A DNA stretch of 42,145 bases, taken from positions 1 to 42,145 of the IMG/VR virus record IMGVR_UViG_3300018414_000012, one strand, 5' to 3'. The stretch comes from a virus. Both the position numbers and the translations under genes were made by a program. Within the stretch, counting starts at the first letter, position 1; the number at the start of each line of letters is the position of its first letter. The notes beneath the pieces were generated by a model. That model was not told the origin of the DNA. It did no database searches and saw only the letters and a program-made list of their open reading frames with translations. Below are positions 1-42,145 of the stretch, in pieces.

Positions 1-65
1 CCCGACCTGATCCCGGACCTGAGCCCAGACCTGATCCCGGACCTGAACCCAGACCTGATACCCGA
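1..65. repeat. 12-bp coding tandem repeat, left end
   Basis: About five units of consensus GACCTGAKCCCN, continuous in kind with the array at 41713-42145. Read on the minus strand they encode the Q-V-x-(D/A) repeat. Joining the window ends exactly gives one 13-bp unit, so the true copy number across the junction is unresolved. Confidence 0.95.
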
Positions 66-306
66 CCTTGCCGGAGTTGAAAAGAACGGCCATCCAACAG
101 GTTGCCATCCATGCGTGGATAGGGTTGTCCAGGACCACCACAGGTGTCTCCTTGCGTCCCAGAACAACGGTTTGTAGGGTGTGGACAATCTCGATAGCAC
201 GTTCGTGGGTGAAAGGCGTGATGGATAAGCCCGTGGAGAGCCAATTTTCACGGTATAACGGAAGTTTTTCAGCTTGGGAGGGAGTCAGCGATTCAATTTT
301 TTTCAT
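1..306 (-). CDS. DUF6745-like tandem-repeat protein, N-terminal part (continues at 42144)
   Basis: The ATG at 306-304 overlaps the stop of the upstream 68-aa gene (ATGA), which fixes the start. About 80 unique residues (opening MKKIESLTPSQAEKLPLYRENW) lead into a four-residue repeat, Gln-Val-(Arg/Gly/Trp)-(Asp/Ala), that runs off the window end in frame. The same reading frame resumes at 42144 and continues to 41062, so this is one gene cut by the linearisation of a circular genome. The order of an N-terminal 'LYRENWLSTGLS' segment, a Val-every-fourth-residue repeat and a C-terminal 'NGVRVPE' segment matches what I recall of the DUF6745 family. Its function is unknown. Last gene but one of the 1505-to-40698 operon. 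Confidence 0.8.
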   Translation of the reverse strand, partial: MKKIESLTPSQAEKLPLYRENWLSTGLSITPFTHERAIEIVHTLQTVVLGRKETPVVVLDNPIHAWMATCWMAVLFNSGKVGYQVWVQVRDQVWAQVRDQVG

Positions 307-509
307 TGGGATATTTGGATGTTATACAGGTTGCAGAAAATAGCGGCGGCGATGCTGGCGGTTGATCCGGCGATTACCAGAATCCAAATCACGCGGCGTT
401 TAACGTGGTCGTCCGGTATGTCGGCGGTTACGCGGCGGAATAGCTCGCGGCAGGCGATCGGGTCGTGCACGCCGAAGCAAGGCACGCGGGGTTGGCGGTG
501 GATTTTCAT
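303..509 (-). CDS. 68-aa protein with C-terminal membrane segment
   Basis: Unrecognised. A basic, Arg-rich N-terminal half is followed by a hydrophobic stretch of about 24 residues (VIWILVIAGSTASIAAAIF), suggesting a C-tail-anchored membrane protein. Its start shares a base with the stop of the 28-aa upstream gene (TAATG), and its stop overlaps the DUF6745-like start (ATGA). Translation is therefore probably coupled, and it may work with the DUF6745-like protein. Confidence 0.65.
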   Translation of the reverse strand: MKIHRQPRVPCFGVHDPIACRELFRRVTADIPDDHVKRRVIWILVIAGSTASIAAAIFCNLYNIQISQ

Positions 510-595
510 TATTTATAGATACAAAAAATGGAAATAATGATGTTACAAATCATGCAGATGATTACGCTAATAATTACTACTATCTCGATGCTCAT
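509..595 (-). CDS. 28-aa hydrophobic membrane peptide
   Basis: Almost the whole peptide is one transmembrane helix (MSIEIVVIISVIICMICN, rich in Ile). The start overlaps the stop of the 29-aa gene by ATGA and the stop shares a base with the next start. A longer upstream start at 733 is open, but its Arg/Pro-rich extension lies inside the 108-aa gene and looks like a shadow frame. Function unknown. Confidence 0.5.
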   Translation of the reverse strand: MSIEIVVIISVIICMICNIIISIFCIYK

Positions 596-681
596 AGTTG
601 TTGTAGATGCATGTTTGAGACGAGGATGAAGGCGGCGGATAGGATGAGGATCGCGGCCAGCGTGGCGTGGAGGATTAGCAT
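592..681 (-). CDS. 29-aa hydrophobic membrane peptide
   Basis: A short gene beginning MLILHATLAAILILSAAF, one predicted transmembrane helix. Its ATG (681-679) sits inside the last codons of the 108-aa gene, whose stop is at 677-675, and its TGA overlaps the next ATG. Two tandem one-helix peptides of nearly equal size are reminiscent of holin-like or spanin-like pairs or small toxins, but nothing specific can be read. Confidence 0.5.
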   Translation of the reverse strand: MLILHATLAAILILSAAFILVSNMHLQQL

Positions 682-1001
682 GGCTGCGGGTCCAGTTTGG
701 CAGCTTCCGCGAGTAGAGCGGCGGCTTGCTCACGCTTTTTCTTGGCTTCGGCTGCCGGGGTGTATTGGCCGTAGGCTTCTCGGAACATGGTTAGGCTTTC
801 CTCTGAGCTTTTGGCGTTCTGATGGCCGACGCGTCCACAGTAAGCCGAAAACTGAATTTCAAAGTCAAATGACTGCTGTGGCCAATCGGCGCACTCAACC
901 CAGAACTTGATGTAGGATTTCGGCTCCACCTCGCGCATTTTTTCGATCTTGGATTTGAGCCAGCTTGCAACTTGCTCGTCGGTGATTTCGTTCGTGTTCA
1001 T
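675..1001 (-). CDS. 108-aa hypothetical protein
   Basis: Not recognised. It has an amphipathic N-terminus (ITDEQVASWLKSKIEKMREV), a central region with conserved-looking Trp/Cys/Tyr residues (FWVECADWPQQSFDFE) and a C-terminal Lys/Ala/Glu helix. The start overlaps the upstream gene by ATGA (1001/998). Soluble and probably cytoplasmic. Confidence 0.65.
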   Translation of the reverse strand: MNTNEITDEQVASWLKSKIEKMREVEPKSYIKFWVECADWPQQSFDFEIQFSAYCGRVGHQNAKSSEESLTMFREAYGQYTPAAEAKKKREQAAALLAEAAKLDPQPC

Positions 1002-1237
1002 GGCTTTTTCTTGGTTGGTTTGATCCCCGCGTGTTTGGCAAGAACCGCCTCGGCATAGACGGAGATTTTTTCTCCCTTGGCTGATGCTCTGGCTTTGATA
1101 GCACGGTGTGTCGGCTCGCTGATTTGTATTGTTTTGATTTCTGACATAAGGGTTGGAAAATTAATCCACTTCACTTCGGTCCGGCCGCGCATTTTCCCAA
1201 ACAGAGGATCAGGCTTGAGCGTATACCTGATCTGCAT
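998..1237 (-). CDS. Ribbon-helix-helix-like small protein
   Basis: The C-terminal 49 residues (from MSEIKTIQISEPTHRAIKAR) have the pattern of a ribbon-helix-helix DNA-binding fold: a short strand IKTIQI, a helix, a turn with Lys-Gly-Glu, and a second helix (SVYAEAVLAKH). The ATG at 1237 lies one base after the upstream stop. An alternative ATG at 1147 would give only this domain. It is a candidate regulator of its own operon and of the palindrome at 1508-1523 (inference). Confidence 0.55.
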   Translation of the reverse strand: MQIRYTLKPDPLFGKMRGRTEVKWINFPTLMSEIKTIQISEPTHRAIKARASAKGEKISVYAEAVLAKHAGIKPTKKKP

Positions 1238-1238
1238 A

Positions 1239-1505
1239 TTATGCGTCATATGCGCAACTCCACGCCGACCCTTGGCGCAGGGACTCGGCGTCAACAACCA
1301 TAGGTTCCATTTCTGGTCCTTCTTGTTTTCCGAGATAAAAAGCATTGTTAAGGATGTGGCATAAGGAATCCATTCCTTCCAGCGTCAAATTGGCCTGTGC
1401 CTCCAATGTTCCACGGTAAAATATTTTGTCGTCCTTATGGGTGTATGGTTGATCTTTCATTAGATTGGTCGGTTCAATTTCGTTCAACTGAACGGATGAA
1501 ATCAT
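1239..1505 (-). CDS. 88-aa hypothetical protein, first gene of the DUF6745 operon
   Basis: Not recognised. Starts just downstream of a 16-bp perfect palindrome in the divergent intergenic region. An internal Met at 1460 (MKDQPYTHKDDK) is an alternative start. The middle (LTLEGMDSLCHILNNAFYLG) is helical. Small, soluble, phage-accessory in character. Confidence 0.5.
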   Translation of the reverse strand: MISSVQLNEIEPTNLMKDQPYTHKDDKIFYRGTLEAQANLTLEGMDSLCHILNNAFYLGKQEGPEMEPMVVDAESLRQGSAWSCAYDA

Positions 1506-1597
1506 GGTGACGACATGTCGTCAAATATTTTTCATAAAAAAGATTTTTTATAGAATTTACTTGCCAACTACACTGTCCGTGCCAGCTTGGCGGGGTT
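1506..1597. promoter_or_regulatory. Divergent promoter region with 16-bp palindromic operator
   Basis: The region between divergent starts at 1505 (minus) and 1598 (plus) is A/T-rich and contains the perfect palindrome TGACGACATGTCGTCA at 1508-1523. TATAGA at 1549-1554 is a possible plus-strand -10 box. The palindrome abuts the minus-strand start codon, a position suited to a dimeric repressor. The binding protein is unknown; the RHH-like protein (998-1237) or the Xre protein (3995-4180) are candidates. Confidence 0.6.
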
Positions 1598-1834
1598 ATG
1601 AACAAGATCGAAAAAATGGTAAAAATTCCAATCCCCACTCCCGAACAAGGACAGCTTTATGGATCAGGCGGGTATTTATACATTCTGGCCTCGGTGTGTA
1701 ATGGATTGTATTGCGCCATTAATCTTGAGACGGGCGATCACTGGAAACCAGCAACACAATACGCCGATCTGGCCGTCCAAGGCCTGACCTTCTACTCGGC
1801 CTCAGCGACCATCACCGTAAACCCAAACGACTAA
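1598..1834 (+). CDS. 78-aa hypothetical protein
   Basis: Not recognised. A hydrophobic core (YLYILASVCNGLYCAINLE) is followed by a Trp/Tyr-rich segment. An alternative start is the Met seven codons in (MVKIPIPTPEQG). First gene of the plus-strand accessory block, divergent from the DUF6745 operon. Confidence 0.55.
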   Translation: MNKIEKMVKIPIPTPEQGQLYGSGGYLYILASVCNGLYCAINLETGDHWKPATQYADLAVQGLTFYSASATITVNPND

Positions 1835-1838
1835 CCCG

Positions 1839-2054
1839 ATGACCACCGACCCTCAACGAAACGAAGCCATGAGCACGAACGAATGGACCGAGGTTGCGAC
1901 CACAAAGCCCGCCGAGGGAATCACCGTCAGCACGAAGATTGACGATGGAAAAGGCGTCAGGAACTTCCAGCGATTGAAGCGACAAGGCAACCTGTGGTTT
2001 TTCCCGGACGGTTCGATGTATGTCTATTACACCCCTACCCACTGGAAGCCATGA
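1839..2054 (+). CDS. DUF551-like small phage protein
   Basis: The ending YYTPTHWKP and the early 'EWTEVATTKPAEG' match the ends of the DUF551 family of small phage proteins, which run from W-x-(S/E)-V-x-x-x-x-P to 'THWMPLP'. Function unknown. The ATG at 1869 (MSTNEWTEV) fits family length better than the one at 1839. The stop overlaps the next start (ATGA at 2051). Confidence 0.55.
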   Translation: MTTDPQRNEAMSTNEWTEVATTKPAEGITVSTKIDDGKGVRNFQRLKRQGNLWFFPDGSMYVYYTPTHWKP

Positions 2055-2290
2055 CCCCGGAAATCGAAATCAAGGAGGGCCGGATATATCTGGACAGGAA
2101 GGGGCGCAAGGTCGGACCGTTTCGATTTGAATCGCGCAGCGATCCTTACCTGATGATCGATGAGAAAGGAAGATTGTTCATGAGGAATGGGCATTTTTGG
2201 GAGGATGGATCTGATGACCCGCGTGACATCGTCTCGGAAGCCGTATCAGAAGCCCGCCGCGCCCTCGAAACTCAACCTGAGAAACCATGA
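2051..2290 (+). CDS. 79-aa hypothetical protein
   Basis: Not recognised. Rich in charged residues, with strand-like alternation (EIKEGRIYLDRKGRKVGPFR) and a C-terminal helix. The start is fixed by an ATGA overlap with the DUF551-like gene, and its own stop overlaps the next gene in the same way. Confidence 0.6.
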   Translation: MTPEIEIKEGRIYLDRKGRKVGPFRFESRSDPYLMIDEKGRLFMRNGHFWEDGSDDPRDIVSEAVSEARRALETQPEKP

Positions 2291-2496
2291 AAGACAACTG
2301 CCCTTCTTGCGGCGCATCCTTCCAAGGCGGCATGATCCCTGAAGACCAACGCCATCTCTTCGGCGGGAAAGCGCATTTCTCCCGGATGATCGGCATCGTG
2401 ATAAACGACCGGGTGGTATGCTGGAGGTGCCCCGACTGCGGTCATATGTGGCCGCGCTGTGCTGACATCGAAACTCAACCCGATACGAATTCATGA
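2287..2496 (+). CDS. 69-aa zinc-ribbon protein
   Basis: An N-terminal CPSCG and a C-terminal CWRCPDCGHMWPRC motif give two CxxC pairs about 40 residues apart, the pattern of a zinc ribbon. Such short phage proteins often have no assigned role. Start and stop both overlap the neighbours by four bases. Confidence 0.7.
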   Translation: MKDNCPSCGASFQGGMIPEDQRHLFGGKAHFSRMIGIVINDRVVCWRCPDCGHMWPRCADIETQPDTNS

Positions 2497-3197
2497 AAAA
2501 AGAACGCCCCATCCTTTTCAGCGGCCCGATGGTCCGCGCCACACTGCGGGAGATCGATCCCAAGACCCATACACGGCGGGTGGTGAAACCTCAGCCACTT
2601 GTGCCAGCCGGAATCTTGCCTCAGGCGCACAACCTGGATGGCGGTAAGTTCGGATTCTTTTCAGAAGATGCTGATTATTGCTGCCCCTACGGTGCCCCCG
2701 GCGACCGGCTGTGGGTGCGGGAGACCTTCGGTTTTGTGGGTGGCGTCTTTGACGAGAATGAGAACCCGGCACCGTGGATTCCTGACCGCCCCGCAATTGA
2801 GATCAATGAATTGAAACTTGGGAGAGGCTACTACACCGGGCATGCGATTTACGCAGCAGACGGTTACTTTGAGTGGAACGCCGGGGACGACCCATCCATC
2901 GAGACACGAAGCGCGTGGCATCCGTCTATTCATATGCCTCGATCCATTTCCCGGATCCTGCTGGAGATCGTCTCCGTGCGCGTGGAGCGCCTCCAGGACA
3001 TCAGCGAGGCTGATGCCATCGCGGAGGGCGTGGAGAGGCACCATAAACGTCCTGAATTTTTCAAAGCCTACAACTGCAAGGAGGGGATCGCCACAACCGC
3101 CCGCGCTTCGTTTGAGACTCTATGGCATGAGCTCAACGGCCCCGAAAGCTGGGACGCCAACCCTTACGTGTGGGTGGTCGAGTTCAAGAAAATCTAA
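2493..3197 (+). CDS. Conserved phage protein of the 'TQTRRVVKPQP' type (possible PUA/ASCH-like fold)
   Basis: 234 aa. Recognisable blocks include RPILFSGPMVRATL near the N-terminus, HTRRVVKPQP, CPYGAPGDRLWVRETF, WHPSIHMPRSISRI, VERLQDISEADAIAEG and SWDANPYVWVVEF at the end. I know these as a widespread phage and prophage protein of unassigned function, with some resemblance to ASCH/PUA-like domains. Full length. The start overlaps the zinc-ribbon gene. The last gene before the CRISPR-repeat-like element. Confidence 0.75.
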   Translation: MKKERPILFSGPMVRATLREIDPKTHTRRVVKPQPLVPAGILPQAHNLDGGKFGFFSEDADYCCPYGAPGDRLWVRETFGFVGGVFDENENPAPWIPDRPAIEINELKLGRGYYTGHAIYAADGYFEWNAGDDPSIETRSAWHPSIHMPRSISRILLEIVSVRVERLQDISEADAIAEGVERHHKRPEFFKAYNCKEGIATTARASFETLWHELNGPESWDANPYVWVVEFKKI

Positions 3198-3219
3198 CTA
3201 TTTAACCAATGAAAACAGA

Positions 3220-3251
3220 GTCGCTCCCCACACGGGAGCGCGGGTTGAAAC
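3220..3251 (+). CRISPR. Solitary type I-C-like CRISPR repeat (candidate RNA anti-CRISPR)
   Basis: A single 32-nt unit begins GTCGCTCCC, has the perfect 7-bp hairpin CGCTCCC-CACAC-GGGAGCG and ends CGGGTTGAAAC. Length, stem position and the 11-nt 3' tail ending GTTGAAAC match type I-C repeats, whose Cas5-type nuclease leaves an 11-nt 5' handle. There is no second repeat, no cas gene and no array. It sits between two plus-strand genes in the sense direction. Solitary repeats in phages are known as RNA anti-CRISPRs (Racrs) that bind Cas proteins in place of crRNA; that role here is inference. Confidence 0.8.
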
Positions 3252-3290
3252 TTCATCTCGGTGATGTTCTTTTCTCCTGCCGGAGAGCCG

Positions 3291-3377
3291 ATGAAATGGC
3301 CCGTGCTGGGCTTGGTAATGACCCTCATTGCGCTCGGCGGGGAATGCTATTGGGAGTCCAGAAGGAACCGGCCATGA
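3291..3377 (+). CDS. 28-aa membrane peptide
   Basis: A short gene opening MKWPVLGLVMTLIALGGE, with one predicted membrane helix, then a basic tail. GGAGAG at 3282-3287 gives a good ribosome binding site, within a small hairpin (TCTCC-TGCC-GGAGA) that could limit access. The stop overlaps the next ATG (3374). Confidence 0.5.
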   Translation: MKWPVLGLVMTLIALGGECYWESRRNRP

Positions 3378-3514
3378 ACTGCCCGCGCTGCAACTGCTCT
3401 CGCCCGAATCCTAGCTGCCCGGTCTGCTGGGACGGCGGAGAGCAGGAAGAGCGCGAGATCGACAAGGCAGAGAGGGAAATGCAGGCCGAGAAAGACGAGG
3501 AAACAACACCATGA
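3374..3514 (+). CDS. 46-aa Cys-rich zinc-knuckle-like protein
   Basis: Starts MNCPRCNCSRPNPSCPVCW: five Cys in 17 residues, two as CxxC, followed by a charged Glu/Lys helix. AGAAGGA about eight bases upstream is a Shine-Dalgarno, and the start overlaps the 28-aa gene by ATGA. A longer frame beginning at 3209 is a translation of the CRISPR repeat and should not be used. The stop overlaps a further ATG at 3511 that opens only 12 codons. Confidence 0.6.
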   Translation: MNCPRCNCSRPNPSCPVCWDGGEQEEREIDKAEREMQAEKDEETTP

Positions 3515-3570
3515 ATATTACGAATCTGACCGAATGGAAATCCGGGTAGTGGGCTACTTTGAAATAAAAA

Positions 3571-3621
3571 ACGAGATTCTCGTAAAATAAATGTTGACGT
3601 TTTGCGAGAATCTCGTAAGTT
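3571..3621 (+). promoter_or_regulatory. Promoter with two operator palindromes
   Basis: Two related palindromes, ACGAGATTCTCGT (3571-3583) and GCGAGAATCTCGT (3604-3616), lie 33 bp centre to centre, about three helical turns. A TTGACG -35 box is at 3594-3599 and a weak TAAGTT -10 at 3616-3621, so the second operator fills the spacer and binding would block RNA polymerase. Expected to be bound by the downstream Xre protein as an autoregulated operon. Confidence 0.7.
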
Positions 3622-3666
3622 GTCGTCGTTGCCACTGAGCAACACCAACCAAAACCAACTAAGAAA

Positions 3667-3993
3667 ATGAGCACCTACACCTACACCGACTACGAATACG
3701 CGCAACAAGCCAAGCAACCAGCATGGTTCGGCACCTTCGCTATCAACCTCGCCGCCACTTCCGGGTCGTCTCCATTCAATCAATGGTATGGATTCCAATC
3801 CCGTAAAGATGCTGTTGCTGTTCTGTCCGATGATCGTTCCCAGCAGTTCATCGACAACTACGAGATCTTCGACGGCGAGATCTACAGCCGTGAGTTCACC
3901 CAATGGGATGAGGAGACCGAGGAAACTACCCTGCTCGAAGGCGCGGTCCCAGCCGACCTTAACGACATTGTCCGCATCCAAAGCCCGTTCTGA
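3667..3993 (+). CDS. Acidic 108-aa protein, candidate anti-CRISPR
   Basis: Not recognised. Very acidic (I count 18 Asp/Glu against 6 Lys/Arg), Tyr/Phe/Trp-rich, and without membrane segments. It is the first gene after an operator-bearing promoter and is followed at two bases by a 61-aa HTH protein. That order, small acidic gene then small HTH regulator, is the acr-aca arrangement. The nearby solitary CRISPR repeat strengthens the guess. It starts after an A/C-rich leader with no Shine-Dalgarno. Role inferred from context only. Confidence 0.6.
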   Translation: MSTYTYTDYEYAQQAKQPAWFGTFAINLAATSGSSPFNQWYGFQSRKDAVAVLSDDRSQQFIDNYEIFDGEIYSREFTQWDEETEETTLLEGAVPADLNDIVRIQSPF

Positions 3994-3994
3994 A

Positions 3995-4180
3995 ATGAGC
4001 TTCTCCGAACAACTCAAAACGGAGCGCAAACGCCTCGGCCTCACACAGGCCGAGGCTGATGCCCTCCTTAATCTCGGGAAGGGGCAAATCACAGCATGGG
4101 AAACCGAACGGAACACACCCCACGAAATCATGCAGGAAGGCGTCCTCGCCCGTCTATCAAAAGCAAAACCAAAGAAATGA
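3995..4180 (+). CDS. Xre-family HTH protein, 61 aa (Aca-like)
   Basis: A stand-alone helix-turn-helix domain: SEQLKTERKRLGLTQAEADA, then LNLGKGQITAWETERNTP, the standard Xre/Cro pattern (LGLTQ, then I-T-A-W-E). No C-terminal sensor domain, so probably a simple dimeric repressor. It follows the acidic gene directly (TGAAATG). The palindromes at 3571-3616 are the likely operators. It could alternatively be an ordinary immunity repressor, though no integrase is present. Confidence 0.75.
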   Translation: MSFSEQLKTERKRLGLTQAEADALLNLGKGQITAWETERNTPHEIMQEGVLARLSKAKPKK

Positions 4181-4288
4181 ACCGACTCAGAATTTAGGTT
4201 GCGCCTGCACCACGCCGGAAGCCGTTTCGAGTCGATTTTAGGAAGTTCGATCTTTACCCCGCTAAACCCTGAACCTGACCCGCGAGCC

Positions 4289-4936
4289 TCAGGCAGGGAC
4301 GATAGCGGGCTCGATCCCAAGAAACATGTTCCGTTCGCTCTTCCGGCGTCGGGTCAGACCCCGGAGGGTTTTGCCACCGGCCTTGTCCCAACGTAGAAGC
4401 TGGTCGGCAGCACCTTTGTAATCTCCGGAATTTAAGATCCGGCGAAGCGAGGAATCCCGCAGACCTCCAGTGTTGAAATCCCAAGCCACCAACGCGGCGA
4501 ACTGCCCGTCGTTCAGGGGGACAGTCACCAAGCTTTCCACCCGGCCCTCGAAAACGTCCATGTCGTAACGAAGCAGGTCCTCCGCCTCGGCACGGGTGAT
4601 CATCCGCCCTTTGTGGACGGTACCATCCTTGTGCGTCAGCCCGGTATGGCCCCAGCCGATCGTCCAGACGCCCACCTCGTCCTGATACGCCTCAAGATAC
4701 AGCCCCTCGAAATGCTTGATCAACTCGATGCCGGTCGCAGATATATCCCGGTGCAGGTTAGGGCGAGTCAAAGGCACCTGCGGTGCGGGGGCGAAGCCCT
4801 TCTGGTATGCCTCCAGCGCGTCCTGGGAACGCGGCCCCCACCAGTTGTCCAACTCGCCGGTGTAGAGACCAAGGTCTTTGAGAGCCAGCTGCATCAGCAG
4901 GTTCCTCATGGTCGGGTCTTTTTCGGTGCGGATCAT
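4289..4936 (-). CDS. Endolysin, GH24 lysozyme with N-terminal peptidoglycan-binding-like segment
   Basis: 215 aa. Residues 10-45 (LALKDLGLYTGELDNWWGPR) resemble a peptidoglycan-binding repeat. Residues 66-215 are a T4/P21-type lysozyme with the Glu77-Asp86-Thr92 triad in HFEG, YQDEVG and WTIGWGHTG. It cleaves the glycan backbone of peptidoglycan at lysis. The ATG at 4936 overlaps the upstream stop (ATGA), which favours it over the Met at 4909. No signal peptide is visible, so it should need a holin. Last gene of the late operon. Confidence 0.9.
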   Translation of the reverse strand: MIRTEKDPTMRNLLMQLALKDLGLYTGELDNWWGPRSQDALEAYQKGFAPAPQVPLTRPNLHRDISATGIELIKHFEGLYLEAYQDEVGVWTIGWGHTGLTHKDGTVHKGRMITRAEAEDLLRYDMDVFEGRVESLVTVPLNDGQFAALVAWDFNTGGLRDSSLRRILNSGDYKGAADQLLRWDKAGGKTLRGLTRRRKSERNMFLGIEPAIVPA

Positions 4937-5064
4937 GGGGGATTTTGGTGACCGGCTCGAAAAGGAAGAACGAAGTGGGTGATAAGAAACGAGATTTCCA
5001 GATCGATGGCTCTGCGCAGGATTCCCCGGCGAACGTCGCGCTTCCACTTTGGGGTGAGCTTCAT
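4933..5064 (-). CDS. 43-aa lysis-cassette protein
   Basis: Very basic N-terminus (MKLTPKWKRDVRRGILRR) and a hydrophobic centre (LEISFLITHFVLPF) that could insert in a membrane. Both ends overlap neighbours by ATGA. It lies between holin-like genes and the endolysin, so a role in lysis is plausible but unproven. Confidence 0.5.
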   Translation of the reverse strand: MKLTPKWKRDVRRGILRRAIDLEISFLITHFVLPFRAGHQNPP

Positions 5065-5228
5065 CTCAGGAAAGGAATGTTTCGTTTTTCGGGGAATAGC
5101 TTGTCCGCTGTCTCTTGGTCCATCCGATCGATCATCAGCTTGAACCGCTCGAAAGGGGAAAGCTCGTGAACCGGCTTCGGATCCACGATAGGGGTGTAAT
5201 GACCTGCTGGCTTGTGGTAGGGGTTCAT
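5061..5228 (-). CDS. 55-aa hypothetical protein in lysis cassette
   Basis: Starts MNPYHKPAGHYTPIVDPKPV; Pro/His-rich N-terminus, then a helix (SPFERFKLMIDRMDQETADKL). Not recognised. Coupled at both ends to neighbours by four-base overlaps. No membrane segment. Confidence 0.55.
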   Translation of the reverse strand: MNPYHKPAGHYTPIVDPKPVHELSPFERFKLMIDRMDQETADKLFPEKRNIPFLR

Positions 5229-5350
5229 GAGAAAATAATCGCAAGTGCCAGCGATCCGACAATCCCAAGGATGCAAAGGCCGAGCATGATCCACTCCGGT
5301 GGAGTGATTGTCAGGTCACGCTCCAGCTCCTTTTGACGATCGGACTTCAT
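5225..5350 (-). CDS. 41-aa one-helix membrane protein (holin- or spanin-like)
   Basis: A charged N-terminus (KSDRQKELERDL) followed by a clear transmembrane helix (WIMLGLCILGIVGSLALAII). Encoded between the two-helix holin-like protein and the endolysin; overlaps the next start by ATGA. It may be a second holin, antiholin or inner-membrane spanin-like part. Confidence 0.55.
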   Translation of the reverse strand: MKSDRQKELERDLTITPPEWIMLGLCILGIVGSLALAIIFS

Positions 5351-5392
5351 GCCCCCGTATGCCGGAAAGCGCGGGCGGTGTCGAGGATCAAA

Positions 5393-5713
5393 TCACTTGC
5401 TATCCGGGTCCAGCTTGTCCAACGCGGAAATCAGCTTTTCATTTTGCTGCTTCCAGTCGTCGCGCATCAACTGGTTCAGCGAAGCAGTCTCCTTTCGGGA
5501 CGTTTGCAACTCCGACCATAGCGTTTTGCATGCGTAGGAAAGGCAGCAGATCAGGCCGATTGTTCCTCCAAGCTGGATCCATCCTTGTGCTTCTGGAGGA
5601 ACATCCTTGGCGGCATCAGCAATCCATATCACGGCACCGCAAAAGGCCGCGCCGATTGATCCAATGATGGGATGGAATGCGTCTGGGAAAATTTGCATCG
5701 GGTTTTGTTGCAT
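5393..5713 (-). CDS. Holin-like protein, two membrane helices
   Basis: About 106 aa. Two hydrophobic segments (GSIGAAFCGAVIWIADAA and GTIGLICCLSYACKTLW) are followed by a soluble charged C-terminal helix, the class II holin layout. Placed directly upstream of the lysis cassette. A GTG two codons earlier (5719) is an alternative start. It would form pores that let the endolysin reach the wall. Confidence 0.6.
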   Translation of the reverse strand: MQQNPMQIFPDAFHPIIGSIGAAFCGAVIWIADAAKDVPPEAQGWIQLGGTIGLICCLSYACKTLWSELQTSRKETASLNQLMRDDWKQQNEKLISALDKLDPDSK

Positions 5714-5750
5714 AGGCACTTACTTGCAGACTGGGTGCCGGGGGGAGGAT

Positions 5751-6725
5751 TTACGGCGCAATTGCCGTCAAGTGGAGGTAAGCTTGTGATCCGGTTGGCG
5801 CGCCCAATACCACGATGCTCAGGACGCTCGTGGAGGGCAGGTTGATGACCTTGAAGGTGCAAGACGTATTGGTTGGCACTCCCACGATTTGGACGCCCTG
5901 TGGGACCGTTGAGGACGAAGATTCGGTCAAACAGGAGATGATCGGGACGATTCCTGATCCGTAGGCAACTGGATACGTCCAGGTGTAATCCCCTGTGGCG
6001 TTGGTCTGGACCCGGAGACGCTGAATGGCTGGGATAGACGGCGTGGGGACGTTGATTACGCCCGTAGAGCTATTGTAGGTCGCCGCGCCAGATCCCGTGG
6101 TCGTCAGAGAGATTGCCGACCGGGCATTAGCCGCCGTGAACCCATCGGTGATGCCGTAGCCTGAGAGGGTCGTGGGCGTGCTGGTGATCGTTGACCATGC
6201 CTGATTGTGCGCGGACGGTGCAAACGTGCTGGGGATGCCGCTGAGGCTTGAATAAGCACCGCTGAATAGGGAGGGCTTGCCGGTGAGGTCGGAATAAGCG
6301 CCGGAGAAGAGAGTTGGTTTGCCGCCCAGATTCGCCCAAGTGAACGCGGAGGCGTTGAGCTTCGCGTCAATCTGGATTTGCAGATCCGCCTCGCGGGTTG
6401 CAACGTATGCTTCCATGTCCGTGATGGTGGACCAGTCCGCTTCCAACTCGGAACGAGGGATGTAGTTGGTCTCAATCCACGTCTGGTCGATACCCATGCT
6501 GCCGCTGATGGCGTCATAAGTGATCGTGCTATCCCACGGAGCAACCATTGGAGTCTTGGTGGCGACGTCATAAAAGACGGTGGCGAGAGTGCCGGTGGAA
6601 GGATAGGGAGCCGAGAAAACAACCTCACCGCTAGCGGTCGAGTTGAGTTGTCTCAAGCGGATGTCGAAAGGGGTGACGGCAAAGGCGGTTGCCGAAAAGA
6701 CACTTAGAAATAGAATAAATTTCAT
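5751..6725 (-). CDS. Tail-fibre-like protein with a signal peptide
   Basis: 324 aa. The N-terminus MKFILFLSVFSATAFA is a typical Sec signal peptide with an AxA site. Residues 130-190 hold tail-fibre repeats (LGGKPTLFSGAYSDLTGKPS, then LFSGAYSSLSGIPS), and the C-terminal half is beta-rich and ends hydrophobic. Fibre repeats suggest receptor binding or a knob; a signal peptide is unusual for a virion protein. Its start overlaps the coiled-coil gene by ATGA. Confidence 0.65.
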   Translation of the reverse strand: MKFILFLSVFSATAFAVTPFDIRLRQLNSTASGEVVFSAPYPSTGTLATVFYDVATKTPMVAPWDSTITYDAISGSMGIDQTWIETNYIPRSELEADWSTITDMEAYVATREADLQIQIDAKLNASAFTWANLGGKPTLFSGAYSDLTGKPSLFSGAYSSLSGIPSTFAPSAHNQAWSTITSTPTTLSGYGITDGFTAANARSAISLTTTGSGAATYNSSTGVINVPTPSIPAIQRLRVQTNATGDYTWTYPVAYGSGIVPIISCLTESSSSTVPQGVQIVGVPTNTSCTFKVINLPSTSVLSIVVLGAPTGSQAYLHLTAIAP

Positions 6726-7033
6726 AAGGTCAGGGATTCAAGTTCTTGTTGTTTTTTTAGAATTTCCTCCTCGATTGCAGCGCGCTTGGCAGCGAGGACC
6801 TGCGGGGCGAATTGGGATAGTTCGGAAACTTGCGTGACAAGTTCAGCTATTAGATTTTCACGCTTTTCAAGTTCTTTGGAGTGAGCCAAAGAAAGATTAT
6901 TGATATCGGCGGCGTTTGACAGATGCAGTTGATGAAGTTCAGCGGCGCAAGCGCGGCGAACATCATTAATGGCCTCGTCAATATCCGGCCACAAATCACC
7001 AGACTCCGATTGTATTTCTTGGATAGTTTTCAT
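6722..7033 (-). CDS. 103-aa coiled-coil protein between fibre genes
   Basis: Almost entirely helical with heptad-like spacing (ELEKRENLIAELVTQVSELS). It starts one base after the stop of the large fibre protein and overlaps the next fibre gene. It could be a fibre chaperone or a small trimerising fibre part. Not recognised by family. Confidence 0.55.
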   Translation of the reverse strand: MKTIQEIQSESGDLWPDIDEAINDVRRACAAELHQLHLSNAADINNLSLAHSKELEKRENLIAELVTQVSELSQFAPQVLAAKRAAIEEEILKKQQELESLTL

Positions 7034-8593
7034 TTAGTTGGTGAGAGAGAATAGGACTTTAGTTTCAGCGGCAGGCGGAACGTCAGGATAGATGGTGAAG
7101 CTGCCCGCCGCCGGGATGCATTTCGCGCCTGACATATTAAGATCGTTGCTGGCGACAGTTAGCTGGATGATGCTGTTGGCGGTAACGAGAGAATTGGTGA
7201 CGACAAGGGATGTTGCGGCAGCGGCAAAATTTACCGATCCAGAAGGCTTGTTGATCGTCTGCGCTCCTGTCGTTCCAGACGCTGTAATGGTCTTCGGCAG
7301 GTTCAATGACCCGGCCAAGGTCAATACCGATGTCGTGCCATCCAGCCTCATCAGCTCGTTCGTGCCGGATGCTTGTAAGTCACCGCCCTTGTTCCAAGAG
7401 AAATGGCCGCCGGTTGGAACGTAGTGCTGTATCTCGTTGACCCGTAGGCCCCATCCATAGCGGCCACCCGTGCCGCCGTCATACAGCGTGATCGCCGGAT
7501 AGTCGAACCCCGTGCCGAATGTGATATTGCGGTTGGACGACCCACTCGGGTTCATGAACAGGTTCCCGTTCAGCGTGGTCAGGCCGGTAACCGTCAGTGC
7601 GGACAGCGTCCCCAAGTTGGTCAGCGACGAATTAACCACCGCAGGTGCCAGTGTCGCGCCGGTCAGCTTGTTAGCCTCGTAGCCTGAATTCAGGTTGAAG
7701 AAACTCGGGTTAGCCAGCAGCGATTCGGCCCCGGCTGAAATCCGGTTAAGAGTCGTGATCGTCTTGTATTGAGTCACCCCTTGCAGGTCGCCGCCAGCTT
7801 CCCACCAGAAGTAGGTATTCGTTGATCCAATCTTCGTTGAGAGGTCGGGATGGGTGAATACGAGGGAACCAACACCTACCATCGTGATACGGAGAATGTC
7901 GCCTTCCGCCTCGAAAATGATGGTGTATTTCTTACCGTAAGTGAGATTCTCGACGGTAGGGTTCCAGAGTAATCCACTCCCGCTATTCGTGGCGTTCAGA
8001 CAGGTCAACGAGGTTGACGGTAAGATGGTGGCCGACTCGATACCACGCCGGGAAAAGTTGATATGAACCGGCTTGTCGGCGTTCGGGTCAATCGAACCGT
8101 CGTCGTGGATCAATTGCACTTCGCCGTAAGACATGTTGCATCCGTTGTCCAAGACGGAAGCGGGATAGATGGATGCGGAGAGAGTTATTTCAGCCGCCAT
8201 CACGAATCTGCCGGTTGTGGTTGGCGTGGACGATCCTATATAGATCAGCGAACCGGTTTGCGCGCGCACTCCTCGGTTGGCGATCACCGGTGGCTTGCTC
8301 GGATCGGTGTTGCTTACCCGCCACACCGCGCCAACTTCCGGCATCGTCGTAAGGTGGACCGGGTAGTTGCCGCCGTTCGGATACGCAACCGAGTTGTCGA
8401 ACTCATCTAGAAATCCGATGTTGCTTGTGTATTTGGAGACAACGCTATCTCCTGAAACGGCATTGTTTACCAAATCACCCGGCGCTATCTTTTTGGAAGA
8501 TCCTGCTGATGTATCGGTTATTTCGAGAAAATCGGCAGCTGGATCCAAAGATGGCCCGGAGAGCGTTGGTAGTTCTGAAATCTTGATGGCCAT
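7034..8593 (-). CDS. Tail fibre/spike protein
   Basis: About 519 aa. Starts MAIKISELPTLSGPSLDPA, a common N-terminus of phage fibre proteins that dock to the tail. The middle is beta-rich with Asn/Gly/Thr repeats (LSALTVTGLTTLNGNLFMN) and the C-terminal 100 residues look like a stable knob. The ATG at 8593 follows the upstream stop by one base. Likely host-receptor binding. Confidence 0.75.
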   Translation of the reverse strand: MAIKISELPTLSGPSLDPAADFLEITDTSAGSSKKIAPGDLVNNAVSGDSVVSKYTSNIGFLDEFDNSVAYPNGGNYPVHLTTMPEVGAVWRVSNTDPSKPPVIANRGVRAQTGSLIYIGSSTPTTTGRFVMAAEITLSASIYPASVLDNGCNMSYGEVQLIHDDGSIDPNADKPVHINFSRRGIESATILPSTSLTCLNATNSGSGLLWNPTVENLTYGKKYTIIFEAEGDILRITMVGVGSLVFTHPDLSTKIGSTNTYFWWEAGGDLQGVTQYKTITTLNRISAGAESLLANPSFFNLNSGYEANKLTGATLAPAVVNSSLTNLGTLSALTVTGLTTLNGNLFMNPSGSSNRNITFGTGFDYPAITLYDGGTGGRYGWGLRVNEIQHYVPTGGHFSWNKGGDLQASGTNELMRLDGTTSVLTLAGSLNLPKTITASGTTGAQTINKPSGSVNFAAAATSLVVTNSLVTANSIIQLTVASNDLNMSGAKCIPAAGSFTIYPDVPPAAETKVLFSLTN

Positions 8594-8594
8594 G

Positions 8595-8735
8595 TTATTC
8601 GGTGATTCGGTTTTCCCCGTCCTCTGTGATTCTTTGCTCGCTTTCTTCGGTGATCCTATCTTGCGATCCACCACCACCGCCACCAGTTCCTGTCTGGGAC
8701 GATACCAGCGACGTTGATAAAACGTAAGCCATCAT
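8595..8735 (-). CDS. 46-aa protein with Gly run and RITE repeats
   Basis: A short N-terminus, a run of six Gly, then three repeats of the type RITE(E/D)xE, a motif common near the ends of phage tail and structural proteins. Start overlaps the upstream stop (ATGATGG). Probably a small virion adaptor or linker next to the fibre. Confidence 0.6.
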   Translation of the reverse strand: MMAYVLSTSLVSSQTGTGGGGGGSQDRITEESEQRITEDGENRITE

Positions 8736-9364
8736 AGGTAATAGGAACCGAAGGATTGGCGGGGTTGCATGTTCAAATTGGTAGATACCTTGTTTCCCAC
8801 AAGCTGGGCCGTGCGGGTAATTTCCGGTTTTGAAAGCTCGTAAAACAGTTTGTCTTCCGCCTCTTGGTCCGCGATGATGGCCTTCTCCTGCTGGCCTTCT
8901 GATCTCAGGTAGTCGGAATAGGTGCCATGCGCTAGATATTGGAACCATTCCCTGGGGATGGTGTCAACGGATGGCTGATTGCCGTAGGTTACATCGAAGG
9001 CAATCCTATAGGTCACGAAAGCGGAATCGGGCAGAAGACCGCCGGACAGCAATGTAGCCCCGCCGGAGGTGACGAAATAATCGTATTCCTGGGTAGCATT
9101 TGAGCCATACGGCTCGCTGACGAAAACGCGCAGAAATTCCCCGATCTCATCCAACCCGGATTGGGAAAAGGGAATGACACTTGAATTGACCTCCCGTTCT
9201 TCCGCTATTTTGATCCATCTCGGCCAGTGCTCGCACGCGTCATACGCACGTTGCGCCCGTGAGTTCATCAGGGAATTGATGCGTGGTTGTTCGATTAGCG
9301 AGAACTGAACCCCGCAAAGACCCTCAATCAACGTGTAAAGATCGCTGTATGGGCGTGTCTGCAT
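8732..9364 (-). CDS. Putative head-tail adaptor (tail tubular A-like)
   Basis: 210 aa. Helical N-terminus (YSDLYTLIEGLCGVQF, then SRAQRAYDACEHWPRW), a beta-rich middle and a long C-terminal helix with Glu/Gln (EGQQEKAIIADQEAEDKL). Size, layout and position after the capsid genes resemble podovirus adaptors of the T7 gp11 or P22 gp4 type, which join portal to nozzle. Not a confident family match. Confidence 0.45.
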   Translation of the reverse strand: MQTRPYSDLYTLIEGLCGVQFSLIEQPRINSLMNSRAQRAYDACEHWPRWIKIAEEREVNSSVIPFSQSGLDEIGEFLRVFVSEPYGSNATQEYDYFVTSGGATLLSGGLLPDSAFVTYRIAFDVTYGNQPSVDTIPREWFQYLAHGTYSDYLRSEGQQEKAIIADQEAEDKLFYELSKPEITRTAQLVGNKVSTNLNMQPRQSFGSYYL

Positions 9365-9654
9365 CAGATACGGGAGGAACGAAGGTCGGGTTCATTGTTG
9401 AAAAAGCCCCTTACAAACTGCCGGTCATCCCAGCACTCGACTCCATACTTGGCTGCAAGCTCCATGTATTCCTGTTGGGGAATCACCCCGATAATCTTTC
9501 CAGCGGCTTCGGTTTTGGCCTCACGGGCGATATGGGCCAGACGGGCGGATGCCGCTTCGCGCATTTGGGAAAAGGAATCCTGAACCTGTAGCCCTCGCTT
9601 GATTTCCTGGAAAAGATCGTTTGTCAGAGATTCGTCTGATGGGATGGCGATCAT
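9364..9654 (-). CDS. 96-aa hypothetical virion-region protein
   Basis: Helical, Ala/Glu-rich, ending SSRI. Starts just after a U-tract terminator and overlaps the adaptor-like gene by one base. Position between decoration/capsid and adaptor genes suggests a structural or assembly role. Confidence 0.6.
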   Translation of the reverse strand: MIAIPSDESLTNDLFQEIKRGLQVQDSFSQMREAASARLAHIAREAKTEAAGKIIGVIPQQEYMELAAKYGVECWDDRQFVRGFFNNEPDLRSSRI

Positions 9655-9692
9655 AAAAAAAGGGAAGCGGAGGGCCGGTATTACCAGCCCCC
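9655..9692 (-). terminator. Intrinsic terminator after capsid genes
   Basis: On the minus strand GGGGGCTGGT-AAT-ACCGGCCCTC forms a 10-bp stem with two G-U pairs, followed by CGCTTCCC and seven T just before the next ATG. It should reduce read-through from capsid genes into the fibre and lysis genes. Confidence 0.65.
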
Positions 9693-9705
9693 CGCAGATT
9701 GTTGA

Positions 9706-10167
9706 TCAGAACACCCGGAATTTCAGGATATCCACGATGGCCAGACCGATGATGATTTCACCGGCGGTAAGTGATGCGATGGCGGCATCCGTTACCTTGA
9801 TGTAAATCGGGGTGACAGCTGTCACCGGCTTGATCGGTCGATATCCGCCGAGAACGGTGGTGGTTCCGGCAGATTGCAGCATCAAATCTCCGGTATTGAA
9901 CACCGGGGAATTGACGGTCGCCGCATCAACGTCCCACGCGTCGATGAACTCGTCTGGATCGGCCAAGGTGGTTCCCACGTCCACGACAAGGGAACTTGAA
10001 CCGGCAATGTCAACGGTATTGACCACACACGCGAGAGACACCGCGCCACCGACAGGGATGACGCCGATTTGAAGCGTGCCGCCGGTTCCGATGCGTTGAA
10101 GGTCCTGGTAATCAAGGATGGCAACATCCGTGAATGGCCCGCGTTCTGGATTGAGTAGTTGGCTCAT
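9706..10167 (-). CDS. Putative capsid decoration/stabilising protein
   Basis: 153 aa, beta-rich with many Val/Thr/Gly (LQIGVIPVGGAVSLACVV; TAVTPIYIKVTD). It immediately follows the major capsid gene and precedes a terminator, the usual place and size for a head decoration protein. No specific family recognised. Confidence 0.5.
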   Translation of the reverse strand: MSQLLNPERGPFTDVAILDYQDLQRIGTGGTLQIGVIPVGGAVSLACVVNTVDIAGSSSLVVDVGTTLADPDEFIDAWDVDAATVNSPVFNTGDLMLQSAGTTTVLGGYRPIKPVTAVTPIYIKVTDAAIASLTAGEIIIGLAIVDILKFRVF

Positions 10168-10191
10168 GAGTTGATGGTCTTTCTTTGGATG

Positions 10192-11181
10192 TTAGTAGGC
10201 AATCTTGCCGTGAGCCAGCGGGGTTCCGACAACCAATGTTCCGGTCATCTTGACGAGGCCGCGAGGACCGCCGCCTTGGTCGGGAAGATCCATGGACTCG
10301 AAACCAATCAGGGAAGCGAATCCAAGATATTTCGGGTTCAAGAGGTATCCACGGTTGGCGTTCACGACGCATTGCGGGTTGGCGTTCACCATCTTGACAA
10401 TGCCGAAATCCGAGTCATAGAGGACCACGGACAGGGTAACCATCTTGCTGGTGGCTTCCTGCATGACTTGGTAAACCGTCTCGTTGGCGTTGTTGTCCTG
10501 ACGGGTGAAGTTGGAGATGGCCGAGCGCAGGGCGGTTCCGGCAACCAGAGTGAGCGAGTTCATTTCGCCGTTCTGCGTGTAAACGCTGGCGATCTGACCT
10601 TGGAATTGCGATTCGGTCGGCTGGGCCGTGAGAATCGAAGCGGCGGGCGTCCGGTATTCAGCGGGCACCGGGTTCGTTCCTTGCGCGGCGGACTGAATCC
10701 AGGTCCCGAGGCCCCGCATTAGGTAGGGAGTTCCACCGCCAGCAGCGGCTTGCATTTCCGTGTCGCTGGAAATGGTGAACTCGAAATCCCGCTTGAGTTC
10801 CAGCATGGATTTCACCTTGGCTTCCGCCTTGTTGACGGGACCGGCAGAGGTGACCGCTTCTTGTGTGTCAGAAACGGACCACGTGCGCCACTTCTTCTGG
10901 GTGTAGTTGCCGACACGCGCAACATCCGCGAACTTGTCAGCGAATGCAGAGGCGTCCACGCCTTCGGCAACGCCGTCCGTGGTCGGGGCAGAGAGCCGGT
11001 CTAGGTTCCATTCGTGATAAGTGGAAGTCGCCTTTTTCTTCGCGCAAAGCGAGAAGATCGGGGTTTGATCCGCTTCCAGACGGTAGAAGCCGCTTTCGAG
11101 GTCTTCGCGGTTGGTGAGGGCAGAGCCTTGGCCGGAACGGGCTTGTGGCGCGTTCGGTTGATAGGTGGTGGAGATTGGCAT
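10192..11181 (-). CDS. Major capsid protein, SU10/DUF5309 type
   Basis: 329 aa. The N-terminal block NREDLESGFYRLEADQTPIF, then KKKATSTYHEWNLD and EGVDASAF, is typical of the DUF5309/SU10 capsid family with an HK97 fold. The C-terminal region reads KYLGFASLIGFESMDLPDQG. It forms the icosahedral shell. Preceded by the scaffold gene and followed by the decoration-like gene. The start follows an SD-less CTCAACTC leader. Confidence 0.85.
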   Translation of the reverse strand: MPISTTYQPNAPQARSGQGSALTNREDLESGFYRLEADQTPIFSLCAKKKATSTYHEWNLDRLSAPTTDGVAEGVDASAFADKFADVARVGNYTQKKWRTWSVSDTQEAVTSAGPVNKAEAKVKSMLELKRDFEFTISSDTEMQAAAGGGTPYLMRGLGTWIQSAAQGTNPVPAEYRTPAASILTAQPTESQFQGQIASVYTQNGEMNSLTLVAGTALRSAISNFTRQDNNANETVYQVMQEATSKMVTLSVVLYDSDFGIVKMVNANPQCVVNANRGYLLNPKYLGFASLIGFESMDLPDQGGGPRGLVKMTGTLVVGTPLAHGKIAY

Positions 11182-11193
11182 GAGTTGAGGAAA

Positions 11194-12216
11194 TTAAGAG
11201 GTGAAGTTTGCCGCCAGCGCGGCCACCAAATCCTGTTGTTTCCCTGTCTCTTCAAACTTCGAAAGTTGATCCGACTTCTTTCCTTTCCCGATTGGTCCCG
11301 CGGACGCTCCAACCGGGTTGCTTGGCACCTTGGCCTTAGCAGATACCCCCGGCACGCCTGTTGGTGATTTCGGTTTTTTGGAAAGCTGATGGATGGATCT
11401 CAGCGCATGAGCAACGATGAACCCGAAGTTCGGGGAAATCGCCTTGTGTTGTTGGAATGATGGCTCGGCCTGAACCGTGCTGAACTTTTTCGACAATTCG
11501 GATTCCTCGTCGGCAAGCTCCGGGATCTGCTGGGGAATGAGCGAGTCCCATTGTTCACCCTCGACCTTGAGCCGCTCGACTTTTTCAAGTTCCGCTTGCT
11601 GGGCCGGGAGAAACTCAGAAACCGCGTCCCTTGCGTTCCGGTTCGCCGCTTTGATTTCCTTCTTCGTGTATTCCTTGTCGCCAACGGTGTAGATCACGTC
11701 ATCGCCGTGACTGTCCTCGTGGTCATCAAGAATACGGTCGGTGTCCTTCACGACCTTCCTGCATTCCGCCATCTTGGAACTGACCGCGTCGAAGGATTTC
11801 AGTTCCTTGAACGGGTTGTTTTCGATGACAGGGGCAGATGGTTTCGTTTCGGCCTGAGTTTGCAGCTTTTCTTCCAAGGCCCGCTTCTGGGCGGTAAGCT
11901 CCCCGAACCGTTGAAGGAGCCGGGATTTGCCTTTCTTGGCGATCAGCTGGATTTGCTCAGGGGTTAACGACTCAATGTCGAAGTCCTGTTCCTCTTCTTC
12001 CCCGGTTTCTTCCTCCTGCTCGGATTCCACGTCGCCTTGGATATCGTCTGGCTCTTCGGATTCCTCCGTTTCACCACCCTGATCCTCTGGTTGAGTTTCT
12101 TCCTGCTCGGATTCTACCGGCATTTCATGCGCCAACCCTTCAATAAGTTGTCCGGCTGACAGGTTTCCGTCTGGTTTGGTAGCCCCAGCGTTGGCTTCGG
12201 ATTGGTTGTTTTTCAT
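11194..12216 (-). CDS. Scaffolding protein
   Basis: 340 aa. Residues 30-80 are extremely acidic (many Glu, e.g. ESEQEEETGEEEEQDFDIES), followed by 'LTPEQIQLIAKKGKSRLL', a long coiled coil, and a basic Ser/Pro/Gly C-terminus. Acidic start, helical middle and basic end immediately before the capsid gene is the standard scaffold profile: a core for capsid assembly that then leaves the head. Confidence 0.75.
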   Translation of the reverse strand: MKNNQSEANAGATKPDGNLSAGQLIEGLAHEMPVESEQEETQPEDQGGETEESEEPDDIQGDVESEQEEETGEEEEQDFDIESLTPEQIQLIAKKGKSRLLQRFGELTAQKRALEEKLQTQAETKPSAPVIENNPFKELKSFDAVSSKMAECRKVVKDTDRILDDHEDSHGDDVIYTVGDKEYTKKEIKAANRNARDAVSEFLPAQQAELEKVERLKVEGEQWDSLIPQQIPELADEESELSKKFSTVQAEPSFQQHKAISPNFGFIVAHALRSIHQLSKKPKSPTGVPGVSAKAKVPSNPVGASAGPIGKGKKSDQLSKFEETGKQQDLVAALAANFTS

Positions 12217-12286
12217 GCACCTGAATTGCGCCTAGGCGGTGGCGATGGTCAGGGGATATTACTTCCTTTTCTTGCCGTCAATTACA

Positions 12287-12305
12287 AATGCAACTTTGTT
12301 GCATT
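12287..12305 (-). promoter_or_regulatory. Intercistronic hairpin upstream of scaffold gene
   Basis: AATGCAAC-TTT-GTTGCATT is a perfect 8-bp inverted repeat with a 3-base loop, overlapping the stop of the 75-aa gene. There is no T run, so it may be a processing or mRNA-stability element separating portal from scaffold/capsid messages rather than a terminator. Confidence 0.5.
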
Positions 12306-12531
12306 ATTTCCATCCATCCGGGGAAAGTGATGCCTTCAATTCCGTCAGGGTGGCGATGCTCCCTGACGCCTTCATCACATCATTGGGATTTTCCGCCTGA
12401 CGCATGTCCGCAAGAAACTGCTCACGCTCGTCGTCAAGAAACTGGAGCAAGCAAAGCCACTCCTGCCGGTGGACGGATAGATTCATAACCGCTTGTTGCA
12501 GGTCCATCTTTGGTGTTTCCTCGTCGGTCAT
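12304..12531 (-). CDS. 75-aa helical hypothetical protein
   Basis: Helical with Trp/Leu (LSVHRQEWLCLLQFLDDERE). Start overlaps the portal stop by four bases. It ends in a hairpin. Position between portal and scaffold suggests an assembly or minor head role; family not recognised. Confidence 0.6.
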   Translation of the reverse strand: MTDEETPKMDLQQAVMNLSVHRQEWLCLLQFLDDEREQFLADMRQAENPNDVMKASGSIATLTELKASLSPDGWK

Positions 12532-14603
12532 TGCTGCATGTTTTGGGTGTCGATTCCGCCAACGTTGGCTTGCTGGGTGCCGATCCTTCCGGTGGCCGCG
12601 TTTTGCGCCTGCTGCATCTGGAACTGATATTGTTCCGCGTATTTCTGGAGACGCTCGGCAAACGCCTGGTCCCCTTGGAGACGCTGGGCAACGTCTTCTT
12701 GCGACGCGTAAGCCTGAATGATCTGGAGGGCGATTTGTGCGCCGTTCGGACGGGCCGGGACTTCAATGGATGCGGAAATCTTCGCCAAGTCATCGGTCAC
12801 ATCCTTGGTCATCTCGGTCATGCTCGCATCCTGAGGCTGCATGATGTAATCGCCCATCACCGGGTCAATTGAGCGAACCAGCATCTCGATGTATTTCCGG
12901 CGGGAGATCACGTTTTCCGTGTCGAATTGCAGGACGGTTCCCATTGCGGTAAATTTCGCCTGGACCGTATCCGGATCGTTGTTCGTGGCGTCGAACGAAA
13001 CCACGATGGAGTATTTGTCATCCGGGCTTCCCTTCTGCATCACCTGACCCTGGGGGTCGCCTGACACCATGAAGAAAACTTCATCCGGCCCCATGCGCTG
13101 ATAGAGCTTCCACGCGCAGTCAAGGACCTTGCCAACATGAGTCAGGAACGTATCCATGACTTCTTGTTGGCGCACCGAGGACAGCGGGTTTTCCATGTTC
13201 AGTCCAACCGCCATGTCGGCTTGCTGGCGCATGGTGATTTCAATTTCCTTGCTGCCGGAATCGTAGGCCGGGGTCGGCGCGTAGGCGATTTCCCCAAGAC
13301 GCCGATAAGGAATCCTTCTGCCTGGTCCAAAGTCTGTTGGAGGCCTACCGGCTGGGTGCATCAGCGGCGGGAGCGTGGCCATGCTGGCACGGTCAATCCG
13401 GCTGTCCACCTCAGTCTTGATTTGCATCTGGGGACCGCGCAACGAACGCGTCATCGGCGTTGTTTCGTAAAGCCGCTTTTCCGAATGGTTGAGACGGGTG
13501 ACTGTCACCGGGTATTCGTCCATACCATCAAGCAATTCATGCTTGGCGAAAAGGTCGGTTTTCTGGGGATTGAAAACAGTGCAGTAAATCCCCTCGCTGC
13601 CGTCCACCTCGTCTATCAGACGCTGGTAAGCGTAGAGAACAAGGACGAGCGTATTGTTGTCGTCGTTGACGAGATTGCGAACCGCGAGGTTTCCTTTTTC
13701 TCCTTCCAGCCTGTCGGATTCCAAACCGCGAAGATTTCGGATGGCGTAATCGACCCATTCAGCGTCCCATCCGTCGCTCTCGACCATCTTGAGAAGCATC
13801 TGCGCCGTCATGAACTTGCGGATAAACAGGTAAGGAACATCCTGCGGGTCCATCGTCCAGTTAGGAAAGATGATGTCTCCGTCTGGAGCGAGAGTTTCAA
13901 CGTATGGCTCGTTGATGGACTCGACGGCAACCGGGATTTCAGCCTCCCCGGTTTGCCGAAGCTGCCGGAGAGCCTTTTTTGCCCTCCCCGTCGTGATGCC
14001 CATGCTTTCCACGAAAGCGGCGGATATCTCGTCGTCGTTCTCTCCACCAAGGATCATCTGCGCTAATTCCTCGCCGCCTTCCTGATTTTGGACAAGATCG
14101 TCCAAGGAAATGGTTTGCAAGCGAGATCGCTTCTCCCTGCGCCACCCGGTATAGGTGATCATGATTCCTTTTTCCAAGAGGTGATTGGCCCCCAGCTTCA
14201 TCTGGTCCTTGAAATTTCGGATGTAGGTGGATTGCATCCATTTGAGGAACGTCGAAACCGTGGAGGCCATCGGCGCGGTTGCGGCGGATGTTGGCAACGC
14301 CCGGATGTGTGACCGGACCAAAGCCTGCATCAGCAGGGACACGAACGTGTTGATCCTCTCCCCCACAACGTTCACCTCGTTGTCTGACGCCCCCTGCCAA
14401 GGAAATGCGTTCGGCGCGTTTTTTCGCATATCCCATGTCTTTCCAGGCCACAAGTTGTGCCGGTCATCGTAAGATACGGCGCAAGACTGATAGAAGTAGT
14501 TATTGTCCACGAGAGCCGTCCTGTAACCATCCGTGAGGACGTTAAGATCCGGTTCCGTGGAAGTGTAAATCAGGCTTTCGTCTTGGAATTCAGGCTCGCT
14601 CAT
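12528..14603 (-). CDS. Portal protein
   Basis: 691 aa, the size of podovirus portals. Contains RHNLWPGKTWDMRKN, 'PWQGASDNEV', a region describing wing and stem, and a Gln-rich C-terminus with QYQFQMQQAQNA that fits a helical barrel. It forms the dodecameric ring through which DNA enters and leaves. The order TerS, TerL, 126 aa, portal, scaffold, capsid supports the call. Start overlaps the 126-aa gene. Confidence 0.85.
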   Translation of the reverse strand: MSEPEFQDESLIYTSTEPDLNVLTDGYRTALVDNNYFYQSCAVSYDDRHNLWPGKTWDMRKNAPNAFPWQGASDNEVNVVGERINTFVSLLMQALVRSHIRALPTSAATAPMASTVSTFLKWMQSTYIRNFKDQMKLGANHLLEKGIMITYTGWRREKRSRLQTISLDDLVQNQEGGEELAQMILGGENDDEISAAFVESMGITTGRAKKALRQLRQTGEAEIPVAVESINEPYVETLAPDGDIIFPNWTMDPQDVPYLFIRKFMTAQMLLKMVESDGWDAEWVDYAIRNLRGLESDRLEGEKGNLAVRNLVNDDNNTLVLVLYAYQRLIDEVDGSEGIYCTVFNPQKTDLFAKHELLDGMDEYPVTVTRLNHSEKRLYETTPMTRSLRGPQMQIKTEVDSRIDRASMATLPPLMHPAGRPPTDFGPGRRIPYRRLGEIAYAPTPAYDSGSKEIEITMRQQADMAVGLNMENPLSSVRQQEVMDTFLTHVGKVLDCAWKLYQRMGPDEVFFMVSGDPQGQVMQKGSPDDKYSIVVSFDATNNDPDTVQAKFTAMGTVLQFDTENVISRRKYIEMLVRSIDPVMGDYIMQPQDASMTEMTKDVTDDLAKISASIEVPARPNGAQIALQIIQAYASQEDVAQRLQGDQAFAERLQKYAEQYQFQMQQAQNAATGRIGTQQANVGGIDTQNMQQ

Positions 14604-14980
14604 GGCACGTAGGAGTAAACCGTTTGCCCCGGCTCAAGGCGCACGTTGATCTTTTTTTTCAAAAGCTTGTCTCTCTTTTTGCCGCAGTTGACGACAATCT
14701 GGATGCCGTCCAGCGCGGCATAAAGCATGCGCTGGTTGGGGCATTTCTTGATCGCCAAGGCGGTCTTTACCTCCGGCTCTTCCACGGCGTCACCCGCTAC
14801 ATTCAGGGCGGATTCCAGCACCTTTACGGCATTCAGGGTAAGGTAGATAGGAACCCCGCGTTTCTCCCAATCGCTACCCTCGGAAAGCCACCTATCCCGC
14901 ATGGACTTCATATCGAGTGGCGCGATGCCGTGTTTTTTTGCAAAATCGCTCTGGCGGATGGTTGCGTCCATGATTTTCAA
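14600..14980 (-). CDS. 126-aa hypothetical protein between TerL and portal
   Basis: N-terminal 'RQSDFAKKHGIAPLDMKSMR' looks like a helix-turn-helix half; the C-terminus is basic (KKRDKLLKKKINVRLEPGQ). Overlaps both terminase and portal by four bases. It might bind DNA or RNA during packaging; not recognised. Confidence 0.55.
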   Translation of the reverse strand: MKIMDATIRQSDFAKKHGIAPLDMKSMRDRWLSEGSDWEKRGVPIYLTLNAVKVLESALNVAGDAVEEPEVKTALAIKKCPNQRMLYAALDGIQIVVNCGKKRDKLLKKKINVRLEPGQTVYSYVP

Positions 14981-16578
14981 TATCCCCCTCCGGCTCGTGT
15001 TACCAGCATGTTTTTCTGGGGGACATGATCAATGTCCGCGATGGCGGCATACCTGAGAACGTCAATCGGGTCTTTCCAAGACTCTTTCAAGCCGCCTTCC
15101 CCGGTATACTCAGCGAGCGCATGGATGATGTTCCCGCATTCTTCGGAAATGTAGAAATGGGGACGGTTAACGGAGTCCATCGGCTTTGAACTGTCCCATG
15201 ACATTTTTGAGATGAGGGCCTGCAAGCCATCCTCAATGTCCATACCTGGAGCCGGGATGCAGACTATTCCAGCTTCTTCCAAATCTTCAATAATGGAACT
15301 GGAACCGTCGTGCCCTTGGTATTTGGCCGCTCCGAGGCGAGGATCTATTAGTCGCTCGTAGATTTCCTCCTGTCCTTCGGAATCCCTGATTTCCCCCACG
15401 TAATCCGGGATTCCATACCCGCGCCCCTTGGCTCCCTCGCCCGGAATCCATTTGCCCGACTTCCATTCGGCCCAATCTCCAATGTCCACGCCTGGATACT
15501 CCCGGTAAACGTAAAAGGTGCCGGTTTCGTCCACGGCGATCCACGCCATGAACCAGCTTTTGGAGCCTGCCGGGTCGATGATCAGGTAGCGCGTCACCTC
15601 CACACCTTCGGGCGGGCATTGCTCCTGCTTCACCACGTTGACCGCCGTGTTGAACTTCGGGAATTTGGTGGCGTGGCTCTTCATCGGCACGCCGTAGGCC
15701 CGGATCAGGATTTCCTCTCTCGGCCTTCCCTTGAGGTCTTTCTTGATCCGGTCATAGCCGCCGAAAGGATTGTCCTGAGAGTGGAAGTAGTGAACCGAGG
15801 CGTTGCGCTTGGTGCTGCGCTGGACATATGGGACAAGTTCGCCACCCAGCAACTCGGCAGCTCGGCTTTCAATGATTTTCGCCCCGTCCAGATACTCCTT
15901 GATGACTTCGGTGTAACCATCAATCGGCGTGAAGGTCACAAGCATCTTGGCTTCCCGCGTGGCCAGCCGGAAACGGAGAGTGGAAATCAATTCCGGCCCA
16001 AGAAGATACTCGTCCAGCCACACACCGATGTTGTGCCATCTCGGGTGACGGCTACCAAGTTCCGCACCTTCCAGAATCGTCGGGTTGTTTTGATACTGGC
16101 TGTAGGTCTTGAAAATGATTTGTGATCCGTTCGGAAGAATCAAACTTGAATCCGTGAACCCGTTCTTTTTCGTGTAGCTGATGTAAGCTCCGGCGGTCAT
16201 CTGCTTGGTTCGCATCTCGGCAGGCAAAGCTTCCCACACCGCGCCTTGCTGTTGCCGGATTGAAACCTCTGATGTCTGAGCGAAACAGAAGATTTCCGCT
16301 CCGGCGTTTTCTGTCGCCGCTTTCACCACTGCATAGGCACCGAAACGGGTTTTCCCGCTGCGGTTCCCCCCCAATGCCAGAATCTCGTCAACTTCTGAAA
16401 GTTGCTCTTCTGCCTTCTCCCAATGGGGAAGACGAAAGCCATATCGGAAAGGGTCGTTTTCGGCATTCTCAATCGCCTCATGATAGACCCGGTGGAACTC
16501 CACGATTTCGTCAGGCTCCATCACCGACAATTCCTCGTCGGTTGGCGGAGTCAGGATCTGGTGACTTCTCCAGTTCAT
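14977..16578 (-). CDS. Terminase large subunit
   Basis: 533 aa. Walker A GGNRSGKT at residues 70-77, Walker B VWLDE at 186-190, and a C-terminal RNase H-like nuclease with a catalytic Asp in LIIDPAGSKSW. This is the ATP-driven motor and nuclease that packages DNA into the prohead through the portal. Full length and intact. Overlaps the small subunit gene by ATGA. Confidence 0.92.
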   Translation of the reverse strand: MNWRSHQILTPPTDEELSVMEPDEIVEFHRVYHEAIENAENDPFRYGFRLPHWEKAEEQLSEVDEILALGGNRSGKTRFGAYAVVKAATENAGAEIFCFAQTSEVSIRQQQGAVWEALPAEMRTKQMTAGAYISYTKKNGFTDSSLILPNGSQIIFKTYSQYQNNPTILEGAELGSRHPRWHNIGVWLDEYLLGPELISTLRFRLATREAKMLVTFTPIDGYTEVIKEYLDGAKIIESRAAELLGGELVPYVQRSTKRNASVHYFHSQDNPFGGYDRIKKDLKGRPREEILIRAYGVPMKSHATKFPKFNTAVNVVKQEQCPPEGVEVTRYLIIDPAGSKSWFMAWIAVDETGTFYVYREYPGVDIGDWAEWKSGKWIPGEGAKGRGYGIPDYVGEIRDSEGQEEIYERLIDPRLGAAKYQGHDGSSSIIEDLEEAGIVCIPAPGMDIEDGLQALISKMSWDSSKPMDSVNRPHFYISEECGNIIHALAEYTGEGGLKESWKDPIDVLRYAAIADIDHVPQKNMLVTRAGGGY

Positions 16579-17123
16579 TCAATGATTTCCGCCTCAACGG
16601 CAACGCTCTTGTCGGCAAGTCTCTTCCGCGCTTCCTCGCGCATCTTCAAGGCGTCCTCAATTGAGGCCCCCTTGCGGTGCTCAATGACAACCCCGGCCAT
16701 TCCAGCAAGGGCCATGCTCTTGTCAGTGGTGATCGCTATTGCCAGCGCGAGCTTGTCCGGGGAAATGTCGTCCAAGAGTTTGGGGTTTCTGGAAAGTCTG
16801 TCCGCTTTCTCTAGCAGAAGATCCTTGTATGACTCGGCGGCAATCGCGAACTCGCGGGAGAATTCCTTGCGCTTGGATTCCAGCGTGTCTGAATTCCTCC
16901 AAGAAAGGCGACGGATCACCGTTCGGTTCAAGCCGGTCTCTATGGCAATCTTTTTCAGGGAAATTCCCTGCGCCAGCATCCAGAGGGCTTTCGCCGCCAT
17001 CCGTGGATTTGAAAGCTCGATGGTGGGCGCGGTTGGGGAACATCGTTCTTCCGCCCGCTTGCGGACTTCAACAAACCATTCGCCGGGAATCTCCTCTTCT
17101 GGTTTTGAAAGCTCGTCGCTCAT
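16575..17123 (-). CDS. Terminase small subunit-like protein
   Basis: 182 aa. HTH-like core (MLAQGISLKKIAIETGLNRT, then VIRRLSW) and a long C-terminal helix, placed directly upstream of and overlapping TerL. It should recognise the packaging site and regulate the large subunit. The call rests on HTH and position rather than on a strong family signature. Confidence 0.65.
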   Translation of the reverse strand: MSDELSKPEEEIPGEWFVEVRKRAEERCSPTAPTIELSNPRMAAKALWMLAQGISLKKIAIETGLNRTVIRRLSWRNSDTLESKRKEFSREFAIAAESYKDLLLEKADRLSRNPKLLDDISPDKLALAIAITTDKSMALAGMAGVVIEHRKGASIEDALKMREEARKRLADKSVAVEAEIIE

Positions 17124-20100
17124 GGTGTTGGTTTTGCCACCGGGGTTTCCGCGTTGTCGTCTTCAACAACTTTAATTATGCCGTGATCTTCACCGTAACC
17201 CGGAAAGATAACGGCTCCGTCATTTGTTTGGAATCCTATGACCCCGTCCCGCTCGAAACGATCTCCGAATTTTTGCCACAAGTCGGAAACGAATTGACGA
17301 TTGTCCCATACACCAGCCGATTCAACGATATTTTCTGGATTTACTTCAGGAGGAATCGCCCCCGATTTCACCTCATCCTTGAAATAGCTATTTGTAAAAT
17401 TTTCAACATACTTAGGTATTTTTTTCAGAGAAGATTTTTTTACCGCATACTGTTTATCTCCATATGATTCAATGCCGGTTGGGTCATCAGCGAACTGGAC
17501 AATGTCCCTGCTGGACGAAGGATCCTTTCCACGATGAAAAACATATCCTTGTTTCTGGAGATTGTTTTGCGAAAGGGACGACTTTACAATTGGAGTTCCG
17601 TTACTATCCAGCGTTGGTAGACCGTTTGGCATCAGGTTTAGTTTCACGGAATCATAAACGAATGGCATCGGGACAAATTCGCCGGTCATCTTCGTTGCCT
17701 GCGAAATCCGATCAATCCGGTAGGTTTTATAGACGTTCTCCTTGGACAGATTGGTTTCCCCGAAAATAGGGTTTGCTTCCCACCGCTGTCCGGTTTTTGA
17801 AACTCCTGTTTTTTGGGAGGAAGTCATTTCCCCAAACACCGTGTTGATGAAGTTCTTGTATTCACGGCCTTTCACCGCGCCATATTTTTCATCAAAAAAT
17901 GCATCGGTTCGTTTGCCTTGGCGGTGAAGTTGCATGACCTCGGAAACATCGGCTTTGATCGCCTCCATGTTGCCGTTATAAAGCGACTGGCCGCGCTTGG
18001 TGGCCGCACGTGTCTGGATGTTGCTTTCAAGCTGGGTAACGCTCATCAGGCCCACCCGCAGGTTGCCGTCCTTGGTGATGCTCATGGCCACCGGAACAAC
18101 ATCACGTAGCGTTGGTTTCAAAGTGGCATACTTCACCTTTTTCCCGACCTTCTTGGTGGCTGGATGGTTGATCACGGTGAACCTGTCACCCTTGAAGTTT
18201 TTCACCGCCCCGTTCACTCCCCGCAAGATGCGCATTTGCTCGGCGTTGAGGATTCCTTTCTCCCGGAGCATACGCAAGGTTCCCTCGCCAAGGTGGTTGC
18301 CGATCAAATCACCATCGGGGGTTACCTTGATTTCCTCGGGAGCAAACTGCCTGCCTTCCGCCTGCTGTTTCGCCACGGCCTCACGGATCACGTGGCCGAT
18401 ACTGGCACGCTGCAAATCCTTGGCCGGTGATAGAGGGATAGGGTCGCCGTCCTTGTCATACTTTACCCGGGTTTGACCGTTAATTTCCTCCGTCTCGAAA
18501 ATGGAAATCATCTTGTCCAGAACCGCCTTATCTCCCTTCTGGACAGGAATAACGACGCCACCCGTATCCCTTGATCCCAACGGGCTGAATCCGCCCTGTG
18601 GCCTGCCGGAAGAATTTTTCAGCATCTGACGCGTCATGGCACGGACCTGTGGGAGTTCGCGGATTCCTTCTGATAGCAACCCGTTGCCCATGACCATCCT
18701 GCCATCCTGCTCCATTAGACCGCCCGTCTTGAAATGCATGTCTCGGATCAACGGGATCTTGGGCAATGTCGCCTCCACCAAGCTCTGGATCATCCTGCGG
18801 GCTTTTGTGCGTCCGCCGATGGCCCCAAGCTCTCCGCTTTCCGCAATCTCCGAAACGTGATCGGCGGCGGAATCAATGTAGTATTCCAGAGCGGCATCAT
18901 TCAACCCGATAGGCTGGTTTCCTGCCGCCACGTTGCGGGCGTTGTAGGCGTCCCAGAACTTGCGGAAATCTTCGTGCAAGGCGCCATCATTGGCGCGAAG
19001 CAGTCCGCCTGCCTCGCCATCCCCAACCAGCAACGCGGAGATTCCTCCCTCCATCTGGTTTCGGATGGCGACATGGTGCAAGACCTCATGGGCAATCAGC
19101 GGCTTTATCGGATTTGTGGAACGAGTGTTGATCGTTGCGGTATTGGTCGCCCGGTCAAAAGAGCTTGATCCGCTTTCCACGAAGTTAAACCGGATTTGCG
19201 GGTTGGTGGCTGCGTAGGTGGCAATCGCCCGCCGCGTCCCCTGCTTCATCCCATCAAAAATCTGCTTCTGGACGGGGTTAATAATGTCCGCTCTGAAATT
19301 CAGCTCATCCCCAAGAGCAAGCTCCCGGTGACGCGCTTTAGTTCCCTGCATCATTCCGCCCAAGGCACCCGATGAACCGCCGATGACCATGGCTTGTGCC
19401 GCCGCTCGCTTGAAGGTGTCAGCATTCGGGTCTCCGCCATCGGCGAGGTATTCAAACAACAGGTCAACCGGATATGCGGCGGCGGTGCCTTTCGCCGCGC
19501 TTCGGATCGTTGCCGGGACAGCCCCGCCGAGGGTCGCGGTGTCCACAAGGTGGGCCGTGGCGCGGTGGACGGGTGATAGCTCGCTGTAGTTGGCCACACG
19601 CTGCCAGAATGGCACTTGTCCCCTTGCCTTGGTCAATTCCGACCCAACCACCCGCGCGAACTTGCCCGTCGATTCTATGGCCGCTCCTGAGCCAAGAATG
19701 GACCCAGCCGCCGCGAACCCAGGAAAGAGTCCAACCGAGTAACCGGCGAAGCCGACTCCCGAGCGGAGAAGTCCGTATGCGTTTTGAAGGCCGAATTCCG
19801 TGGCGACTTTGGTGAGATTGTTATCCAGCTTCACAAGTCCGATTCCGAGCGTTTCCGACAACGCTCCGGCAACGCGGACTGGAACGGCTTTAACCTCGGA
19901 CCCAATCTGGATTGCGCGTTGGGTTGCGGCAGCGACGTTTTCGGGAATCCGGGTGGCGAGCGAGTTGCGAAGCGTGGTGAGGGTTTCCAGTTCTGGCGCG
20001 ATTTTAGAAATTTGAGCCGTGTGATCGGCTAGCTTCGCGGCTGACATGGTCGCTATTTGCTGTGCCGTCTGAACCGGCTTCAAAAGGGCCTGGTTGCCGG

Positions 20101-21139
20101 TGGCGTCCAGTCTCGCACCAATGTCTTCGGCAAATTTCCCCGAAATCTCGGCGGCGTTTTTGGCGGTCACCGCCGCCTTTTGAGCGGCTGAAAGAGCAAC
20201 CGATTGACGGGCGATTGTCGCATCCATGGCGGCAACTCTCGTCAAAACCTCGTCGGCCTTAATTCCCGCACGGGTGATCACCCCGAGCTTCCCAACCTTC
20301 GCGCCAACTCCAGCGGGAATCAGGATTGTTGGGTCCAGCATTTGGCCAACGGCACCGGACTGCTTGACAAGGGAGGCGTAATCCGCCGATTTCATTTCAG
20401 ATTTGACTTGTGCCGCATTCTCAACGGCATTGGCAAATAGACCGGTTTTCTCGATGGTTTCGCCTACCTTGGCCGTGGAATTCTGGTAGCGGGTCCGGGC
20501 CAAACCTTGGCGGGATTCCCAAAGTTGATCATCCGCGGACTCTTCCGCTCCTACCAATGGTGCCAACTGAACGGATGCCCAATCCGAACCGATCCCCAGC
20601 AAACCGGCAAGTTCCTTGGTTGAGTGTATTACGCCTTCCGAAATGGCAGTTGTCGCCAAAGCTTTTTCTCGCTTGATCTTAGCGGTGGAATCTTGGCTCT
20701 GAAACGGATCGGTGATTCCGGTCGAGTAAACCTGCAAGTCGCTGCCGATTGATTTCAACGCGCCTGCCCCGGCGTCCCAAAGGAACTCTCCGATTCCACC
20801 GGCAATCTCCCCGAATGAAGGGGAACTGTCGTCAATTCCGTCACGCTCCCGAATTTTGAAAGCGTTAAGGTTTTCAGGCTGCAACACCTGCTCATATGGC
20901 ATCGCCCAGGCGGAGGCGCGGGGAGTTATCGTGCCATCCGGATAAAATGCCCCGGCATCCTGTAAATCGGTGAAAAGGATTCCTTTTGAGGTTGCTTTCC
21001 CTGCTGGGTCTATTAGCCCGCGGTCAAGCAAATCTTGCGCGGATTGCGGCGGCTGATCGTAGGCTCCTGCCGCCGACCCTTCAAACAGCACATCCAGCCC
21101 TTGTTTCACGGCTTGGTTGATCTCCCTCGGCTCTGGCAT
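17120..21139 (-). CDS. Giant virion protein with HEXXH metallopeptidase motif
   Basis: 1339 aa. The N-terminal 600 residues are helical and Ala-rich with glycine-rich membrane-active-looking stretches (GVGFAGYSVGLFPGFAAAGS). HEVLHH begins at about residue 684, a zinc-protease HEXXH motif. The C-terminal third is beta-rich. Size and composition resemble multi-domain internal virion or ejection proteins of podoviruses, which may open the envelope or wall. Placed before the terminase genes. Confidence 0.65.
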   Translation of the reverse strand: MPEPREINQAVKQGLDVLFEGSAAGAYDQPPQSAQDLLDRGLIDPAGKATSKGILFTDLQDAGAFYPDGTITPRASAWAMPYEQVLQPENLNAFKIRERDGIDDSSPSFGEIAGGIGEFLWDAGAGALKSIGSDLQVYSTGITDPFQSQDSTAKIKREKALATTAISEGVIHSTKELAGLLGIGSDWASVQLAPLVGAEESADDQLWESRQGLARTRYQNSTAKVGETIEKTGLFANAVENAAQVKSEMKSADYASLVKQSGAVGQMLDPTILIPAGVGAKVGKLGVITRAGIKADEVLTRVAAMDATIARQSVALSAAQKAAVTAKNAAEISGKFAEDIGARLDATGNQALLKPVQTAQQIATMSAAKLADHTAQISKIAPELETLTTLRNSLATRIPENVAAATQRAIQIGSEVKAVPVRVAGALSETLGIGLVKLDNNLTKVATEFGLQNAYGLLRSGVGFAGYSVGLFPGFAAAGSILGSGAAIESTGKFARVVGSELTKARGQVPFWQRVANYSELSPVHRATAHLVDTATLGGAVPATIRSAAKGTAAAYPVDLLFEYLADGGDPNADTFKRAAAQAMVIGGSSGALGGMMQGTKARHRELALGDELNFRADIINPVQKQIFDGMKQGTRRAIATYAATNPQIRFNFVESGSSSFDRATNTATINTRSTNPIKPLIAHEVLHHVAIRNQMEGGISALLVGDGEAGGLLRANDGALHEDFRKFWDAYNARNVAAGNQPIGLNDAALEYYIDSAADHVSEIAESGELGAIGGRTKARRMIQSLVEATLPKIPLIRDMHFKTGGLMEQDGRMVMGNGLLSEGIRELPQVRAMTRQMLKNSSGRPQGGFSPLGSRDTGGVVIPVQKGDKAVLDKMISIFETEEINGQTRVKYDKDGDPIPLSPAKDLQRASIGHVIREAVAKQQAEGRQFAPEEIKVTPDGDLIGNHLGEGTLRMLREKGILNAEQMRILRGVNGAVKNFKGDRFTVINHPATKKVGKKVKYATLKPTLRDVVPVAMSITKDGNLRVGLMSVTQLESNIQTRAATKRGQSLYNGNMEAIKADVSEVMQLHRQGKRTDAFFDEKYGAVKGREYKNFINTVFGEMTSSQKTGVSKTGQRWEANPIFGETNLSKENVYKTYRIDRISQATKMTGEFVPMPFVYDSVKLNLMPNGLPTLDSNGTPIVKSSLSQNNLQKQGYVFHRGKDPSSSRDIVQFADDPTGIESYGDKQYAVKKSSLKKIPKYVENFTNSYFKDEVKSGAIPPEVNPENIVESAGVWDNRQFVSDLWQKFGDRFERDGVIGFQTNDGAVIFPGYGEDHGIIKVVEDDNAETPVAKPTP

Positions 21140-21266
21140 TTTCGGAAATTTGGCACTGGTCCACTTTGAAAACAGTCGGTATTCTGGGCGGCAAGACAGT
21201 CTCTACCCTTCCGGGGAAAGATAGTCAATTCCACAAAAATCCATGAACGCGCAGTTTCATCCTCAA

Positions 21267-21458
21267 TCAAACGAATCGATAAACCGGGCGAGATGGACAT
21301 TCCTTGCAATATGGGAAGAACTCAAAGTGGCCGTCGGACTTCTTCCACAATACGCCATTATTCTCTTCCAGCCCGACCGGCTGGAGACTTTCAAGCTTCA
21401 CGCGAAGATCCGAATTCTCAGCTTTAAGACGCGTATTCTCCGTGAGAGCAATGCGCAA
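21267..21458 (-). CDS. 63-aa coiled-coil/Cys protein (uncertain start)
   Basis: Coiled-coil N-terminus (ENTRLKAENSDLRVKLESLQ) and a C-terminal YCKECPSRP motif. No ATG is present; TTG at 21458 or an upstream in-frame non-ATG codon must serve, and the frame stays open to the TAG at 21507. A frameshift from the upstream 30-aa frame is also possible. Confidence 0.4.
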   Translation of the reverse strand: MRIALTENTRLKAENSDLRVKLESLQPVGLEENNGVLWKKSDGHFEFFPYCKECPSRPVYRFV

Positions 21459-21506
21459 GCTCTCCGTCAGATGGAGATTGTCCTTGAGGACCAGAGAGTT
21501 CTCATT

Positions 21507-21599
21507 CTAGAAAATCTTAATCTGCGCAAGCAGATATTCTCTCGTCTCTTTTCCCAGCCCGGCGTTGCGGATGGCGGCGATGACGTCTGACAGGTTCAA
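21507..21599 (-). CDS. 30-aa peptide, TTG start
   Basis: Reads NLSDVIAAIRNAGLGKETRE and ends KIF. It overlaps no gene but begins five bases after the transposase stop at a TTG, with no Shine-Dalgarno. Possibly the N-terminal piece of the coiled-coil gene downstream, separated by a stop. Confidence 0.3.
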   Translation of the reverse strand: MNLSDVIAAIRNAGLGKETREYLLAQIKIF

Positions 21600-21603
21600 T
21601 GGA

Positions 21604-22596
21604 TCAAGACTTGTGTCCCTCACCCTTGTAGAGGACGCCGGGCTTGCGGAGGTGTGCGGGCGGGTTCGGTCCCCCGCTCTCCGGGTCGATATACCACGGG
21701 ACAAGCGGTGTTTGTGGCGTGTGGGTCCGTGGCATCTCGCGACGTTTCTTGTAGCGGATCGGACGCTTTGGCGCATACAATTCCTTGCGGAACTCATCGA
21801 ACAGGCCAATGGCTTCCTCAAAGGTCATGGGTTTGTCCATGATTCCCGCAGCCACAGCCGGAGCGGTCTTGATCGCGGAGTGCTTCTTGATGAAGTTATA
21901 GACGAAGAAGTAAATCGCGATCTGGGCGGAATGGTTCTCCATTTTCTTGGAAAAAGCATTGGTAAGGCGCGTGAAACGACGCATGCCCATGCGCATCGAT
22001 AGGTTGGCCCGCTCCACATGGGAGGTGCAAATCTTGCTGTGCTCTGGATTCCCGAGAACCGCCGTCCGGTCCACACTGACGACGATTTCATATCCCCCTT
22101 TGGATTTCTCGTAATTCTTGGTCACCTTGCCATAGTCGGCCCGGTCGTCAAAAGCCCGGACAATCGCCTGCTGGTAGGAGCGGTGTCCATCGGTGGCTAT
22201 CTGCGGACGGTTTAGCAGTCGCTTCGCCAGATCCTCAGCCAGATCGTTCGCGGCCTGCTGGCTACGCTCTCCCACGATCCATGACGGCATCAACTTGGTG
22301 TCCCGGCACATGCTGGTCCACGTCCACACGTCCCCTTGCTGTGGATTCTTCGCTGTCTCCCGGTTCTTCTCCTTGCAGCCGCAAAACGACCAGATTTCAT
22401 CCATTTGGATGTTCGTGCATGGCAGGTTGCGCAAGTGCTTGTCCTGGTAGTGTTCGGAAAACTCCCCGAACTCGGCCACGAACTTCAACACGGTTGTCTT
22501 GCTGGCTCCGGTAAGACGGCTGGTTGCGCGGATGCTGTTACCCTCGGTCAGGCATTGCAGAACCAAGGAACGACGGGAAACGGGAAGGACGTTCAT
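21604..22596 (-). CDS. IS1-family transposase
   Basis: 330 aa. N-terminal HTH (CLTEGNSIRATSRLTGASKT), then the IS1 DDE core: Asp in NIQMDEIWSF, Asp in QIATDGHRSY and Glu in SHVERANLSMRMGMRRFTRL. It would cut and join element ends. The core is intact. The last roughly 70 residues are a Pro/Arg-rich tail longer than I expect for the family. No convincing terminal inverted repeats or target duplication were found, so it may be a captured gene or an element with unusual ends. Confidence 0.85.
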   Translation of the reverse strand: MNVLPVSRRSLVLQCLTEGNSIRATSRLTGASKTTVLKFVAEFGEFSEHYQDKHLRNLPCTNIQMDEIWSFCGCKEKNRETAKNPQQGDVWTWTSMCRDTKLMPSWIVGERSQQAANDLAEDLAKRLLNRPQIATDGHRSYQQAIVRAFDDRADYGKVTKNYEKSKGGYEIVVSVDRTAVLGNPEHSKICTSHVERANLSMRMGMRRFTRLTNAFSKKMENHSAQIAIYFFVYNFIKKHSAIKTAPAVAAGIMDKPMTFEEAIGLFDEFRKELYAPKRPIRYKKRREMPRTHTPQTPLVPWYIDPESGGPNPPAHLRKPGVLYKGEGHKS

Positions 22597-22686
22597 GCGG
22601 GGGAAAGCTAAGTAAAATGCTTATTCGGTCAAGCATAATGAGGGAGATTTCTGGCCATTATTCATGAATACTGCCAGCGTGATCCC
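22597..22686. promoter_or_regulatory. Divergent region with inverted repeat and minus-strand promoter
   Basis: ATGCTT-ATTCGGTC-AAGCAT (22617-22636) is an inverted repeat between the transposase start and the plus-strand HTH-like gene. On the minus strand TTGACC lies inside it and fits a -35 box for the transposase; no strong -10 is seen. Confidence 0.35.
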
Positions 22687-22917
22687 ATGTCATTTGCAAG
22701 AGACCTTGATTCCAACGATAACTGGCTGGTTCGTAACGCAGCACGCGAGGGGCTTACCTCATGGGAATTCGCGGAAAAGATGTCTATCCGAGAATCGCAG
22801 GTGTGGCGTCGTTTATACGAGCGTGGACAGGAGGCGCATCTTGAGATGTTTCTGGAAAACAATCGGAAGTGGGAAGAGCGAGAGGGCCGAGAAAGGCCCC
22901 CCCAGTATGGAGCCTGA
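22687..22917 (+). CDS. 76-aa HTH-like protein, divergent from transposase
   Basis: NAAREGLTSWEFAEKMSIRE then SQVWRRLYERG reads as a helix-turn-helix, followed by a charged Glu/Arg helix. No Shine-Dalgarno. Could regulate the transposase or be an accessory early gene. A minus-strand frame (22784-23035) overlaps its C-terminal half. Confidence 0.5.
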   Translation: MSFARDLDSNDNWLVRNAAREGLTSWEFAEKMSIRESQVWRRLYERGQEAHLEMFLENNRKWEEREGRERPPQYGA

Positions 22918-23035
22918 AAGGAAGCATCACATTCCTACCGGGACTAGCAACCACGGTTTCCCCTTCATGCTCCAGTATCTCCTTGAGAGATACATAGCCC
23001 ATGTAATCCTTCACGAAGTAGAAGCCGCATTCCAT
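22784..23035 (-). CDS. Possible 83-aa protein antisense to HTH-like gene
   Basis: The first 35 residues (MECGFYFVKDYMGYVSLKEI) look protein-like and lie outside the opposing gene; the rest may be the mirror of that gene. In line with the small minus-strand genes upstream of it. Real status unclear. Confidence 0.3.
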   Translation of the reverse strand: MECGFYFVKDYMGYVSLKEILEHEGETVVASPGRNVMLPFRLHTGGAFLGPLALPTSDCFPETSQDAPPVHARINDATPAILG

Positions 23036-23089
23036 GCCAATCTTTTAAACGCACTAATGTTGCAAAAGCAACCCCAAAGAGGCTTGGTT

Positions 23090-23248
23090 CTATGGCTTCT
23101 TGTCAGCCCACCGCTTCTTGGCGGCTTCACGGGCAATCTCGGATCGCCTTTCCGGCGTGAGGTTGGCAGCACGGGCCTTTCCACCTTTGAGCCCTCCCAT
23201 CCGGCCAAGCGCAACCGCCGCCGGGTTTTTATCGGGCTTCCCGCTCAT
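23090..23248 (-). CDS. 52-aa basic GG-K-rich small protein
   Basis: Contains ALGRMGGLKGGKARAANLTP and ERRSEIAREAAKKRW, the pattern of a widespread small basic protein often annotated histone-like or without function. AAGGAG seven bases before the ATG is one of the clearest ribosome sites in the window. Overlaps the end of the acidic 46-aa gene. Possibly nucleic-acid binding. Confidence 0.7.
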   Translation of the reverse strand: MSGKPDKNPAAVALGRMGGLKGGKARAANLTPERRSEIAREAAKKRWADKKP

Positions 23249-23369
23249 CGCTTTCTCCTTCTGAGATTTTCAGGAACTTCTTGAAGGTCTGATGCGCGGC
23301 TTCGATCCCCTCTTCTTCTGGGGAAATTTCCTCTTCTTCATCCGGTCCTCTTTCTTCGGGCAGAATCAT
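23229..23369 (-). CDS. 46-aa acidic small protein
   Basis: Starts MILPEERGPDEEEEISPEEE, then a short helix (HQTFKKFLKIS). Overlaps the next, very basic gene by 20 bases and carries that gene's ribosome site in its own coding sequence. The acidic/basic pairing hints at an interacting pair, which is inference. Confidence 0.5.
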   Translation of the reverse strand: MILPEERGPDEEEEISPEEEGIEAAHQTFKKFLKISEGESDEREAR

Positions 23370-23416
23370 GCTTGAGCGGTAATGCTTTTTGCGCTATCTA
23401 GCAAGAAAAATCATGA

Positions 23417-23950
23417 CTAGAATCGTCCCGTGCCGGCATCAAGGATCTGTGCCTGCCCTTTCTCGAAATCATCTTTCCACATCACATCCCACTGGCCAAT
23501 GCTGAGATATGCGTCCTTTGTCATTTCCGGGTCATTGAAAGTTCCTTCATTCAGAATCCCTTCTGACGGCTTCCCGCCCCCCGGATAATCCATGAAAAGT
23601 TCTCCCCCGAAATTCTTTCCGTAAATCAAAAATCCGTCCTCGTCTTTCAGGACGACCATCATATTTTTGAGGGGGCGATTTTGTTTTCCAGACATCATGA
23701 AATGGTAGCGGGCCTTCCCGTCGATCCACTTTGTTGTAAGTGAAAACTTTACCCCGACATCCGGGCGGTCAATTTCCGGCCATTCCTTGGCCCCCAATGC
23801 CTTTTTGGTTTCTAGCTCAACGCGAGTTTCCTCTTGTCGCTCTCTGGCCCGTTGGTATTTGCTGATTTGATCCACCGCAAGGGCAATCAAAGTCCCGGAA
23901 AGAACTAGGCTGATGGTTATCTTGGCTGTGCCGGTGAGGAACTTTTTCAT
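23417..23950 (-). CDS. 177-aa membrane-anchored protein
   Basis: An N-terminal membrane helix or uncleaved signal (ITISLVLSGTLIALAV), then a coiled stretch, then a soluble beta-rich domain (VGVKFSLTTKWIDGKARYHF). Not recognised; host-like in style, so possibly a moron affecting the envelope. A 7-bp hairpin ends one base before the ATG and could control translation. Confidence 0.6.
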   Translation of the reverse strand: MKKFLTGTAKITISLVLSGTLIALAVDQISKYQRARERQEETRVELETKKALGAKEWPEIDRPDVGVKFSLTTKWIDGKARYHFMMSGKQNRPLKNMMVVLKDEDGFLIYGKNFGGELFMDYPGGGKPSEGILNEGTFNDPEMTKDAYLSIGQWDVMWKDDFEKGQAQILDAGTGRF

Positions 23951-23951
23951 A

Positions 23952-24104
23952 GGAGCGGGTGTTGATCCGCTCCAGGTGGCCGGGGAGTTGATAAGTCGTG
24001 GACCGACCGCCCGGCTTTCGGCTTGCGCCTATTGCATCACCGAGCCTCCCCGACCGTTTTACGGGTAGGGTAAGCCGGTGCCCCCCTGATGAGGAGACAC
24101 CGGC
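23952..24104 (-). ncRNA. Structured leader region upstream of membrane protein gene
   Basis: On the minus strand three helices can form: GCCGGTG/CACCGGC (24074-24104), a 10-bp stem GGTCGGGGAG/CTCCCCGGCC with one G-U pair (24046-24055 with 23978-23987) enclosing a GCAA tetraloop hairpin (24020-24029), and GGAGCGG/CCGCTCC (23952-23973) ending one base before the ATG. The G-U pair favours the minus RNA. It may be a regulatory 5' leader; no known riboswitch recognised. The rest of 24105-24419 shows no supported gene. Confidence 0.45.
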
Positions 24105-24419
24105 AAATTTGATCCACGGGTTATCAAGCCCGGCCCACGGTTAAGCGGACAGGCGCGGGATAACTCATGAATCCCCTGGTTTCAACCTCGGAGTTGCTCG
24201 GAATGGGTTTTTCTTTGTAACCGGGGCGAAACGAGCATGCTAACAGGAAACAAGGGTCCGCATAGGCAATTCGTCGCTTGTTCCGAAATGAATGGCATTT
24301 TGCAACATATGGCCGATTTTGGGATTTTCCCTTGTATGGTCCGAAAAATATGATACCACATCTGGTGTCGGGAGTTCTGATCCAACGACAAAGTTCTTTC
24401 CAAGGAGTCGTATCCGAGG

Positions 24420-24467
24420 AGGCCAGTGCGGGTAAGTCAGAACTCCTCGCGCTGGCCTTTCTTCTTT
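24420..24467 (+). terminator. Terminator-like hairpin with a competing stem
   Basis: AGGCCAGTGCG (24420-24430) pairs with CGCGCTGGCCT (24448-24458), 11 bp with one G-U, followed by TTCTTCTTT. An alternative stem GAGGAG/CTCCTC overlaps it and would exclude it, the form of an attenuator. Plus strand, upstream of the small genes at 24530 onward. Confidence 0.5.
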
Positions 24468-24529
24468 GCGGGGAAGGGTTCGCCAAATCGCCCGGTAATG
24501 CGGGCCTCGGAGGCAAAGGGGGAAACCTC

Positions 24530-24673
24530 ATGCTGGAAACAATCTTCACCCGGGGGCAATTCTTACGACTTCTTAGTCCCCAAAGGTCATATCAGGAAAC
24601 TGGATACCTCACCGAACCTATACGGAAGCCAAAATCGAAGATTGGAAGGACGATGGTTTACTACCGGATTTAG
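24530..24673 (+). CDS. 47-aa winged-helix/excisionase-like fragment
   Basis: FLRLLSPQRSYQETGYLTEP then IRKPKSKIGRTMVYYR resembles the end of a MerR/excisionase-type winged helix, which normally continues with a helix after YYR. Here a stop follows at once, while another frame stays open to 24726 with protein-like sequence (EAKIEDWKDDGLLPDLVSSL). A frameshifted gene is possible. AGGGGGAA precedes the ATG. Confidence 0.35.
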   Translation: MLETIFTRGQFLRLLSPQRSYQETGYLTEPIRKPKSKIGRTMVYYRI

Positions 24674-24819
24674 TTTCTTCGCTCAGTGACTCAGTAAAAG
24701 GGACGGTTTTTCTAACTGATCCCTAAGAAGTCGCTCTTGTTTCTGTTTCCTATCCGACCGACCGGAAGCCAAGGAGAAGAGGGCGGCAATACCAACAAGG
24801 ATCAAAACCCGGAACCTGC

Positions 24820-25044
24820 ATGAGCATCGCGAAACGAGAGATGATGACGATTGTCCTGACGCCTGAATTGCTGGAAACAGGGATGAAGGCAGGGAGAGGA
24901 CTCAAAAGGATTCAGGCCAAAATACTTGGTGTTGGCTGGCCCTTGGTTTCTGGATGGAAAGAAAAAGCAACAGGGAAGGTATTGTCCTGGTCCGAGTGGG
25001 AAAACTTTCTGGAAGAGGGCCGGAAAAGGAAAAAGTCCCCCTAA
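24820..25044 (+). CDS. 74-aa basic hypothetical protein
   Basis: Basic protein (IAKREMMTIVLTPELLETGM; GRGLKRIQAKILGVGWPL). The minus strand has no long frame here, so the plus-strand reading is favoured. Met 8/9 could be the true start. Accessory gene of unknown role, opposite in direction to the structural operon. Confidence 0.5.
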   Translation: MSIAKREMMTIVLTPELLETGMKAGRGLKRIQAKILGVGWPLVSGWKEKATGKVLSWSEWENFLEEGRKRKKSP

Positions 25045-25071
25045 AAAACCAAAATTGCCCGGATTGCCCGC

Positions 25072-25443
25072 ATGAGAGGAAAAATCATCCCGTTCCCGAT
25101 ATCCAATACCCGGCCAGAAAGTGACATTTCCGTGGCCAAGGGTGACGGTCCGCCCGATTTCCTCGGGCTGCTGATCAGGGCTTCCTCGCTTTCTTCGCCG
25201 CCGGCAATACTAACGGAAAATTTCATGAGAAAGAGACTGAGTCCAGCGGATGAGGTAATCAGGAGTGCTCGCCGGAAGGGCGGACCCTTGGATGCCGAGG
25301 GGTTTGAATTCGTCTGCACCAAGTGTGGTGAGCGCGTCTTTTTCAGCATCCGTGAGGTCGTCAAGAGCCCCGCGAGGACTTGCCCCAAGTGCGGGAGTGG
25401 TTCCCTTGACCGCGTCGGTCAGGATGGCGATGCAAGTCCCTAG
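25072..25443 (+). CDS. 123-aa zinc-ribbon protein
   Basis: The C-terminal half holds FVCTKCGERVFF and ARTCPKCGSGSL, two CxxC pairs about 20 residues apart, a zinc ribbon. The N-terminus is unrecognised (MRGKIIPFPISNTRPESD). Overlaps a minus-strand frame (25210-25470). The Cys pattern supports the plus strand. Confidence 0.5.
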   Translation: MRGKIIPFPISNTRPESDISVAKGDGPPDFLGLLIRASSLSSPPAILTENFMRKRLSPADEVIRSARRKGGPLDAEGFEFVCTKCGERVFFSIREVVKSPARTCPKCGSGSLDRVGQDGDASP

Positions 25444-25470
25444 ATTTTTGGCGGCAGTTTCAGCGTTCAT
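25210..25470 (-). CDS. Possible 86-aa protein antisense to zinc-ribbon gene
   Basis: Reads MNAETAAKNLGTCIAILTDA and later LTDAEKDALTTLGADEFKPL, plausible protein sequence. Its start context AAATGAACGCTGAA recurs exactly at 25885. One of this pair of opposed frames is probably a shadow. Confidence 0.35.
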   Translation of the reverse strand: MNAETAAKNLGTCIAILTDAVKGTTPALGASPRGALDDLTDAEKDALTTLGADEFKPLGIQGSALPASTPDYLIRWTQSLSHEIFR

Positions 25471-25503
25471 TTGATTGTTCCGAAAATAACCTGCAAAGTC
25501 CCC

Positions 25504-25755
25504 ATGAAATACATCCTGCTCACGGTTCCAAACCCGAACCCCTCAGACAGCTTTATCAATGATGCGCACGCAATCCTGACTATCGATTTAGAAAAGCTCG
25601 GACTGCCCCACGAAGCTGCCGTAAGGCTCGGCCCATGTGGATGGCTGATACCGCGAGATGCGGCCATGCCCTTCGTCCTGCGGGTGGCAGATGCCGCGAA
25701 AAACAGAAACCAGGCAATCCTTCCAGTTGTTCAATACCTTCGGGATGACGACTAG
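25504..25755 (+). CDS. 83-aa hypothetical protein
   Basis: Reads MKYILLTVPNPNPSDSFI and then ILTIDLEKLGLPHEAAVRLG, with regular strand/helix alternation. Not recognised. Opposes a minus-strand frame over its 3' two-thirds. Confidence 0.5.
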   Translation: MKYILLTVPNPNPSDSFINDAHAILTIDLEKLGLPHEAAVRLGPCGWLIPRDAAMPFVLRVADAAKNRNQAILPVVQYLRDDD

Positions 25756-25885
25756 CCCCTTTTGATTCAGCGTCCTGTTCCCCGAACAATTTCATGTATC
25801 TCATAAGACGTGTGATGGGAGGCTCCGAACCCGGCGGATCGGCAAGAAGACGAGCGAGAATATTTAATTTTGATTCAGCGTTCAT
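25580..25885 (-). CDS. Possible 101-aa protein, C-terminal part antisense
   Basis: The first 43 residues (MNAESKLNILARLLADPPGS) lie outside the opposing gene and follow the 25887-26099 gene by one base; the remainder mirrors the plus-strand gene. Could be a shorter real gene extended by accident. Confidence 0.35.
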   Translation of the reverse strand: MNAESKLNILARLLADPPGSEPPITRLMRYMKLFGEQDAESKGASRHPEGIEQLEGLPGFCFSRHLPPAGRRAWPHLAVSAIHMGRALRQLRGAVRAFLNR

Positions 25886-25904
25886 TTCAAACTGGCCCAT
25901 TACC
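25885..25904. repeat. 20-bp direct repeat, copy 1
   Basis: TTTCAAACTGGCCCATTACC, identical to 26371-26390 but for one base. The pair brackets a two-gene cassette. Confidence 0.85.
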
Positions 25905-26099
25905 GGGTGGTGTATTGATCGACTCCAAAGGCGGTCCGTAGTCCCACCGGATGTTCCCGATGATTTCCTTGACCATTTTCCACCGCTTCCGGTTGGCCGG
26001 ATCGTTGCATCCATCCGGCGAGGCCGACAAGATCCGGGGAAGTTCCGATTCCAGCAATGCCAGGTCGTCTTCCTTGATTTGGTAGAATTTGGTTTTCAT
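25887..26099 (-). CDS. 70-aa hypothetical protein in repeat-flanked cassette
   Basis: Charged helical N-terminus (MKTKFYQIKEDDLALLESEL), then Asn/Lys/Trp-rich middle. Not recognised. Its end lies in one copy of the 20-bp direct repeat. Follows the membrane protein gene by four bases. Confidence 0.55.
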   Translation of the reverse strand: MKTKFYQIKEDDLALLESELPRILSASPDGCNDPANRKRWKMVKEIIGNIRWDYGPPLESINTPPGNGPV

Positions 26100-26103
26100 C
26101 CGA

Positions 26104-26313
26104 TCATCCCCGATAAAGGTCAACGACGAAAAAAGCTACGAGGAATACCGAGAATATGCCGAAAGAAATCACGAGAAGTTCAAACGCCGTGGCCCGATTA
26201 GGAGGGTGCTCGATCAGTCTCTTTTCGGGATCGCGTTCGTCCAAGTAGCATTGCTCGCACTGGCGAATTACTCCGTGTAGGTCCTCCAGCTTCTTCTTAG
26301 TAGATGAATTCAT
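26104..26313 (-). CDS. 69-aa C-tail membrane protein in repeat-flanked cassette
   Basis: Soluble N-terminus with CEQCYLDERDPEKR, then a strong membrane helix (LLVISFGIFSVFLVAFFVV) and DLYRG. Possibly an accessory envelope protein. Upstream 26314-26398 holds a repeat copy and an A/T-rich leader but no clear promoter. Confidence 0.55.
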   Translation of the reverse strand: MNSSTKKKLEDLHGVIRQCEQCYLDERDPEKRLIEHPPNRATAFELLVISFGIFSVFLVAFFVVDLYRG

Positions 26314-26370
26314 GGAACTTAAATTATTTTCTTGACGTTAACACTAGTAAATCCAATAAGTTATATGGGG

Positions 26371-26390
26371 TTTCGAACTGGCCCATTACC
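26371..26390. repeat. 20-bp direct repeat, copy 2
   Basis: TTTCGAACTGGCCCATTACC, eight bases after the stop end of the 467-aa virion gene. See copy at 25885-25904. Confidence 0.85.
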
Positions 26391-26398
26391 AAAGTTCG

Positions 26399-27802
26399 TT
26401 AACGCGGAAGAAGCCCTCTTAGTTTGCTGGATGCTTCTGCCGCCCGGTCCACAGGATTTGGACCGGAAGGCGAGACAATAGGCGCGTTCGCATCATTTGC
26501 AATGATACTTTTCGCCCTGTTCATGAACCAAGCCCAAGTTTCTGGTGGATCAGTAATTGTTGGACGACGTGCCATGAGTTGCTTCATTTCGTCCTCGCTG
26601 ACTGGCTTGAGATTCTTTGCCGCGTTAAGAAGATCCTGTTCCAGCAAATCAAGCTGAAGCTGTTTCTGGTTCGCTCGCGTTTCCGCCGAGTTGCCCCCAG
26701 GAACAAATGGAATTCCGCCCATAAATGATCCTACGCCCTCACCGAATCCAACAGCATCCTTCAACGCATCTTTGGGATTTCCGTCCGGAGTAAGATACTT
26801 GTCGATGGTATCCACCACTCTTTGATTTACCGATTTGGCTTCCACTTTGGCCGCCGCCGTGACTTTGGCCGCATCCTTGGCAGCTTGGATAGCCAATTGC
26901 TTTTGCTGAATATCGAGTGCCTTTGCCGGGTCTGGAGGAGTGACTCCGAAACCGTTGATCGGCGGCAGAACCATTCCAAGTTCCTCGTCCGAGGCATCCG
27001 CCGGAGTGAACACCGGCAAATCCGGGTTGGTAGGGTCCGACGCGCCGGGAGGAAGTAAGATTTCCGGGGCTTGCAGATCCGATACGGATCCGGACGCGGG
27101 ATCGAAAGCCATTTTTTTGGTAGAACCTCCCCCAATCGGGATGTCCACGATTTGAAGGTCTTTTTTCTTCTCGTCCGGAATGAGCTTGGAAAGCGAAGTC
27201 GCCAAAGCGTATTGCTCGGTTCCCGTGAGACCGTCCAGATTGATTCCGTTGGCCATTGAGGCTGGCAACGCGCTTTTGACATACTGCGCCAGCACCGGAC
27301 CCGCCGCGTTCTGTGTCGTCTCGTCCAGATCCATCGCTTTCTCGATGGCGGTTTGTTTCCGCTCCTGCTGCTGGATATCCTGGGTGGTGGCAAGCTGCCG
27401 CAGCGATGATTCACGCTCACGCAAGTCCTGGTCCCGCAGACGCATGGATTGGTCAGCCTGATAACGCTTCTCTCCCACGCCCATCGCGATCATGTCGGCA
27501 ATACCTGACGCAACCGCAGCCCGCTCACTCAAAGGCGCGTCCTCGTTTTTCAACTCGTTGGCAATCGCCGTGAGCCGTCCAGCCTGATCGGGGAAAAGCT
27601 GGATCGCCGCGTCAATCTGCGCCTGAGATGCCTTGAGAGTGTTCTTCGCCTCCTTTTGCTCCTTCGCGTAATCGCGGTTCACCGCGTCGATTTTATTTCC
27701 AAGACCGATGATGCCTTGCGCCTCGGTATTCGCGGCCTGCGCAAAACCTGAGAAATCCTGCAAAAACAGGCGTGGGTCAATGGAGTCTCCGAGTCTGGCC
27801 AT
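26399..27802 (-). CDS. Putative internal virion/ejection protein, 467 aa
   Basis: Long, helical, Gln/Ala/Asp-rich, with heptad-like regions (YAKEQKEAKNTLKASQAQID; RDQDLRERESSLRQLATTQD) and a glycine patch (FGEGVGSFMGGIPFVPGG). Overlaps the upstream 300-aa gene by one base. Layout follows podovirus inner-core proteins, ejected with DNA into the host. Family not certain. Confidence 0.55.
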   Translation of the reverse strand: MARLGDSIDPRLFLQDFSGFAQAANTEAQGIIGLGNKIDAVNRDYAKEQKEAKNTLKASQAQIDAAIQLFPDQAGRLTAIANELKNEDAPLSERAAVASGIADMIAMGVGEKRYQADQSMRLRDQDLRERESSLRQLATTQDIQQQERKQTAIEKAMDLDETTQNAAGPVLAQYVKSALPASMANGINLDGLTGTEQYALATSLSKLIPDEKKKDLQIVDIPIGGGSTKKMAFDPASGSVSDLQAPEILLPPGASDPTNPDLPVFTPADASDEELGMVLPPINGFGVTPPDPAKALDIQQKQLAIQAAKDAAKVTAAAKVEAKSVNQRVVDTIDKYLTPDGNPKDALKDAVGFGEGVGSFMGGIPFVPGGNSAETRANQKQLQLDLLEQDLLNAAKNLKPVSEDEMKQLMARRPTITDPPETWAWFMNRAKSIIANDANAPIVSPSGPNPVDRAAEASSKLRGLLPR

Positions 27803-28704
27803 CAGCGGTATTGCATGTAGGAGCTAAAAGCATTTCCCAACCCGCTGTATAGCGCGGCATTTTGGGCGGCGGATGATTGGGCGGCGGCACTCGCGTAGCC
27901 AAGTTGGTTCTGCCGGTTGGCCGCCCCGATGTTCACCCCGGCGTCAGGATTGATCAATTGCGGCGTGGCGGAACCGAGCGACGAAAGACCGATCCCGAGA
28001 AGTCCCTGACCAGCTTGATAGGATTGCGGTGTCCGGTTGAGTTGCGACAATCCTGGTTGCTGGTAGAACGCCTGTGAAGCCGCAAGGGCGTTGTTGGTGG
28101 TCTGATACGCTTCCTGCCGCTTGCTGCCGAGGATCGAGTCGCGGTTGAGGATCTCAGCGGAAATGGCCGAATTATCCAATTCCCTCCCACGGTCGCCAGC
28201 CGCCTCGCGGGCGAACTGCTGGGCAGACCGCTGTTCCGATCCGGTCAGGCCGGTGGCGGCACGCTGTGCGTCGGTTGCCTGTTGTCCAAGCTGCCTTACC
28301 TGCGCGGCACCCTGCGGGTCGAGGGAGTCCAGGAAGCTCCTTGTCAGGCCCGTGTTCTCCTTGAGGTTGCGTAGTTCCCGCTTCTGCGCCCGCTGGAGTT
28401 GATTGGCGGTGCGCGTGGTGGTCTTGTTTGATAGTCCGAGCAGTCCCATCTGCCCCTTGCCACCCTGGAGAAACGACTGGATCTCCCCGAGGTTAATCCC
28501 TTGGAATTTCCCACGGTATTTGCCCTCAAGCCCGAGAATGTCTGGCAGCGACTCGCCATAGGCCCCGACATAGTCGCGGATATCCTGACCGATGTTCGGT
28601 TGTCCATTTTTGGCTGCTTTCTTGGCGGCGTTTTTCTGACTCTGGGAGTTGGCATAACCAACACCTGCCGACACGACCGTTGCTCCGACTGCTACCCAGC
28701 TCAT
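27802..28704 (-). CDS. Putative ejection/internal virion protein, 300 aa
   Basis: N-terminal glycine-rich hydrophobic helix (WVAVGATVVSAGVGYANSQS), a Lys/Ala stretch, then Gln/Ala/Ser-rich helices. This resembles T7 gp14-like inner-core proteins that insert in the outer membrane during ejection. Overlaps neighbours by ATGA and one base. Works with the 467-aa protein (inference). Confidence 0.6.
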   Translation of the reverse strand: MSWVAVGATVVSAGVGYANSQSQKNAAKKAAKNGQPNIGQDIRDYVGAYGESLPDILGLEGKYRGKFQGINLGEIQSFLQGGKGQMGLLGLSNKTTTRTANQLQRAQKRELRNLKENTGLTRSFLDSLDPQGAAQVRQLGQQATDAQRAATGLTGSEQRSAQQFAREAAGDRGRELDNSAISAEILNRDSILGSKRQEAYQTTNNALAASQAFYQQPGLSQLNRTPQSYQAGQGLLGIGLSSLGSATPQLINPDAGVNIGAANRQNQLGYASAAAQSSAAQNAALYSGLGNAFSSYMQYR

Positions 28705-29153
28705 GCTAATTTAGGGGTTGGATGTTGCCGCCATTGGTTCAGGCGCGGGTGATCCTTGTTTTCAAAAAACGGGTTGGTATCCGGCTCGGTGATTCTTTCT
28801 CCGATTTCGTCCGGGTTCTGTATATCCTCAGGATTGGCGTGGATTGTCAACCACACGGTATCCGTTACCGCAAATAATATGCGTTTGGTCCCTGCTGGGG
28901 TAACCCCGGAAACGGGTCCGGTGTAGCGGATGTTCTCGGAATTTGATCTAACTTCGACGGTTCCGCTAAGGATAATGAAAGGATGCTCGGTCTTGTGCTG
29001 GCGACTGGTGAGGATGCTACCTGCTGGCAGTAGAGTCTGGCGGACGTAAATACCCGGCGTGAAAAGATGGGTCACCGGAAAATCAACGGCAGGTAGACGC
29101 GAGATGGCAAGTTCCACCTCGTCCATCATTGTTGGTTCCCTGAGTGAGTCCAT
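28701..29153 (-). CDS. Phage cupin-domain protein
   Basis: 150 aa. 'HLFTPGIYVRQTLLPAGSIL', HKTEHPFIILSGTVEV, 'AGTKRILFA' and TDTVWLTIHANPED match the small cupin proteins found beside virion genes in many phages. The His residues in HKTEH and H-A-N are candidate metal ligands. Role unknown, perhaps structural. Overlaps neighbours on both sides. Confidence 0.7.
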   Translation of the reverse strand: MDSLREPTMMDEVELAISRLPAVDFPVTHLFTPGIYVRQTLLPAGSILTSRQHKTEHPFIILSGTVEVRSNSENIRYTGPVSGVTPAGTKRILFAVTDTVWLTIHANPEDIQNPDEIGERITEPDTNPFFENKDHPRLNQWRQHPTPKLA

Positions 29154-29854
29154 TAGGATTGGATTCCGTAAACCACGAATGAAATCGCCCGTCCTGGGCC
29201 TTCCGCCGGGTGCATGATCCGGAACGTTCCCGTCTGCTTGTCATAGATCGTGGCTGACAGGTTCTCCGTGCCGTCACTTTCAAATTGAGCCACCGCGACA
29301 TACAGCGTGGTGGACATGTCGGTGTCGATCACAACGGTAGTGTGCGTTGAATCAACCCGGGTGAGTGATGTTATATTGTAACTCCCTGTCCGCAAGGTCC
29401 TGCCTGTCCCGGTGATGTTGAATCCACCGTATGCCTTGGCCACGCCGGGTGAATATCTCACCATGTCGGGAGTAACGAGCAATTGGCTCGTTTCATTCTG
29501 CATTTGACCCTTAGCGGGAAGGGCGTTCGCGTTGATCTTGCTGAAATCGACCGCCCCAGACATTATCCTCGGTCCGGAAACCGAGAGCGGCTGGATATTT
29601 GCTGTTCCAACAGATGTTGGCCCCAATTTGGCGTTGGTTACACTCCCATCGACCAGCTGTGTTGTTCCCACGCTGTTGGCCCCCATATTACCAATGAGAA
29701 CCGTTCCCAATTTTATCTGACCAAGGACAATCGCGAGAGTGCCATCAGCTAAAAGATCCGAAGTCGGCGCAAGTCCGCCCACGATCTCGTTCAGCTTTGA
29801 GCTTGTCACCTGATCTCCGTCAGCGAATGTGATTGTAGTGGCGAATCCTGGCAT
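29153..29854 (-). CDS. Tail fibre/appendage protein, 233 aa
   Basis: Repeats of the form SVTNAKLGPTSVGTANIQP in the first half, then a beta-rich C-terminal domain (TTVVIDTDMSTTLYVAVAQF). Such repeats are common in phage fibre shafts. It follows the nozzle-like gene by one base and is likely a second receptor-binding or stabilising appendage. Confidence 0.6.
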   Translation of the reverse strand: MPGFATTITFADGDQVTSSKLNEIVGGLAPTSDLLADGTLAIVLGQIKLGTVLIGNMGANSVGTTQLVDGSVTNAKLGPTSVGTANIQPLSVSGPRIMSGAVDFSKINANALPAKGQMQNETSQLLVTPDMVRYSPGVAKAYGGFNITGTGRTLRTGSYNITSLTRVDSTHTTVVIDTDMSTTLYVAVAQFESDGTENLSATIYDKQTGTFRIMHPAEGPGRAISFVVYGIQS

Positions 29855-29855
29855 T

Positions 29856-32660
29856 TTAGCTTTGTGAAAGTGTTTCCCTGTTGGTTGTTGTTGCCGAAAC
29901 CTTGATTCCCCGGATCATCGGACGTCCAATGACGCGGCGGAGGTTGAGAGAGCCGTTGAAACCACGGAGACCGCCGATCCTTGCCCGCAAATCGGCCGTT
30001 TCAGATGGAGGAAGCGGAATCCCGAGCAGCGTGCTGCTGGCCAGAACCTCGTTGCCGTCTGAATCCGGGTCTTCGGTGAAAAATGTCATGCCAATATCAA
30101 CCTGTGATGAGCCTGACTTCATCTGGACCCCAAAATCAGCGAATCGTTTCCTCTCGCCGGTCCCGTTGAGGTAAGCGCGGGTCGTCATCTTGGAATCAAT
30201 CGGAAATTCCTCGGTTCCAGTGAAAGCATTGGTCGCAATGCGGTCGAAATCCATGTCTGTCTTGTCAACCGCATGGATTCCTCCGGTTGAGGTGATGGCA
30301 TACAGGTCATTCCGCTGGCCGGAACGCCCGATGATGAAATTGTTGATCAGGAAATTAGGATCTCCGAACGTATCCACGCTCTCCCACTGGGAATTCAGGA
30401 GATTAAACACCAGAATCGAGTTGTTTCCGATGGCATCTCCTTGTTTCGGCGCGGAATCCAGCGGAACTGCGAGCCAATAACGGTTGTTGAAGTAGGTCCC
30501 GACCGCCATCGGCGCTAGATCCTGTGAAATCCGGTCGATATACGGCTGGATGGCCTCGGAAAGCGGCTTCTCGGTGCCGCGCAGATTGTAATCGTTCAGG
30601 AATTCCAGCCAGTAAACCCCGTTGTCCGAAAGGAAGAAGATGGAATTGCCCTGGGTCACCACCGACTTGCGGGCGAGACACCCGATTTCCCGAGTAAGCT
30701 CTCGCACGGAGGTATCCTGGAGCGTCCCCACGGTGCCAACAACCGCATGCAGCGAGTTCCGGTTAAGGACCACCAGCGTGTCGGAATAGAACGGGTGAAG
30801 CGCCACGATGTAATCCGCCGTTCCATCAGTGATCCGGAATTGATTCTGCAACGGATCATAGGTATCCGTGTCGAGGATGTCGGAAGCCACCAGTTCGTCA
30901 CGGATGTTCCGATCCACGAAAGGAGTTCCGTAGTTATACCAATACGGCCCCCAAATCCGGCGCTGGAAATAGATGGCCCACGGGAAGGCCGGGGCAAAGA
31001 TGAATCCACCGCCAACCGAAACCTGCCGACCGATCTGGACGGAATTGGAGCCAGAAGCCGAATCAGGGACAGGAATGTAACACCGGATGATCGTGGCCCC
31101 GGAAATGGATTCAACCTGGTATTGCTTTCCGACCAAAGAGGAGAACCGCACATCCGTCGCCCCGTAGATCGTGATGTAATCGCCCTTGTTGATCGAGACG
31201 TTGCCGGAAACGGTGAATTCAACCAGTCCATCAGACGAGGAAATCCCGGAGCCGTTCGCCGTCAGAATCTGCGGCTGCGTGTAAGGCCCTGACGGAACCA
31301 ATGTGAAATCAGTCGCCCCCCGAACCCATTCCATCCCGGTCTTGCCGGCACGGAACAACAGCACCTTGTCCATGGCCTGAACCATGTTGATTTCCCCATC
31401 CAGCGTCTCAGTCCCCGGCAGCCCAATGGATGTCACCGAACCATCCGACAATGCCACCCGTTTCACCTCGTTTCCATACGCGAGAAAAATCGATTCGTCG
31501 TTGTTGCTCGATGGATCTGAGTAAAGGCATGATCCCAGAACCTGACCCGTGGAAAAATCATCAATCCGAGACAGGACCGTAGCGCCGGTAACGTCGTAAC
31601 TCTCGCCGCCCATCGCGTTGGCGATCTCGAATTCCAACGTGTTCGCATCGGTCGGAGTCATGAACCAGACACCGTTCGGATCAACCGCCGGAGTTCCTCC
31701 CACGTCTTCCAGACCGAGATAAGATGCCCCTCCACTCCCACCCTGTAGATAAATTGGACCGATTGCAGCTACTGGCCCGGTCACGGTTCCTGATGGTGAG
31801 GCCACAACAAGTTCTCCAGCCGAAGAAAAACCATCAATCGTATTCACCAAATTAATGACCTGCTGCGCTGTATTTGGAGCAAGGGATACAACAGGCGATC
31901 CCACGGAAATCCCGTTCGGAATCCATGTGGTTATCTGGTCGGGCCTTTGAACCTCGTCATTGCTATACCATGACGCAAAAATAATCCCGTCATCGTAACG
32001 CAGCCACCAATTATCTTGGAACGGCTTCTCGCACTGAATCTGCGTATTCGATGGGTCCCGCCAAATATCGGGACCTTGGCCTAATAGGGTTGGGAAAACA
32101 ATCGGATTTCCCAACCCATCCGAAAGCGTTCCCGCCACGTTCAGCGCTCCGGTGGTGCTGTAAAAAATGGTGATCACCTTGTCCTCAACTGTCGCCAACA
32201 GAGGTCCTCCTACATACGCGGAAGCGGTGTAAGTAACCGAAATTCCAGAACCACCCATCCCGCTCACAACCGCCGTGTATCTCACCGAATTATTCGCCCC
32301 GGACGGATTCACGATCACCGTGGCCGCTGAATCGCCTCCCACCGGCAGTCCATGTGCTGGCACCGTCAACGTCACCAACTCGCCCACCCGCGACGCCGCC
32401 GTAACAACCGCCCCGCCAAGTTCATCCACCAGCCAGAACGGAAGTCTCAACGGCGAACCCGTGATGATCGATCCCTCCGAAACCACATCAACCCCCGGCC
32501 TCGGTCTCCAATCTCCGTCAATACGGCCGTTCATCGACAACGCCAGTATCCCGGCTCCCAGCTGCCACGGCGGCAACCTCAAATTAACCCCAATGAATCC
32601 AATGTCACCATCGTCCACAACGGCATCATCCAGTCCTCCGGCTGTGCGGTATCGTGGCAT
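29856..32660 (-). CDS. Tail nozzle-like protein, 934 aa
   Basis: Begins MPRYRTAGGLDDAVVDDGDI then 'RPRPGVDVVS'. The C-terminal half has FLSDNGVYWLEFLNDYNLRG, YFNNRYWLAVPLDS and 'LVFNLLNSQWESVDT', which match beta-propeller nozzle proteins of podoviruses (T7 gp12 or P22 gp10 type). It forms the tip of the short tail that fibres attach to. Largest tail protein here. Confidence 0.75.
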   Translation of the reverse strand: MPRYRTAGGLDDAVVDDGDIGFIGVNLRLPPWQLGAGILALSMNGRIDGDWRPRPGVDVVSEGSIITGSPLRLPFWLVDELGGAVVTAASRVGELVTLTVPAHGLPVGGDSAATVIVNPSGANNSVRYTAVVSGMGGSGISVTYTASAYVGGPLLATVEDKVITIFYSTTGALNVAGTLSDGLGNPIVFPTLLGQGPDIWRDPSNTQIQCEKPFQDNWWLRYDDGIIFASWYSNDEVQRPDQITTWIPNGISVGSPVVSLAPNTAQQVINLVNTIDGFSSAGELVVASPSGTVTGPVAAIGPIYLQGGSGGASYLGLEDVGGTPAVDPNGVWFMTPTDANTLEFEIANAMGGESYDVTGATVLSRIDDFSTGQVLGSCLYSDPSSNNDESIFLAYGNEVKRVALSDGSVTSIGLPGTETLDGEINMVQAMDKVLLFRAGKTGMEWVRGATDFTLVPSGPYTQPQILTANGSGISSSDGLVEFTVSGNVSINKGDYITIYGATDVRFSSLVGKQYQVESISGATIIRCYIPVPDSASGSNSVQIGRQVSVGGGFIFAPAFPWAIYFQRRIWGPYWYNYGTPFVDRNIRDELVASDILDTDTYDPLQNQFRITDGTADYIVALHPFYSDTLVVLNRNSLHAVVGTVGTLQDTSVRELTREIGCLARKSVVTQGNSIFFLSDNGVYWLEFLNDYNLRGTEKPLSEAIQPYIDRISQDLAPMAVGTYFNNRYWLAVPLDSAPKQGDAIGNNSILVFNLLNSQWESVDTFGDPNFLINNFIIGRSGQRNDLYAITSTGGIHAVDKTDMDFDRIATNAFTGTEEFPIDSKMTTRAYLNGTGERKRFADFGVQMKSGSSQVDIGMTFFTEDPDSDGNEVLASSTLLGIPLPPSETADLRARIGGLRGFNGSLNLRRVIGRPMIRGIKVSATTTNRETLSQS

Positions 32661-32942
32661 TTACATGGTGTATCCAATTACCAATCCAGAAAGAACCAGG
32701 AAGCTCGTTGTCTCGCCGCCAATCCCAATTCCCGCCGGAATGGTAGCAGCCTCGAAAGAAGTCACATTACCCGTAACATTGCTGACAAAATCAATGATGA
32801 CGGCATCATTGATGACCTGAATCCACCGACACTTGACCGGTGAACCGTCTGGGTTTACCCCGGCCGTCGATGCCCAGTCGTTACCACCCGCGAGAATGTA
32901 ACCACCCTCCTGACCCTGCAACTGATACGAATCTCCGCGCAT
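32661..32942 (-). CDS. 93-aa structural-region protein
   Basis: Beta-rich small protein (MRGDSYQLQGQEGGYILAGG; VIIDFVSNVTGNVTSFEAAT) ending immediately before the nozzle-like start. First gene of the tail operon. Probably a small virion part. Confidence 0.6.
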   Translation of the reverse strand: MRGDSYQLQGQEGGYILAGGNDWASTAGVNPDGSPVKCRWIQVINDAVIIDFVSNVTGNVTSFEAATIPAGIGIGGETTSFLVLSGLVIGYTM

Positions 32943-33410
32943 GCTGCAGGAATACCAGAAAACCCGTCATACCGTCAACCACAATTGCAACTTGCTTGCG
33001 ATATCAGCCATCTTCCGTAGATCCAGGATCATGAGCGGCCCATTGTCCAATTTTTAAAGGGGTGATTATCCGGTTGGGGTTGTGAGCATCAGGCAAATCG
33101 CACCCCCCTCCCCCCTAGTATGGGCAATGTAGATTCGTGCAATCTGCACAACTTGTTACAATATACATAACATTGAATTGGACACTACACTCGCCATCTC
33201 GCAACTCACTGGTAATGAGTGGTGATCCATCAAGCGCGCTCGATAACATTCGAATCCTTGCCTAATCCTCCGCTATTGAGATTGGATCGGCACGAATAGC
33301 ATCACGATGTAATCACAGGCAGCATCTCAGGCGCGTGCGTTCAACGATTCTCTCCACAACCGCAACCGGTATTCTCCACTGCATTCCTTCCTCACCTCAT
33401 CCATCCGCTG
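32943..33410. promoter_or_regulatory. 468-bp intergenic region upstream of tail operon
   Basis: No supported gene. It holds a C/T-rich run (CCCCCCTCCCCCC near 33103-33116), a possible minus-strand promoter (TTGCAC, 16 bases, TACTAG, about 33117-33144), and one copy of the TGCCTAATCCTC motif. As the longest gap in this part of the genome, it is a candidate late promoter, origin or packaging region. Confidence 0.4.
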
Positions 33411-33801
33411 TCATTCATTCCCCGCGCTGATCACCAGCTTGCCCAGCATGTTCCTGGACGCACACTCGGCCAGAATCTCTCTGATCACTTCGGGGGATGC
33501 TGGGGAGCAGGTAATCTCGTGATGGTATCGGATCGGGATCTTGCCATCAAAAGAGATCCTCACTTGGTGCCCGATCTTATGCGGCGTTCCATAGTCCTCT
33601 TCCTTCTTCATTTTAACGGTCATGGTCGCTGATAGATCAAGATTATTGCATTCTGGTTGCGATAAAAGTCGTGATTCCACTGGTTGCCTGTGGTTTTGCG
33701 TCATCGCGTGGTTTCGAAGGTCCTAACCTTTGGATTGCCTAATCCTCCGAAAATTGTGGTTCGTTCCAGTAAATCAACGGTTTTCCTTGCCTAATCCTCT
33801 G
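33259..33801. repeat. Three copies of TGCCTAATCCTCYG
   Basis: Copies at 33259-33272, 33736-33749 and 33788-33801, all in the same direction; the first and third share the longer CCTTGCCTAATCCTC. On the minus strand they read CRGAGGATTAGGCA. The last two lie in the 3' end of the 100-aa gene. Possible protein-binding or promoter motif. Confidence 0.6.
33411..33623 (-). CDS. 70-aa hypothetical protein
   Basis: Starts MTVKMKKEEDYGTPHKIGHQ; the next part has strand-like VRISFDGKIPIRYHHEITCS and ends with a helix. A Met four residues in (33611) or one further upstream (33704) is possible. Not recognised. Confidence 0.55.
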   Translation of the reverse strand: MTVKMKKEEDYGTPHKIGHQVRISFDGKIPIRYHHEITCSPASPEVIREILAECASRNMLGKLVISAGNE

Positions 33802-34041
33802 ATTTCTGCATTTGGTGCTCGACGGGTCGTTAGGCTTTTTGTGTAGAATCTTGTCCGTTGCACGAGGGATAGCGGTTGAAGAGCGTGTTATGCCATCCGA
33901 AAGCTGGTTGGTTCGTGGCACGGTATCAATGCCCGCATGCTGGTCACACAACGGCATACCAGCGCGTTCCGGCCTTGGTTTGGCTGGTTGGTTGCAGGGC
34001 TGCCAGTGCGACCCGTCGTAGAGCATGCAAAGGCATTTCAT
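33739..34041 (-). CDS. 100-aa Cys/Pro-rich hypothetical protein
   Basis: Begins MKCLCMLYDGSHWQPCNQPA with further CDQH, a possible metal site. The C-terminal 40 residues look less constrained and contain two copies of the repeated 14-mer. Start overlaps the 23-aa gene by ATGA. Confidence 0.5.
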   Translation of the reverse strand: MKCLCMLYDGSHWQPCNQPAKPRPERAGMPLCDQHAGIDTVPRTNQLSDGITRSSTAIPRATDKILHKKPNDPSSTKCRNQRIRQGKPLIYWNEPQFSED

Positions 34042-34109
34042 GGGTTCAGCATTCGTGAAATTGCTATCCCAACGAGAAAACACAGCAGCAGGGTAAATAT
34101 CTCGCTCAC
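34038..34109 (-). CDS. 23-aa membrane peptide, GTG start
   Basis: A single hydrophobic helix (IFTLLLCFLVGIAIS). The GTG overlaps the upstream stop (GTGA) and is preceded by GAGGAAGAG, a good ribosome site. The stop overlaps the next ATG. Another member of this phage's set of tiny one-helix peptides. Confidence 0.5.
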   Translation of the reverse strand: MSEIFTLLLCFLVGIAISRMLNP

Positions 34110-34393
34110 CTCTTCCTCGCTTTCCAAGCCGCGATGGCTTCGACCGCCGTCTTGATGGCATCGGGAAATTTGGTCGTTGGCCCGAGGAAGTATTCCAGAG
34201 CCACCGCCAGCCTCTCCGCAGCTTGCTCGGTGGACTTGAGTTGCTCGCGAACGCCGGCAAGCTCGTGGTCGTGGTCGGATAGCCGCACAAACTCGCCGTC
34301 GATGTCAGGTTCCATGCGTGGGTATCGCATTCCGTATTCGCTGTATTCGATGTAGTCGATGCCTGGACTGAAACGCTGGATTTGCTCACTCAC
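34106..34393 (-). CDS. 95-aa hypothetical protein
   Basis: Tyr-rich N-terminus (GIDYIEYSEYGMRYPRMEPD) then a coiled coil (LAGVREQLKSTEQAAERLAV) and a C-terminal basic helix. Overlaps the 253-aa gene by ATGA. Not recognised. Confidence 0.6.
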   Translation of the reverse strand: MSEQIQRFSPGIDYIEYSEYGMRYPRMEPDIDGEFVRLSDHDHELAGVREQLKSTEQAAERLAVALEYFLGPTTKFPDAIKTAVEAIAAWKARKR

Positions 34394-35151
34394 GGCTCGT
34401 TCCCTCCCTTCGGTGCGGGTGGCAGGGCAAACTCGCCGCCGGAAATCATCGCTTGAACGTCTCCCTCGAAATAGGAATCAGTATCCGTCTGATGCACAAT
34501 AGTGAAGATACCCTCCACGGTGTCTTCATGGCCCCTATGGTGACCGGCAGTGTAGGCCCGGATCAGTGCAGTTTTGATAGGAACCATGTCCTGCCACTGA
34601 TGGTCGGATAGAAGTTCCTCAGACCCACTTGGATGTTCGGTGAGAATTCTGGACCGGACCGCATGATCATATATCACCAAGATTTGGTTTTCGTCAACGT
34701 ATCCCTTTTCAAGACCCTCTCTAACCCTTGGAAGATGATTCATAAGGATGTCCTTGACAATCGAATTGGCCCGAGAGTCCATTTGATTCTCCCTCTTTAA
34801 AACTACGTCTACGCCATTGGCATTCTCCGCCTTCATCGCGGCGAGTTCTGCTTTCGCCTCGGCAAGCTCGGTCTCAAGCTGGCGGGCGAATGATGCCGGG
34901 ACAATCTCGCTCCATAACGGCCCTCGTCCGATTCGATGCAATTGAACTGCATCTGTCCTAGGGGTCGGCGTCGCGGCAGGCGTTGTTTCCTCTGCATGCT
35001 TTGCATCAGCAGCCTCGTGATCCCGCTTTACCGCGTGGGCAATCATAGCCAGCGGCAGGCATCCCAAAACAAGTTTATGCTCGTCGTATAAATGCTGTGA
35101 TAGAATCGGCCAATGTTCTTCTGGTAAAAATTGAGGAGGTAAATTTTTCAT
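34390..35151 (-). CDS. 253-aa hypothetical early protein
   Basis: Begins with MKNLPPQFLPEEHWPILSQH; middle coiled coil (ARQLETELAEAKAELAAMKA); C-terminus with His-rich YTAGHHRGHEDTVEG. Mosaic-looking early protein of unknown function. Starts after an A/T-rich leader with GAGGAGGTAAAT-like sequence upstream. Confidence 0.55.
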   Translation of the reverse strand: MKNLPPQFLPEEHWPILSQHLYDEHKLVLGCLPLAMIAHAVKRDHEAADAKHAEETTPAATPTPRTDAVQLHRIGRGPLWSEIVPASFARQLETELAEAKAELAAMKAENANGVDVVLKRENQMDSRANSIVKDILMNHLPRVREGLEKGYVDENQILVIYDHAVRSRILTEHPSGSEELLSDHQWQDMVPIKTALIRAYTAGHHRGHEDTVEGIFTIVHQTDTDSYFEGDVQAMISGGEFALPPAPKGGNEP

Positions 35152-35155
35152 ATTA

Positions 35156-35422
35156 TTAACCCAAAGATTTATTAAGCGCGCGATTTACACACTGCAATGC
35201 CTTGCGTGGGGTTGAGTGTTCCGAGTCAAAATAGTCGGGCACCTTGGCGGCAATGAGCGAGATACAAAACTCCAGACCTGCCTTCGCTTCGATCAGGCCG
35301 TCACGCATGGCGGCATTCTTTTTCAGCCGGTCAGTCTCCATTACAGTGAGTAGGTCTTGAAGCTCGTCCGTCTCTGGAGATGCGGGGATTCGGGTCAGCA
35401 GTTCGCGGAGTTGTCCGCCCAT
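35156..35422 (-). CDS. 88-aa hypothetical early protein
   Basis: Helical (MGGQLRELLTRIPASPETDE; AKAGLEFCISLIAAK). The ATG at 35422 avoids a long overlap with the upstream gene; a GTG at 35434 or an ATG at 35500 are alternatives. Not recognised. Confidence 0.55.
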   Translation of the reverse strand: MGGQLRELLTRIPASPETDELQDLLTVMETDRLKKNAAMRDGLIEAKAGLEFCISLIAAKVPDYFDSEHSTPRKALQCVNRALNKSLG

Positions 35423-35426
35423 GGAC

Positions 35427-35765
35427 TCACTCACTCGCGGCTCCTTCCCGTGCCACGAGGCTTTGGTTCCAATGTTCGGCACGTGGTGGTGCGTATTCAT
35501 CAGGAATCAGTATAGTGATTCTTTCTAACACGCTGTATCTCCATAAGTCTTTGCCGGCATCTGGTTTTTTTCCATAAAGCCGCCACTTTCCGTCAGAGTC
35601 CATGGCAGCAAACTTGAACCAAGGCGACTGCACGGACCAAAACGAGGTCCAGTCGAAATCCTGCTCCTGCTCAAACTCGCAACCCAAGCTTTCAAATTCA
35701 GCGATCACTTCTACGACTTGCCCCACCTCGAACGGCGGGACGGGGGTTGTCAGGATGATTTTCAT
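35427..35765 (-). CDS. 112-aa hypothetical early protein
   Basis: Opens MKIILTTPVPPFEVGQVVEV, then an aromatic-rich middle (DFDWTSFWSVQSPWFKFAAM). Strand-rich, small-domain-like. Start overlaps the upstream stop by ATGA. Not recognised. Confidence 0.6.
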   Translation of the reverse strand: MKIILTTPVPPFEVGQVVEVIAEFESLGCEFEQEQDFDWTSFWSVQSPWFKFAAMDSDGKWRLYGKKPDAGKDLWRYSVLERITILIPDEYAPPRAEHWNQSLVAREGAASE

Positions 35766-36034
35766 AGCTTTTTCTTTCTGGCTTGCAGGGTTGGGGTGGT
35801 TTTCTTCCAGAGGATCGTTTTGCTGGCTTTCCCGACTCGCACGACGAAGCCCATTCGCTCCAACTTGGTTAGCCGGTTGCAGATTGCGACAAACGAAACA
35901 CCGTCCTCTTGCAGGTCAAAACTGGTGGTCGGTCCGTCCTTCTTGAATCGCTTCAAGGTCGCTGCGTATTCGGCGGGTATTGGATCCTGCCCGGATCCCT
36001 TGCAGGTCGGGCAGGTGTGGAGTGGTGGTTTCAT
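35762..36034 (-). CDS. 90-aa protein with CPTCKGSG motif and winged-helix-like domain
   Basis: The N-terminal TCPTCKGSGQD is a DnaJ-type CxxCxGxG half-knuckle. Residues 30-80 (FVAICNRLTKLERMGFVVRV) resemble a winged helix. Possibly a small DNA-binding regulator. Confidence 0.55.
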   Translation of the reverse strand: MKPPLHTCPTCKGSGQDPIPAEYAATLKRFKKDGPTTSFDLQEDGVSFVAICNRLTKLERMGFVVRVGKASKTILWKKTTPTLQARKKKL

Positions 36035-36037
36035 GGT

Positions 36038-36292
36038 TTATGCCTTTTTGATAATTCCAAGACGGCGTCCAAGGGCGGTGCAGAGACGTGCTGCGATCTC
36101 ATTGGAATGGGCGGAAATGCTGCTATATACGTTTCCCTTTGGGTAAACTTGGAGATCGCAAAAGCTTCCGCCATTCCCGCGTGTTGTCGTAAACCGGCGG
36201 ATAAACTCGCCTTCCTCGTTTTCGAAGCCGGAGATTTCATTGATCTCGATAAGCTCTGAATCGTGTGTGATTGCTGTGGTGATGTTGGGCAT
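36038..36292 (-). CDS. 84-aa hypothetical protein
   Basis: MPNITTAITHDSELIEINEI, then strand-rich and C-terminal basic helix (ALGRRLGIIKK). Ends three bases before the next ATG. Not recognised. Confidence 0.55.
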   Translation of the reverse strand: MPNITTAITHDSELIEINEISGFENEEGEFIRRFTTTRGNGGSFCDLQVYPKGNVYSSISAHSNEIAARLCTALGRRLGIIKKA

Positions 36293-36351
36293 GACGGGAA
36301 TATAGCAAGGGGAAAATGAGTCGGGGGATTGAACCTGGCCCGGGGAAAATA

Positions 36352-36633
36352 TTAGAGGTGGCGAGCAATGCGGGATGTTTCTTCCTGAATCAATTCGGGT
36401 TCAACCGTTTTTTGAATGTAACCCCATCCAAGGGCGCGCCAGCTGTCAATTTTCTTGATAAAGATACAACGTGCATCCGCGTCACCGACGGAAGGAATCA
36501 CAAGATAATATTCAATCTTGCGAGCATAAACAACCCGATTTATGAATTTAAGACCGGGGAGGGATGCAACAACGTGGGTTTGCATTCCCCTGAACTTTGA
36601 AAGAGGAACTGATTTGGTTTTGTTGTTGGACAT
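36352..36633 (-). CDS. 93-aa hypothetical protein
   Basis: MSNNKTKSVPLSKFRGMQTH, strands (VYARKIEYYLVIPSVGD), C-terminal helix. ATG at 36633 chosen over an upstream TTG. Not recognised. Confidence 0.55.
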   Translation of the reverse strand: MSNNKTKSVPLSKFRGMQTHVVASLPGLKFINRVVYARKIEYYLVIPSVGDADARCIFIKKIDSWRALGWGYIQKTVEPELIQEETSRIARHL

Positions 36634-36685
36634 GCGCAACAACTATCCCTCATGGATGGATCGGTCAATATTTTATTTCGTGAAA

Positions 36686-37072
36686 TCAAAAAGGAATACT
36701 GTCGTCTTCCTGAAAGTCATCCGCCGTGGCCGTTTCTGTCGGAGGCGGCGCACCTCCCTGGGTTGCGCTGCGGGAATAGCTCTGGTGCTCCGGTGACCGC
36801 GCCTCCTTTTCGATCTTCCACGCCGCGAGCGAGACATACCAACGGCCATTGTGCTCGTTGCCCCGCAGGTTGAACTGGACGGTGACGCCGTCGCCGATGC
36901 GGTATCCATCGAGCACGGCGCATTTGTCCTTCACCACTTCAAGCGGGATTTCCCGCGAGAACTTCTCATCTTCCGTCTTCACGACGAAGGTGCGTTTCTG
37001 GAATCCGCTGGCGAAAGTCTGCGTTTCCATGATCGCGACAATGTCGCCCTTGATTTCGTATGCTGTGCTCAT
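36686..37072 (-). CDS. Single-stranded DNA-binding protein, DUF3127 type
   Basis: 128 aa. An OB-fold-like core (MSTAYEIKGDIVAIMETQTF; FNLRGNEHNGRWYVSLAAWK) matches DUF3127, and the acidic tail DDFQEDDSIPF is the SSB C-terminal tip that recruits partners. It should coat ssDNA during replication and RecT-driven recombination. Start follows the SD-less leader AACAAAACACCAAA. Confidence 0.8.
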   Translation of the reverse strand: MSTAYEIKGDIVAIMETQTFASGFQKRTFVVKTEDEKFSREIPLEVVKDKCAVLDGYRIGDGVTVQFNLRGNEHNGRWYVSLAAWKIEKEARSPEHQSYSRSATQGGAPPPTETATADDFQEDDSIPF

Positions 37073-37299
37073 TTTGGTGTTTTGTTAGTGTGAATGTTGG
37101 TTGCTTCTCTGAAAGCCTGCTCCAGTTGGGCCGGCGAGGGGGTGCCAGCGGAGGCTCGCTTAACCGCGCTGTTCATCTCAGCGTGAACAGCCGAGACGCG
37201 CTTGGAGGCATCATAGCGGAGCTTCTGGGCCATCCCCTCGTGGCGCATGGCTTCCGCCATCTCCCACATGGCCAACTCCATCTCTTTGAGGATGTTCAT
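37069..37299 (-). CDS. 76-aa helical hypothetical protein
   Basis: MNILKEMELAMWEMAEAMRH then Lys/Ala helices. Start at 37299 overlaps the upstream stop (ATGA); its end overlaps the SSB start. Not recognised. Confidence 0.55.
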   Translation of the reverse strand: MNILKEMELAMWEMAEAMRHEGMAQKLRYDASKRVSAVHAEMNSAVKRASAGTPSPAQLEQAFREATNIHTNKTPK

Positions 37300-37697
37300 T
37301 TGGTTCTTTCCAAGATTGAAGTTAAGGATCGGCCCCAAAGCTGCATCCAAGATCCTTCCCCTTTTTCCCGCTGGTAAGCTTTCACTTTTTCCATGTCGCC
37401 AAGGTATCGGCTGATTGAATCACAGACTTTCGACTTGAGCATATCCGGGGAAATCCCCGCCTGACGATGAAACTCAAAAAATCTGGAATACAGTTTTCGC
37501 GTGAGGAAAGCCTTTTCAGGGCAGCTTTTCAAAAGACTGTCCGAGCTATCAGCCCTCATCTTTTCGCAAAGCGACTTCAATTCGTCCTCTCTCCAGTAGC
37601 GGTTAACAATCAGCATAATGATGTTGACGTAGTGGCACACGCGGCAATCCATACCGAATTCCGCGTCGTTCCTTTTGCATTCTTGACACTGTTTCAT
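37296..37697 (-). CDS. 133-aa zinc-finger-like protein
   Basis: N-terminal CQECKRNDAEFGMDCRVC gives two CxxC pairs (zinc knuckle), followed by helices. Lies directly after the replication protein. Could be a replication accessory or loader factor; not recognised. Confidence 0.6.
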   Translation of the reverse strand: MKQCQECKRNDAEFGMDCRVCHYVNIIMLIVNRYWREDELKSLCEKMRADSSDSLLKSCPEKAFLTRKLYSRFFEFHRQAGISPDMLKSKVCDSISRYLGDMEKVKAYQREKGEGSWMQLWGRSLTSILERTK

Positions 37698-38437
37698 TTG
37701 TATCCGAGGGGCAGGGGTTCTGAGTCTTGCGGGCTTGTCGGTTTGAATCCGTATTTTCTAGCCCATAGCCGAGCCTTGTCCACCTCTCCGTTCCAATGGT
37801 TTAGCAGGGACAACAGGCCGGTGCGGCGGTGTAGCGGCTCGTTCTGCCGTTCTGTCGCCTTGTAAAAGGCTTCCACGAGGGCTATTTCGTCTTCCTTGAA
37901 ATCCACTTCGGAAAATGCAGCCACTTCGTTGTTGTGCCACTTGGTTGATGGCTCACGTTTCATGACCGACCCTATTCGGATCATTTCGGGAGTCGATTCT
38001 TTGGCGCTCTTTTCCTTACCTTTACCTATTCCTTTACCTTTACCTATACCTATGGGGCTTGGAAGCCCCTTCTTAGGGGCATTAGGAATCATTGTTGATG
38101 ATTCGGGAAATCTTGTAGAATTGCGCTCCAAGATCGAGATGATCTGCTTATGGGCGGGATTGTCTGGATTCAGCGGATCGTTTTTTTGATGCCTTAAAAA
38201 GTTCTTCACCCAAACCCATCCAGAAGCCTCTTTAATGCCCCTTTCAAGGCCCTTTAAAGCCCCTTCACAATGAGACTGAGAAAGTTTCGTATGAAACTGC
38301 ATCAGGTCCAAGTCCACTTCCCAAAATCCAGCATTGTCGCACCTGTCAAGGATGTATAAAAACGCCAACTTGTGATGGCCGGGGAGCGCGCGGAACCATG
38401 GATCATCCCACTTTTCGGTTGCGGTGAACCTTCTCAC
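37694..38437 (-). CDS. Replication initiator-like protein (O-like)
   Basis: About 247 aa. The N-terminal RRFTATEKWDDPWFRALPGH then KLAFLYILDRCDNAGFWEVD is a phage replisome-organiser winged-helix pattern; a Gly/Lys/Ile linker encoded by 6-bp repeats follows, then a C-terminal domain (YKATERQNEPLHRRTGLLSL). The GTG at 38437 overlaps the 21-aa stop; an ATG at 38461 is the alternative. No helicase gene was seen, so host DnaB is presumably used. Confidence 0.6.
   Translation of the reverse strand: MRRFTATEKWDDPWFRALPGHHKLAFLYILDRCDNAGFWEVDLDLMQFHTKLSQSHCEGALKGLERGIKEASGWVWVKNFLRHQKNDPLNPDNPAHKQIISILERNSTRFPESSTMIPNAPKKGLPSPIGIGKGKGIGKGKEKSAKESTPEMIRIGSVMKREPSTKWHNNEVAAFSEVDFKEDEIALVEAFYKATERQNEPLHRRTGLLSLLNHWNGEVDKARLWARKYGFKPTSPQDSEPLPLGYK
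38014..38053. repeat. 6-bp microsatellite in replication gene
   Basis: CCTTTA/CCTATT-type hexamers, coding on the minus strand for a Gly-Lys/Gly-Ile linker. The length is a multiple of three, so copy changes keep frame. Confidence 0.7.
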
Positions 38438-38499
38438 TCTGCCACCGCCTTCCAGGACCATTCCGAGCTTATCGAGCTGTATTTTTTCAGGATTTTCAT
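38434..38499 (-). CDS. 21-aa peptide, coupled to replication gene
   Basis: MKILKKYSSISSEWSWKAVA; follows a CAAACACC leader and its stop overlaps the GTG of the replication gene. May act only as a leader for coupled translation. Confidence 0.35.
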   Translation of the reverse strand: MKILKKYSSISSEWSWKAVAE

Positions 38500-38529
38500 G
38501 GTGTTTGTGGAATTGGTTAAAGCGTCCGT

Positions 38530-38652
38530 TCAGGGAAAATCTCGGATAGTAGGCGCGGATAGTAGGCGAATGCCTTTCGGCGCCATTTCGAGGAAGATTG
38601 TTCGCCGGTCTGCGGATGAGCGGGAGCGTTCCGTGAGTTGGGTGGTGGTCAT
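38530..38652 (-). CDS. 40-aa peptide after RuvC, frameshifted C-terminus
   Basis: MTTTQLTERSRSSADRRTIF then a short tail. ATG overlaps the RuvC stop (ATGA). A perfect 13-bp tandem duplication near its 3' end changes the frame of the last codons; removing one copy gives the tail LLSEIFPERTL. Confidence 0.45.
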   Translation of the reverse strand: MTTTQLTERSRSSADRRTIFLEMAPKGIRLLSAPTIRDFP

Positions 38653-39146
38653 AAGTTCTTGATCCTTCCGTATTCCGCTATCAATGCAGCATCAATTAAA
38701 TTATGGTCCATAGTCTTGGATCTTGGGGTTCTAAGCCAAGTTTCATCCGGCCACAACTGGCGGCATTTAGCCAATGCAGCGGGCTTCGTGTCGCCTTTCG
38801 CGCAATTCGGCAGCATGACCTTTTGCCATGTCTGCGGGGAAACGCGGTGATGGCGTATCCTGAATGCCTCCAGAACGCCCCGTAACGCCCCGTAGCTGTC
38901 CCACATGGAGCAGAGGGCCTGAACGCCGGGCGAGTGCTTCCCGGGCGTTTCTAGGACCACGGAGAGGGTGTTTAGCGGGGCGAGCATCTGCAACCACTCG
39001 ATCACCCGTGCCGCGTCCACCTCATTTCCCTTGGTTTTGCCTCTTGTGGGCATGACTAGCATGTCGATGGGAGGTCCGGGATGGTCGCTGATGGCGACGA
39101 GGGCACCACTGAGTCCGTTGTCAATGCCAACGTAGACGCGGCTCAC
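38649..39146 (-). CDS. RuvC-like Holliday junction resolvase
   Basis: 165 aa. RNase H-fold motifs: Asp in YVGIDNGLSGALVAI, Glu in SVVLETPGK, and the C-terminal DHNLIDAALIAEYG acidic pair. It resolves four-way junctions made in recombination or replication before packaging. The GTG start overlaps the exonuclease stop (GTGA); the longer reading to 39338 is antisense-like. Confidence 0.85.
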   Translation of the reverse strand: MSRVYVGIDNGLSGALVAISDHPGPPIDMLVMPTRGKTKGNEVDAARVIEWLQMLAPLNTLSVVLETPGKHSPGVQALCSMWDSYGALRGVLEAFRIRHHRVSPQTWQKVMLPNCAKGDTKPAALAKCRQLWPDETWLRTPRSKTMDHNLIDAALIAEYGRIKNL

Positions 39147-39823
39147 GGCTCGTCCCCTTCCTTGGCGGGAACGATGGAAGTCCGGTTCGCTTCCCAAAGA
39201 TTTTTGATCCAGACTTTCTCTGCGGCGAGTTGCCCACAGATTTCCCGTAACCCTTGCTCGAAACGCTCCGTGAAATCGTTGCGGTAGGTTCTGATAAGGA
39301 AGCGAGGCAATGCCGGGTGGTAGCTCCAGAAGTCCCAATAGTCTGCTCCGGTGACAACGAGCGAATGGTGAATCTGGCAGACGTATTCCGGCGGAAGGAT
39401 GCCTTCCCTCAAGCGCACAATTTGGGTCTTGCCTTGGGTCACCTTACCTTCCACGCCGGATTTTTTATCCGTTCCTTCCAGAGGGCAAATGTGCAATCCA
39501 TCCGGACTGCAACCAATGGATAGTTCCTCATGTTCGATGAACCCTACATGCCGGATGTTTTCGCCGGATTGCGCTTCGTAGTGGTGCATGGATTCCGGTT
39601 CCAACTCGCTCCCCCGACGCATCCAGTAGTTTTCGTAACTCGGCTCGGTATCGTCACCGTCCGCAATCTCCCCAAGTTTCTTGTCGATCAGGGATTGCCG
39701 GGCGTCCTTGGCCTTTTGTGTGGTCGCGGTGACGACAAACATTCCCACCTCGGATGCCGTGATTTTGCCACGGCGGATGGTGAACCATTCCGGTGACCTC
39801 TGCTCCATTTCATGGATGATCAC
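39143..39823 (-). CDS. YqaJ-type viral recombinase exonuclease
   Basis: 226 aa. 'QRSPEWFTIRRGKITASEVG' start, YWMRRGSELEPESMHHYE, CSPDGL and GVEGKV give the conserved Glu, Asp and Glu-x-Lys of the lambda-exonuclease-like family. It digests one strand of duplex ends for RecT annealing. Overlaps the recT-like and ruvC genes. Confidence 0.9.
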   Translation of the reverse strand: MIIHEMEQRSPEWFTIRRGKITASEVGMFVVTATTQKAKDARQSLIDKKLGEIADGDDTEPSYENYWMRRGSELEPESMHHYEAQSGENIRHVGFIEHEELSIGCSPDGLHICPLEGTDKKSGVEGKVTQGKTQIVRLREGILPPEYVCQIHHSLVVTGADYWDFWSYHPALPRFLIRTYRNDFTERFEQGLREICGQLAAEKVWIKNLWEANRTSIVPAKEGDEP

Positions 39824-40494
39824 GCATCACCGCCTTCCCCGTCCCAAAGTTCATTCTCTGGCTCCTGTGCCGCCCCTGGCAGCGCAGCTTCAGGTTGCTG
39901 GTCCGCATATGGATTCTCTGTCACGACGCGCCCTGTGGCCGTTCTGATGCCGCGATCCGCATCCTTGGCTTCGTCCTCATCGGTGACGCCGGAAAATCCA
40001 AAAGCGTATCGGGCGCATTGCATCAGAGCCTTGTGACGAAGCATGCGATGCTCCATCTTCCACGGATCGGTGTTTCGCTTGCACTCGGACAGGTATTCCG
40101 TGACCGTAATGGGGCGAGAGCGGTCCTTGCGGAAGATAGAGCAGGTGATGGATTCCAGCTTGCCAGCGCCGTCCGCGTTGTCAGTGAATTCGATGCCGTC
40201 CATTTGCGGGTGGTCGTTGACCATGGAAACCCATCCATCAATTGAGACGATTGGAACGATCCCGCCGCCCTTGGCCGGGAAGGCGTATATCTCCTTTGTG
40301 AAAGGGTTTAGGCGGTATTCGTTGGCGACGACGACAAGGGCCAGTATCTCTTCGTCAGATGCCCCCTTGAAACAGGTGCTTTTCAGGGTTCCCAGCAGCT
40401 TCGCGGGATCGACGTTGATTCGTGCTGCCATTGCCGCGAGGGCGGAAGGCTTGGAAGGTTCTGCGGTGGTTTGAGACAGGGTATCGGTTTTCAT
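39820..40494 (-). CDS. RecT/Bet-family single-strand annealing protein
   Basis: 224 aa. FKGASDEEILALVVVANEYR, 'LNPFTKEIYAFP', PIVSIDGW, MLRHKALMQCARYAFGF match the Bet/RecT family. With the exonuclease, SSB and RuvC it forms a Red-like recombination set. First gene of the early minus operon; starts after an AAGAACA leader. Confidence 0.9.
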   Translation of the reverse strand: MKTDTLSQTTAEPSKPSALAAMAARINVDPAKLLGTLKSTCFKGASDEEILALVVVANEYRLNPFTKEIYAFPAKGGGIVPIVSIDGWVSMVNDHPQMDGIEFTDNADGAGKLESITCSIFRKDRSRPITVTEYLSECKRNTDPWKMEHRMLRHKALMQCARYAFGFSGVTDEDEAKDADRGIRTATGRVVTENPYADQQPEAALPGAAQEPENELWDGEGGDA

Positions 40495-40621
40495 TGTTCT
40501 TGGAGTTGAGCCATTTGGCGGCGGCTGGACCGGCTGTAACTAGACGGGTAAAGATTCCCGTTTCGGGATTATAGCCGATCCTGTTAACAAGCTGTTGATG
40601 AGTAAAGTTTACAGGTTTCAT
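40355..40621 (-). pseudogene. Remnant of HNH endonuclease N-terminus
   Basis: MKPVNFTHQQLVNRIGYNPE then TGIFTRLVTAG is the common start of phage HNH/AP2 homing endonucleases ('YDPETGLFTRL'). The frame then runs into the recT-like gene in another frame without an HNH core. Probably a relic trimmed to its first 40 codons. Confidence 0.5.
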
Positions 40622-40644
40622 AAATTCTTTCTACACCCCCCAAA

Positions 40645-40679
40645 ACCCCACCCCCTTGCGAGGGTGAGGCTTTTATTTG
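40645..40679 (-). terminator. Terminator-like hairpin ending the DUF6745 operon
   Basis: On the minus strand CCTCACCC pairs with GGGTGGGG (one U-G pair) around a loop TCGCAAGG, followed by TTTT. On the plus strand the same hairpin is followed by CTTTTATTT. It lies between the last DUF6745-operon gene and the recT-like operon. Confidence 0.55.
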
Positions 40680-40697
40680 TGGATATATAGCCAGAGA

Positions 40698-41036
40698 TCA
40701 GTCGCGGACGTTACGCATGTTCTCAAGGAATGGGTCGTATTCCTGCTGAGTGCCGAATTCCCATTGTCCCGGCTCTAGGATAATTGAGTCGTGGCGCTGT
40801 TCGTGGAGGCATCGAATCTTTGTGGGTTTGGTGTTGCGCATGTAGCGCTTTCCGCCCTTTTCGAAAAATTCCACGCCAGGTTCACGGTCAACCACGTGGT
40901 GATTTCCGGTGGTTTCGCTGTCCGCAACGATGAGGTAGGGGCCTGGCACGGCAAGCTGGGTTGCATCCTCAGGTATAGTGGAGGCGAAGGCCATGCATTC
41001 GCCGTGGAGGATTAGATATTTCGTGGTGTCTTTCAT
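40698..41036 (-). CDS. 112-aa partner protein downstream of DUF6745-like gene
   Basis: MKDTTKYLILHGECMAFAST, 'TTGNHHVVDREPGVEFFEKG' , LHEQRHDSIILEPGQWEF and ending EYDPFLENMRNVRD. From memory small proteins with a 'TGHxH', 'THEEH' and 'REYDP' pattern often sit beside DUF6745 genes. His residues suggest metal binding or a cupin-like fold. The ATG follows an AACACCAACATCA leader; starts 26 bases after the DUF6745-like stop. Confidence 0.7.
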   Translation of the reverse strand: MKDTTKYLILHGECMAFASTIPEDATQLAVPGPYLIVADSETTGNHHVVDREPGVEFFEKGGKRYMRNTKPTKIRCLHEQRHDSIILEPGQWEFGTQQEYDPFLENMRNVRD

Positions 41037-41061
41037 TGATGTTGGTGTTGTATAATTGGAT

Positions 41062-42144
41062 TCAGGCAATGGCGCGGATATTGAAATCCTTTCCGCCGAA
41101 ACGTTCCTTGAGAGCATCACCGATGGTTCGGCAATTTGGGCTGACCGCCTCTACATGCCAAACCTTCGTGGTCTGATTCATCATCTTGAGATAGGGTTGA
41201 TAGTTGAGATTGGGGAAGAGGCTTTGCATGTCCCACAATTCATATTCCGAAGCGATCCACCATGGCTCATCGTAGTTGCGGAAGGTGTCCACCTGAGTGC
41301 CGAGGGCCAGCATCCGCTCGATGCCGAACTTTCGGATGAACTCGGTGCGGATATCGGCATTCGTTTGCTGGTGGAACCAGTCCATGGATAGGTCCTCGCT
41401 GGGCGTCATGGCGAGATATTCCGGCACGCGCACACCATTAAGGGCATGGAAACCCCATCCGACGAACTCCACGGCCATGCCGCCGTCACAATGCAACCCG
41501 TGTTCGTTCTTCCGGATGGCAATCGGCTTCTTCGAAACCAAGGCGATTTGTTCCAGCGGATAGATCATCCCGATTTCCGAGGTTTCCTTCCATGAATTCC
41601 ACTTGGTAAGCATCTCGGGATCGAGATTGATAATCGATTCTCTAACATAAAAATCGAAGTAAGAAAAAATACCGGCGTCGAAAGACCCAGAGATATATGG
41701 ATATACAAAATACCCGACCTGATCCCGGACCTGAGCCCCGACCTGAGCCCCGACCTGATCCCGGACCTGATACCCGACCTGATCCCCGACCTGATCCCAG
41801 ACCTGAGCCCGGACCTGATCCCCGACCTGAGCCCAGACCTGAGCCCAGACCTGATCCCCGACCTGATCCCGGACCTGAGCCTCGACCTGAGCCCCGACCT
41901 GAGCCCGGACCTGATCCCCGACCTGATCCCAGACCTGATCCCGGACCTGAGCCCCGACCTGAGCCCAGACCTGGTCCCAGACCTGATCCTCGACCTGGTC
42001 CCGGACCTGATCCCGGACCTGATCCCAGACCTGATCCCGGACCTGAGCCCCGACCTGAGCCCAGACCTGGTCCCAGACCTGATCCTCGACCTGGTCCCGG
42101 ACCTGATCCCCGACCTGATCCCGGACCTGAGCCCGGACCTGAGC
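41062..42144 (-). CDS. DUF6745-like tandem-repeat protein, C-terminal part (continues from position 1)
   Basis: About 144 codons of Q-V-(R/G/W/E)-(D/A) repeat, then '[20 protein letters not shown]', the block [20 protein letters not shown] and a C-terminal [20 protein letters not shown]. The order matches DUF6745. Joined to the N-terminal part the protein would have at least about 460 residues. The frame across the junction is off by one base as assembled, so the array is probably longer than shown. An ATG at 41613 inside is not the true start. Confidence 0.8.
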
Positions 42145-42145
42145 C
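41713..42145. repeat. 12-bp coding tandem repeat, right end, with 96-bp higher-order unit
   Basis: About 36 units of the 12-mer (GACCTGAKCCCN). The stretch from about 41920 to 42014 recurs from about 42016 to 42110, an eight-unit (96-bp) duplication. All units keep the minus-strand reading frame. Confidence 0.95.

Follow-up and report, generated by a model that had tools for sequence, protein, structure and literature searches.

What does a lone CRISPR repeat do for a phage that carries it between two of its own genes? The window analysed here, the whole of a virus record (G000) of 42,145 bases, encodes a terminase, a major head protein, a RecT/Bet-like annealing protein, a YqaJ-type recombinase domain protein and a lysozyme. 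It also contains one 32-nt unit that a sequence-only reading had taken for a type I-C-like repeat and proposed as an RNA anti-CRISPR (Racr) against the type I-C system of the host. That solitary phage repeats can act as Racrs, as this reading stated, has a precedent in RacrIC1 (PMC10651486). IMG/VR has previously been scanned for solitary repeat units, and about 90% of the viruses that carry them have CRISPR-bearing hosts, with a subtype match of 83% (PMC10651486).

The repeat unit and its relatives in type I-C arrays

The unit, GTCGCTCCCCACACGGGAGCGCGGGTTGAAAC, occurs once, on the plus strand, and its letters, read directly, bear out the coordinates, 7-bp stem, CACAC loop and 11-base tail described earlier (Table 1). 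The hairpin is retained when the unit is folded alone as RNA (−13.6 kcal/mol) and also in the folded 93-nt gap around it, the overall stability of which is unremarkable (z −1.35). In type I-C systems Cas5 replaces Cas6, and the repeat is cut to give an 11-nt 5′ handle and a 21-nt 3′ hairpin (PMC5965380), in agreement with the handle length that the earlier reading had attributed to Cas5. By analogy, a Cas5c cut is predicted between 3240 and 3241, and the hairpin together with 3220-3221 would form the 21-nt part that Cas5 leaves as a 3′ hairpin (PMC5965380). A TTTAACC motif 5′ of the repeat could pair with GGTTGAA in the handle (window 3201-3250) and lengthen the hairpin; the G at repeat position 25, itself unusual, makes this pairing possible, which may be a coincidence.

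The unit has no partner within the window, as had been claimed: the runner-up 32-mer matches it at 19 of 32 positions, and the best 32-mer match in 100 window-sized Markov controls reached 23. A match of at least 29/32 is expected about 1e-9 times per such window for each repeat queried, so chance cannot explain the unit. That figure weighs heavily against the idea that the resemblance is accidental, the letters being either coding sequence of ORF 3209-3514 or a terminator hairpin. The frame is indeed open, and there is a weak terminator-like match on the minus strand; however, a scan of relatives and viral context (1.04 Mb in all) for generic hairpins followed by TTGAAA[CT] gave one match, unlike the unit, and we regard an accidental resemblance as barely credible. 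The terminator itself was rejected, as it lies on the minus strand, has a weak T-run and belongs to a class of matches whose number is at chance. An Rfam scan of the window gave no match at gathering level, CRISPR-DR9 scoring the unit at 16.5 bits against a gathering threshold of 45.

Arrays were sought with a wider pattern, in which two loop bases and base 22 were left free and base 25 could be A or G. This pattern returned 108 stretches, mostly arrays, across many phyla, whose majority repeats have 24-30 of 32 bases (mostly 28-29) in common with the window unit. Of the 94 stretches that contain two or more repeats, 92 have T at base 22 and 92 have A at base 25. The window unit has C and G at these positions, each found in two array loci, and C at base 22 is seen in 5 of the 18 Verrucomicrobiota array loci. 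Judged by this comparison, the unit is a type I-C repeat, identical at up to 30/32 bases to repeats of genuine arrays, and the earlier class assignment holds.

The nearest array lies in a Verrucomicrobiota genome (G384) and has eight repeats beside cas genes, in contrast to the single repeat of the window. Its minor variant, ATCGCTCCCCACACGGGAGCGCGGATTGAAAC, matches the window unit at 30/32 bases and is identical over positions 2-24 (23/23); the differences fall at repeat positions 1 and 25, and the stem, loop and cut site are shared. The array is adjoined by cas3, cas5c, cas8c/csd1 and cas7/csd2, the last three of which exceed the NCBIfam type I-C cut-offs. Among 289 genomes drawn from the order of G384, G384 alone has matches at three or fewer mismatches. 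The array search that the sequence-only reading had proposed thus succeeded in finding related arrays, including this one beside type I-C cas genes, but not the exact 32-mer, which is absent from the other IMG/VR viral contigs and the GTDB species genomes scanned.

Every array repeat found differs from the window unit at two or more bases. This divergence, together with the absence of the repeat from related phage loci, would suit an inert relic, that is, a repeat acquired by accident that is decaying without function. The stem is perfect, however, the unit is intact over its full length, and each of its deviating bases is present in some natural array, so that a relic seems improbable to us.

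We also emulated SRUFinder, using our own repeat set in place of the SRUFinder database. Its definition of a solitary repeat unit asks for an identity of 90% or more across 90% or more of a known repeat, a score of at least 41.1 bits, the absence of any other repeat, whole or partial, within 100 bp, flanks less than 70% similar and a location outside confident Prodigal ORFs. In this emulation the G384 minor variant passes the threshold (96.8% over 31/32, 54.0 bits); the G384 major repeat gives 93.5% and 46.1 bits, the L104 minor repeat 93.8% and 48.1 bits, and repeats with three mismatches 40.1 bits, slightly below 41.1. The flanks score 0.50 and 0.53, within the solitude rule. The unit mimics the repeat of a subtype including its structure, as is asked of a Racr. 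Viral mini-CRISPR arrays likewise place host-type repeats in a viral genome, but are defined by at least two repeats bracketing a spacer, against one here.

For the host, terminase relatives are found in 10/289 genomes from the phylum to which a Verrucomicrobia MAG belongs (Verrucomicrobiota), compared with 1/246 in the phylum of a Planctomycetales genome and 1/199 in that of Paracidobacterium. We infer from sequence similarity that Verrucomicrobiota is the host phylum, as a lean and not a proof, because these relatives are distant (identity mostly 32-42%). The repeat family is held by 17/388 Verrucomicrobiota genomes, and as terminase relatives are enriched in this phylum, matching arrays do occur in a group that could plausibly include the host. 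None of the 1,830 spacers collected from related arrays (1,371 + 459) matches the phage beyond chance; the best spacer-window matches span 15-17 nt, similar to those of a control in which the spacers of the first set (1,371) were reversed. Blastn hits of the flank to Pseudomonas phages are confined to the 3′ end of the upstream gene and its stop region, and do not reach the repeat.

Elsewhere in the window, an IS1-family transposase gene (21604-22596) and few other clear genes occupy 21140-26400 and interrupt the structural blocks, an unusual cargo at this phage size. The transposase was tried as a guide to the host and set aside as not decisive, with a best Verrucomicrobiota match of 47% and plasmid matches of ~40%. 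The right end (41602-42141) is filled by tandem copies of a 12-nt repeat (CCCGACCTGATC-like) that recurs at the left end (1-68), which suggests that the genome is circular or ends in repeats, or else that the assembly ends here.

Flanking genes and reading frames

The repeat lies in the sense direction between plus-strand genes, and the 93-bp gap given for it earlier (3198-3290) is right provided that the next gene starts at 3291; our own simple gene caller places this start at 3296. The PHROG 874 gene upstream could give read-through transcription across the repeat. Promoter-like matches near the repeat are at chance level in a sequence scan.

Table 1. Position of the repeat, its parts and the neighbouring features in the window
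Feature	Position	Strand	Remark
Co-directional gene, 234 aa, PHROG 874	2493-3197	+	Stop 22 nt 5′ of the repeat
Alternative ORF, 101 aa, ATG at 3209	3209-3514	+	Spans the repeat in frame
Solitary type I-C CRISPR repeat, racr candidate	3220-3251	+	30/32 to array repeats; solitary
Hairpin	3222-3240	+	Arms 3222-3228/3234-3240, perfect 7-bp stem CGCTCCC/GGGAGCG; loop CACAC 3229-3233
Putative 11-nt 5′ handle, CGGGTTGAAAC	3241-3251	+	By analogy with type I-C processing (PMC5965380)
28-aa ORF ahead of the 46-aa ORF	3291-3377	+	
Cysteine-rich 46-aa ORF, 3′ part of ORF 3209-3514	3374-3514	+	May be a gene
Sigma-70-like promoter match	3559-3588	+	From sequence; number of matches not above chance
Two mirrored 13-nt operator-like boxes	3571-3583, 3604-3616	+	From sequence
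Orphan protein, 108 aa	3667-3993	+	No homologues found
XRE-type helix-turn-helix protein, 61 aa	3995-4180	+	Pfam HTH_3 and HTH_31 above cut-off; start codon 3995-3997

Our gene caller leaves the repeat intergenic, and ORF 3209-3514 nonetheless spans it. No Shine-Dalgarno sequence is visible for this frame, comparison with Pfam, PHROGs and NCBIfam gave it no relatives, and as a whole it is probably not a gene. Since it covers the repeat in frame, yet lacks both a Shine-Dalgarno sequence and relatives, the intergenic status of the repeat is likely but not certain. The earlier statement that no cas gene is present agrees with our search, in which the window proteins tested, a subset of the window ORFs, gave zero matches to Cas families.

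Downstream of the predicted handle, ordinary sequence of spacer length follows, and the unit could in principle be a one-repeat guide, in which the Cas5c-processed repeat and ~34 nt beyond it (TTCATCTCGGTGATG...) would act as a crRNA-like guide against another phage or against a gene of the host. Viral mini-arrays with a targeting function do exist. A second or partial repeat is missing within 100 nt, however, and searches of annotated phages and plasmids with the downstream stretch gave nothing meaningful, which leaves a guide function very improbable.

Further 3′, positions 3559-3616 may mark the start of a second transcription unit, going by sequence. The 108-aa and helix-turn-helix genes stand ~400 nt 3′ of the repeat, behind the mirrored boxes and within 1 kb, and the stretch 3559-4180 has the look of an acr-aca operon in its layout only. 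Racrs are often, though not always, situated close to acr genes. By position only, the orphan is a possible Acr and the helix-turn-helix protein would be Aca-like. Neither neighbour matched a known Acr or Aca, and an Acr identity for the orphan was not adopted, the protein having no homologues and an AlphaFold model with a mean pLDDT of 54. Because of the missing Acr and Aca matches and the poor model, we give the resemblance little weight.

Solitary repeats elsewhere and their possible origin

Across viral contigs, a broader pattern returned 26 stretches; with arrays, mini-arrays and contig-end copies set aside, 16 solitary viral sites remain, or 17 with the window. Flanking genes are co-directional with the repeat in 14 of the 17 and opposed in 3 (one of the 14 was judged from one side). 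After merging three copies on one contig and dropping the window the ratio is 11:3, with a one-sided binomial probability of ~0.03. Several of these repeats lie 12-44 nt 5′ of a start codon. The sense orientation fits the need of a transcribed RNA decoy and would not result from a random scar; it counts as supporting evidence only, because the gene calls come from our own simple caller.

At one viral site, L133 (IMGVR_UViG_3300036766_001779, 12871-13347), the repeat occupies the exact point where a PHROG 6247 gene ceases to match its homologues: ~72 residues match, followed by the translated repeat GVAPRAGAWIET and then by unrelated sequence, whereas the homologues have ~300 residues. From its sequence the site looks like a deletion junction occupied by the repeat. 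A repeat lying exactly at the break of a truncated gene would fit a recombination scar, in which a phage crossed with a host array through phage-matching spacers and one repeat was left at the junction. The benefit of such a scar, if any, would be escape, with the repeat replacing the PAM beside a protospacer, rather than a decoy RNA; two-spacer recombination at sites of the L133 type would account for both the scar and the PAM removal. A solitary copy outside any array in an Armatimonadetes chromosome is in keeping with this origin, as is ATGAAAACAGA immediately 5′ of the window repeat, possibly the beginning of a gene that was cut. The 14:3 sense bias of viral solitary repeats is not expected from a scar, however, and the window shows no broken gene. 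Moreover, no array with the window flanks as spacers is present among those collected, and the related phage loci include no empty-site relative. We consider a scar unlikely, though not far-fetched, for the window; it would explain where the repeat came from, and is a possible but unproven account that is compatible with Racr function.

The same recombination might be the general source of solitary phage repeats. The stretch between two protospacers would be lost, a spacer-repeat-spacer segment gained and a protospacer left bordered by the repeat, giving immediate escape together with raw material for Racrs, with the window at a later and L133 at an early stage. This scheme is quite doubtful at present.

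Other copies illustrate how such units are distributed. On one phage contig (G393, IMGVR_UViG_3300031673_000079; loci L137 and L139), three identical solitary type I-C repeats lie scattered at 9272, 11329 and 11926 in the same orientation, and ~21 upstream bases are common to two of the three, which suggests that the unit has been copied inside the phage genome. The Armatimonadetes copy (L060:1105-1136, from a MAG) stands on the same strand 1 nt after a fliI-like stop in a flagellar operon; it is the sole match to the window unit at three or fewer mismatches in that genome and lies outside any array. Three unrelated solitary repeats (L061:2761-2792, L060:1105-1136 and L139:358-389) are immediately followed on the 3′ side by AAACAA-type sequence (TTGAAACAAACAA...).

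Among 82 related phage loci, found via the capsid protein, none contains the repeat, and most are without the early region. The repeat is thus not conserved (absent from 82/82), though the early region is mostly missing there; since these relatives do not share the early region, they allow no before-and-after comparison of the site.

A candidate decoy RNA for type I-C

The unit is a genuine type I-C repeat that stands alone and runs in the direction of its neighbours, and arrays of the cognate type with cas genes occur in the plausible host phylum. For the earlier proposal of a Racr against the type I-C system of the host, the repeat itself, its sense orientation, the SRUFinder emulation and the RacrIC1-like layout all speak in favour; the function itself we infer. 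Racr function is the best reading of the unit that we can offer, and a fairly probable one. We further think it probable that the repeat was taken from an array, or evolved to match one, most likely that of a Verrucomicrobiota host, and acts as a Racr. The chance-level promoter matches, the lack of the exact 32-mer in any array scanned, the lack of a spacer match beyond chance among those collected, the absence of the repeat from the 82 related phage loci and the frame from 3209 count against the decoy reading.

RacrIC1, from a Bifidobacterium pseudocatenulatum prophage (PMC10651486), is likewise a solitary type I-C repeat carried by a virus. It lies 11 nt 3′ of acrIC5 on the same strand (PMC10651486), compared with 22 nt 3′ of the PHROG 874 gene for the window unit, and it follows a known acr, while the gene upstream of the window unit is not one. 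RacrIC1 and acrIC5 share one bicistronic RNA, and RacrIC1 alone inhibits type I-C (PMC10651486). Its transcript and inhibition are demonstrated (PMC10651486), whereas the window unit is a candidate by sequence, likened to RacrIC1 by layout and not by sequence. As RacrIC1 already inhibits type I-C, a solitary type I-C Racr is not new in kind.

In our proposal, the repeat would be transcribed in sense by read-through from the upstream gene. Cas5c of the host would then recognise the CGCTCCC/GGGAGCG hairpin and cut after 3240, and one Cas5c may remain on the 21-nt hairpin. Downstream phage RNA would begin with the 11-nt 5′ handle and could nucleate a Cas5c-Cas7-Cas8c complex without a useful guide, so that effector subunits would be drained from phage-targeting crRNAs. 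The predicted cut and the handle-led assembly follow from the type I-C 21+11 layout of the unit (PMC5965380). In known type I-C systems one Cas5 stays on the hairpin, while the 5′ handle is presumably bound by a second (PMC5965380). RacrIF1 of type I-F (PMC10651486) is, like the window candidate, a repeat mimic, and both would compete for effector subunits. RacrIF1, however, is processed by Cas6f to a product without a 5′ handle and collects Cas6f and Cas7f (PMC10651486), while for a type I-C unit Cas5 would make the cut and the 5′ handle would stay on the downstream RNA.

If this mechanism is true, the unit would be a further type I-C Racr candidate, in a phage probably of Verrucomicrobiota, within a class that is already established. 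The cas3-cas5c-cas8c-cas7 genes of G384 offer a nearly cognate set for testing the candidate. It would also allow two questions to be put: by what means type I-C Racrs work in systems that lack Cas6, and whether recombination with host arrays is their source.
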